Shown: piece after piece, positions 1 to 35,374 of the stretch | Numbering within the stretch: position 1 is the first letter of the stretch | How the letters are laid out: every line of letters starts with the position of its first letter | From: Nanoarchaeota archaeon | Lineage (GTDB): Archaea; EX4484-52; LFW-46 | Direction: 5' to 3' | DNA length: 35,374 nt | Assembly (NCBI GenBank): GCA_018897155.1 | Contig: JAHILE010000050.1 | Coordinates: 1 to 35,374, forward strand | The notes under the pieces: generated by a model | Told to the model about the DNA's origin: nothing | The model's database searches: none | The model's input: only the letters and a program-made list of their open reading frames with translations | Position numbers and translations under genes: made by a program

Positions 1-198
1 AGTACATGGACAACAGTAGCAAACGGAACTCTTGCTGCCGGTATAACTGTGCCTGCTGGAGGAGACAATACAGTAACAATCACTGGCTCGGCTGCTGGTG
101 CTTCCGGAGAGTGCTTCACAGCTGGCGTGGATTTGACCTATTCCGTAACCGATGGAGTGGATCATGTAATAAGCGGAACAATGAGAGGCAAATATTAA
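1..198 (+). CDS. C-terminus of secreted pilin-like or surface protein (partial)
   Basis: Frame 1 is open from the window edge to TAA at 196-198, giving 65 residues of a truncated protein. The residues are Thr/Gly/Ala/Val rich with alternating beta-strand character (AAGITVPAGGDNTVTITGSA) and end in a short GTMRGKY tail. This composition is typical of the beta-rich C-terminal domains of archaeal type IV pilin-like or surface proteins; the N-terminal class III signal expected for pilins would lie outside the window. A longer-looking ATG-initiated frame at position 6 is rejected because it gives a Cys/Trp/Arg-rich product. The gene is followed directly by a hairpin terminator. Family assignment is inference from composition only. 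Confidence 0.6.
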   Translation, partial: STWTTVANGTLAAGITVPAGGDNTVTITGSAAGASGECFTAGVDLTYSVTDGVDHVISGTMRGKY

Positions 199-215
199 AA
201 TAATAACTAGTTACT

Positions 216-257
216 CGGCGGGATTTTCATTTCCGCCGGGTTTCTTCTTCTTCTTTT
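216..257 (+). terminator. Hairpin plus T-rich terminator
   Basis: CGGCGGGA (216-223) pairs with TTCCGCCG (231-238) around a short loop and is followed by a pyrimidine tract rich in T (241-257). It lies 18 nt after the stop of the partial first gene. The rest of the gap to nmd3 (258-441) shows no gene. Confidence 0.6.
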
Positions 258-441
258 TATTCACATTCGCATATTACGTTTTAAAGCAAATTCATTGCAT
301 GCGCGCGAAATGCTCAAGTAATTCGGTTGGTTCTTAGTCAATAAGTCTCATAAACTTGGTCATATTGTAAAAGAAACATTCTGTTGTTTTTTCAGCAGCT
401 TGCAGTATTCGATAAGTTATAAAGCAATCTCTCTAATAATA

Positions 442-1299
442 ATGATGGTCAAAAAAGTTTCATCTGTTAAAAAGATATCTATTAAAAAGCAAAAAGCTGC
501 AGCAAAGCCGAAGAAATTGCCTGCAAAAGCGCCAAAGCCGGCGAAACAAAAGCAACTGACGCGTTTTTGCCCTTCTTGCGGCACAATAACTGATGAATTA
601 TTTGAAGGATTTTGCAGAAAATGCTTTCTTGAAAATGTCGAGCTCATTCAGGCTGCAAAGCGCATCCAATTCTGTATTTGCTATGACTGCGGAAGGGCGC
701 GCCTGAACAAATTCTGGCAGTCTTTCGGAAGCAAGAACGAGCTTGTGCGCAATATGGTCACGCGGCATTCACGCGCATTAAGGGGTGCTGAGTTGGATAT
801 ACGTTATGATGACTTCACAATCAAAGGAAAAACAGAAGTTCCAGTAACTTTAACTGCAGAATATGAAAGCAATTCAAAGAAGATTACTAAGTCAAAGGAA
901 ATGCTTTTAGTTATACTCCCTGAAATTTGTCCTGATTGTTCAAGGCTTCGTGGCGGATATTATGAAGGGATAATGCAGCTTCGCGGCAAAAATCAGGAAA
1001 AAATGCAAGCCCATATAGAAAAAGCTTTCAGCAAATTTGATAAATCGGAATCAAATGCTTTTATTTCAAAAATTGAGCGGCTCAGCGAAGGCATTGACAT
1101 ATACATAGGTTCAAGAACAGCTGGCTTGAAAGTTTCATCTGAGATAAGGAAGATTTATAATGTTGATTGCACAATTACTAACAAGATTCACGGAATGCGC
1201 CAGGGCAAAGAGATACGCCGAACAACTATTTTGCTGCGGGGTATTGAGCCAAGAAACAGGCCCGAAATTGGTGAGTCAAGCGACGAGGGTGTGATTTGA
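442..1299 (+). CDS. nmd3: Archaeal Nmd3-like ribosome biogenesis protein
   Basis: Archaeal homologue of NMD3, which in eukaryotes escorts the large ribosomal subunit out of the nucleus. The archaeal role is presumed to be late 50S maturation or quality control. Zinc-binding cysteine pairs are visible in order: FCPSCG, FCRKC, FCICYDCGR and, further on, ICPDCSRL, as in the treble-clef N-terminal half of the family. The N-terminus is a Lys/Ala/Pro-rich tail of about 35 residues. ATG 442 (or the adjacent ATG 445) is preferred over TTG 400, which would add 14 unconvincing residues. The stop codon shares its last A with the start of the aIF1A gene, so the two genes are probably translationally coupled. 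Confidence 0.88.
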   Translation: MMVKKVSSVKKISIKKQKAAAKPKKLPAKAPKPAKQKQLTRFCPSCGTITDELFEGFCRKCFLENVELIQAAKRIQFCICYDCGRARLNKFWQSFGSKNELVRNMVTRHSRALRGAELDIRYDDFTIKGKTEVPVTLTAEYESNSKKITKSKEMLLVILPEICPDCSRLRGGYYEGIMQLRGKNQEKMQAHIEKAFSKFDKSESNAFISKIERLSEGIDIYIGSRTAGLKVSSEIRKIYNVDCTITNKIHGMRQGKEIRRTTILLRGIEPRNRPEIGESSDEGVI

Positions 1300-1652
1300 T
1301 GATTAAACGAAAAGAGGAGACCGAAGGGCAATTTGAATCAATGGAGGGTCAGGAAGACGCAGCAGGCGTGACTATGCGCGTTCGAACTCCGCGCCCGGGC
1401 CAGCTTTTGGGAATTGTCGAGTCACGTCTTGGTTTTGGCAAGATGAATATTATTTGTTCTGACAGAAAGGCGCGCATTTGCCGCGTCCCGGGAAAATACC
1501 GCCAGCATCTATGGGTCAAAGAAGGCGAAATAGTTTTAGTTGAGCCGTGGCAGTTTGAGGGCGACAAGAAAGGAGATATAATCTACAAGTACCGAAAAGC
1601 GCAAGCTTCGTGGCTGCATGAGCACGGGTATCTGAAGAATTTAGGAGTTTGA
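1299..1652 (+). CDS. eif1A: Translation initiation factor aIF1A
   Basis: 117-residue OB-fold factor that binds the ribosomal A site of the small subunit during initiation. Diagnostic family features are visible: a VRTPRPGQLLGIVESRLG entry strand, a CSDRKARICRVPGKYR core, the LWVKEGEIVLVEPWQF segment and a C-terminal helix around ASWLHEHGYL. The length is normal for the archaeal family, with an acidic N-terminal tail. The start ATG overlaps the nmd3 stop by one base. Pairing with nmd3 makes a small translation/ribosome operon. Confidence 0.93.
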   Translation: MIKRKEETEGQFESMEGQEDAAGVTMRVRTPRPGQLLGIVESRLGFGKMNIICSDRKARICRVPGKYRQHLWVKEGEIVLVEPWQFEGDKKGDIIYKYRKAQASWLHEHGYLKNLGV

Positions 1653-1661
1653 GGAGTTTTA

Positions 1662-2906
1662 ATGAATGGCGGAGCGCATTACGTTCTTGTAATATTGGTG
1701 ATTCTCGGCGCATTACTTTTCCTGAAATACAATACAGATATAACTATTTCTGCTGAAAAAGACAACGTAAGCGAATTAATAACCGCGGATATATCGGATA
1801 ATTGGAACTCGTATTCTAACAATGAAGTCGGCATTACGTTCAGATACCCCAAAACCTGGGAAATAACACAAGATTATTTTTATACAACTGCCGCAGGAAG
1901 TCGAGCAAAAAGACCTACAATCATTTTGCAGAAAATCGGCGATAACCAATCAAATAATTGGATTTTGATAAATCCGCGGCAATTTATGTGCGAAAATGGA
2001 ATGTGTGTTGGCAGTAAAAATACCGCTGATGAAGTCGCCACACATAGTAAAAATAAGGATATTTTGGATTTACTTAATACTATTGTTTCTGAATTGAAGC
2101 AAAATACAACTCGGAATAAAGTATATTCTGATAAGGAGGGCCACCTTACATTTGAGTACCCGCAATATTGGGAAATAATCGAATCGCAACATCGCAGGAC
2201 TGCTGACGGAAGAATTTCAATAAGCAATGAAGTCACACTCCAAAAAATCGGCAACAATGAAATAAACAATCTGATTTTTATAAATCCCAATCCTCAATTC
2301 AGATGCGAATTGGGCACTTGTATTCTTAGTGCAGATTCATACAATGACGGAGTAGCCACTTACAGCAAAAACAAAGAAGTTCTCAATATGCTCGGAAATA
2401 TTGCTTCTGAACTGAAAGCAAAAAATACCAAAAATTATACTGGGCAGTTTTATCGCGATTTGGAGTATAATATAGAATTAATATTTCCCGATGGATGGTA
2501 TCTTTCCAAACACCAGTGGCTTTCTAAAACATTGCCAAATCCATGTTCACTATCTTTCCTTGACGTTGATTTTAACAGCACTACTTGCAGCACATTTACG
2601 TACTGGGAAAATGACGAATGCAAAATCACGATTTCCAGTATCTCCGCAGAAGATTACAATAATTTTGTCAACAAAGAATATTTAAATGAAGTGATTTTAG
2701 GAAAAGAAAAGGCGTATATGCGAGACGGCGCGTTTGGTGCAGGTCCATTCTATGCAATAAATGCGAGTAACAGATACTTCATTATTTACGGAGAATGGCC
2801 GTTCAAATCGGCTCATTACACAACTAATCCGGAAAATCCGCCGGTTCCAACATGCCCTTATGATTTTGATGGATTTAAACCCTTTGAATTCAGGTTTATT
2901 GATTGA
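1662..2906 (+). CDS. Membrane-anchored extracellular protein with tandem repeats
   Basis: 414 residues. A hydrophobic segment at residues 7-23 suggests an N-terminal anchor or uncleaved signal. Two tandem copies of about 95-100 residues follow (roughly 51-147 and 155-253), each starting YSxxEGxxTFxYPxxWEI-like, carrying an LQKIGxNxxNN core, a Cys-x4-Cys pair (C110/C115 and C215/C220) and a VATxSKNKxxL-SEL end. A third, more divergent copy (FPDGWY...) follows with other cysteines. The YPxxWE pattern resembles PsbP-like lipoprotein domains in bacteria and archaea, but I cannot confirm that family. It starts 9 nt after aIF1A. Its last 11 bases overlap the convergent primase gene. Confidence 0.75.
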   Translation: MNGGAHYVLVILVILGALLFLKYNTDITISAEKDNVSELITADISDNWNSYSNNEVGITFRYPKTWEITQDYFYTTAAGSRAKRPTIILQKIGDNQSNNWILINPRQFMCENGMCVGSKNTADEVATHSKNKDILDLLNTIVSELKQNTTRNKVYSDKEGHLTFEYPQYWEIIESQHRRTADGRISISNEVTLQKIGNNEINNLIFINPNPQFRCELGTCILSADSYNDGVATYSKNKEVLNMLGNIASELKAKNTKNYTGQFYRDLEYNIELIFPDGWYLSKHQWLSKTLPNPCSLSFLDVDFNSTTCSTFTYWENDECKITISSISAEDYNNFVNKEYLNEVILGKEKAYMRDGAFGAGPFYAINASNRYFIIYGEWPFKSAHYTTNPENPPVPTCPYDFDGFKPFEFRFID

Positions 2907-4371
2907 GCGGCGCGGTCGTACTATTTGTTGTTTTCTTTTTTTTATCTTTGTTTTTTTCATCTTTTTCCTTTTTTGTCTTTTTCAGATACTTGTCAAGCAT
3001 ACTCTTTCGGATTCCATAACTAACGGGGTTCTTGATGTTGTGGCAAATTCCGTCGGGTATGCACACTTTGATATCCTTGTAATATCCCGCGTTGTCGCAG
3101 TTTGGCGGAAGCTTAACCTGCTCCGGAGTTTCATGCGTTTTTGCGTATTCCAGCTGGCCGCGCCAGTATGCTTCGGAAAGCTGCTCCGGATTTTTCTCAT
3201 TCCATTCCGCAAGCTTCTGCTCAATTTCATCCCACGAATATCCTGAAACTTTCAGAAAATTTATCAGCATAAATACAGAGCGTTTTCTTCCGTCAAGAAG
3301 ACCGCCAAGGATTTTTTTCACGCATGGCGGGAAATTCTCTTCCGGCACTTTGATGCCTTTTGCGGAAAATGGCTTGATTTCCCTTGACGCTCCGGAGCGC
3401 ATCATTTCCTCAAGCTCTGCTTGCGATGCGCCTGGTCTTGAATCCGAAACAATAATGCCGTCTTCATAAATCGCGCGCATCAAACCCTCTTTTTTCTCGT
3501 CGCGCTTGAATTTCAGAGTGGCTGCTTTCGGTTTCATTTCAATAGCGAAATCAAGCGCATTTTTAACAAGCGTTTCACACTCATTTTCCTCGAATTTTCC
3601 AAGAAATACGGCGTCTCCTTGCACATTTTCCGGCTTTGCTTCAAGGGGTGAGAATTCCATTATGCGCGCTGCATCAAACGGCAGGCTGACATTCCAGGTC
3701 TTGTCGTTGAACGAATAAGGCATTCTGAAAAGGTGGCGCACAGACCAGTTCTGTTCAACATCAAGGACGTTGTACGGATTAAGCGCGCCATTCTCTTCTT
3801 TCATGCGTTCTTCAAGTGCTGAATCAAGAGCAGTCAGCTTTTTCGCAAGCTCCTGCCTTATTTTTTCAGAGAGATAGAATGCGATTTTTTGCGGAAGATC
3901 CGGAAACATTTTTGAGATGGGATTCATATTCACTTCTTTTGGAAATCCGCCGGATGCAATGCCGAGATGAAACCCGCGCCTTCCCGAGAATTTTATCGAG
4001 ATGTTTTTCACGCCGCTATGGCGCATCTCATCAATCAAAAGCTTTGCAGTGATTCGCGCAGCATCAATCCCTGCATCAGAATCGATGTCAAGCACAAGGT
4101 CCCAGCCGGTGCGTAATTTATCAAGGTCTGCGCGTTTCAAATCATTAGAAAGCATCTGCGGATTCTTCCAGTGCTCGACAGAGCAGTGAAAAGCAATCGC
4201 GCTGTTTTTGACAAAATGCGTGATGTCTCCCGGAAACTGCACCGAATTCGGGCGTGAGCCGTAAAAACCTCCAAGAAAAACCGGAACGATTTCGCGGCCC
4301 TTACACATCTCGAAAATGCGCTTTGCGATTTCAGGGCGCGAGTAGTATGCTTTGATGTCGGAGGGGTTCAT
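2896..4371 (-). CDS. priS-priL: Single-chain DNA primase, PriS fused to PriL C-terminal domain
   Basis: Archaeo-eukaryotic primase that makes primers for replication. The N-terminal part (about 1-300) is a PriS-type catalytic domain: the metal-binding Asp pair lies in VLDID (D95, D97) and the nucleotide-binding SGRRGFHL is at 129-136. The C-terminal part (about 335-460) looks like the PriL iron-sulfur domain with four candidate cluster cysteines: C350 (FPPC), C425 (PPNC), C437 (KVC) and C443 (GIC). In most archaea these are two polypeptides. A monomeric primase is known in Nanoarchaeum, so the fusion fits a DPANN host. A Lys-rich tail (about 465-480) ends the protein. A TATA-like box (4391-4400) lies about 20 nt before ATG. 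Confidence 0.87.
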   Translation of the reverse strand: MNPSDIKAYYSRPEIAKRIFEMCKGREIVPVFLGGFYGSRPNSVQFPGDITHFVKNSAIAFHCSVEHWKNPQMLSNDLKRADLDKLRTGWDLVLDIDSDAGIDAARITAKLLIDEMRHSGVKNISIKFSGRRGFHLGIASGGFPKEVNMNPISKMFPDLPQKIAFYLSEKIRQELAKKLTALDSALEERMKEENGALNPYNVLDVEQNWSVRHLFRMPYSFNDKTWNVSLPFDAARIMEFSPLEAKPENVQGDAVFLGKFEENECETLVKNALDFAIEMKPKAATLKFKRDEKKEGLMRAIYEDGIIVSDSRPGASQAELEEMMRSGASREIKPFSAKGIKVPEENFPPCVKKILGGLLDGRKRSVFMLINFLKVSGYSWDEIEQKLAEWNEKNPEQLSEAYWRGQLEYAKTHETPEQVKLPPNCDNAGYYKDIKVCIPDGICHNIKNPVSYGIRKSMLDKYLKKTKKEKDEKNKDKKKKTTNSTTAPLNQ

Positions 4372-4594
4372 GGACCTTCTTAAATCTGGAATTTTTTAAA
4401 GCGTTGCGGTACGCTTAGAATCTTATGATTTGATACGTTTAAGCAAAGTTTGATGAGTTACGAAGTTGCAAGCTTGCCTAGTGTTTTTGATATTATATTC
4501 ATTACATCACAATGGTAACTATTTAAAGAATACGCATCACAATAATTTGTAGGTATCCCAACGACAAACAAATACGCAATTAATTGGTGAAATA
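4372..4594. promoter_or_regulatory. Divergent promoter region, primase and methyltransferase
   Basis: On the minus strand, TTTAAAAAAT at 4391-4400 is a TATA-like box placed for a nearly leaderless primase mRNA. On the plus strand, ATTTAAAG at 4521-4528 could serve the methyltransferase, with a GGTGA Shine-Dalgarno at 4586-4590, 4 nt before its ATG. No other structure was seen. Confidence 0.45.
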
Positions 4595-5338
4595 ATGACT
4601 TTATCTGATATTGTGACTCAACATTTTAATGGACTTGCAATTAACTATGATGAATATTCACATAAAAGAAATCGCTATCTTCTTGCACAAGAAGACATTA
4701 TTGTAAAAAAGCTAATGGATGAAATTTCTGAGCCGTTTGTTATTGATTGCGGTTGTGGCACAGGTACTAGAGGTATGAGAATAAAAGAACGGTTGGATGG
4801 CGCTCGTTTTCTGGGTTATGATTTAAGCGAGGAAATGGTAAAACTAGCGGCACAAAAGGAGTATGAGTCCGTTGTTTGTGCTTCATTGAATTCGCCGCCA
4901 TTTGAAAATGTAGAATTTGACGCTGCATTGTGTCTATTCTCAGTTTTTTCATATCTTACTTCAAAAGAAGACCGAAGATCTGCAATAAAAGGCTTTTATG
5001 ATCGATTGAAGAGTGATGGTTTATTGTTTATCGATGTAACGAACAGAAGCCATATGGGTGAAGGTCTTTCATTCAAGAAATCCATGCTACAAATTGCCCG
5101 AGAGTTAATGTATTCGATGTTAAATCCTAAACTATCCTATGGAGATGTGTTATTTAAATCTTCGGTAAACGGGGAATTATTGGATGGCTATTTCCATACA
5201 ATGAATGATTCGGAGTTTAAGAAATTGTCAAAAAATCATTTTAAGATAGAAGATAAGTTTATTATCGGATACGACAGTGGTGCTTTAAAGGATAGTGAAT
5301 CCGAGGGTAACTTTTTCTATGTCTGTAGAAAATTATAG
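4595..5338 (+). CDS. SAM-dependent class I methyltransferase
   Basis: 247 residues with a class I methyltransferase core. Motif I is VIDCGCGTGTRG (residues 49-60), followed by the acidic ribose-binding position in LGYDLSEEMV, then SLNSPPFENVEFDAALCLFS for motifs II/III and SDGLLFIDVTNRS for the next strand. The substrate cannot be read from the sequence; small-molecule methyltransferases of the UbiE/CmoB-like group are a possibility. It stands alone between divergent and convergent neighbours and is visibly more AT-rich than the primase gene beside it, which may point to acquisition. Confidence 0.82.
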   Translation: MTLSDIVTQHFNGLAINYDEYSHKRNRYLLAQEDIIVKKLMDEISEPFVIDCGCGTGTRGMRIKERLDGARFLGYDLSEEMVKLAAQKEYESVVCASLNSPPFENVEFDAALCLFSVFSYLTSKEDRRSAIKGFYDRLKSDGLLFIDVTNRSHMGEGLSFKKSMLQIARELMYSMLNPKLSYGDVLFKSSVNGELLDGYFHTMNDSEFKKLSKNHFKIEDKFIIGYDSGALKDSESEGNFFYVCRKL

Positions 5339-5365
5339 GGCGAGCGGATTAGTAGCAACAAGCTA

Positions 5366-5767
5366 TTATAATCCCATCCCTTCATCAATTTCTTTCGCAA
5401 TGCGCCGCATGCGCGCAATCATCCTCAGCATGTCCAACTCCATTTCTTCGATTGTGTCCTCGACATTGCGCATGCGCAGTTCATATCCTTGATCGGTTTT
5501 TACGATAATGCCGGACTGTTGATATCTGTCCATATGGTGAATTGCAGTGCTGCGCGCGATTTTTGCTTTCTCTGCAATGTCATCGCTTGACAGAGCCATA
5601 TCTTTGTGCGCTGCCTGAAGCATTATTTCGAATATGCGCATCGCGGTCTTGTTCTTGTCGCGCTTGTTGGCAAAGCCGAAAGATTCGCAGAGCCACTCGA
5701 TTTCATTCTCCACATTTTCTTCTCGCGGCTGTTTTATTTCTTTTATTATTATGAATTTTGTGACCAT
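5366..5767 (-). CDS. Winged helix-turn-helix transcriptional regulator
   Basis: 133 residues. A helix-turn-helix is apparent around residues 50-85 (ALSSDDIAEKAKIARSTAIH), followed by a wing-like strand pair (GIIVKTDQGYELR) and a C-terminal amphipathic helix rich in Glu and Met/Arg that could dimerise. This arrangement matches ArsR/MarR-like winged-helix regulators with no metal site evident. A TATA box (GGTATATAAAG, 5789-5799) lies just upstream, and a perfect 19-bp palindrome sits about 20 bp beyond it, which suggests autoregulation. The neighbour in the other direction leads to grpE, so a heat-shock role is possible but unproven. Confidence 0.75.
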   Translation of the reverse strand: MVTKFIIIKEIKQPREENVENEIEWLCESFGFANKRDKNKTAMRIFEIMLQAAHKDMALSSDDIAEKAKIARSTAIHHMDRYQQSGIIVKTDQGYELRMRNVEDTIEEMELDMLRMIARMRRIAKEIDEGMGL

Positions 5768-5818
5768 ATGAACATACTTGCACCGAAAGGTATATAAAGA
5801 TTTACAACTTATAGACTA

Positions 5819-5837
5819 TGTCGATAAGTTATCGACA
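5819..5837. promoter_or_regulatory. 19-bp perfect palindrome, candidate operator
   Basis: TGTCGATAAGTTATCGACA has 9-bp arms around one central base. It lies 20 bp upstream of the TATA box of the winged-helix gene. Two further GTCGA-type half sites follow as a wide inverted pair: TTCGACAC at 5851-5858 and GTGTCGAA at 5909-5916. The cluster sits between the regulator and the small plus-strand ORF and could control both. Confidence 0.6.
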
Positions 5838-5938
5838 GAAGTTATAATTGTTCGACACGGACGAAAGTTATTTTATGATGTTGCTTTGTCTTATGGACAT
5901 ATCGTTCTGTGTCGAATGTACGCGGCAAGAACCTTGAA

Positions 5939-6112
5939 ATGTTAAATACAGTGAAAAATCCATTAATTATTGGTGAGTTAATGCTGGAAACAAGCAAAGA
6001 TGTGCAAACAGAAATGAAAAAGCTCGAGGAAGAGATGAATGCGGTATTGCGCGGAATGTGCTGTACAAGCCCGCCGCTTTTGCTTTCGCGCGATTTAAAA
6101 GCCGCTATGTGA
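5939..6112 (+). CDS. Small hypothetical protein
   Basis: 57 residues from ATG 5939; a GTG at 5909 would add 10 residues but falls inside the candidate operator half-site GTGTCGAA. The predicted product has a Lys/Glu-rich helical middle (TSKDVQTEMKKLEEEMNAVL) and a C-terminal RGMCCTSPPLLL segment with two adjacent cysteines. I do not recognise it. It lies between the regulator and grpE on the same strand as grpE, so it may share control with the chaperone gene. Coding status is uncertain because the ORF is short. Confidence 0.4.
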   Translation: MLNTVKNPLIIGELMLETSKDVQTEMKKLEEEMNAVLRGMCCTSPPLLLSRDLKAAM

Positions 6113-6175
6113 TGCAGTGTTTAATTTATTCATGTTTTTTATAGTTTAGGAACCAATCAATAATTGGCGATGAGA

Positions 6176-6790
6176 ATGGCTGACGAAAAAAAAGCAAAGG
6201 ATGAAGCGCCAAAAAAGGAAGATCATGAAAATCCTGCGGATTTTCAAGCTGTTTCAACGCCTTCGGCGATTGAAAGTAAATCAGAGGCTGCAAAAAGCGT
6301 GAAACAGGAAAAGCCTCAAATGAATGAAGTTGACCTGCTTAAGTGCGAGCTTGCAGAAAAAACAAAGCTTGCCGGCGAAAATCTCAATCGGCTAAAATAT
6401 TTGCAGGCCGAATTTGACAACTTCAGAAAGCGCGAGGCTGCCGACCGCAAAGATTTCATGAAGTTTGCAAACCACGAACTGATTGCCGCGCTGCTCAATA
6501 TTGTTGATGATTTTGAGCGCGCAATTGCAGCGGCAAAAGACGAAAAAGACAAATGCGCGCTCCAGATGGTGCACAAGCGCTTTGTAAAAGTCCTTGAAGA
6601 GCACGGCGTAAAACCGATTGACGCGCTCGGCAAAAAGTTCGACGCGCATATGCACGAAGCGTTCCTTTCAGAAGAATCGGATAAAGAAGAAGGCATAGTG
6701 CTTGAAGAACTGCAGAAAGGATACATGCTTTTCGACCGCGTAATTCGGCACAGCAAGGTGAAGGTTGCGAGGAATAAAGAGAAAGAATAA
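6176..6790 (+). CDS. grpE: Nucleotide exchange factor GrpE
   Basis: Promotes ADP release from DnaK. After a Lys/Glu-rich N-terminal tail of about 50 residues comes the long coiled-coil region (NRLKYLQAEFDNFRKREAAD) and the conserved core LLNIVDDFERAI. The beta-domain follows with HGVKPIDALGKKFDAHMHEA and the end signature VLEELQKGYMLFDRVIRHSKVKV. The length is normal. ATG 6176 gives MADEKK; ATG 6170 and TTG 6164 are alternatives. A TATA-like stretch (TTTTTTATAG, about 6135-6145) is upstream. dnaK lies 2.4 kb downstream rather than adjacent. GrpE/DnaK in archaea are generally considered bacterial in origin. Confidence 0.95.
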   Translation: MADEKKAKDEAPKKEDHENPADFQAVSTPSAIESKSEAAKSVKQEKPQMNEVDLLKCELAEKTKLAGENLNRLKYLQAEFDNFRKREAADRKDFMKFANHELIAALLNIVDDFERAIAAAKDEKDKCALQMVHKRFVKVLEEHGVKPIDALGKKFDAHMHEAFLSEESDKEEGIVLEELQKGYMLFDRVIRHSKVKVARNKEKE

Positions 6791-6834
6791 TCAGCGAATG
6801 TAGAATAAACTAAAGTGATTAAAAAGGCGAAATT

Positions 6835-7449
6835 ATGGACATCAAAGATATAGAAACACTATTAAACACGTTCAAAACGTTCAAGTGGAATACTTTACGG
6901 AAAATGTACGGTAATTCCCATAGTTCAATAATCGGATTTATATCAACTGAATGGATTAATAGTTCTGATGGTAATTCTATTTTGGATGGGGCACCATCGT
7001 CAAAGTCAAAGACGGATAATAAACGAAAAAATGCGGACATATTGCTGTGTAAAGGAGATAAACCATTCATTCCCGTTGAAGTAGAAACAAATGTCTCAAA
7101 ATATAGGGATAAATTAGAATCGCTAGGTATGTATCTGGACGATAAAAAGAATTTTGATGGTGCAAGATTTGGATTAATGATAATGTTAAACTTCTGTAAA
7201 AATAAGGCGACTGGTGAATTATATAAGCATAATTGGAACAAGATAAAGGAGGATATTGTGAAAAATAAAAAACATAACATCGTTTTAGTTTCTATAGAAA
7301 AAGAGAATAAGAAGAAACAGCTTACAGATTCAACTTTGGATAATTTGAGAGAACGCAATAATTACTATCCTTGGGACATTGTAGAAGTTAAGTATTGGAT
7401 TTATTATGATAATAAAGAACTTGAAGGAGATTTTATTGAAAAGAAATAA
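6835..7449 (+). CDS. Hypothetical protein, possible nuclease-like fold
   Basis: 204 residues, not recognised with certainty. A segment at residues 66-90 (ADILLCKGDKPFIPVEVET) has an Asp (D68) on one strand and E82-x-E84 on the next, an arrangement like the core of PD-(D/E)xK nucleases, although the final Lys is replaced by Glu. The rest is Lys/Asn-rich, with an aromatic end (YYPWDIVEVKYWIYY). The base composition is strikingly AT-rich compared with grpE and dnaK on either side. It sits exactly between them, which suggests later insertion. Confidence 0.6.
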   Translation: MDIKDIETLLNTFKTFKWNTLRKMYGNSHSSIIGFISTEWINSSDGNSILDGAPSSKSKTDNKRKNADILLCKGDKPFIPVEVETNVSKYRDKLESLGMYLDDKKNFDGARFGLMIMLNFCKNKATGELYKHNWNKIKEDIVKNKKHNIVLVSIEKENKKKQLTDSTLDNLRERNNYYPWDIVEVKYWIYYDNKELEGDFIEKK

Positions 7450-7469
7450 TTAATGTTATGGTGAATAGT

Positions 7470-7496
7470 ATGCCATCCGAAAAAATAATCGGTTAA
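7470..7496 (+). pseudogene. Possible relic of a dnaK 5' end
   Basis: The eight codons M-P-S-E-K-I-I-G followed by TAA match seven of the first eight residues of the intact DnaK at 9169 (M-A-S-E-K-I-I-G). The preceding bases (ATGTTATGGTGAATAGT) also resemble those before dnaK (ATGTTGATGTGATATATT). It lies between grpE and dnaK, where a dnaK start would be expected in an ancestral grpE-dnaK operon. The match is short, so chance cannot be excluded. Confidence 0.35.
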
Positions 7497-7512
7497 TCTT
7501 TGAGTTGATGTC

Positions 7513-7695
7513 ATGCCGCGCGAAATCTGCAATATCATGAAACCTTCTAAAAATTGCGAAGGTTTCAAGCTTTTGAAGCTGAAAAAGAATAATGATTTGC
7601 GCGGCTTCAAAATGAAAAACTTTTCGGTAATCTGTGACAAAAAATTTATGCGGGCAATAGATGATTTTTATGAAAACGTTGATAAAAAACGATAA
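7513..7695 (+). CDS. Small basic ORF containing a hairpin-GCTT unit
   Basis: 60 codons from ATG 7513, overlapping the start of the MNT gene by about 26 bases. The product is Lys/Phe rich. Its middle (residues about 10-25) is the translation of a hairpin (GAAACCTTC 7539-7547 with GAAGGTTTC 7558-7566) followed by AAGCTT, like the units in the rRNA operon. The C-terminal part (NFSVICDKKFMRAIDDFYENVDKK) reads like ordinary protein. It may be a small upstream partner of the MNT/HEPN pair or a non-coding leader. Not recognised. Confidence 0.35.
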   Translation: MPREICNIMKPSKNCEGFKLLKLKKNNDLRGFKMKNFSVICDKKFMRAIDDFYENVDKKR

Positions 7696-8155
7696 TGCGC
7701 TGCAAGACGCGCAAAAGTTTGCAGAACTATGCAAGCAGGAGCTGGGCGAAAATCTCGCGTCAGTAGTGCTGTTCGGCTCTGCGGCGCGCGGAACAAGCGG
7801 AAAATGGAGCGACATGGATTTTTGCGTCATCATGAAAAAACGGTACGATGACAAAAAGGAATTTGGCTTGAAAATGCGATTGCGCGAAGCATTTGGCAGG
7901 CACGCAGATATTATATTTCGCGAGGAAAAGGAAATACCGCAGCAAATAGCAGCCAATAGCGCGATTGATTTTGAGATAATGAGCGACGGAACGCCGGTAT
8001 ATGGCGCGCAATATTTTTTAAAATACAAACCGCTGTTAAAAGACGCTATAAAGCAAAATAATCTCTCAAGAAAACAGGAACTCGGAAAAGGTGTTTGGGT
8101 TTATGGAAGACTTAGAAAACATAAAGCTGAAAAGGGCGCCGGCTCGGCTGCTTGA
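7670..8155 (+). CDS. MNT-type minimal nucleotidyltransferase
   Basis: Small polymerase-beta fold nucleotidyltransferase with the signature GSAARGTSGKWSDMDF: the GS motif, then the two metal-binding Asp residues in SDMD, and a third carboxylate in GRHADIIF. Proteins of this type form two-gene units with HEPN proteins; in studied pairs the MNT enzyme is the antitoxin and AMPylates the HEPN toxin. ATG 7670 is chosen; ATG 7661 adds three residues. Its 3' end overlaps the HEPN start by 53 bases, which supports a coupled pair. Confidence 0.85.
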   Translation: MKTLIKNDNALQDAQKFAELCKQELGENLASVVLFGSAARGTSGKWSDMDFCVIMKKRYDDKKEFGLKMRLREAFGRHADIIFREEKEIPQQIAANSAIDFEIMSDGTPVYGAQYFLKYKPLLKDAIKQNNLSRKQELGKGVWVYGRLRKHKAEKGAGSAA

Positions 8156-8597
8156 AGCGCATGTGGATTTTGAATCCGCAAAAGCATTATCAAAAAGCGG
8201 AATAGACAGCAGGTCGCTTTATCATAGCCAGCAATGCGCAGAAAAAGCGCTTAAAGCATGCCTTTCAAAAACAAATGTCGGAGAAATAAAGTCGCACACG
8301 GTTGTGCAATATTTTCAATCGGAAATAATGCCTCTGCTAACAGGTGAATTAAAAGAAAAGTTCAAAGATTTGCATAATTTAATTTGGGTTGAAGAGCGAT
8401 GGATGGACACAAGATATGAAGAATTTCGCGCAGGAAAAATAAAAGTGCCCAGCATGCAATTCAGCGCCGATGATGCTGAAACGGGCATAAAAACAGCGGA
8501 AAAAGCGTTGCTTGATTGCACTAACGTTGTTGAGTTTCTTTTCAAAAAAGAAATTCCGAAAAATACAGAAGGATTGAAGACGCTGTTGAATGCGTAA
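8103..8597 (+). CDS. HEPN domain protein, partner of MNT
   Basis: 164-residue all-helical HEPN protein. The typical helix is RSLYHSQQCAEKALKACL, with an IKSHTVVQY helix start and a later DTRYEEFRAG segment corresponding to the RYP-type motif of the family. Many HEPN proteins are ribonucleases with an Arg-xn-His site; here R-SLY-H is present in the first helix pair. ATG 8103 is preferred because AAGGTG at 8087-8092 forms a Shine-Dalgarno 10 nt upstream, so GTG 8091 lies within the ribosome-binding site. With the overlapping MNT gene it forms a likely toxin-antitoxin or stress-response unit. Confidence 0.85.
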   Translation: MEDLENIKLKRAPARLLEAHVDFESAKALSKSGIDSRSLYHSQQCAEKALKACLSKTNVGEIKSHTVVQYFQSEIMPLLTGELKEKFKDLHNLIWVEERWMDTRYEEFRAGKIKVPSMQFSADDAETGIKTAEKALLDCTNVVEFLFKKEIPKNTEGLKTLLNA

Positions 8598-8657
8598 AGC
8601 ATGACAAGATAGGTTGCGAATAGGGATGATAAAATATTTGAAAAAGCGCGTGATTTT

Positions 8658-9146
8658 ATGAAAATATTGGTTTTCCTGCACGGCACGACAATCATGCACA
8701 AAAATGCGGTGGGACACTTGCGCGAGGAAATAATCAAACAGGTTGTTGACGAAGAATCCTCTGTAAAAGATTATGCTTCGTATATTCCCGTTGGAAATGC
8801 GCCGCAAAAATTGCAAATGTGGAAAAAACAGGGCGCAGAGATATTATATCTAAGTTCGCATAGAAATGCTGAAGATGTTGAAAAAGATAAAATAGTTTTG
8901 AAGAAATATAAATTTCCGGAAGGCAAAATATTCTTCTGCAAAAACGGCGAAGAATATAATGCTGTTGCAGAAAGAATTATGCCCGACCTAATAATAGAAG
9001 ATGATTGCGAAAGCATCGGGGGAATATCCGAAATGACGCATCCCAATCTTAAGCCGGAAATTAAAGCGAAAATAAAATCAATTGTTGTCAAGGAATTTGC
9101 GGGCATTGATAATTTGCCCGATAAAATATCTAAATTGATAATTTAA
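8658..9146 (+). CDS. Conserved hypothetical, HAD-like
   Basis: 162 residues. It has an N-terminal strand MKILVFLHGTTI, a middle segment GAEILYLSSHRNAEDV and a late acidic motif PDLIIEDDCESIGG followed by a helix. This order of strand-acid motifs is reminiscent of HAD-like phosphatases, with the acidic pair EDD as motif IV. However, the catalytic DxD normally found in the first strand is not present (LHGT instead), so an active phosphatase is doubtful. It lies between the HEPN gene and dnaK, 22 nt before dnaK. Confidence 0.6.
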   Translation: MKILVFLHGTTIMHKNAVGHLREEIIKQVVDEESSVKDYASYIPVGNAPQKLQMWKKQGAEILYLSSHRNAEDVEKDKIVLKKYKFPEGKIFFCKNGEEYNAVAERIMPDLIIEDDCESIGGISEMTHPNLKPEIKAKIKSIVVKEFAGIDNLPDKISKLII

Positions 9147-9168
9147 TTTTATGTTGATGTGATATATT

Positions 9169-11103
9169 ATGGCAAGTGAAAAAATTATTGGCATAGATTT
9201 AGGAACTTCAAATAGCCAAGCGGCTGTTATGATTGGAGGAAAGCCGACAGTAATACCGAGCGCAGAAGGCGCGACTGTGGCAGGAAAGATGTTTCCGTCA
9301 GTTGTGGCGTTCACAAAAGACGGCACGCTTTTGGTCGGAGAGCCGGCGCGCAGACAAGCTGTGACAAACCCTGAAGGAACTGTCATGGCGGCAAAACGAA
9401 AGATGGGAACTGATTTCAAATACACAATTCACGGAAAGACTTACACTCCCCAGCAAATCTCCGCATTCATTCTCCAGAAGATAAAAAAGGACGCCGAGGC
9501 GTATATCGGAGAGCCTGTGAAAAAAGTAGTGATTACAGTTCCTGCATACTTTAACGACAACCAGAGGCAGGCAACAAAAGACGCAGGCTCAATCGCGGGC
9601 CTGGAAGTTGTGCGAATAATCAATGAGCCGACAGCAGCATCACTTGCCTACGGCCTGGATAAATCCGGCGAGCACAAAGTCATGGTGTTCGACCTTGGAG
9701 GCGGGACGCTTGATGTTACAATTCTTGAATTCGGCGAAGGAATCTTTGAAGTAAAATCAACATCCGGGGACACACAGCTCGGCGGAACAGATATGGATGC
9801 CGCAATAATCGATTGGATTGTTGAAGAATTCAAAAAGCAGGAAGGCATTGATCTGAAAAAAGACACGATGGCAACACAGCGCGTTCGCGAAGCTGCAGAA
9901 AAGGCAAAGATAGAACTGTCAAATGTTCTTTCAACCGATATTAATCTTCCGTACATAACCGTTGATCAGGCAGGATCGGGGCCAAAGCACTTGAGCTTGA
10001 ATATGACGCGCGCAAAATTAGAATCCTTAATCGCACCCATTGTTCAGCGATGCGTACATCCGATGGAGCAGGCAATGAAAGACGCAAAGATGAAAAAGGA
10101 CGACATCAAAAAAATAATTCTTGTCGGTGGTCCTACTAGAATGCCGGTTATCCAGAAATTTGTCGAGGATTTCATTGGCGCAGACAAAGTCGCAAAAGGC
10201 GTTGACCCGATGGAATGCGTAGCAACGGGCGCGTCAATTCAGGGAGGCGTTCTTGCAGGAGATGTAAAGGATCTTCTTTTGCTTGATGTGACTCCGCTGA
10301 CTCTTGGAATCGAAACACTTGGAAGCGTTGCAACACCGCTAATCACACGAAACAGTACAATTCCGACAAAAAAGAGCCAGATGTTTTCTACAGCCGCAGA
10401 CAGCCAGACCGCGGTGACAATTCATGTGATACAGGGCGAAAGGCCGATGGCAAATGATAACACAAGCCTCGGCATGTTTAACCTTGTTGGAATACCGCCT
10501 GCACCGCGCGGAGTTCCGCAGATCGAAGTGACTTTTGACATCGACGCAAACGGAATACTTAACGTCACTGCAAAAGACCACGGAACAGGAAAGGAGCAGA
10601 AGATAACAATATCCGCGACCACTAAACTGTCAAAAGACCAGATTGACAAAATGGTAAAAGAGGCAGAGAAATTCTCTGATGAGGACAAAAAGAAAAAAGA
10701 GGAAGTCGAGGCAAGAAACACTGCAGACAGCCTTGTTTATACAACAGAGAAAACTCTTGCTGATTTGAAGGACAAAATTACGCCCGAGCAGAAAGAGAAA
10801 ATTGAGCCTGCGCTCAAGGCTTTGAAGGACGCAGTTTCTGGAAAAGACACTGAGAAGATAAAGCAGGAAAGCGAGAATCTCAGCAAAGCAATCCAGGAAA
10901 TCGGCGCATCAATTTATCAGCAGCCCGGTGCACAAGCAGGAGCTGGCGCAGGTCCGGCACCTGGTTTTGACGGTGGCGCAGATTCTGCATCAGAATCAAC
11001 TGAGGAAGGCGCATCAGAACATCGCAAACATAAGAAAAAAGGCAAAGGCGGAAAAGAAGATGCTATTGATGCGGAATACAAGGTTGAGGATGAGAAGAAG
11101 TAA
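9169..11103 (+). CDS. dnaK: Chaperone DnaK (Hsp70)
   Basis: 644-residue ATP-driven chaperone of full length. The signatures are all present: [15 protein letters not shown] at the N-terminus, [33 protein letters not shown], the linker region [18 protein letters not shown] and the substrate-binding domain [18 protein letters not shown]. The C-terminus is Gly/Ala-rich, then basic ([11 protein letters not shown]), and ends with acidic residues. grpE is 2.4 kb upstream; dnaJ is not in this window. Codon and base composition match the conserved housekeeping genes rather than the AT-rich genes just upstream. Confidence 0.98.
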
Positions 11104-11167
11104 GGCATTGTGCCAAATATTGCATTGAGTAACCTTACTTCGACGACGAGAAGAAATAATTAAATTT

Positions 11168-11199
11168 CGGCGGGATGTTAAATCCCGCCGATTTTTTTT
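11168..11199. terminator. Terminator hairpin between dnaK and purN, overlapping purN end
   Basis: CGGCGGGAT (11168-11176) pairs perfectly with ATCCCGCCG (11182-11190), followed on the plus strand by eight T (11192-11199). The 3' arm and the T run also encode the last residues (KKIGGI) of the convergent purN-like gene, whose stop is at 11178-11180. One palindrome can thus serve dnaK while coding the end of the opposite gene. Confidence 0.7.
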
Positions 11200-12050
11200 A
11201 ATTCTGCGTCCATCAAAATGCCGCCATAGGGCTGTTTTTTGCCGTTGAAGAATAGCGTTTCTGTTGCAGGGTCGATTTCTATTTTGTTGTGGTAAAGAAT
11301 ATTGAATGTATTAAGGTATGCCGGAACATCGCATTCTGTTTTCATATGGCCTTGAAATGTGTCTTTGTATTGTTCGAGTGCTTCAAAATCGCCATAATTT
11401 ATGCATCTTTTGACAAATGGCGCATCGACCTTTCTTGCGCGCGGTTTTCGCGTAAAGATGGGACCTGCATCTGTTCCCGGAGTAACTTTATGTATTGTTG
11501 CCATTAATTCTGTTTCTCCTCCGACCATTGCATCATACACTGCGTCGTTGCCGACATATGCGCGCCATGCTTCGCCAGCTTCCGTCATATAATGTATTTT
11601 TGCGGTATCTTCATTTCCTGCGTTTAATATACTTCCGTTTTTAAGCCTCTGCAATGCAAGATTCCCAGGATGAACATTCAGCATCAGGATATTCTCCTTG
11701 TCAAGCCTGTCAAATACTGTTGGCGGTATTATCAGATTAAATCCTGAAAGCGCGATAACTTTCGGAGGCTCCTGAAGTGCCCAATCAAACACGACGTCGA
11801 AATACGCTTCTCTTTCTTTCGGATTTTTGAGATTATATCCAATAGGCTTAATCACTTTTGCTTCGTAGCCGTGTTCTTTTGCATATTCGATTCCTTCACA
11901 ATCTTTTTGGCTGAAAAACCTTCCAGGTTTTTGAATTCCGCGACCTTTGTCTTTATCAAATCCGATTCCGCTGCTGAATCCGCCGCTTCCCCAAACATCG
12001 GGTTCCACGCGTTCGCCTGTGGGTTCGTATATTGTTTTTAAATTTGCCAT
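11178..12050 (-). CDS. purN: Phosphoribosylglycinamide formyltransferase-like (PurN)
   Basis: Formyl-transfer enzyme of purine synthesis (GAR to FGAR). The catalytic residues of the formyltransferase fold are visible: N125 and H127 in LNVHPGN, and D194 in TPGTDAGPIF, preceded by H187 (IHKVT). At 290 residues it is longer than the usual PurN of about 200, with N- and C-terminal extensions, and the usual N-terminal glycine-rich strand is weak, so a related formyltransferase cannot be excluded. Its position 10 nt after purQ-purL strongly supports the purine role. Confidence 0.8.
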   Translation of the reverse strand: MANLKTIYEPTGERVEPDVWGSGGFSSGIGFDKDKGRGIQKPGRFFSQKDCEGIEYAKEHGYEAKVIKPIGYNLKNPKEREAYFDVVFDWALQEPPKVIALSGFNLIIPPTVFDRLDKENILMLNVHPGNLALQRLKNGSILNAGNEDTAKIHYMTEAGEAWRAYVGNDAVYDAMVGGETELMATIHKVTPGTDAGPIFTRKPRARKVDAPFVKRCINYGDFEALEQYKDTFQGHMKTECDVPAYLNTFNILYHNKIEIDPATETLFFNGKKQPYGGILMDAELKKIGGI

Positions 12051-12060
12051 AAAATCACCA

Positions 12061-12861
12061 TTAGTTCATATGCTCAACACCGGCCTTGAAAACACGATGG
12101 CTGGGTTGGTATAATCCGCTTAAAGTGCCTTTTTCTTTCAGGACTTTGTATTTATCAGGCCGCTGGTAATCATAAGTCAGTCTCTCAAGATGCGGAAACA
12201 AGAACAGATTTCCACTCCATGCAAAGCCCGCAATATTTGCTGTAGAGCCATTGGGATTGAATCTATGCCCTCTTGACGACCTGAAAAACTCGCAGATATA
12301 GCCGTCCACGTATTCAAGCGCGATTATATTATTTTCACGCGCAAAAAGCAAGTCCTCAATAGGTACGTAAACCTTTCCTTCTCCATGCGATATTGGCGCA
12401 TATAATGGCTCTTCACAATCTTTGAGCCCTTCCAGCCAAAAACTATCATTGTTTGGATTGACTTTCAAATCCCAGTAACCTGTTTCATGTTTTCCCGAGT
12501 TGTTCTGCTTTGTTCCGACCTTCATCGGGAACAGGTCTGATTTCGCCAGTATCTGGAAAGAATTGCATACACTATATATCGGGAATCTTTTGTCATTCAG
12601 TTTTTTCTTTAGTTTTTTGTAGAGCCCCGAAGCGACTGTTCTGTTTTTTATCGATTGCCCGGCGCCCAGATTATCCCCCATTGTGAAGCCGCCCGGAAGA
12701 CCCAGACCGTCGCATTCTTCATCCAGAATGTCCGGGTTTTCCGTTAACTCTTCATACAAACAATATCTTACATCTGCCCCGGCCAGTTTCAATGCATTAA
12801 ACAACTCACTTTCCGAATTAAATCCCAAACCGCGGGGAATAATAAAACGAGATTTATCCAT
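12061..12861 (-). CDS. purQ: FGAM synthase glutaminase subunit (PurQ)
   Basis: Class I glutamine amidotransferase supplying ammonia to PurL. Visible features: GLPGGFTMGD near residue 54, the nucleophile Cys99 in SVCNSFQIL (normally GVCNGFQ), PISHGEGKV, and FPHLER near the C-terminus for the His/Glu of the triad. ATG 12861 is chosen because AAGGAGGTC lies 7 nt upstream; an earlier start at 12906 would place that ribosome site inside the gene. The start overlaps the purL end by 8 bases, indicating coupling. At 266 residues it is close to the larger PurQ forms. Confidence 0.9.
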   Translation of the reverse strand: MDKSRFIIPRGLGFNSESELFNALKLAGADVRYCLYEELTENPDILDEECDGLGLPGGFTMGDNLGAGQSIKNRTVASGLYKKLKKKLNDKRFPIYSVCNSFQILAKSDLFPMKVGTKQNNSGKHETGYWDLKVNPNNDSFWLEGLKDCEEPLYAPISHGEGKVYVPIEDLLFARENNIIALEYVDGYICEFFRSSRGHRFNPNGSTANIAGFAWSGNLFLFPHLERLTYDYQRPDKYKVLKEKGTLSGLYQPSHRVFKAGVEHMN

Positions 12862-15800
12862 AAACAAGACCTCCTTCTGCGCCCGCCATATTATGATAAA
12901 TGCCAAGCATTGAGCCTACTTTTTCAGACAGCATTTCTTTGCCTCCATATTTCATTTTGATTTCAGCGCCTTTGACAGTACCAATCTTGCTGTATTTTCC
13001 GGCGAACAATTCTTCAAAGCGCTCCTTTTTTTCTTCGCTGACAGTCACAAGGAATCTGCCTTCTGTTTCGCCATACATTATTTCGTGAAGCTGCATTTCT
13101 TCTTCTTTGTCAAGCGCATCGACGTCAAACTCAATTCCTTTTTCGCCGGCCATTGCGGTGTTTTTGATAGCGGTCATCAAACCTCCTGCTTCAACATAAG
13201 TTGCCGAGTTAAGAAGCCGTTCATTGCAAGCCAGATTCATTTTTCCAAAAGTTTCAAACACAGTTTCAACGCTTTCATTGCTGACGCGCCCTATGCTGAA
13301 CTCTTTTCCGGTTCTTTCTGAAAGCCAGTTGTAATATTCCGAGCCGCCCATGTCCGCTTTTGTTTTCGAGCCGACAACATAAACAGAATCGCCTTCTTCT
13401 TTGGCATCGATTGTTGTTATGTTGTTTACATCATCAATCTTCGCAAACGTTGTCATGAGAATCGTCGGAAAAACGCCGCGTTTTACAGGGTTTCCATTTT
13501 CGTCAAACATCGCTACCTGGTTGTACATTGAGTCTTTTCCTGAAATTACAGGAACTGCGCAGCCTTCGATGACTTTTGCCATTCCGCGGTTTGCTTCAAT
13601 AAGCATTTTCTGGTACTTGGGATCATCAGAGCTTTGCCAGAGCGCCTGGTCTGTTGCAACCATCCAATCCAGATTTCCGCCCATAGCAATACTATTACCG
13701 ATGGACCGCAAGAAAGCATTCATCCCCATCTTCTCAGAATCAATGTACGACTGCCTTTCAGTATGGCCGTATGATTGAATCAAACCTTCTGATGAGGTTA
13801 TGTCAGGCATTATGCATGCCGATCTGGTTGAAATCCTGCCCTTGCCCTGTATGCAATGCTGGACGCTTAATCCTTTTACAGTGCTGTCCATTCTATCCAT
13901 GAAAGGCGCGACAGAGCCGAGATTCGGGCGATTTAACATTTCGTAAAATTCCTTTTTTGCGCGCGCTTCTTCATTTTCACAGCCGCTAACAATCACTTCC
14001 AAAAAATCATTCAGTTCATTTTTCAGGTTCAGTTCTTTTTCAGCAGTTAATTTATAGTCTGCAGGGCGCAATTCTCTTTTCGGAAATCCGTGATGTATGA
14101 AACCCATATCAAGGTCAACAACCTTTTCATTGTTGGCATAAATTTCCGCTCTTCCGGAATTATTGAATGCGCCTATATCAGAGAATTCGACTTCGTGTTT
14201 TTTGAGTATTGCTTCGATTTCTTCTTTGTTATTTTTATCAACAGAGATTGCCATTCGCTCCTGCGATTCATTCATCAAGAGCTCTGCTGCTGTCATGCCC
14301 GGATATTTTTGCAGGAGCTTGTCAAGGTTTATGTCAAGGCCTCCAAGCTCTCCGCCGATTTCTTCAGCCATTTCAAGTGATGCGCAGCAAACACCGCCGG
14401 CACCCAAATCGGTTATGTATTTTATGAATCCCCTGTCGCGGAGTTCAATAAGCGCGTCAAACATTTTTTTCTGCGTGTATGCGTCGCCTATCTGTACCGC
14501 AGTTACCGGTGAATTCGCGTTCAGAACTTCTGATGAAAATGTGGCGCCGTGTATGCCGTCGATTCCCGCGCGCCCTCCGACAATATATAACCTGTCGTCT
14601 GCATCGATATGTTTTTCTTCCGAGGGCTTGCCGTTGATTGTCGGCGGGATTCTGCCTATGCTTCCGACGCCGACTATGGGCTTTCCGTTGTATCGCTCAT
14701 GCTCTACAAGCATCCCGAGATTTATCGGAATTCCCATCTGGTTTCCGCCGTGCTCGACGCCTTTAACAACACCGTTGAATATCTGTTTTGGATTCAGGAG
14801 CAATTGCGTAAGCTTCTGATCCTTGAAGTAGCGCCTTATGTCATCTTTATGCCCCAGGTAATAGTATAAAGAATTTCCAATCAATTCTGCGCCAAGGCCG
14901 GTTCCCATCGGATCCCTATTGACACCGACAATTCCCGTAATGGCGCCGCCATAAGGGTCAAGCGCTGACGGAGTGTTATGAGTCTCCTTTTTAACTGCAA
15001 GGTTCCATTTCTCATTGAATTTGAACACTCCGGCATTGTCCTTGAAAATGGAAACGCCTAAATGAGGCTTATTTTTCAGAACTTTTTTTGTGGGTTTCTT
15101 GATGAATTCATCGAAAATACCATTTTCATTTTCCTCTGTATTTGTCTTGAATTTTGAATTGTAAAGCGAATGCCTGCAATGCTCGCTCCACATCTGCGCG
15201 AGAACTTCAAGCTCGACATTTGTCAGGGAGCCTTTCTTGTTCTGTCCGCGCGTATTTCTTTCGCTCAGGGAATACTCTTTTATCGCAAGCATGTAGTCTT
15301 TTGCAAGCGCCAGAGTTCCTCCGCGCTCTTTTTTTGGATTTCGCGCTAAATCAATATCTAGCGTGCCTTCTTTACCGGTTCTGCAAAGCTCTTCATACGG
15401 CATATCTGCCAAATCGATCATATGCATATTTGGCCGCGGCGGAAGAATTACGGGATGTATTTTTTTCTCAAACCCGCCCTTTTCTTCAAACGTTTTTCTT
15501 TTCTCTATTGTGATTTCGTGAATCAGGGGGTTTGATGCGACGCGCATAAGCTGGTCATTTATTAATTTATCTGATTCGTCATATTCTCCGCTTATATAGA
15601 AAACATTTGATGTGAAAACATCGATACCTTTGAGGCGGTGAAAATCAAGGTCTTTTTTCAGGACGCGCGAAGCATTGTCAGTAACGCCTGGTTTGAAGTC
15701 AACTCTCAGTACAAAATCCCAAATTTCCTGCGGATCAACGGGTTCGTTTATCAAAGCCTTTTGCGTTACTTCGTGATGCACTAATCCTGACGCCTTTTTT

Positions 15801-16000
15801 AGCTGGTCGCTGTCAAGTTCGGGGCCATATAATGTATATATTTGAGAACTGGAAACTTTTGCATCTTTTATTCCGATTTCGTGAAGTTCCTGCTCAAGGT
15901 CTGAAACAATTTCGGTTTCGCGTGCAGCCGCGGGTTCATAATCTTCATGGAGAACTCTGGAGAAAACTTCAATTGTGTTGATTGCTTTTGATTCAGACAT
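12854..16000 (-). CDS. purL: FGAM synthase PurL with N-terminal PurS-like region
   Basis: Converts FGAR to FGAM with ATP and ammonia. The first roughly 170 residues resemble one or two PurS-like modules; the rest is the PurL core. Core motifs: MWSEHCRHSLYNSKF, KKETHNTPSALDPYGGA, RDPMGTG, GVEHGGNQMGIP, ITDLGAGGVCCASLEMAEE, NESQERMA and, in the second half, SVQHCIQGKGR and VISGKDSMYNQ. No glutaminase domain is attached; it is the separate PurQ. The length of 1048 lies between small archaeal PurL (about 720) and bacterial PurL (about 1300). ATG 16000 is used; the preceding TTG adds one residue only. Confidence 0.95.
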   Translation of the reverse strand: MSESKAINTIEVFSRVLHEDYEPAAARETEIVSDLEQELHEIGIKDAKVSSSQIYTLYGPELDSDQLKKASGLVHHEVTQKALINEPVDPQEIWDFVLRVDFKPGVTDNASRVLKKDLDFHRLKGIDVFTSNVFYISGEYDESDKLINDQLMRVASNPLIHEITIEKRKTFEEKGGFEKKIHPVILPPRPNMHMIDLADMPYEELCRTGKEGTLDIDLARNPKKERGGTLALAKDYMLAIKEYSLSERNTRGQNKKGSLTNVELEVLAQMWSEHCRHSLYNSKFKTNTEENENGIFDEFIKKPTKKVLKNKPHLGVSIFKDNAGVFKFNEKWNLAVKKETHNTPSALDPYGGAITGIVGVNRDPMGTGLGAELIGNSLYYYLGHKDDIRRYFKDQKLTQLLLNPKQIFNGVVKGVEHGGNQMGIPINLGMLVEHERYNGKPIVGVGSIGRIPPTINGKPSEEKHIDADDRLYIVGGRAGIDGIHGATFSSEVLNANSPVTAVQIGDAYTQKKMFDALIELRDRGFIKYITDLGAGGVCCASLEMAEEIGGELGGLDINLDKLLQKYPGMTAAELLMNESQERMAISVDKNNKEEIEAILKKHEVEFSDIGAFNNSGRAEIYANNEKVVDLDMGFIHHGFPKRELRPADYKLTAEKELNLKNELNDFLEVIVSGCENEEARAKKEFYEMLNRPNLGSVAPFMDRMDSTVKGLSVQHCIQGKGRISTRSACIMPDITSSEGLIQSYGHTERQSYIDSEKMGMNAFLRSIGNSIAMGGNLDWMVATDQALWQSSDDPKYQKMLIEANRGMAKVIEGCAVPVISGKDSMYNQVAMFDENGNPVKRGVFPTILMTTFAKIDDVNNITTIDAKEEGDSVYVVGSKTKADMGGSEYYNWLSERTGKEFSIGRVSNESVETVFETFGKMNLACNERLLNSATYVEAGGLMTAIKNTAMAGEKGIEFDVDALDKEEEMQLHEIMYGETEGRFLVTVSEEKKERFEELFAGKYSKIGTVKGAEIKMKYGGKEMLSEKVGSMLGIYHNMAGAEGGLVYG

Positions 16001-16084
16001 CAATCGCGCCTCTAATTCACTACTGTTGATTACTGATAATTCAAAGCTTTTAAACGTTAGCGATATATATTCAATTAGACTTTT
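16001..16084. promoter_or_regulatory. Divergent purL/purM promoter
   Basis: 84-bp spacer between divergent purine genes. On the plus strand CGATATATATTC (about 16060-16071) is a good TATA box with purM ATG about 18 nt later, implying a nearly leaderless mRNA. On the minus strand GAGGCG lies just before the purL ATG as a weak Shine-Dalgarno. Shared control of the pur genes is likely. Confidence 0.5.
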
Positions 16085-17293
16085 ATGGCTCCAAAAAATT
16101 CCGGAATCGATTATTCTTCTTTTGTAGATTATGCCGCATTGGATCCTGTAAAACGAATGGCATTAGAACTTTTCGGGCCAACGCTAGCGTATCCTGAACA
16201 GCGACTTGGCATAAAAATTGTTCCGCAAACATTAGGTGCAACCGCTATAGCATTCGATACGCGTAAAATGAAGAATCCCAACAACATTCTAGTTGGAAAT
16301 ATCGAAGGCCTCGGAACTAAAAATAAGATCCCGGAGAATATGTACAAACAAGTTATTTTTGATAAAACAAAAATTGCTAATGAATTTGAAATACGGGATG
16401 CTTTTAGGAAAATTGGTATGGATACGTCCGCAATGTCTGTCAATGATGCTAATGGCATTGGTGCAGATGTTTTTGCATATCTTGACATGATTAGCGTAGG
16501 AAATTCAAGTTATCTTTCGGATAATGAAAAAATCCGTTGCTTGCTTCAGGGATATAGAGATGCTGCAGATGAAAATGGCTTTTCAATACCGCAGGGTGAG
16601 ACCCCTGAATTAAAGGGTATTGTTGAAGCAGATACAGTTGATCTTGCAGGTGCAAGTTTCGGCGTGGTGGATGCCGATAGACTTATAACTGGATACAATA
16701 TAAAAGAAGGAGATATAATATTTACATTAGAAAGTTCTGGTATACATGCAAACGGCGTCAGCAAGGCAAGAAAAATATGTGAGATGACAAAAGATGGATA
16801 TTTCACAGAAACAGAAGATGGCTCAACTATTGGAGAGAAGCTACTTAATCCAACAATAATCTATCAGAGGTCTGTCCGCGAAATGCAAGCTAGGGAAATA
16901 GAACTTCATTTTCTTCAGCCGATAACAGGACATGCATGGGAGAAAATAGCAAGAACTAAACTGCCGTATGATTATGAGATACATCATGTTCCAAATTCTG
17001 CAGATACAGAAGCTATGGGTGTGTTTAACGAATTGGTAATGCTCGGAAAAGCATATAATAAGACAGTTTCACCAAGCGAAAGATTTAATCTGACCAATAG
17101 AGAGAATTATTATGTTTGGAACTGGGGCGCCGGATTAGTGGCTATTGCACCAAAAGAATCTCGTGAAGACATAATTCAATCCGGAGAGAAATATGACACT
17201 AAGGTTATTGAACTGGGAATAGTCAAAAAAGGTGAGCGGCGCGTAATCATGCCATTTAAAGAATGTGGGCAAAAAGTTGTTTATAAGCCATAA
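16085..17293 (+). CDS. purM: AIR synthase-like protein (PurM)
   Basis: Converts FGAM to AIR, the step after PurLQ. Seen: an N-terminal region with VNDANGIGADVFAYLDMISVG (PurM has a VNDILVQGAEPLFFLDY-like segment), ETPELKG (PurM ETAEMPG), FGVVDADRLI, then IFTLESSGIHANGVSKAR (GLxSSGxHSNGxSLxR) and a late WNWGAGLVAIAP (NxGxGMxxxV). It is divergent and 402 residues long against about 340 in bacteria, with an extra N-terminal part. Gene context with purLQN supports the call. Confidence 0.87.
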   Translation: MAPKNSGIDYSSFVDYAALDPVKRMALELFGPTLAYPEQRLGIKIVPQTLGATAIAFDTRKMKNPNNILVGNIEGLGTKNKIPENMYKQVIFDKTKIANEFEIRDAFRKIGMDTSAMSVNDANGIGADVFAYLDMISVGNSSYLSDNEKIRCLLQGYRDAADENGFSIPQGETPELKGIVEADTVDLAGASFGVVDADRLITGYNIKEGDIIFTLESSGIHANGVSKARKICEMTKDGYFTETEDGSTIGEKLLNPTIIYQRSVREMQAREIELHFLQPITGHAWEKIARTKLPYDYEIHHVPNSADTEAMGVFNELVMLGKAYNKTVSPSERFNLTNRENYYVWNWGAGLVAIAPKESREDIIQSGEKYDTKVIELGIVKKGERRVIMPFKECGQKVVYKP

Positions 17294-17335
17294 TTCCGAA
17301 ATCTGTTTTGTTTCCAAAATTTAATTATCTGAAGT

Positions 17336-17914
17336 CTATTTATTTTTTTGTATATTTTTCTTCTCCAAAAATCCTACAATCTCCTTCACCAATTCCTCAA
17401 CCCCCTTCACATTCGCATCAAGGACCAAATCAAAAACATCCAAGTCGCGTCCAAGCGTGTAGCCATACATTTTTTTGTAAAGCGCGACATTCTCTTTATC
17501 GCGCGTCCTCACCAGTTCCAGCGCCTCAGTATACGGAATTCCGTCTCTGCCCAAAATGCGTTTCGCGCGCACTTCCCGAGTTACATCAACCCAGATTTTT
17601 ATTCCAGGTGCGCCAAGCCAGGGGATTGCCCACGAAGTCATTGCAAAGCCGCCTTTTTTTGCCTTTGCAATCATATGTTTATCAAGCCGCTTGTCAAATT
17701 CAAAATTCTTTTTTCTTTGCGAAAGGAATTTTATACCATCCGCAGTTTCCCACCAGTCGTTGCCCGTGATTTTGTAGCCCTCTTCTTTTGCCATTTCTTT
17801 TAGAATGTCGCCGCCGCAGACGTATTTTAGCCCGTATTTTGAGGCGATGGCGCGTGCCAAACTCGATTTTCCGGAGCCGGCCATTCCTGAGAAAATTATT
17901 GCCTGTGTTTTCAT
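17336..17914 (-). CDS. cmk: Cytidylate kinase, archaeal type
   Basis: 192-residue nucleoside monophosphate kinase (CMP to CDP). P-loop GMAGSGKSS lies at residues 10-18, followed by SLARAIASKYGLKYVCGGDILKEMA, matching the short archaeal Cmk with its YxxxGxxxR-like segment (here CGGDIL). Lid-region arginines follow in TREVRAKRILGRDG, with RTRDKENVALYKKMYG close to the end. ATG 17914 starts right before the P-loop strand; the frame extends upstream by 25 codons, but that part overlaps the TATA box CATATATATT. Convergent with purM with a T-rich gap. Confidence 0.87.
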   Translation of the reverse strand: MKTQAIIFSGMAGSGKSSLARAIASKYGLKYVCGGDILKEMAKEEGYKITGNDWWETADGIKFLSQRKKNFEFDKRLDKHMIAKAKKGGFAMTSWAIPWLGAPGIKIWVDVTREVRAKRILGRDGIPYTEALELVRTRDKENVALYKKMYGYTLGRDLDVFDLVLDANVKGVEELVKEIVGFLEKKNIQKNK

Positions 17915-17997
17915 CGTATTACCTGAAACTGCAAAATATATATGCGTTTTATACAACTTTGATAAACGCTTATATACATCCTTAACCAATATATATT
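17915..17997. promoter_or_regulatory. Divergent promoters for cmk and the membrane protein
   Basis: Minus strand: CATATATATTTTG (about 17933-17945) is a TATA box 20-30 nt before the cmk ATG. Plus strand: CTTATATAC (17969-17977) is a TATA box with ATG 17998 about 21-25 nt later. Both mRNAs are therefore probably leaderless. Confidence 0.5.
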
Positions 17998-18882
17998 ATG
18001 TGCTTAAAAATTAAGCTTAAAACCGCGCTAAATAACGCATTTTCTTTTTCTTCTGATGCCCGAAGAATTTCTGTGATGTTTTCGGTCATAGCCACATCTT
18101 GTTTTGCGATATTTTTTTCATTGATATCTTTTTTATCTTACCTTCCAACAAAAACCGTGCCGTTTGTCAATATGGCACAACTAATTCCGAATTATGCTGG
18201 CAATTTGTTGCTTATTTCCATTCTTTTTGCATTTGTTATTTCCCTTTCCGCAGTTCTTTCGATTTTGGTTAAAGGCGCATTCATACATAATTATACAATA
18301 AGGGATTCAAAAGAAGGGGTTATTAAAAGCATTAATCTACTTGGCGGAAGAATGTTGCCATTGATAAACCTTACAATCGCCATAATTCTTGTTTCGCTTG
18401 TGCTTGAGTCCATAATGTTTTTTGGATGGATTTTAAGCGTTTTGTTCTCGCTTGTGGTTTTTTTCGCATATCAGGAAGTCGTAATTGCTGAAAAAGGGGT
18501 TGTGGAGTCCATAAGAAATTCTTATTTGCTTTTAAAAGATGGTTGGAAAGAGGTGCTCGTTTCAATTATCGTAATCATACTTATATCTTCAGTAATTGTT
18601 GTAGCATTCTTTATTCCATTCATATTCGCTCTTTTTGGAGGAAATCTTCTATTGATCATTATGACTGGAGCAATTTCTGTGGTGGGTCTTTCAATAGCAA
18701 ATCTTTTTAGCAATGGATTTACAACTGATGTTTATCTTCAGCTGAAAGACAAAAAACCGGAAACGGCTCAAGATAATATCGCAAATGAGAAAAAAACTTC
18801 AGCAGTTGTACGAGAAACCAAAAAATCTGCTACAAAAAGAAAAACATCACCGAAGAAAAGACGCAAGAAAAAACGAAAGTAA
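17998..18882 (+). CDS. Polytopic membrane protein with basic tail
   Basis: 294 residues. Hydrophobic segments at about 24-47, 68-92, 115-138, 139-158, 187-212 and 214-235 suggest six membrane helices. Between helices lie short charged loops (RDSKEGVIKSINLLGGR; EKGVVESIRNSYLLLKDGWKE) that recur in archaeal multi-pass proteins of the DUF4013/glycerophosphodiester-phosphodiesterase membrane-domain type. The cytoplasmic C-terminus of about 50 residues is strongly basic (KRKTSPKKRRKKKRK). Function unknown. Confidence 0.72.
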   Translation: MCLKIKLKTALNNAFSFSSDARRISVMFSVIATSCFAIFFSLISFLSYLPTKTVPFVNMAQLIPNYAGNLLLISILFAFVISLSAVLSILVKGAFIHNYTIRDSKEGVIKSINLLGGRMLPLINLTIAIILVSLVLESIMFFGWILSVLFSLVVFFAYQEVVIAEKGVVESIRNSYLLLKDGWKEVLVSIIVIILISSVIVVAFFIPFIFALFGGNLLLIIMTGAISVVGLSIANLFSNGFTTDVYLQLKDKKPETAQDNIANEKKTSAVVRETKKSATKRKTSPKKRRKKKRK

Positions 18883-19006
18883 TTTGGTTTTCTAAATTTT
18901 TCGGGCGCTTAAAGGATTTAAAGCTTCTTAATCATTAATTCTTAGTTTCTTTTTAGGGAATAAATGGGTAGTGATTTTTAAATGAATCTTTTCAACGGTG
19001 GATTTT

Positions 19007-19276
19007 ATGGTTCAAGAAGCGGATATAACACAGATTATCGAATTATTGCACGAGCTTTCATGCGACAGGAAAGTTCCAAGAAACGTGCGCAGCGTAATAG
19101 ATGACGCCAGAAAAGAATTGGCGCGCACTGAAGAAAATCTTCCGACAAAAATAAATACGACTGTTTCTATGCTTGATGAAATCAGTAATGATCCTAATAT
19201 TCAGTCATATACTCGAACGCAGATATGGAATTTGGTAAGCATGCTTGAAGCAATCGAATCTGAAGTGGATGTGTAA
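19007..19276 (+). CDS. UPF0147 family protein
   Basis: 89-residue all-helical protein of a conserved archaeal family. The recognisable block is LLHELSCDRKVPRNVRSVIDDA, followed by LSTKxxTAxxxLDEISNDPNI-like sequence (here TKINTTVSMLDEISNDPNI) and TRTQIWNLVSMLEAIE. ATG 19007 is chosen because GGTGG at 18997-19001 lies 5 nt upstream as a Shine-Dalgarno; GTG 18998 is within it. Family function is not established. Confidence 0.85.
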   Translation: MVQEADITQIIELLHELSCDRKVPRNVRSVIDDARKELARTEENLPTKINTTVSMLDEISNDPNIQSYTRTQIWNLVSMLEAIESEVDV

Positions 19277-19478
19277 TTGAATTTTTTGCCAAAAATGGTG
19301 AAAAATCATTTTCGGCAAGCATTGATGCTACGTAACAAAGATATATAAATTAAAGCGACTAATAATATTCAGCAAGCAATATTGTAATTATTGGTGAAAA
19401 ATATACCGTCACTATCGTTCCGGATATTTTGAACCGAAGGTTCAAAAGCCTGGAGCGAAACGAAAGGATTTTTTAAAT
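19277..19478 (+). promoter_or_regulatory. sepF promoter and structured leader
   Basis: A hairpin TTGCC (19286-19290)/GGCAA (19314-19318) follows UPF0147. GATATATAAATT (about 19339-19350) is a TATA box, placing the mRNA start near 19375 and leaving a leader of about 100 nt. The leader holds a perfect hairpin TTTTGAACC (19427-19435)/GGTTCAAAA (19439-19447) followed by GCCT, enclosed by TCGTT/AACGA pairing, resembling the hairpin-GCTT-hairpin units of the rRNA operon. Confidence 0.45.
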
Positions 19479-19844
19479 ATGCATAAGGTGAAAAATATGG
19501 TTGTACGCGGTTTTTTGGAAAGGCTTAAGAAAGAGGAAAATATAAGCGACGATGTGGATTACATTGAAGTGGATAATGCCGATGGCGGGTCGGACGGAAA
19601 ACACTTGATAAAGATAAGAACCCTTACAGATTTTGCTGATAGTGAATTGATTCAGCAGGACATAAGGCAGAACAACATAATTTTTGTTAAGATAAAGCCG
19701 CTCAAGGACAAGGACATGACTGAGTTAAAAAGAGCTGTCGATCGATTGCGAAAAACCTGCATAGCAGTCAACGGCGATATCGCAGGAGTTGATGAGGATT
19801 TTCTTGTTATAACTCCGGAATCGGTTAAGATACATCGCGGTTAA
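19479..19844 (+). CDS. sepF: Cell division protein SepF (archaeal)
   Basis: 121-residue member of the SepF/DUF552 family, the membrane anchor of FtsZ in archaea. Seen: KIRTLTDFADSELIQQDIRQNNIIFVKIKPL and the C-terminal VNGDIAGVDEDFLVITPESVKIHR, both typical of archaeal SepF. The N-terminal stretch starting MHKVKNMVVRGFLERL may form the membrane-targeting amphipathic helix; ATG 19497 is an alternative start. FtsZ is not in this window. Confidence 0.88.
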   Translation: MHKVKNMVVRGFLERLKKEENISDDVDYIEVDNADGGSDGKHLIKIRTLTDFADSELIQQDIRQNNIIFVKIKPLKDKDMTELKRAVDRLRKTCIAVNGDIAGVDEDFLVITPESVKIHRG

Positions 19845-19984
19845 ATTTAACCGCGGATTTTTTTCTTTTTAGCGCGAGCTTTGCGAAAATTTAAACCGAA
19901 TTACGAAAACATGAATCTGATTTTGAAGTGCCGAAAAAGAAAAGTATTTATATGGTGGATAACAATACTAAAGAGGTAATCTGC

Positions 19985-20323
19985 ATGACAGAAAAAATAG
20001 AAAAATTTAAAACCTCTAATGGGTTTGTAATTATTGATACTGATCCGAATTCAGGCATTAAACGGCCTTGGATGAAGATGGAGTATGAAAACAAAGTTGG
20101 AAAATATCAGGGGTCCGAAAATGTTACTTATCCCGGTATTGGAGAATCTATGGGGATCCATCCCGTGGGTATGGGAGACTCGAAAGTTGTAATCGATTTA
20201 ATACATGCGAAAGTTTATGAAGGACCTGGACTTCCAAGAGAAATACTGCGTGAGCGAGATCCAAAGAAAAAATTAGCGTACGTGGAAAAACATTACAAAG
20301 AAGCACCCGTTGTTGATAAATAA
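19985..20323 (+). CDS. Hypothetical protein
   Basis: 112 residues from ATG 19985. This start is chosen because GAGGT (19973-19977) lies 7 nt upstream and a TATA-like TTTATATGG (about 19947-19955) lies before it; GTG 19928 or ATG 19952 would place coding sequence over that promoter. The protein opens with MTEKIEKFKTSNGFVIIDTD and has a Gly/Pro-rich middle (TYPGIGESMGIHPVGMGDSK) and a charged helical end. Not recognised. Confidence 0.55.
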   Translation: MTEKIEKFKTSNGFVIIDTDPNSGIKRPWMKMEYENKVGKYQGSENVTYPGIGESMGIHPVGMGDSKVVIDLIHAKVYEGPGLPREILRERDPKKKLAYVEKHYKEAPVVDK

Positions 20324-20355
20324 ATATTTTCTTAAATGGCGCGCTTCGATTCAAT

Positions 20356-20394
20356 GCCAATCGAGTCCAGCAATAGCAGGTTCCTCTCGAAATG
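20356..20394 (+). repeat. 39-nt copy of a 23S rRNA segment outside the rRNA operon
   Basis: 38 of 39 bases equal positions 25174-25212 of the 23S gene in this window (single difference at 20371, C versus A), in sense orientation. The flanks are unrelated on both sides. The segment corresponds to domain II of 23S, the conserved stretch containing ATAGCAGGTTCCTCTCGAAA. It lies in the 5' region of the P-loop kinase gene, upstream of the chosen start at 20468, although the frame is open through it. Confidence 0.9.
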
Positions 20395-20467
20395 TGTTGT
20401 GGCGAATCGCACGCGAAAAAATATCCTCAACTTCGCAGAATATAAAATTCCAAATCCTATTCTGAGT

Positions 20468-20971
20468 ATGTGCTATTTTGTCATAATCCGCGGCCCTGCA
20501 GGCGTTGGAAAAACTGCTGTCGCGAAAAAACTGGCTGCGCGCCTTGGCGGAACATACATTTCTTTTGACAAAATCATGCGCGAAAATAACCTTGACAAAA
20601 TCGAAGGAACGTGTATAAAAGCACGTAATTTCATAAAAGCCAACGAAATTGCGATACCCGAGGCACTTAAAAATCTCAAAAACGGTAAAATCGTTGTTTT
20701 TGACGGATGTTTTTATCATAAATCGCAGGCAGAACATCTCATCAAAAACATTCCTTTTAATAATTACACATTTACATTAAAGGCTACACTGAATGAATGC
20801 ATTTTACGAGACAAAAAAAGAAGCAATAAAGCCCAAATCGGCGAAAAACGCGTACGCGAAGTTTATTTTTTGGTTTCGCGCATCGATTATGGGGTTGCAA
20901 TGAACACTGCGAAAAAGGCTCCGGAAGAAATTGCAACCGAATGCATCTTTCGAATGCCTAAAATTCGGTAG
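20468..20971 (+). CDS. P-loop kinase, adenylate kinase-like
   Basis: 167 residues. ATG 20468 places a typical start MCYFVIIRGPAGVGKTAVAKKLA, with the P-loop GPAGVGKTA near residue 9 and the second strand GGTYISFDKIM. Further on, KIVVFDGCFYHKSQ is a Walker B-like strand, and TLKATLNECILRDKKRSN corresponds to the lid-region arginines of small-molecule kinases (AAA_33/zeta-like). The substrate cannot be read. The frame is open upstream to 20336, but those 44 codons include the 23S-derived fragment and look unlike protein. Confidence 0.75.
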   Translation: MCYFVIIRGPAGVGKTAVAKKLAARLGGTYISFDKIMRENNLDKIEGTCIKARNFIKANEIAIPEALKNLKNGKIVVFDGCFYHKSQAEHLIKNIPFNNYTFTLKATLNECILRDKKRSNKAQIGEKRVREVYFLVSRIDYGVAMNTAKKAPEEIATECIFRMPKIR

Positions 20972-21615
20972 ATTTTGTGCAAATTAAACGAAAGCTTTAA
21001 ATCATATCGTTTTGCTTCGCTAAAACTCGAAGCTTTAAAGCAAAGCTTTAAATACTTTAACACACTTAAAAAATAGGTGCTCTAGAACGGATAGCGTGAT
21101 GTTCTAAACGAGTTTTACATTGAATTGCATTTTTGGTGCAATTCAGAAGCTATCGGCGCGAAACCGCAGCTGATTATTTACTTTGAATATTTGAGCTCAT
21201 GTTATGCATGGAGCGAAAATTACAAAGGCTTGAAAATCAGTAATGATTTTCATGACAGTTGATATTTTTCCGTAATTGGAAAATATGCAAAACGGATTAT
21301 GTTCGTTTTGCCGTAAAAGTCGAGCCGAAAGGAGACACGCATTTTTCGAACTTGTCGCAAGCACTTTCTGCGTTGAGACGGGCAATTTATTTCTTGGCAC
21401 TATCGTGCCAAGCTTTTGAGGCAACCAAACCTCAAATGCCCAATAACCTTTGAAATTCATTGGTTAAAAGAAGGCGAAACTCTTGATATATAACTCTTCT
21501 GCCTAATCCTTCTAAAGTTTTCGTTATCGAAAAATTTAGTTGCGATTATTTTCAAGTACACTATAGCGGACTTGAAAAGTTTGTAATTTCTTTTTTGAAA
21601 TTATGAATGGTATTA
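20972..21615 (+). promoter_or_regulatory. rRNA operon promoter and structured leader
   Basis: The 640-bp stretch has no convincing gene. Perfect hairpin TTTAAAGC/GCTTTAAA near 21036-21054 overlaps a TATA-like GCTTTAAATAC that is the best promoter candidate. Downstream lie a GCTT-hairpin (GAAAATC 21232-21238/GATTTTC 21245-21251 then ATGA), a GCAAAACG/CGTTTTGC hairpin (about 21290), and a full hairpin-GCTT-hairpin unit (21394-21435). AGGCGAAACTCTTGAT (21472-21487) is exactly complementary to 23527-23542 beyond the 16S gene and forms the 16S processing stem. Confidence 0.6.
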
Positions 21616-22243
21616 ATTCCGGTTGATCCTGCCGGAGATCACCGCTATTAGAGTTCCACTAACCCATGCGAGTTCCTGGGTAAAACCAGAGCGAACGGCT
21701 GAGTAACACGTAGTTAACATCCCTTTAGGTGGCGAATAACCTTGGGAAACTGAGATGAATACGCCATAGTCAATTATGCCTGGAACGGTTTATTGACGAA
21801 AGCTTCGGCGCCTAAAGATTGGACTGCGGAGGATTAGGTCGATGTTAGGGTAATGACCTGACATGCCAATAATCCTTAGGGGCCATGAAAGTGGTAGCCT
21901 CCAGATGGATTCTGAGACACGAATCCAGGCCCTATGGGGCGCAGCAGGGGGGAAAACTCCGCAATGCACGAAAGTGTGACGGGGGAACTCTAAGTGCCAG
22001 CACACTGTGTTGGCTTTTCATTAGTCCAAATCGCTAGTGGAATAAGTGGGGGGTAAGACCGTTGCCAGCCGCCGCGGTAATAACGGCTCCACAAGTGGTG
22101 ATCACGTATATTGGGTCTAAAGCATTCGTAGCCGGTTTGTTAAGTCTTCTGTGAAATCTGATAGAAAACTATCAGGCGTGCAGGAGATACTGGCAAGCTT
22201 GGGACCGGGAGGAGCCTGGAGTACTTTTAGGGTAGGGGTAAAA

Positions 22244-22292
22244 TTTCGCAAAGCAAGCTTTGCTGTATTGCAAATTGCTTCGCAATTTACAA
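22244..22292 (+). other. 16S intron 1, 49 nt, in the 690 loop
   Basis: The conserved GGGGTAAAAT-CCTGTAATCC is interrupted. Candidate BHB: core GTAA (22238-22241)/TTAC (22287-22290), bulges AAT (22242-22244) and AAT (22291-22293). The inner stem GCAAAGCAA/TTGCTTCGC has one mismatch and extra unpaired bases next to the core, so the motif is relaxed. Cutting AA|T on both sides restores GTAAAATCCTG. Confidence 0.75.
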
Positions 22293-22389
22293 TCCTGTAA
22301 TCCTAAAGGGACTACCTGTGGCGAAGGCGCCAGGCTAGAACGGATCCGACGGTGAGGAATGAAAGCGAGGGGAGCAAAGGGGATTAGAT

Positions 22390-22432
22390 TTCGCAACTAG
22401 CGTTGCTCATTTATTCGCTAGCGCGACTAAAT
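22390..22432 (+). other. 16S intron 2, 43 nt, in the 790 loop
   Basis: GGATTAGAT-ACCCCCGTAG is interrupted. BHB is complete: core TTAG (22384-22387)/CTAA (22427-22430), bulges ATT (22388-22390) and ATA (22431-22433), inner stem TCGC/GCGA continued by CTAGCG/CGCTAG. Cleavage after the second base of each bulge gives exactly GGATTAGATACCCCC. Confidence 0.88.
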
Positions 22433-22546
22433 ACCCCCGTAGTCCTCGCTGTAAACGATGCCCGCTTGGTATTGGAAGTTGCTAGACTTCTTCCAGTGCC
22501 GTAGGGAAGCCATTGAGCGGGCCACCTGGGAAGTACAGTCGCAAGG

Positions 22547-22577
<31 letters not shown>

Positions 22578-22715
22578 ACAAGGGGTGCGGTCTGCGGTTC
22601 AATTGGACTCAACGCCGGGAACCTCACCAGGGGTGACAGCAGTATGATGGTCAGTCTGAAGGGCTTACCTGACGCGCTGAGAGGTATTGCATGGCCGTCG
22701 TCAGCTCGTGCCGCG

Positions 22716-22810
22716 AGAGCTTTTACTAAGCCTTTTTTTGAGTTTCTAAGAAACTCAAAAAGCTTGGAAATTCGCAAGAATTTCCATGATCTTAAGAAAG
22801 GCTCCGGTAA
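22716..22810 (+). other. 16S intron 3, 95 nt, with hairpin-GCTT-hairpin unit
   Basis: BHB: core GCCG (22710-22713)/CGGT (22805-22808), bulges CGA (22714-22716) and AAA (22809-22811), inner stem GAGCTTTT/AAAGGCTC (8 pairs, one G-U). Splicing gives GTGCCGCGAGGTGTCC, equal in length to the archaeal consensus GTACCGTGAGGCGTCC. The outer helix is poor. Inside is a unit at 22735-22789: TTTTTGAGTTTC hairpin, GCTT, GGAAATTC-GCAA-GAATTTCC hairpin, ATGA. Confidence 0.87.
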
Positions 22811-22823
22811 AGGTGTCCTGTTA

Positions 22824-22974
22824 ACAGGTCGTGGTGCAGCAAAAATGACATCACCATGGAAGCTTCAACACCCAAAATAGTGTATATCAAGAAAAATAAA
22901 AAATAAGCAAGAGAGTAAACGCGTATACCTAATAAGGGTTTGGATTAATTATCGAAGCTTTTAACTTGACAGAT
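22824..22974 (+). other. 16S intron 4, 151 nt
   Basis: BHB: core CTGT (22818-22821)/ACAG (22969-22972), bulges TAA (22822-22824) and ATA (22973-22975), inner CAGG/CTTG. Splicing gives CCTGTTAAGTCAGG, exactly the archaeal consensus hairpin. The exon between introns 3 and 4 (22811-22823) is only 13 nt. The intron is AT-rich and has no ORF large enough for an endonuclease; AAGCTT occurs twice. Confidence 0.87.
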
Positions 22975-23418
22975 AGTCAGGTAACGAGCGAGACCCACGC
23001 CGTATGTTGCCAACTGTTTCTTCGGAAGCGGCGCACTCATGCGGGACTGCCCGTGCTAAATGGGAGGAAGGAGTGGTCAACGGTAGGTCAGTATGGTCCG
23101 AATCCCCTGGGCTACACGCGGGCGCCAATGGCAAGGACAATAGGATGCAACTCCGAAAGGAGGAGCTAATCCCTGAACCCTTGTCTCAGTACAGATTGAG
23201 GGTTGCAACTCACCCTCATGACGCCGGAATCCCTAGTAGGCGAATGTTAGCATCTTTCGTCGAATACGTCCCCGCTCCTTGCACACACCGCCCATCAAAC
23301 CATTTGAATCGAGTTTGGATGATGCCCTGCCCTGTGGTAGGTTAGAATCCGAATTTGGTAAGAAGGGTTAAGTTGTAACAAGGTAGCCCTACCGGAAGGT
23401 GGGGCTGGATCACCTCCA

Positions 23419-23627
23419 AGCCGTCTGACAAATAATTGTCAGACACAGAGTTATCAGTCGCTTTTTTGAGTTCGTAAGAACTCAAAAAGCTTGAAAATTC
23501 GCAAGGATTTTCATGACACGCGACTAATCAAGAGTTTCGCCTCTTTCAAATTCGCAAGAATTTGAAAGGCTTGAAAATCTTCGGATTTTTAAGATCTCAA
23601 CTAAAAATGGATTTCAAAGAAAATAAC
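23419..23627 (+). repeat. 16S-tRNA spacer with two hairpin-GCTT-hairpin units
   Basis: A 9-bp hairpin GTCTGACAA/TTGTCAGAC follows 16S. Unit A (23463-23516): TTTTTGAGTTC/GAACTCAAAAA, GCTT, GAAAATTC-GCAA-GGATTTTC, ATGA, enclosed by AGTCGC/GCGACT. The 16S processing stem arm ATCAAGAGTTTCGCCT is at 23527-23542. Unit B (23543-23590): CTTTCAAATTC-GCAA-GAATTTGAAAG, GCTT, GAAAATC-TTCG-GATTTTT. Loops are GNRA or UUCG tetraloops in three of the four hairpins. Confidence 0.8.
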
Positions 23628-23734
23628 GGGCTCTTAGATCAGCTGGTAGATCGCTGCCCTTGCACAGCCCAGCGCAAATTATCGATGCGGCTCGCGAAAG
23701 GCAGAGGCCGCGCGTTCGAATCGCGCAGAGTCCA
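23628..23734 (+). tRNA. tRNA-Ala (UGC) with intron
   Basis: Acceptor GGGCTCT/AGAGTCC contains the G3-U70 pair, the alanine identity element; discriminator A at 23734. D stem GATC/GATC, anticodon stem CTGCC/GGCAG, anticodon TGC at 23661-23663, T stem GCGCG/CGCGC with TTCGAAT loop. The anticodon loop is interrupted by 34 nt (23665-23698, or shifted by one). Core pairing TTGC/GCGA is present but the bulges are irregular. Mature length is about 73. CCA is not encoded. Location between 16S and 23S is common in archaea. Confidence 0.93.
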
Positions 23735-23881
23735 TTTTTTGTTTGCATTCGCCAAAAGTATTGGCAAAACAAAAAAGCCGAGAGCAACGCGGTTCATAGT
23801 TCATAAGTCGTTGCGAACGGATTTTTCGCCATTAAGTAACGTATTTGACGAAAACCGTATTGAGTTAGCAAAGATGATTTT

Positions 23882-24142
23882 ATGGCTACCTTTAGAGGCA
23901 TTGGATGTACTGTGGAGGAAGTAGAGAATTTGTTTAATATAACATACGTATGTGCTACTGGCCACAAAACAGTATTTGAAATGCCTAGAGAATACATAAA
24001 CAATAATCACAGTTATGGCATTCATGATTGTCCAGGAAAATGTGGCGAACAAGTTAACTTGCATAAGGATAATAACTCAATTATTGCGGAACCTTGTAAG
24101 GATCAAGAATCGTTAAGATTTCGCGGTATGAACTATAATTGA
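23882..24142 (+). CDS. Small zinc-ribbon-like protein in the rRNA spacer
   Basis: 86 codons between tRNA-Ala and 23S. The predicted protein has C24-x3-H28 (CATGH) and C50-x3-C54 (CPGKCG) separated by about 21 residues, a pattern expected of a zinc ribbon, with YVCATGHKTVFEMPREYI forming the first knuckle and its strand. Other cysteines are C9 and C72. No Shine-Dalgarno is seen, and no TATA box is obvious, so it may be read from the rRNA transcript or be a decayed gene. The reading frame on the opposite strand has no comparable motif. Not recognised as a named family. Confidence 0.5.
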   Translation: MATFRGIGCTVEEVENLFNITYVCATGHKTVFEMPREYINNNHSYGIHDCPGKCGEQVNLHKDNNSIIAEPCKDQESLRFRGMNYN

Positions 24143-24336
24143 TTTTATATTTATCATTTTCCAGCGCGTCAAAACGCGGAAAATGTTATCGGCTGTTCCT
24201 GATTTTTTCGGGAATGGTGAAGAGGGTTTCTAGCGCGAAACGCGCCGGAAATTCGCATGATTCAGCATAGGACCTAGTAAATTAGTCATGAAAATTAAAT
24301 TCATTCGAAAGAATTAAATTTTTCAAGATTAAGGAA
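24143..24336 (+). other. 23S leader, upstream arm of processing stem
   Basis: Hairpins CATTTTCC/GGAAAATG and GCGCG/CGCGC come first. CATAGGACCTAGTAA (24266-24280) is exactly complementary to 27745-27759 after 23S. TTCAAGAT (24323-24330) pairs with ATCTTGAA (27711-27718). TAAG (24331-24334) pairs with CTTA (27704-27707). GAA (24335-24337) and GAT (27708-27710) are the two 3-nt bulges. This is a textbook BHB for excision of pre-23S. Confidence 0.85.
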
Positions 24337-26851
24337 TTTGTATGTATGCACCAAGCCACGTAGTGGATGACTTGGCTCAAGAACCGATGAAGGGCGCAAC
24401 AAGTTGCGATAAGCCGTGTGTAGGCGCAAGTAGCCTTTGATGCACGGATTCCTGAATCAGATTATCTGGCCGAAAGGCACTCGGAAACGAGAGGGAACGC
24501 TGGAAATTGAATCATCTTAGTACCGGCAGGAAAAGAAATCAATTGAGATGCTGTTAGTAAGGGCGACCGAAAGCAGCACAGGCCAAGCCGAATCTTCTGC
24601 AGAAATGCAGTCGAGATGTAGCCTAGGCGACATTACCTTCGTACAATAGCTGAAGTGGGCTGGAAAGCCTCTGCCAAAGAGAGTGAAAGCCTCGTAAGCG
24701 AAATTGTGAAAGGTATAGCCTAGAAAGAGTAGTGTAAGTTGAGATTCTTGCATGAAGACGGGGGTCAGATGCCTCCAAGCCTAAACATAACTTGAGTCCG
24801 ATAGAGAACTTAGTACGGCGACGGAAAGTTGAAAAGCAGCCGTAACAGGCGCTGAAAAGAGTCTGAAACTATGTGGTAATAGTCTGTCATGGCATGAAAG
24901 TTCGCAAGAACAGTGTCATGGCGTGCGTTTCGAAAAAAGAGGTAGGGAGTGTATTTAAGTGGCAAGGTTAACTCAAAGAGGGAGCCTAAGGGAAACCAAA
25001 TGTCCGCAACCCGCAAGGGCGAGGGGCGTCGTGTGAAAGCGCGAGAAGTCACTTGAGTATGACCTGAATCTGGACGATCTATTCCAGGGCAGAATGAAGC
25101 ACTTCGAAAGGAGTGTGGAGGTTCGAATCCGGTTGTGGAAACCCTTCGGGTGACCTTGGAATAGGGGTGAAAAGCCAATCGAGTCCAGAAATAGCAGGTT
25201 CCTCTCGAAATGGGCCATAGCCCAGCCTGGAGCGAGGAAGATGCTTGTGTAGAGCTACTGATTAGGGGTTTAGGTTCCGAAAGGGATCGACTCCTTGTCA
25301 AACTCCGAAGCGAGTATCACTGTAGACCTCCGGAGTGAGTGTATTTGGGTAAGCTAAATATGCTAGAGGGAAACAACCCTGACGAAAGTTAAGGCCCTAA
25401 AATATATGCTAAGTGTGACTAAGGTTGTTCTGGTTCTCAGACAGTAGGGATGTAGGCTTAGAAGCAGCCACCATCTAAGCAACGCGTAACAGCGGACCTA
25501 CCGAGAATCAGGGCGCCGTAAATGGACGGGGCTCAAGCATATTGCCGACACTTTCGCATACTCTTCGTTAGAGAGTACATGGGTAGAGAGGCGTAGTGCG
25601 TGGGTAGAAGTAGGGCTGTAAGGTCCTATGGACCGCGCAATAATGAGAATCCTACCAGTAGTAATAGTAAAAAGTAGAGCGAACATCTCTACCGCCGTAA
25701 GGGCCAGGGTTTCTTGGCAATGTTCGTCAGCCAAGAGTTAGCCGATCCTAACGCAAACCCTAACTGGAGTTTGCGGAAAGGGAAGCAGGTAAATATTCCT
25801 GCGCTATAGATATACATGTGGCAACACTAGATTGATTTCTGACACTTTGAGATAAGTTGACATGAACCATCGTTCACGTTAAGGTATGAAGTCCGGGAAG
25901 GAGCGTAATGCTGAGAACCGGATGAAGTGCTGAAGGTCTGCTGTATGGTGGATTCGACCGAATCTTGGAGTCCATGAAAAGGGAATCAACCGGATTATCT
26001 ATAATCGTACCGAGAACCATCACTGGTGTCCCTCGGTTAATAACCAACGGTGCTTCGGGACAAATCCAACTTAAGGAACTCGGCAAATTAGCCCCGTACG
26101 TTCGCAAGAAGGGGTGTCCATTGCCATGTCCTTGAGACATGATCAGTGGATCTCAGTAATAAGGGGGTTCCGACTGTTTAACAAAAACATAACTGGTTGC
26201 TAAGCCGAAAGGCCTTGTATAACCGGTGACTCTTGCCCACTACTGGTATCTGAAACTCCGGTTCAACGGAGCTAAAGACCAGCCAAGGGCGGTCGTAACT
26301 ATGACGATCTTAAGGTAGCGTAATCCCTTGTCGATTAATTGTCGACCCGCATGAAAAGAGGCACGAGATCCCCACTGTCTTAAGTTGGAACCCGGTGAAC
26401 CTGACGTTTTGGTGCATAGTCCAAAGACTTCCAACGGGAAGCGAAGACCCCGTGGAGCTTCACTGCAGTCTGTGATTGATGCACGTTTCTGGATGTATAG
26501 CGTAAGTGGGAGGCGCCGAAGTTTGTCCTGCGGGACAGATGGAGCCGACGATGTAACACCACTCATTTGGAGATTTGCGTCTTACCCGAAAGGGGACATT
26601 TATAGATAGGCAGTTTGGCTGGGGCGGCACACTCCTAACAACTTATCAGGAGTGACCTATGGTGTCCTCAGGCGGAACGGAAACCCGCCGTAGAGTTCAA
26701 AAGCAAAAGGACGCCTGATAGGATTCTGAACAACGAGGAATCCTGCCACGAAAGTGTGGTTTAGCGAACCCTTGTGTCCCTCCATCTGAGGGCCAAGGAT
26801 GACAGAAAAGCTACCCCGGGGATAACTGAGTCGTCTCCTGCGAGAGTTCAT

Positions 26852-27218
26852 TGGCAAATGTGGAAGAAATTCTACATAGCTGATCTCTTGTATTTACAAA
26901 CCTGAAAAGGTTTGGAAAGCTTGAAATTGCATCGCAATTTCAAGATATGACTCTGGTCTTCCCTTATTTCTCTGTTTTCGCAAAATGCGTAACGTTGAAG
27001 TTTGAGGACAAATAAACAGATAAATACATACAACAGATATAGATGCAATTTCATGCCGAAAGGCTTTTGAAATGCCTAATAATCCGGCAAGGATTTTGAG
27101 GAACTAAAGGAGTCCTCAAATCATGCCGCTTTCGCGGCAAGCTTTTGGGCGTAACCCAAAAAGCCTAGAGCAAGCAAAGCTTGCGAAAGGATTTTTAGGA
27201 TTAAGCATCTTCAGATAG
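26852..27218 (+). other. About 367-nt insertion in 23S near the peptidyl transferase centre
   Basis: The conserved sequence CGAGAGTTCAT-ATCGACCAGG (between helices 89 and 90, about E. coli 2475-2480) is split. The insert contains no sizeable ORF; it is a chain of hairpins: CAAACCT-GAAA-AGGTTTG then GCTT then GAAATTGC/GCAATTTC (26897-26941), and TGCCGC/GCGGCA then GCTT then TTGGG/CCCAA (27124-27160), plus GCAAGC/GCTTGC. I could not derive a BHB at the borders, so splicing is unproven. Confidence 0.75.
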
Positions 27219-27490
27219 ATCGACCAGGAGGCTTGCTACTTCGCTGTCGGCTCTTCCTAACCTGGCTGTGCATAAGCAGCCAAGGGTGCGGGTGTTCACC
27301 GATTAAAAGGGATCGTGAGCTGGGTTCAATACGTCGCGAGACAGTATGGTTGCTATCTGTTGGAAGTGTTTGCATCTGAGGGCAAGGTCCGGAGAGTACG
27401 AAAGGAACTCCAGGCCGTAGCCAATAGTGAATCAGTGATCCGACAGGGTCTCTGAATAGCCACGCTATTCTGGATAAGAGCTGAAAGCAT

Positions 27491-27569
27491 ATTTGCGTTT
27501 TCGCAAATATCACTGAGCGCAAGCTTAAGTTGATATTTGCGTAGGGTACATGCCCTGCGCGAAGCTGAT
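27491..27569 (+). other. 79-nt insertion in 23S domain VI
   Basis: The consensus CTGAAAGCAT-CTAAGCTCGAAGCC is interrupted after GCAT (27487-27490). A relaxed BHB is possible: core AGC (27486-27488)/GCT (27564-27566), bulges ATA and GAT, inner TTTGCG/CGCGAA. It competes with a perfect hairpin ATATTTGCG/CGCAAATAT. A GCAAGCTT linker and a second hairpin GCGTAGGG/CCCTGCGC follow. Confidence 0.7.
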
Positions 27570-27709
27570 CTAAGCTCGAAGCCACGCCCAAAAAGAGATG
27601 CAATTGGCTCCCGTAGAAGACGGGTTCGATAGACTGGAGGTGTAAGTGGAGCAATCCATTCAGCCAACCAGCACTAACCGCCATAAAAATGCATACATAC
27701 AAACTTAGA

Positions 27710-27825
27710 TATCTTGAAGATTGTAGAATTGATTACTTGATTAATTACTAGGTCCTATGTGATTATTATTTTATAATTCTTTTGTGATATTTCAATATTC
27801 TTTTTTAGTGTTCAAAAAATAGATC
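27710..27825 (+). terminator. Downstream arm of 23S stem and T-rich rRNA end
   Basis: Contains ATCTTGAA (27711-27718) and TTACTAGGTCCTATG (27745-27759), which pair with the upstream arms at 24323 and 24266. The remainder (27760-27825) is T-rich with runs such as ATTCTTTTTTAG, consistent with transcription termination. No 5S rRNA or other gene was seen. Confidence 0.6.
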
Positions 27826-28053
27826 TTATTTATTAGGTATTGATTTTTCTTTACCGAGAAAATAAATTGTTCCCAATGCAGCCAATGCGTTCATTGTCGA
27901 TAAAGCTGCGTACGTATTTCCACTATCCGGAAGCGGATCCATATCTTGTAGTAGTTTTGAAAATTCTTGTCCGGCAAATCCTGCGGTAATTAATATGCTT
28001 GGAACGGATATTGCGGGGTGGAATAGTAATTGTGCAGAATCTTCAGGAAGCAT
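27826..28053 (-). CDS. Small membrane protein, hypothetical
   Basis: 75 residues with two moderately hydrophobic segments: HPAISVPSILITAGFAGQEF (about 12-31) and YAALSTMNALAALGTIYFLG (about 48-67), then a basic end KEKSIPNK. The region between contains DMDPLPDSGNT. No family recognised. It converges with the rRNA operon. No Shine-Dalgarno is evident before ATG 28053. Coding status rests on the plausible two-helix topology. Confidence 0.5.
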   Translation of the reverse strand: MLPEDSAQLLFHPAISVPSILITAGFAGQEFSKLLQDMDPLPDSGNTYAALSTMNALAALGTIYFLGKEKSIPNK

Positions 28054-28171
28054 TCTATTTTGATGACTAACATACGATCCTAATTCTCCTGATTTTTCAA
28101 CATATCAACATACTTAGGCTAATTCATCTTATCATCCTTGTCAATAGTCTAAACTCTTTCAGTTATATTTT

Positions 28172-28282
28172 TTATTTTCCATCACATAAAGCCTTAATGC
28201 GCTTTATCAGCTGTGCGCGCATCCTAAGCGTAGCTTGTGTGGGCGGTTTTACTTTCATGCCTCGCATTTTTATCATTTTCAT
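28172..28282 (-). CDS. 36-residue basic small protein with strong ribosome site
   Basis: ATG at 28282 reads 36 codons to TAA at 28172, giving a peptide rich in Lys, Arg and Met (MKMIKMRGMKVKPPTQATLR, then MRAQLIKRIKALCDGK). GAGGTG (28289-28294 in complement) lies 6 nt upstream and matches the 16S tail. A TATA-like ATTTAAACA (about 28329-28338 in complement) lies about 50 nt upstream. Together these give an ordinary promoter-leader-SD-start order. A basic peptide of this kind could bind RNA or ribosomes; that is inference. Confidence 0.55.
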   Translation of the reverse strand: MKMIKMRGMKVKPPTQATLRMRAQLIKRIKALCDGK

Positions 28283-28603
28283 GCCATTCACCTCTAGTTA
28301 CTATAAAGTAATTACTATTGTTCCTAAATGTTTAAATATGTTTCTATACGTCAATTGTCGAATAAAGGTCATTTTAAAGAATGGTTTGTTATAACGCCAG
28401 TTTAATAGATTCATTGTTGTTCTAAATGTAAAATTTGAAATAAAGAAAATTCTGTTCAAATAGCATTTGCGTATGTTGGTGATTTCGATAACTTTGGCAC
28501 CAGTTCACGGAATTTGGAACTTCTTCTATGTTTTTGAAACGTTAGAAAAATGTGCGACAAAAATAGTATAAAACTATATAACCTTTAAGGCGTCAATAAG
28601 TGC
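28283..28603. promoter_or_regulatory. Intergenic region before trxB
   Basis: Holds the promoter of the small basic gene on the minus strand and, at about 28570-28583, ACTATATAACC, a TATA box 25 nt before trxB ATG. A 65-codon plus-strand frame (28197-28394) is hydrophobic but has no start signals. Nothing else is apparent. Confidence 0.45.
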
Positions 28604-29572
28604 ATGCTTTATGACCTCATAGTTATTGGCGGCGGTCCGGCAGGAATGACAGCTGCGCTTTACGCGCGAAGATACGATCTCAAGGTGCTCGTTCTTTACG
28701 AAAAGCTTGGCGGGCACACTGCAGATGCGCACAACGTAGAGAATTATCCCGGAATTCTTGCCATTTCCGGAATGAATTTGGCTGCGAAATTCAAAGAGCA
28801 TGCTGAGAAATTCAAAGCCGAAATAAAGCAGGAAAAAGTTGAGCGCATTGAAAAAGCGACTCACGGCTTTCATGTTACTACGTACAATCACACACATACA
28901 GGGAAAACCATTTTGATAGCAACAGGAACAGAAACAAAGAGCCTTGAAATAAAGGGAGAGAAAGAGTTTTCAGGCCGCGGAGTATCTTTTTGTGCGACTT
29001 GCGACGGGCCGCTTTTCAAAAACAAAACCGTTGCTGTAGTCGGTGGCGGGGATTCTGCGGCGTCTGCGGCGTTGTATCTTTCTGACATTACAAAAAAAGT
29101 CTATCTCATTCATCGGCGCGAGGAATTCAGGGCAGAGCCGATGCAGGTTAAGCATATTAAAAAAAGCAAGAATATCGAATGCGTTCTCAATTCAGTTATT
29201 CAGGAAATAAAAGGAGCAAAGCTAGTTTCTTCGGCAATAATTTCCGACGTGAATACAAACAAGACGAAAGAAATCGCGCTTGATGGCGTTTTCATTGAAA
29301 TCGGGGCAATGCCGACAAGCGTTCTTGTGCAGGGTATCGGAGTGAAATTCGATAATATTGGATTCATTATTGTTGATGCCGCGCAGTCAACCAACGTATC
29401 AGGAGTTTATGCGGCAGGCGATATAACAACCGGCTCGAATAAATTTATGCAAATTGTGACTGCTGCTGCGGAAGGTGCGGTTGCGGCGAGTTCCATATAC
29501 AAATATGTGAGGCAGAATGAAAAAGAAGGAAAAAACCATCACGAAGCGCAATGGGCGAAGGAGAAAAAATAA
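28604..29572 (+). CDS. trxB: Thioredoxin reductase-like flavoprotein
   Basis: 322-residue FAD/NAD(P) disulfide reductase. FAD site GGGPAGMTAALYARR at residues 9-23, the redox-active C130-ATC133 in SFCATCDGPLF, nucleotide-binding VVGGGDSAASAA (146-157) and the FAD end motif GVYAAGDITTG. It is the expected length for low-molecular-weight TrxR. A short basic tail follows. A leaderless mRNA is likely from the TATA box position. Ferredoxin and rubrerythrin downstream make an oxidative-stress/redox cluster. Confidence 0.93.
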   Translation: MLYDLIVIGGGPAGMTAALYARRYDLKVLVLYEKLGGHTADAHNVENYPGILAISGMNLAAKFKEHAEKFKAEIKQEKVERIEKATHGFHVTTYNHTHTGKTILIATGTETKSLEIKGEKEFSGRGVSFCATCDGPLFKNKTVAVVGGGDSAASAALYLSDITKKVYLIHRREEFRAEPMQVKHIKKSKNIECVLNSVIQEIKGAKLVSSAIISDVNTNKTKEIALDGVFIEIGAMPTSVLVQGIGVKFDNIGFIIVDAAQSTNVSGVYAAGDITTGSNKFMQIVTAAAEGAVAASSIYKYVRQNEKEGKNHHEAQWAKEKK

Positions 29573-29610
29573 TATGAACAAGGGAGATAAATATCGTGGA
29601 GGTGAAATGT

Positions 29611-29790
29611 ATGGCATTAAAAATTGACGCTAATCTGTGTATTGGATGCGGTTTATGCATAACGATTTGTCCTGATGCTTTTGAGCTAAAAGACGATGGA
29701 AAGGCGCATGTCGTAAACGAAAACGGGTGCAAGAAATGCAACTGCGACGAGGCTATTGAGAAGTGTCCGGTAATCGCGATATCGCGATAA
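29611..29790 (+). CDS. Ferredoxin, 4Fe-4S
   Basis: 59-residue electron carrier. The first cluster motif is CIGCGLCITICP (C-x2-C-x2-C-x3-CP). The second half has CKKCNCDEAIEKCP, which is C-x2-C-x-C-x6-CP and could hold a second cluster or use only some of its cysteines. ATG 29611 is chosen because a full GGAGGTG Shine-Dalgarno (29598-29604) is 6 nt upstream and complements the 16S tail CACCTCC; GTG 29596 would begin before it. Its stop overlaps the next start (TAATG). Confidence 0.92.
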   Translation: MALKIDANLCIGCGLCITICPDAFELKDDGKAHVVNENGCKKCNCDEAIEKCPVIAISR

Positions 29791-30083
29791 TGGGAAGTGA
29801 GTACGTTTTGATTATTATGGATACTGAAGAATGTCGCAGCATAAATGATATTATAACTGATATTAAAGAGCATTATTTCAAAGGGCAACCACCGGAGCTA
29901 TCCATATACCGCCGCAATCTCCGCGGCAGCATATATTTATCTAAAGACGAACTGGATTGGCTGGTTAAAGAGAAAATGATCGAATTGCTTGACTTCAAGG
30001 GATACCAAAGGTTAAGATTAACTGAGAAAGGCATGAATGCGCTTAATCCCGAACAGTCCGAACGTTATGGCAGGAAATCCTGA
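29790..30083 (+). CDS. Hypothetical winged-helix-like protein
   Basis: 97 residues from ATG 29790, whose A is the last base of the ferredoxin stop. The segment LSKDELDWLVKEKMIELLDF followed by KGYQRLRLTEKGMNAL looks like the recognition helix and wing of a small winged-helix domain that ends in a TEKG motif, common in archaeal MarR/PadR-like proteins. The N-terminal half has DIITDIKEHYF. It may regulate or accompany the redox genes. Not recognised more precisely. Confidence 0.6.
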   Translation: MGSEYVLIIMDTEECRSINDIITDIKEHYFKGQPPELSIYRRNLRGSIYLSKDELDWLVKEKMIELLDFKGYQRLRLTEKGMNALNPEQSERYGRKS

Positions 30084-30109
30084 ATTGGCGCATATTTGAG
30101 GCGATTACA

Positions 30110-30643
30110 ATGGCAGCTAAAACAAAAACCGAAGAAAACTTAATGAAAGCATTTGCCGGCGAAAGCATGGCGCGCAACAAATACAATTTCTTTGCAAATA
30201 TTGCGCGAAAAGAAGGTTTTGAGCAGGTTGCGGCAATTTTTGACGAGACTGCGGATAATGAAAAAGAGCACGCAAAGAAAATAGCAAAGCTTCTTGCAAA
30301 CATCATCGGCGACACCAAAAACAACCTGAAAGCAGCAATTGAAGGTGAGAATTACGAGCACACCATAATGTACCCTGAATTCGAGAAGGCGGCGCGCGCA
30401 GAAGGAAACCTGGAAGCCGCAGAATTCTTCAAGCATGTTGCGATGGTTGAAGTGGAGCATCACAAAAGATATGACGCGCTTCTAAAAAATCTTGAAACTG
30501 GAAAAGTGTTTCAGAAAGACGCGCCAGTCAAATGGAAATGCAGGAACTGCGGATATGTCCATGAAGGACGAGACGCGCTGAAAGTATGCCCCGCGTGCCT
30601 GCACCCGCAGAGTTTCCAGGAAGTGAAGGCACAGAATTACTGA
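30110..30643 (+). CDS. rbr: Rubrerythrin
   Basis: Peroxide-reducing diiron protein of 177 residues. The ferritin-like domain has the expected iron ligands in FAGESMARNKY, DETADNEKEHAK, EGNLEAAEFF and VEVEHHKRY. The C-terminal rubredoxin-like domain binds iron through CRNCGY and CPACLHP. A typical anaerobe detoxification enzyme fed by ferredoxin or rubredoxin electrons, fitting the neighbouring ferredoxin and thioredoxin reductase. Its stop overlaps one possible start of the malic enzyme gene. Confidence 0.96.
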   Translation: MAAKTKTEENLMKAFAGESMARNKYNFFANIARKEGFEQVAAIFDETADNEKEHAKKIAKLLANIIGDTKNNLKAAIEGENYEHTIMYPEFEKAARAEGNLEAAEFFKHVAMVEVEHHKRYDALLKNLETGKVFQKDAPVKWKCRNCGYVHEGRDALKVCPACLHPQSFQEVKAQNY

Positions 30644-30663
30644 TGTTGGAAGAAAGGATGGTT

Positions 30664-31818
30664 ATGAACTACGCCGAAGAATCTCTGAAGCTGCACGCAC
30701 AGAAAAAAGGGAAGATGGAAATCAAAAGTAAAGTTGCGCTGGCAACCAAAGAAGACCTTTCTCTAGCATACACACCGGGTGTTGCGGCAGTCAGCGCGGC
30801 AATAGCAAAAGACAAATCAAAAGTTTACGAATACACTTCTAAAGGAAATACAATCGCAATTCTGACAGACGGCTCGCGCGTCCTTGGACTTGGAAATATC
30901 GGTCCCGAAGCAGCGCTTCCTGTGATGGAGGGAAAAGCAATTCTTTTCAAGGAATTCGGAGGCGTTGATGCATTTCCGATTTGCCTTGCAACGCAGGACA
31001 TTGAGGAAATCATCAAAATTGCGCATGCAATAGCGCCTGTTTTTGGCGGGATAAATCTTGAGGATATTGATTCTCCGAAATGCTTTGAGATTGAAGAGCG
31101 CCTGAAAAAAGAGTTAGACATTCCGGTTATGCATGACGATCAGCACGGCACAGCAATCGCCATTTTTGCAGGCCTCTTGAATGCGCTCAAGCTAACAAAA
31201 AGAAAAATCGAAAGCGCTAAAATCGTAATTCAGGGCGCTGGAGCAGCAGGAAATGCGACTACAAAGCTGCTTGTTCTTGCAGGGGCAAAAAACGTTATTG
31301 TTTGCGATTCTCGCGGCGCGATTTACGCAGGCCGGTTTGAAAATATGGATAATTACAAGATTCAGCTTGCCGCAATTACTAACAAAGGCAGGTTTTCGGG
31401 AAGCCTTGCCGATGCAGTGAAAGGCGCGGATTTTTTTGTCGGAGTTTCTGCGCCAAACACAGTGACTTTGGAAATGGTTAAATCGATGGCAAAGGACCCG
31501 ATTATTTTTGCGCTTGCAAATCCGGTTCCGGAAATAACTGCCGAGATTGCAAAAGAGGCAGGCGCTAAAGTTATCGCAACCGGCAGAAGTGACTGTCCGA
31601 ATCAGATAAACAATGTTCTTTGCTTTCCGGGAATTTTCAGAGGCGCGCTTGATTCGCGGGCAAAAGAGATAACTGAAGAAATGAAGCTGGCTGCGGCGCG
31701 CGCAATTGCAGGGCTTGTGTCTGATTCTGAACTGCGCGAGGAATACATAATTCCGTCAGTTCTTGACCGTCGTGTTGCAGCTGCAGTGGCCGATGCGGTG
31801 AAAAAAGCCGGTAAATAA
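30664..31818 (+). CDS. maeB: NAD(P)-dependent malic enzyme
   Basis: Converts malate to pyruvate and CO2 with NAD(P) reduction. 384 residues from ATG 30664, within the usual range for short bacterial/archaeal malic enzymes without a phosphotransacetylase domain. Features: SLAYTPGVA, TDGSRVLGLGNIGPEAALPVMEGKA (malate site), DDQHGTAIA (metal site), nucleotide fold QGAGAAGNATTKLL, and ALANPVPEI plus GRSDCPNQINNVLCFPGIFRGAL. ATG 30643 (overlapping the rbr stop) and ATG 30658 are alternatives; AAAGG at 30653-30657 is better spaced to ATG 30664. Confidence 0.95.
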   Translation: MNYAEESLKLHAQKKGKMEIKSKVALATKEDLSLAYTPGVAAVSAAIAKDKSKVYEYTSKGNTIAILTDGSRVLGLGNIGPEAALPVMEGKAILFKEFGGVDAFPICLATQDIEEIIKIAHAIAPVFGGINLEDIDSPKCFEIEERLKKELDIPVMHDDQHGTAIAIFAGLLNALKLTKRKIESAKIVIQGAGAAGNATTKLLVLAGAKNVIVCDSRGAIYAGRFENMDNYKIQLAAITNKGRFSGSLADAVKGADFFVGVSAPNTVTLEMVKSMAKDPIIFALANPVPEITAEIAKEAGAKVIATGRSDCPNQINNVLCFPGIFRGALDSRAKEITEEMKLAAARAIAGLVSDSELREEYIIPSVLDRRVAAAVADAVKKAGK

Positions 31819-31902
31819 TACTTACAGGCACCCATTATTTCTGTTAAACTTCGTTTAATTGCCAAAAACAAGCTTTAAAAGCTAAACTCGCTCATTAGAT
31901 TT

Positions 31903-32526
31903 ATGGACGTACTTGAATTGATACCTACTGAAGAGGAAGTCGGAAAGTGGATAGTATCTTCAGTGAATCATTGTTTTAATGTGGAGTTTTACTTAGAGAA
32001 ATTGAATATAAACTATCCGTTTATTCAGAGACCGCACGATTTAGAAGGCGAAGGGAATAAGCTTTCATGGCCCGTCATAAAAGGTTTTGCTTTGCAGTAT
32101 CGCGAACCGAAAGTTGATTTTAATACGTACATACAACCCGCTCTTGAATTGCATCGCAAACAGCATCATCACCGGATGTGGAATGGGGATGAGGTGAATC
32201 CAAATGCGACTAAAGCGGACCTGGAACTAGGCGGACTCGATTCTGCCTGTTCGTTGCTTGAACCCCGGGATTACCAGGGCGGAGTGCATGATTACCGGGG
32301 TGCTGAAGAAATCGCGAAAAAAAATCCGAAGCAAAAAGTGCCTTATATCTTATGGGCTATTGATAAGATAGAGCATATGGAAAACCCCAATCTTAACGCC
32401 ATTAAGTCAATTAACAATATTCCAAATACCGGATTAAACCAGCCGATGTATGAAGCAATAGTCAAGAGGACAAATGAAGCTGTTGAAATGCTGAGGTCCG
32501 AACACGGATATGTGTTGAATATATAA
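31903..32526 (+). CDS. Hypothetical, histidine-rich motif protein
   Basis: 207 residues. A distinctive segment is LELHRKQHHHRMWNGDEVNPN (about residues 82-102), reminiscent of the H-x3-HHxxxW pattern in small HD-like hydrolases such as DUF5662, but with a different spacing, so the assignment is weak. PHDLEGEGNKLSWPVIKG precedes it. A TATA-like GCTTTAAAAG (about 31873-31882) lies about 25 nt before ATG, suggesting a leaderless transcript. Confidence 0.6.
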   Translation: MDVLELIPTEEEVGKWIVSSVNHCFNVEFYLEKLNINYPFIQRPHDLEGEGNKLSWPVIKGFALQYREPKVDFNTYIQPALELHRKQHHHRMWNGDEVNPNATKADLELGGLDSACSLLEPRDYQGGVHDYRGAEEIAKKNPKQKVPYILWAIDKIEHMENPNLNAIKSINNIPNTGLNQPMYEAIVKRTNEAVEMLRSEHGYVLNI

Positions 32527-32588
32527 CTAACTACGCCGGGGTAATACAAAATATATTTATTTAAATAGTTTTCTCTGCAAATAATTTC

Positions 32589-33116
32589 ATGGCATTTTAC
32601 AAACCAATTCTTACTATTCAAGAAGATAAACTGGGCGCACCAAAACATGCAATAGTTTATATCGACACAAAAGTGTCCGAGATATTTGATAGAAGGATAC
32701 ACGGCGCCATAGAAGAACACGTATATAATGTCTATCGAAAAAACAAAGATCGCTTCAAAACACTCGGACAGTATAATATTGATATTCTTTGGGCGGATGG
32801 AAAAGAACCTATGCTCGACATATGGGTTATGGATAAAATTAAAGACTGGGGTGCAGAACAGATCGATTCCGGAGCTCTTGTTGAAGCAGAGTATACATTT
32901 AGGAATTTTAAACAGGATAAAAAGAGCGGCATAGGTGCTGGACTGGGCATGATGGTATTGGCCAAAGAAGAACTTCAGAGAAGAATAATTGAACAACAAC
33001 TCGGAGAAGGCAGTTCGATAAATGAGATATTATACAAATACATTCATAACGATAGGCCTTCATTAGATTTTGGTCCGGGATTCGATTTTACTCCGCAAAA
33101 AGAATTTTATTTGTAA
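32589..33116 (+). CDS. Hypothetical protein
   Basis: 175 residues, no recognised family. The N-terminal half has KHAIVYIDTKVSEIF; the middle YNIDILWADGKEPMLDIWVM; a glycine stretch KSGIGAGLGMMVLAKEE; and the C-terminus is Phe/Asp/Pro-rich (DFGPGFDFTPQKEFYL). No signal peptide. The TATA box AATATATTTATT (about 32550-32561) stands 27-38 nt before ATG. It follows the histidine-motif gene on the same strand but has its own promoter. Confidence 0.6.
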   Translation: MAFYKPILTIQEDKLGAPKHAIVYIDTKVSEIFDRRIHGAIEEHVYNVYRKNKDRFKTLGQYNIDILWADGKEPMLDIWVMDKIKDWGAEQIDSGALVEAEYTFRNFKQDKKSGIGAGLGMMVLAKEELQRRIIEQQLGEGSSINEILYKYIHNDRPSLDFGPGFDFTPQKEFYL

Positions 33117-33176
33117 CAATTCTTTGTTATTTTTCCTTTTAAGCGCCTTTAAATATTTTCCCGACGTTCTTTTAGT

Positions 33177-34163
33177 ATGGTTATCGATTTTGAAACTCAT
33201 CTCGCTCCGCTTCGCTCGCTTGAAGCTTTTGAGGGTTCTAAACCTCAAAAAGAAATTAAACTCGCGCTTGATGCGCACAAGCCAAAACGCGTTCTCATAC
33301 AGGCACCGGAAGGCCTGAAAACCCGGATGCAGGAGATTGCGAAAGCTATTGATGCGCGCAAAATCGAAACAGTCATCTGGATAGAGCCCTGTTTTGGTGC
33401 ATGCGACATTCCAGATTATGCGGCAAAGGCTTTCGGCTGCGATTTAATAATTCACATAGGACACGCTCCGATGGGCGTCAAAAGTGAAGTGCCTGTCGCA
33501 TATATTGAATATTCGATGAATGCGGATTTCGAAAAAATCCTTCTTAAAAACGCTTCAGCGCTTTCGAAATACAAGTCAATCGGCATCATTACAACAGTCC
33601 AATATGTTGGAGATATCGAAAAAGCAAAAGAATTTCTTGAAAAAAGCGGCAAAGAAGTTTTTGTCGGAAAGTCAAAGTCTCTGAAATACGCCGGACAGGT
33701 TTTGGGATGCGATGTGGCTGCGGCGCAATCCGTTGAAAAAGACGTTAATGCGTTTGTATTTCTTGGCTCCGGAAGATTTCATGCTCTTGGCGTGCTGAAA
33801 AAAACAAAAAAGCCAGTGCTTATCGTAGATGTCGAAAGCGGCGCGATTATCGACATATCATCCGAGCGGGCGCTGATTGAAAAAAAGCGCATCCTTCTTA
33901 ACATAAAATTCAGGGAAGCGAAAAAAGCAGGGCTTCTTCTGTCATCGAAAAAAGGGCAGCATAGCGGAAAAGATATATTCGCTCTAAAGGAGAAAATTGA
34001 AGCGCTTGGCAAAACTGTAGATATTATCGCAGCGGATTATGTTTCGCCGGAAAAAATACTTGGCATGAAATTCGACATTCTTGTAAACTGCGCATGCTCG
34101 CGCATTGAGGATGACCTGGTTTTTAAAGAGCCTGTGATAAATGCTGATGAGATTGAATTTTGA
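33177..34163 (+). CDS. dph2: Diphthamide synthase subunit Dph2
   Basis: Radical SAM-type [4Fe-4S] enzyme that transfers the 3-amino-3-carboxypropyl group to His of elongation factor aEF2. The three cluster cysteines are C72 in PCFGACD (with C76), C178 in VLGCDVAAA and C307 in VNCACSRIEDD. The N-terminal family block KRVLIQAPEGLK is at 38-49. The 328-residue length is normal for archaeal Dph2. Residues about 8-25 (LAPLRSLEAFEGSKPQ) are extra relative to the family and are encoded by a hairpin-GCTT-hairpin unit. A TATA-like CTTTAAATATTT lies upstream. Confidence 0.93.
   Translation: MVIDFETHLAPLRSLEAFEGSKPQKEIKLALDAHKPKRVLIQAPEGLKTRMQEIAKAIDARKIETVIWIEPCFGACDIPDYAAKAFGCDLIIHIGHAPMGVKSEVPVAYIEYSMNADFEKILLKNASALSKYKSIGIITTVQYVGDIEKAKEFLEKSGKEVFVGKSKSLKYAGQVLGCDVAAAQSVEKDVNAFVFLGSGRFHALGVLKKTKKPVLIVDVESGAIIDISSERALIEKKRILLNIKFREAKKAGLLLSSKKGQHSGKDIFALKEKIEALGKTVDIIAADYVSPEKILGMKFDILVNCACSRIEDDLVFKEPVINADEIEF
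33209..33250 (+). repeat. Hairpin-GCTT-hairpin unit inside dph2
   Basis: GCTTC (33209-33213)/GAAGC (33222-33226), GCTT (33225-33228), then TTTTGAGG (33227-33234)/CCTCAAAA (33243-33250). The second hairpin has the same TTGAGG/CCTCAA arms as the rRNA leader unit at 21416-21435. The reading frame stays open through it. Confidence 0.65.
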
Positions 34164-34235
34164 TTAATTAAAATTTTGCTTCAATACTATTAAAAGGGAT
34201 TTATATATTTCTAGCGACAACTAAAAACGGATTCA

Positions 34236-34392
34236 GGGTCCGTAGCTCAGTTAGGATAGAGCGAATGGCTTCGACGTGCGCGCAATAGTTATTGACCTTT
34301 TGCGCGAATAAAGAAACCATTAGGTCGAGGGTTCAAATCGGTTATTTTTCTTACAAAGAAGAAAAGAAATCGTGAAAATCCCTCCGGACTCG
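34236..34392 (+). tRNA. tRNA-Arg (UCG) with two introns
   Basis: Acceptor GGGTCCG/CGGACTC, discriminator G (34392), D stem GCTC/GAGC, anticodon stem AATGG/CCATT, anticodon TCG (34271-34273), T stem GAGGG/CCCTC. Intron 1 (34275-34315, 41 nt) is at 37/38: core CTT/AAG plus a C-A mismatch, bulges GAC and AAA. Intron 2 (34338-34378, 41 nt) is in the T-loop at 59/60: core TTCA/TGAA, bulges AAT and AAT, inner CGGTT/AATCG, outer T stem; a perfect BHB. The spliced product is 75 nt with T-loop TTCAAAT. A T-run follows. Confidence 0.94.
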
Positions 34393-34524
34393 CTTATTTT
34401 TTTATCAATATGATGCATTCTCTTTTGTTATATGCTCTTCAATACATATGTCTTGATTGCTATTTATCAAAATCTCAATCAAAGTTGTGTGTGTATATAT
34501 AAGCTGTTCTTTACAATAGAGCAT
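34393..34524 (+). promoter_or_regulatory. Intergenic with TATA box for a tiny ORF
   Basis: T-rich tRNA end (34396-34405), then GTGTATATATAAGC (about 34491-34504), a strong TATA box whose expected start site coincides with ATG 34525. Confidence 0.4.
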
Positions 34525-34614
34525 ATGCAAAACTGGCAGGCACTCGCATTAAAAAAACAGACGCAGCTAAGCATATTTTCAAAGAAAGCAGAACCTGTCG
34601 CAAATGTTTCTTAA
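34525..34614 (+). CDS. Possible leaderless 29-residue peptide
   Basis: ATG 34525 to TAA 34612-34614; the peptide begins MQNWQALALKKQTQLS and has no known family. Its start lies about 27 bp from the centre of a strong TATA box, the normal spacing for leaderless archaeal mRNAs. The same TATA box could instead serve a non-coding RNA. The following 95 bases lead to lemA with its own TATA-like AAAAGTATATAAGC. Confidence 0.3.
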   Translation: MQNWQALALKKQTQLSIFSKKAEPVANVS

Positions 34615-34709
34615 GCAATTCTGTTTTGGTTTTATTTCGCACACGCTAATCTAAATCCGTTTTTTGTCGAACTTTAAAAGTATATAAGCTTTAATGAGCA
34701 ATATACTTT

Positions 34710-35255
34710 ATGGCAGTTGAAACAATAATTCTAGGCTTGATTGTGTTGCTTGTAGTAATAGCAATATACTATCTTAATCGCATCAATATTCTTTCAAACC
34801 GTATAGATAACGCTTGGGCGCAGATAGACGTCCAATTAAAGAAGCGGGCGGATCTTGTGCCAAATCTTATTGAGACCGTTAAGGGCTACATGAAACATGA
34901 GAAATCGGTCTTTAAGGAAGTTTCTGATGCCAGAAAGGCCATGATGGGTGCGCAAACTCCCCAGGACAAGGCAAAGGCAGGAAATGTGCTTGCCGGTGCG
35001 TTAAAGTCAATTTTCGCGCTTTCTGAAAATTATCCAACACTTAAGGCAAACGAGAATTTCAAAATGCTTCAGGAAGAGCTTTCAGGCATTGAGAACAAGA
35101 TTGCCTATGCACGGCAATTTTTCAATGATTCTGTTCTTGAATACAACAACCTCGTGACCACAATACCCGGCAGCTACTTTGCATTCGGAAAATCTCCGAA
35201 GAAGTTCTTGGAAATTGAGGAAGTGGAAAGAAAACCGGTTAAAGTGGCGTTTTAA
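34710..35255 (+). CDS. lemA: LemA family protein
   Basis: 181 residues. One N-terminal membrane helix (about 5-23, IILGLIVLLVVIAIYYLN) followed by the long LemA helices: NRIDNAWAQIDVQLKKRADLVPNLIETVKGY is diagnostic, and NDSVLEYNNLVTTIPGSYFA is the conserved end block. LemA proteins are membrane-anchored helical bundles often next to a M48 protease or a TPM-domain gene; no such gene lies within the remaining window. TATA-like AGTATATAAGC about 25-35 nt upstream. Confidence 0.95.
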   Translation: MAVETIILGLIVLLVVIAIYYLNRINILSNRIDNAWAQIDVQLKKRADLVPNLIETVKGYMKHEKSVFKEVSDARKAMMGAQTPQDKAKAGNVLAGALKSIFALSENYPTLKANENFKMLQEELSGIENKIAYARQFFNDSVLEYNNLVTTIPGSYFAFGKSPKKFLEIEEVERKPVKVAF

Positions 35256-35274
35256 ATAGTGCTTAAGTACACTT

Positions 35275-35374
35275 TCAACTAAATGATAGCTCTTTTTCTA
35301 TGTATGCGCCGATAGCATTCATGCCTTCTCTTACAGTTTGAAAATCGCTGTTGTTCAAAACAAATCGTTGTATC
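35275..35374 (-). CDS. C-terminus of a minus-strand gene (partial)
   Basis: Reading the minus strand from the window edge, one frame is open to TGA (35275-35277 in complement) and gives 32 residues ending RFVLNNSDFQTVREGMNAIG-AYIEKELSFS. The composition looks like a genuine helical protein end. The product cannot be identified from this fragment. Convergent with lemA, about 20 nt apart. Confidence 0.5.
   Translation of the reverse strand, partial: IQRFVLNNSDFQTVREGMNAIGAYIEKELSFS

Follow-up and report, generated by a model that had tools for sequence, protein, structure and literature searches.

The sole 16S rRNA gene found in a 1.43-Mb archaeal genome is interrupted by two inserts of 95 and 151 nt, each bounded by a BHB core (a 4-bp helix between two 3-nt bulges) and separated from each other by only 13 nt of rRNA. 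These inserts are very probably two ordinary archaeal BHB introns that are excised, with the exons rejoined around them. As far as kinship tables show, the host is outside the Thermoproteales; it belongs to a small archaeal phylum. The window analyzed here is 35,374 nt long and constitutes one entire contig (G000:C50), on which the 16S gene (21616–23418, plus strand) is followed by a tRNA-Ala gene and then by the 23S gene (24339–27697). The 16S gene matched all of the RF01959 profile (positions 1–1478 of 1478, 1338 bits) and measures 1803 nt versus the roughly 1465 nt expected. Alignment with the 16S genes of 12 relatives and E. coli placed four inserts in it, after E. coli positions ~696, 793, 1079, and 1092, in the universally conserved core of the genome's single SSU copy. 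Excision of all four left a 1465-nt 16S, about the length of the relatives' genes, with a profile score of 1459 bits.

Intron 1 occupies positions 22716–22810 on the plus strand, after E. coli 1079, and intron 2 positions 22824–22974 on the plus strand, after E. coli 1092. Between them lies the exon AGGTGTCCTGTTA (22811–22823, plus strand), the limits of which are the two BHB cut sites. We take the position of intron 1 to be the apical GCGA loop of helix 36 (GCC-GCGA-GGU) and that of intron 2 to be the apical loop of helix 37 (CCUG-UUAAGU-CAGG), the exon presumably comprising the 3′ half of helix 36, a linker, and the 5′ half of helix 37. The alignment located inserts of these lengths around a 13-nt exon where the original prediction had placed them, and both are absent from the 16S of E. 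coli and the 12 relatives, the one exception being L011, in which the second site contains an insert of 45 nt. Removal of both introns yields GTGCCGCGAGGTGTCCTGTTAAGTCAGG, which is uninterrupted in three relatives (G031, G023, and G021; loci L005, L013, and L014/L116), and the profile match, broken into parts of 953 and 424 bits when the introns are present, becomes a single full-length match of 1416 bits, in agreement with the restoration of the consensus that had been proposed.

The BHB geometry was scored in every splice register, with two 3-nt bulges, a cut after the second nucleotide of each bulge, 4 bp between the bulges (the helix H), and then an inner helix. In BHB 1, the 5′ strand (22710–22724, plus strand) consists of GCCG, the bulge CG/A (the slash marking the cut), and the inner helix strand GAGCUUUU, while the 3′ strand (22797–22811, plus strand) consists of AAAGGCUC, CGGU, and the bulge AA/A, giving an H of GCCG with CGGU and an inner helix of 8 bp that fits the register 22716–22810 only. 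In BHB 2, the 5′ strand (22818–22829, plus strand) is CUGU, the bulge UA/A, and CAGGU, and the 3′ strand (22964–22975, plus strand) is ACUUG, ACAG, and the bulge AU/A, giving an H of CUGU with ACAG and an inner helix of 5 bp that fits 22824–22974 only. The cores and their correctly placed bulges are thus as claimed, and at both sites, the sole fitting register is one that restores the consensus. When each insert was subjected to 20,000 dinucleotide shuffles and cores equal or better in a consensus-restoring register were counted, none was obtained for the 1079 insert (a frequency <5 × 10⁻⁵) and the frequency for the 1092 insert was 7 × 10⁻⁴. The outer exon–exon helix of the full hBHBh′ motif was not found at BHB 1 or BHB 2, where 1 bp is continuous and 3 of 6 positions are pairable, and it was short as well in the other 16S introns scored. 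This outer helix defines the full hBHBh′ form and not the BHB intron as such, of which relaxed forms without it exist. Introns 1 and 2 thus have a BHB core whose inner helix is strong but fall short of the full hBHBh′ motif; the marks of a BHB intron found here are an interrupted conserved rRNA site, a 4-bp helix between 3-nt bulges, a consensus restored on removal, and a genome that encodes both a splicing endonuclease and RtcB.

Two further inserts of the same 16S gene, at 22390–22432 and 22244–22292, had been overlooked in the earlier reading. The former is a 43-nt intron after E. coli 793 (plus strand) with a BHB of 4 bp in H and an inner helix of 4, and a 46-nt intron at 793 in L005 has the same H. 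The latter is a 49-nt insert after about E. coli 696 (plus strand), a site at which L011 also has an insert; a convincing BHB was not found in it, the fit being at chance level. Because the shuffle frequencies at 1079 and 1092, together with 7.5 × 10⁻⁴ at 793, stand against 0.15 at 696, three of the four 16S inserts (793, 1079, and 1092) are BHB introns on the strength of their sequence and the 696 insert is unproven, although it too is probably spliced. In the spacer, the tRNA-Ala(UGC) gene (23628–23734) carries a 34-nt intron in its anticodon loop (23665–23698, plus strand) with BHB geometry, in which 3 of 4 H pairs form and the inner helix is 4 bp. This gene was located by ARAGORN with introns allowed, which labels it Ser(CGA); without introns, the program misses it. 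Two inserts in the 23S gene, 26850–27216 (367 nt) and about 27490–27569 (about 80 nt), are absent from the relatives G003 and G009, and a clean strict BHB was not found in either.

Both 16S introns around the 13-nt exon are too short for a homing endonuclease. Intron 1 contains two hairpins (22735–22790, plus strand), and because the second (22758–22790) is a dispersed hairpin repeat that occurs elsewhere in this genome (three other copies) and in its congener G001 (five copies), at 91–100% identity over about 32 nt, intron 1 may have grown by gain of a dispersed element. Dispersed short repeats of several families shared by the two genomes were observed at 22758–22790, 23463–23523, 23772–23835, and 27158–27195, positions that fall in intron 1 of the 16S gene, in the rRNA spacer, and in a 23S insert. 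Separately, a kinase-like ORF that precedes the rRNA genes has at its beginning a 42-nt stretch (20353–20394) that is 95% identical to 25171–25212 in the 23S gene.

The 13-nt exon had been thought to supply half of each BHB. This is correct for BHB 2, where it provides the 5′ side (CUGU plus the bulge), but not for BHB 1, to which it contributes the last bulge nucleotide only, the central helix being formed by the upstream exon and intron 1. Because the two cores have no nucleotide in common and six exon nucleotides (22812–22817) are free between them, pairing forces no order of removal, and an order enforced by the exon through shared BHB pairs was rejected. Folding of the naked pre-rRNA favors other structures, with a probability of about zero for BHB 2. 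Relative to the free fold, the energy cost is 0.2 kcal/mol when BHB 1 is enforced, 5.8 for BHB 2, and 10.3 for both together, and with one intron removed, the cost of the remaining BHB is nearly the same (1.3 and 6.1 kcal/mol). These costs, obtained with a simple energy model, suggest that the introns are independent, with some preference for splicing one at a time.

The genome encodes one RtcB and one homologue of the PF01974 splicing endonuclease, a 285-residue protein with N- and C-terminal domains (L031:1474–2331 on G000:C48, minus strand). This homologue has alanine at the position of M. jannaschii K156 and retains the tyrosine and histidine. The same position is alanine in 22 and serine in 5 of the 27 homologues found in the phylum, one of the five serine homologues being read from the sequence of a truncated frame; among 70 homologues from other archaea, it is lysine in 55, alanine in 11, and threonine in 4. 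The tyrosine and histidine are always kept in the homologues that lack the lysine. The catalytic lysine has been called essential in the ARMAN-2 paper, and laboratory enzymes in which it is mutated to alanine are inactive (PMC12397907). Because the lineages concerned carry BHB introns in essential RNAs, we think that the lysine-less endonucleases retain activity through an altered active site. That the BHB introns described here, including the pair around the 13-nt exon, are spliced by an endonuclease in which another residue has taken over from the canonical catalytic lysine is a serious possibility, to which we give slightly less than even weight; the substitute is perhaps the loop lysine of the motif NPYK.

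The splicing proposed here would begin in the pre-rRNA with the introns interrupting the apical loops of two small 16S hairpins, h36 and h37, where the end of each intron would replace the 3′ strand of the hairpin and pair with the upstream exon strand to form the 4-bp BHB core. Both bulges would then be cut by the splicing endonuclease and the exons ligated by RtcB, with release of the introns. The 13-nt exon would be ligated to both of its neighbors, most likely in two separate events, with intron 1 leaving first or in no fixed order. Splicing is favored by the reuse of these sites in other archaea, namely 1079 in L103, 1091/1092 in L011 and L092, and 793 in six loci that include L005 and the window, and by the presence, within the operon, of a tRNA-Ala intron that also shows BHB geometry. 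Weighing against it are the 1-bp outer helices, the folds of the naked RNA, and the alanine in place of the catalytic lysine in the sole endonuclease homologue.

The inserts could be cut out and the exons left unjoined, giving a fragmented 16S whose pieces are kept together by base pairing, in the manner of the intervening sequences of some bacterial rRNAs, and an exon this short would indeed be hard to hold for ligation. We regard this outcome as improbable, given that a BHB geometry and an exactly restored consensus point to splicing, that RtcB is encoded in the genome, and that a free 13-mer with ~4 bp to its neighbor would leave the ribosome. Less probable still is a 16S pseudogene or a chimera created in assembly. 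Chimeric joins would not yield BHB cores in the right register, and this gene, the sole SSU gene, is full-length, has tRNA-Ala and 23S downstream, and is conserved apart from its inserts; what speaks for an artifact is that the assembly consists of 62 contigs and that an SSU match was not found in the congener G001, whose DNA matches to the rRNA region are short repeats. Retention of the inserts in mature 16S as expansion segments is very improbable, since the two inserts break up the loops of h36 and h37, and the 793 insert does the same to the conserved 790 loop, while the inserts of relatives at 793 and 1091/1092 are BHB introns too. Group I introns are present in some archaeal rRNA genes (PMC6125680), but at 95 and 151 nt, these inserts are too short for group I or group II introns, no catalytic intron model of either kind matched in the window, where the Rfam matches at Rfam's thresholds were to rRNA only, and the chance that they are such introns is negligible.

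Splicing of the two introns would mean that short-exon 16S splicing occurs in a further archaeal phylum and would add a second case of an intron at 1079, a site absent from the 2015 catalogue. The pair would offer a compact natural substrate for the handling of a 13-nt exon by endonuclease and ligase, although smaller natural cases exist, and the endonuclease variant poses a sharper question, that of an active-site mechanism without the usual lysine. Where primers or 16S surveys span these sites, the lineage would go undetected or be misread.

Among known 16S introns, those of the Thermoproteales enclose exons of 7 nt (901/908) and 8 nt (1205/1213) (Jay and Inskeep 2015, PMC4496867), and P. 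oguniense has both the 1205 and 1213 introns (PMC4496867). The window and the 16S genes retrieved from other archaea gave a count of 49 strict BHB introns; L103 shares site 1079 and L092 shares site 1092, and the exons between strict BHB introns measured 8 nt in L107 (1205/1213), 9 nt in L106 (1057/1066), 13 nt in L103 (1066/1079), and 14 nt in L103 (908/922). The apparent 909/916 intron pairs of L101 and L106 were left out of the count because, as aligned, each pair's second insert had no BHB. Strict BHB introns number nine in the 16S gene of L103 (G228) and eight in that of L106 (G313), where the smallest exons measure 13 and 9 nt, respectively, and the 45-nt intron at 1091 in L011 has a perfect core, as does the 46-nt 793 intron of L005. 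A 13-nt exon between introns is not exceptional, with cases of 7 to 9 nt known; the two flanking BHB introns of the original interpretation stand, and the arrangement itself was already known from the published 7- and 8-nt exons.

The Thermoproteales pairs resemble the present one in having BHB introns at conserved 16S sites with a tiny exon between them (8 and 7 nt), and locus 1093 of their catalogue adjoins site 1092. They differ in that the phylum here is another, the exon is 13 nt, site 1079 is outside their 13 loci, and neither intron of our pair contains a homing endonuclease gene. The 16S introns of Micrarchaeota (ARMAN-2, Mia14; PMC5498576) likewise have BHB cores in a small-genome archaeon, but the introns of this type surveyed (L099, L100, and L108–L110) are about 520 nt long and lie after position 1101, unlike those described here. 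L103 of G228 also has a BHB intron at exactly 1079 with a 13-nt exon beside it, although the partner intron there lies upstream, at 1066 and not at 1092, in a gene with many more such introns.

Follow-up and report, generated by a model that had tools for sequence, protein, structure and literature searches.

Whether a tRNA gene interrupted twice, once within its T-loop, can be functional, and how the second interruption came to be there, are the questions raised by the tRNA-Arg(UCG) locus at positions 34236-34392 (+) of the 35,374-nt stretch of DNA analysed here (hereafter the window). On the evidence set out below we consider it very likely that this is a functional, and probably the only, tRNA-Arg(UCG) gene of its genome, that its precursor is spliced twice by the protein pathway, and that the second intron is a gain from a family of T-loop introns made after the split from LFW-46, a member of the same genus (hereafter the congener).

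The two 41-nt introns that a sequence-only reading had placed in this gene, one of them in the T-loop, could be read off directly. Exon 1 (nt 1-37; 34236-34274) begins with the acceptor strand GGGTCCG, carries the anticodon TCG at 34271-34273 and is followed by intron 1 at the canonical 37/38 position (34275-34315), for which the congener holds an orthologous intron at the same position (L030). Nucleotides 1-39 of the gene are 97% identical between the two genomes. Exon 2 (nt 38-59; 34316-34337) contributes the 5' strand of the T stem, GAGGG (34327-34331), and the T-loop TTCAAA (34332-34337), after which intron 2 interrupts the T-loop at 59/60 (34338-34378). Exon 3 (nt 60-73; 34379-34392) then supplies T60, the T stem strand CCCTC, the acceptor strand CGGACTC and the discriminator G73. 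Removal of both introns leaves a 75-nt tRNA with complete stems, which ARAGORN calls as tRNA-Arg(tcg). That both introns have the same length, as had been remarked, is correct but not meaningful; it is a coincidence, since intron 1 of the congener is 30 nt long. A split or permuted tRNA was ruled out, the exons being collinear within 157 nt.

Every base pair of the perfect hBHBh motif that had been proposed for intron 2 was found. The T stem (GAGGG/CCCTC) is the outer helix, TTCA (34332-34335) pairs with TGAA at the end of the intron (34373-34376) at 4/4 positions as the central helix, and CGGTT (34339-34343) pairs with AATCG (34368-34372) as the inner helix, with bulges of 3 nt each (AA|T and AA|T). 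The central and inner helices were matched or bettered in only 10 of 20,000 dinucleotide shuffles of the intron. An AAAT repeat at the border renders the exact cut ambiguous from the letters alone, and it is placed at AA|T on both sides because the geometry of the motif fixes its position. The bulge-helix-bulge (BHB) motif of intron 1, judged by eye, has a weaker central helix (CTTC/AAAG, 3/4 pairs). In the proposed mechanism the gene would be transcribed and EndA would cut the precursor at each of the two motifs, the second of which would have the T stem for its outer helix and, for its central helix, the universal T-loop TTCA paired with the intron-end TGAA, and RtcB would join the exons.

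Unspliced, the gene was missed by ARAGORN on the window with or without introns allowed, and its match to the Rfam tRNA model was partial (14.6 bits over 34236-34335); no Rfam family matched the locus at cut-off. Invisibility to standard finders would suit a pseudogene or dying gene, in which the insertion had killed the tRNA and CGA and CGG were read by another. Such a reading was judged highly improbable, given that the spliced form is identical to that of the orthologous congener gene at 72 of 75 positions, that all stems are paired, that more than 12 other tRNA genes show the same arrangement and that no other UCG tRNA was found. A search of the whole genome, which is 96% complete, with the spliced tRNA returned only the three exons of the window locus together with weaker matches to other tRNAs, and no tRNA above the Rfam cut-off in this genome has the anticodon UCG. 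The intact second copy that the sequence-only reading had itself named as its refutation was thus looked for in this 96% complete genome and not found. As CGA and CGG are both in use (18 and 23 codons, respectively, in 15 window ORFs) and no other UCG tRNA was found, the window tRNA should be needed, and its locus appears to be the sole tRNA gene for these codons in the genome.

Both proteins of the splicing pathway are encoded. One RtcB gene is present (G000:C14, where G000 denotes the window genome), and the window genome and the congener (G001) each have one EndA gene (PF01974), that of the former being a 285-aa ORF on contig C48 (L009:1474-2331). The form of the endonuclease, which had been left to be identified, is the alpha type: the protein is made up of a single N domain and a single catalytic domain, its closest solved chain is M. 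jannaschii 1A79, and it is most like the alpha4 enzyme of that organism. A single alpha-type gene implies that the enzyme is neither epsilon2 nor heteromeric, and neither an (alpha-beta)2 composition nor the three-unit, ~390-aa architecture of epsilon2 was found. The residue aligned with K156, which we take to be the catalytic Lys of M. jannaschii EndA, is Ala in the window protein, and every aligned member of the order (L118-L142) has Ala or Ser there, so that the enzyme should not be presumed active; the Tyr at its aligned position and the segment EHTKYNVHA are retained. Relative to the M. jannaschii enzyme the alignment also showed two insertions: FGKWIDEEK, which aligns where the CSL/ASL loop lies and has a Lys that is invariant in the aligned order members, and NPYKxGxKxxKEH. 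Characterised alpha-type enzymes are said to cut canonical BHB motifs only (PMC4033280). The lysine of the CSL/ASL loop has been linked to the binding of RNA or to catalysis in the ARMAN-2 and crenarchaeal enzymes, and the extra lysine-bearing loop of ARMAN EndA is thought to widen its substrate range (PMC12397907). The earlier suggestion of a permissive endonuclease would fit the two lysine-bearing inserts, and these extra loops may be what allows EndA to accept the 59/60 site. With hBHBh borders, a complete tRNA after their removal, and EndA and RtcB encoded in the genome, the introns have the predicted attributes of archaeal BHB-type pre-tRNA introns.

A DPANN host had been surmised, and the window genome indeed belongs to the genus of LFW-46 (GTDB p__EX4484-52), a public MAG; the congener G001 was equated with LFW-46 on the strength of 200-nt exact stretches that loci of the two have in common. 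LFW-46 falls within p__EX4484-52, sister to the Nanohaloarchaeota (PMC8561730). The congener encodes its orthologous tRNA-Arg(UCG) at the same place, and a dph2-type gene (Diphthamide_syn, PF01866; 33177-34163, +) that lies upstream in the window is kept in this neighbourhood, which supports the orthology of the gene without the T-loop intron. There the 37/38 intron is present, the T-loop reads uninterrupted as GGGGGTTCAAATCCCTC, and exactly 41 nt fewer are found at this point.

Elsewhere in the order, the Arg(TCG) gene was intronless in members of other families (L190, L191, L192, L194 and L200), had only a 37/38 intron in L215 and had a D-loop intron in L213, so that the window T-loop intron was absent from all seven of these members tested; this order-wide scan employed looser filters, and several non-tRNA matches were ignored. 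Three other members do have Arg(TCG) introns at the same T-loop site (L193, 104 nt; L209, 109 nt; L212, 117 nt), as would be expected were T-loop introns an inheritance from the order's ancestor that the congener and others have since lost. These introns, however, bear no visible similarity to intron 2, the seven members above do not have it, and the window intron is homologous to the intron of a different tRNA, Ser(GCU), as described below. Ancient inheritance was accordingly regarded as improbable, albeit the least so of the alternatives considered here, and the simplest reading of dissimilar introns at one site is that gain at 59/60 has been repeated. Intron 2 was probably gained recently, after the split from LFW-46, with parsimony giving the direction of change for this gene. 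The earlier proposal of ongoing intron gain is thereby borne out, both by occupied and empty orthologous sites and by the comparison across the order.

Intron 2 is no isolated oddity. Along the lines of the tRNA search allowing noncanonical introns that the sequence-only reading had advised, searches of the window genome and scans of targeted stretches turned up 13 tRNA genes with T-loop introns: Arg(TCG), Arg(CCT), Leu(CAA), Leu(GAG), Gln(CTG), Glu(CTC), Ile(GAT), Pro(GGG) (initially named ProTGG, but read as ggg by ARAGORN), Pro(CGG), Ala(CGC), Thr(GGT), Asp(GTC) and Ser(GCT). The congener also has 13, comprising ten of the 23 inserts tabulated from the two genomes, one of these ten being in a row first named Trp and read as Pro(TGG), together with Pro(CGG), Ser(GGA) and Arg(TCT). 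One false positive (L047) arose in the strict scan among the loci it covered, and a relaxed regular-expression scan gave mostly false positives, from which only the named genes were taken. In all 23 tabulated inserts, the end of the intron is paired to nt 54-57 of the T-loop (mostly 4/4, in a few 3/4), the T stem is the outer helix, the bulges are of 3 nt and the inner helix follows. Following removal of the T-loop insert, ARAGORN recognised 21 of the 23 genes, though the anticodon called was off in a few with multiple introns.

Occupancy differs between the two species at further sites, in that the T-loop of Ile, like that of Arg(TCG), is occupied only in the window genome, those of Pro(TGG) and Ser(GGA) are occupied only in the congener, and that of Thr is occupied in both, at one site but by dissimilar introns. 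Errors of assembly or binning that fused repeats to tRNA genes might be suspected where both genomes are multi-contig drafts and LFW-46 is metagenome-assembled. Yet the same class of intron is present in two assemblies, and the exon-intron borders are exact and structurally constrained, which makes an artefact the remotest of the explanations weighed. Because TTCR is near-universal, the T-loop is a natural target, and an intron that ends in YGAA plus a bulge fits almost any tRNA. Intron 2 would accordingly have entered from a family that owes its spread within the genus to the TTCR target common to all tRNAs.

Most of the long T-loop introns were found to be copies of one structured element of about 110 nt, inserted in both orientations. 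A pyrimidine arm and a purine arm of the element fold into a long hairpin; it further contains a conserved ACAARTCYGGGT and a second purine tract, as well as an apical hairpin and a 3' segment that completes the terminal stem, which becomes the inner BHB helix. RNAalifold returned 22 pairs, 10 of them with compensatory changes. In tRNA-Ser(GCU) the element is reverse-oriented in both species (L018 in the window genome; L099/L110 in the congener) and still forms a valid BHB motif, and in the Ser(CGA) gene of the congener it occupies the anticodon loop. Similar introns thus reside in unrelated tRNA genes, as in the Thermoproteales. At convincing scores the element is confined to the genus; matches in other families of the order were weak and were not accepted. 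Rfam gave nothing at cut-off for the T-loop element except tRNA, and hence no group I intron or described structured RNA. Matches to snoR25, mir-202 and SpR10 fell below the cut-off and were judged to be chance.

Intron 2 itself aligned, with three mismatches and one gap, to the 3'-terminal 37 nt of the T-loop intron, reverse in orientation, of tRNA-Ser(GCU) in the congener (score 56), against a best score of 44.5 in 2000 dinucleotide shuffles compared with the whole library. This result holds without the BHB-constrained TGAAAA, and the next-best matches were reverse complements of forward copies. These observations make it most likely that intron 2 was derived from the reverse-oriented element by a shortening deletion, its closest relative being in the tRNA-Ser(GCU) gene of the congener and not in that of the window genome. 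Intron 2 did not score significantly with a covariance model of the full element, as expected of a fragment. Amongst the other short T-loop introns, those of Leu(CAA), Gln, Glu and Thr were not significant when aligned with the element, and that of Arg(CCT) was marginal.

Since T arms are known att sites, and tRNA introns of Caldiarchaeum have been suggested to stem from the integration of mobile elements (PMC3293823), the T-loop insert could instead be a recombinase scar or att site of a virus or plasmid that is never spliced. We find this very hard to credit: inspection of the window ORFs that adjoin the tRNA showed no integrase, the element had no match in 2.9 million viral contigs searched with its exact pattern, and the precise hBHBh register kept in all cases is unexpected for att sites. 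A spliced intron derived from the repeat family is the reading retained here.

The repeat has a further property. Its pyrimidine arm (alignment columns 12-24) is complementary, in parallel, to the second purine tract (columns 54-66), the offset being fixed at 42 columns, where the mean match is 12.4 of 13 positions, compared with 7.8 or less at the other offsets tried between 36 and 48. Columns 13, 15, 17, 18, 19 and 22 covary, and shuffling of the second tract among the seven distinct sequence pairs gave p of about 0.007. The Ala, Asp, Ser and Pro(CGG) copies differ in sequence class between the species but largely keep the mirror relation, which has decayed at one position each in the Ala copy of the window genome and the Pro(CGG) copy of the congener. 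The first purine arm pairs with the same pyrimidine arm in antiparallel fashion, which makes mirror repeats of the two purine tracts, a possible signature of an H-DNA-like or RNA triplex. A triplex-like segment of this kind may have a structural role in the mobile form.

Seven convincing copies were located outside tRNA genes, three in the window genome (G000:C35:2718, L173; G000:C23:4883, L174; G000:C6:1249, L175) and four in the congener (G001:C13:6461, L179; G001:C63:46, L180; G001:C18:1599, L181; G001:C48:11669, L184). All seven start at the base directly after an in-frame TAA, in sense orientation and with T[TGA]C as their first bases, behind open frames of at least 100 aa, and the intron-type 3' segment is missing. 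Tolerance of insertions in intergenic DNA would not by itself put all seven at the +1 position. Specificity for stop codons would suggest a step at the RNA level, for example ligation by RtcB to an mRNA cut at its stop codon, followed by return to DNA. As a tentative account of all these copies, which we hold to be somewhat less probable than the contrary, a single genus-specific mobile element of ~110 nt may act as an archaeal introner, inserting into many T-loops, where it would be spliced through BHB motifs, and after in-frame TAA codons. The account would also take in the insertion in one anticodon loop and the reverse-oriented copies in one tRNA, and would have the mirror-symmetric Y/R/R segment kept by covariation in either orientation, as triplex DNA or RNA in the mobile intermediate. 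The introners of eukaryotes are short non-coding repeats that make many spliced introns at once; the likeness is one of analogy, in that theirs are spliceosomal introns, whereas those described here would be protein-spliced BHB introns of tRNAs in an archaeon.

Non-canonical tRNA introns and their large-scale transposition were reportedly described for the Thermoproteales by Sugahara in 2008 and Fujishima in 2010. As in that order, the genomes studied here have BHB introns at many positions, 59/60 included, two to three introns per tRNA and similar introns in different tRNAs, from which transposition is likewise inferred. The 59/60 position, multiple introns per tRNA and tRNA-intron transposition are established for the Thermoproteales (PMC4090602, PMC4033280). 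In contrast to them, the host is a DPANN archaeon of EX4484-52 with a single alpha-type EndA gene in place of (alpha-beta)2, and a structured family of ~110 nt is present in both orientations, with copies directly after stop codons. ARMAN/Micrarchaeum (PMC12397907) shares with the present lineage a DPANN host, non-canonical introns and an extra lysine-bearing EndA loop, but its enzyme is of the epsilon2 form, whereas the EndA found here, an alpha-type protein, combines a single N domain with a single catalytic domain and is without the classical catalytic Lys. The tRNA-Thr of Caldiarchaeum (PMC3293823) offers another parallel, in that an intron is present or absent between close relatives and a mobile element has been proposed. 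The agent proposed there is a 1.8-kb recombinase element; in the present case the repeat is the intron, and no element with coding capacity was found.

Searches of open-licence papers retrieved none on tRNA introns in EX4484-52, and no report of a stop-codon-linked counterpart or of a triplex-like tRNA intron; the host lineage, architecture of the element, stop-codon placement and form of EndA look new. The mechanism by which archaeal tRNA introns are gained is an open question, which the paired occupied and empty sites, related introns, orientation data and non-tRNA copies now make testable; the route of transposition proposed above is a candidate. Intron-rich tRNA sets with T-loop introns occur in this groundwater DPANN lineage alongside an alpha-type EndA without the classical catalytic lysine, and these introns explain why standard annotation underestimates the tRNA set of the lineage.

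Several other insertions were recorded. Introns in the D-arm or D-loop were observed in four tRNA genes of the window genome, namely L017 (Val CAC), L015 (Met), L028 (Ser GGA) and L064 (Pro CGG), the last of which apparently has three introns. The tRNA in the 16S-23S spacer of the window (23628-23734), called Ser(cga) by ARAGORN, is better read as Ala(TGC) with a 37/38 intron. The rRNA introns postulated in the sequence-only reading were corroborated for the small subunit, the window 16S rRNA (21616-23418) having four inserts when compared with the archaeal model of Rfam, their lengths being about 50, 45, 97 and 153 nt (near 22243-22292, 22390-22434, 22715-22811 and 22825-22977, respectively), and the 23S rRNA (24339-27697) is longer than its Rfam model. 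A second repeat family, CCGCATAATCGG...TTAGGGCGACC..., fills the anticodon-loop introns of L008 (Val TAC), L023 (Gly CCC) and L007 (Glu CTC), and is also present just downstream of tRNA genes (Val GAC in L007 and the flank of L028). In four copies of the ~110-nt element (L085, L174, L175 and L184) a further small repeat is nested in the spacer, between ACAAATC and CCGGGT, with AAATC-like sequence on both sides.
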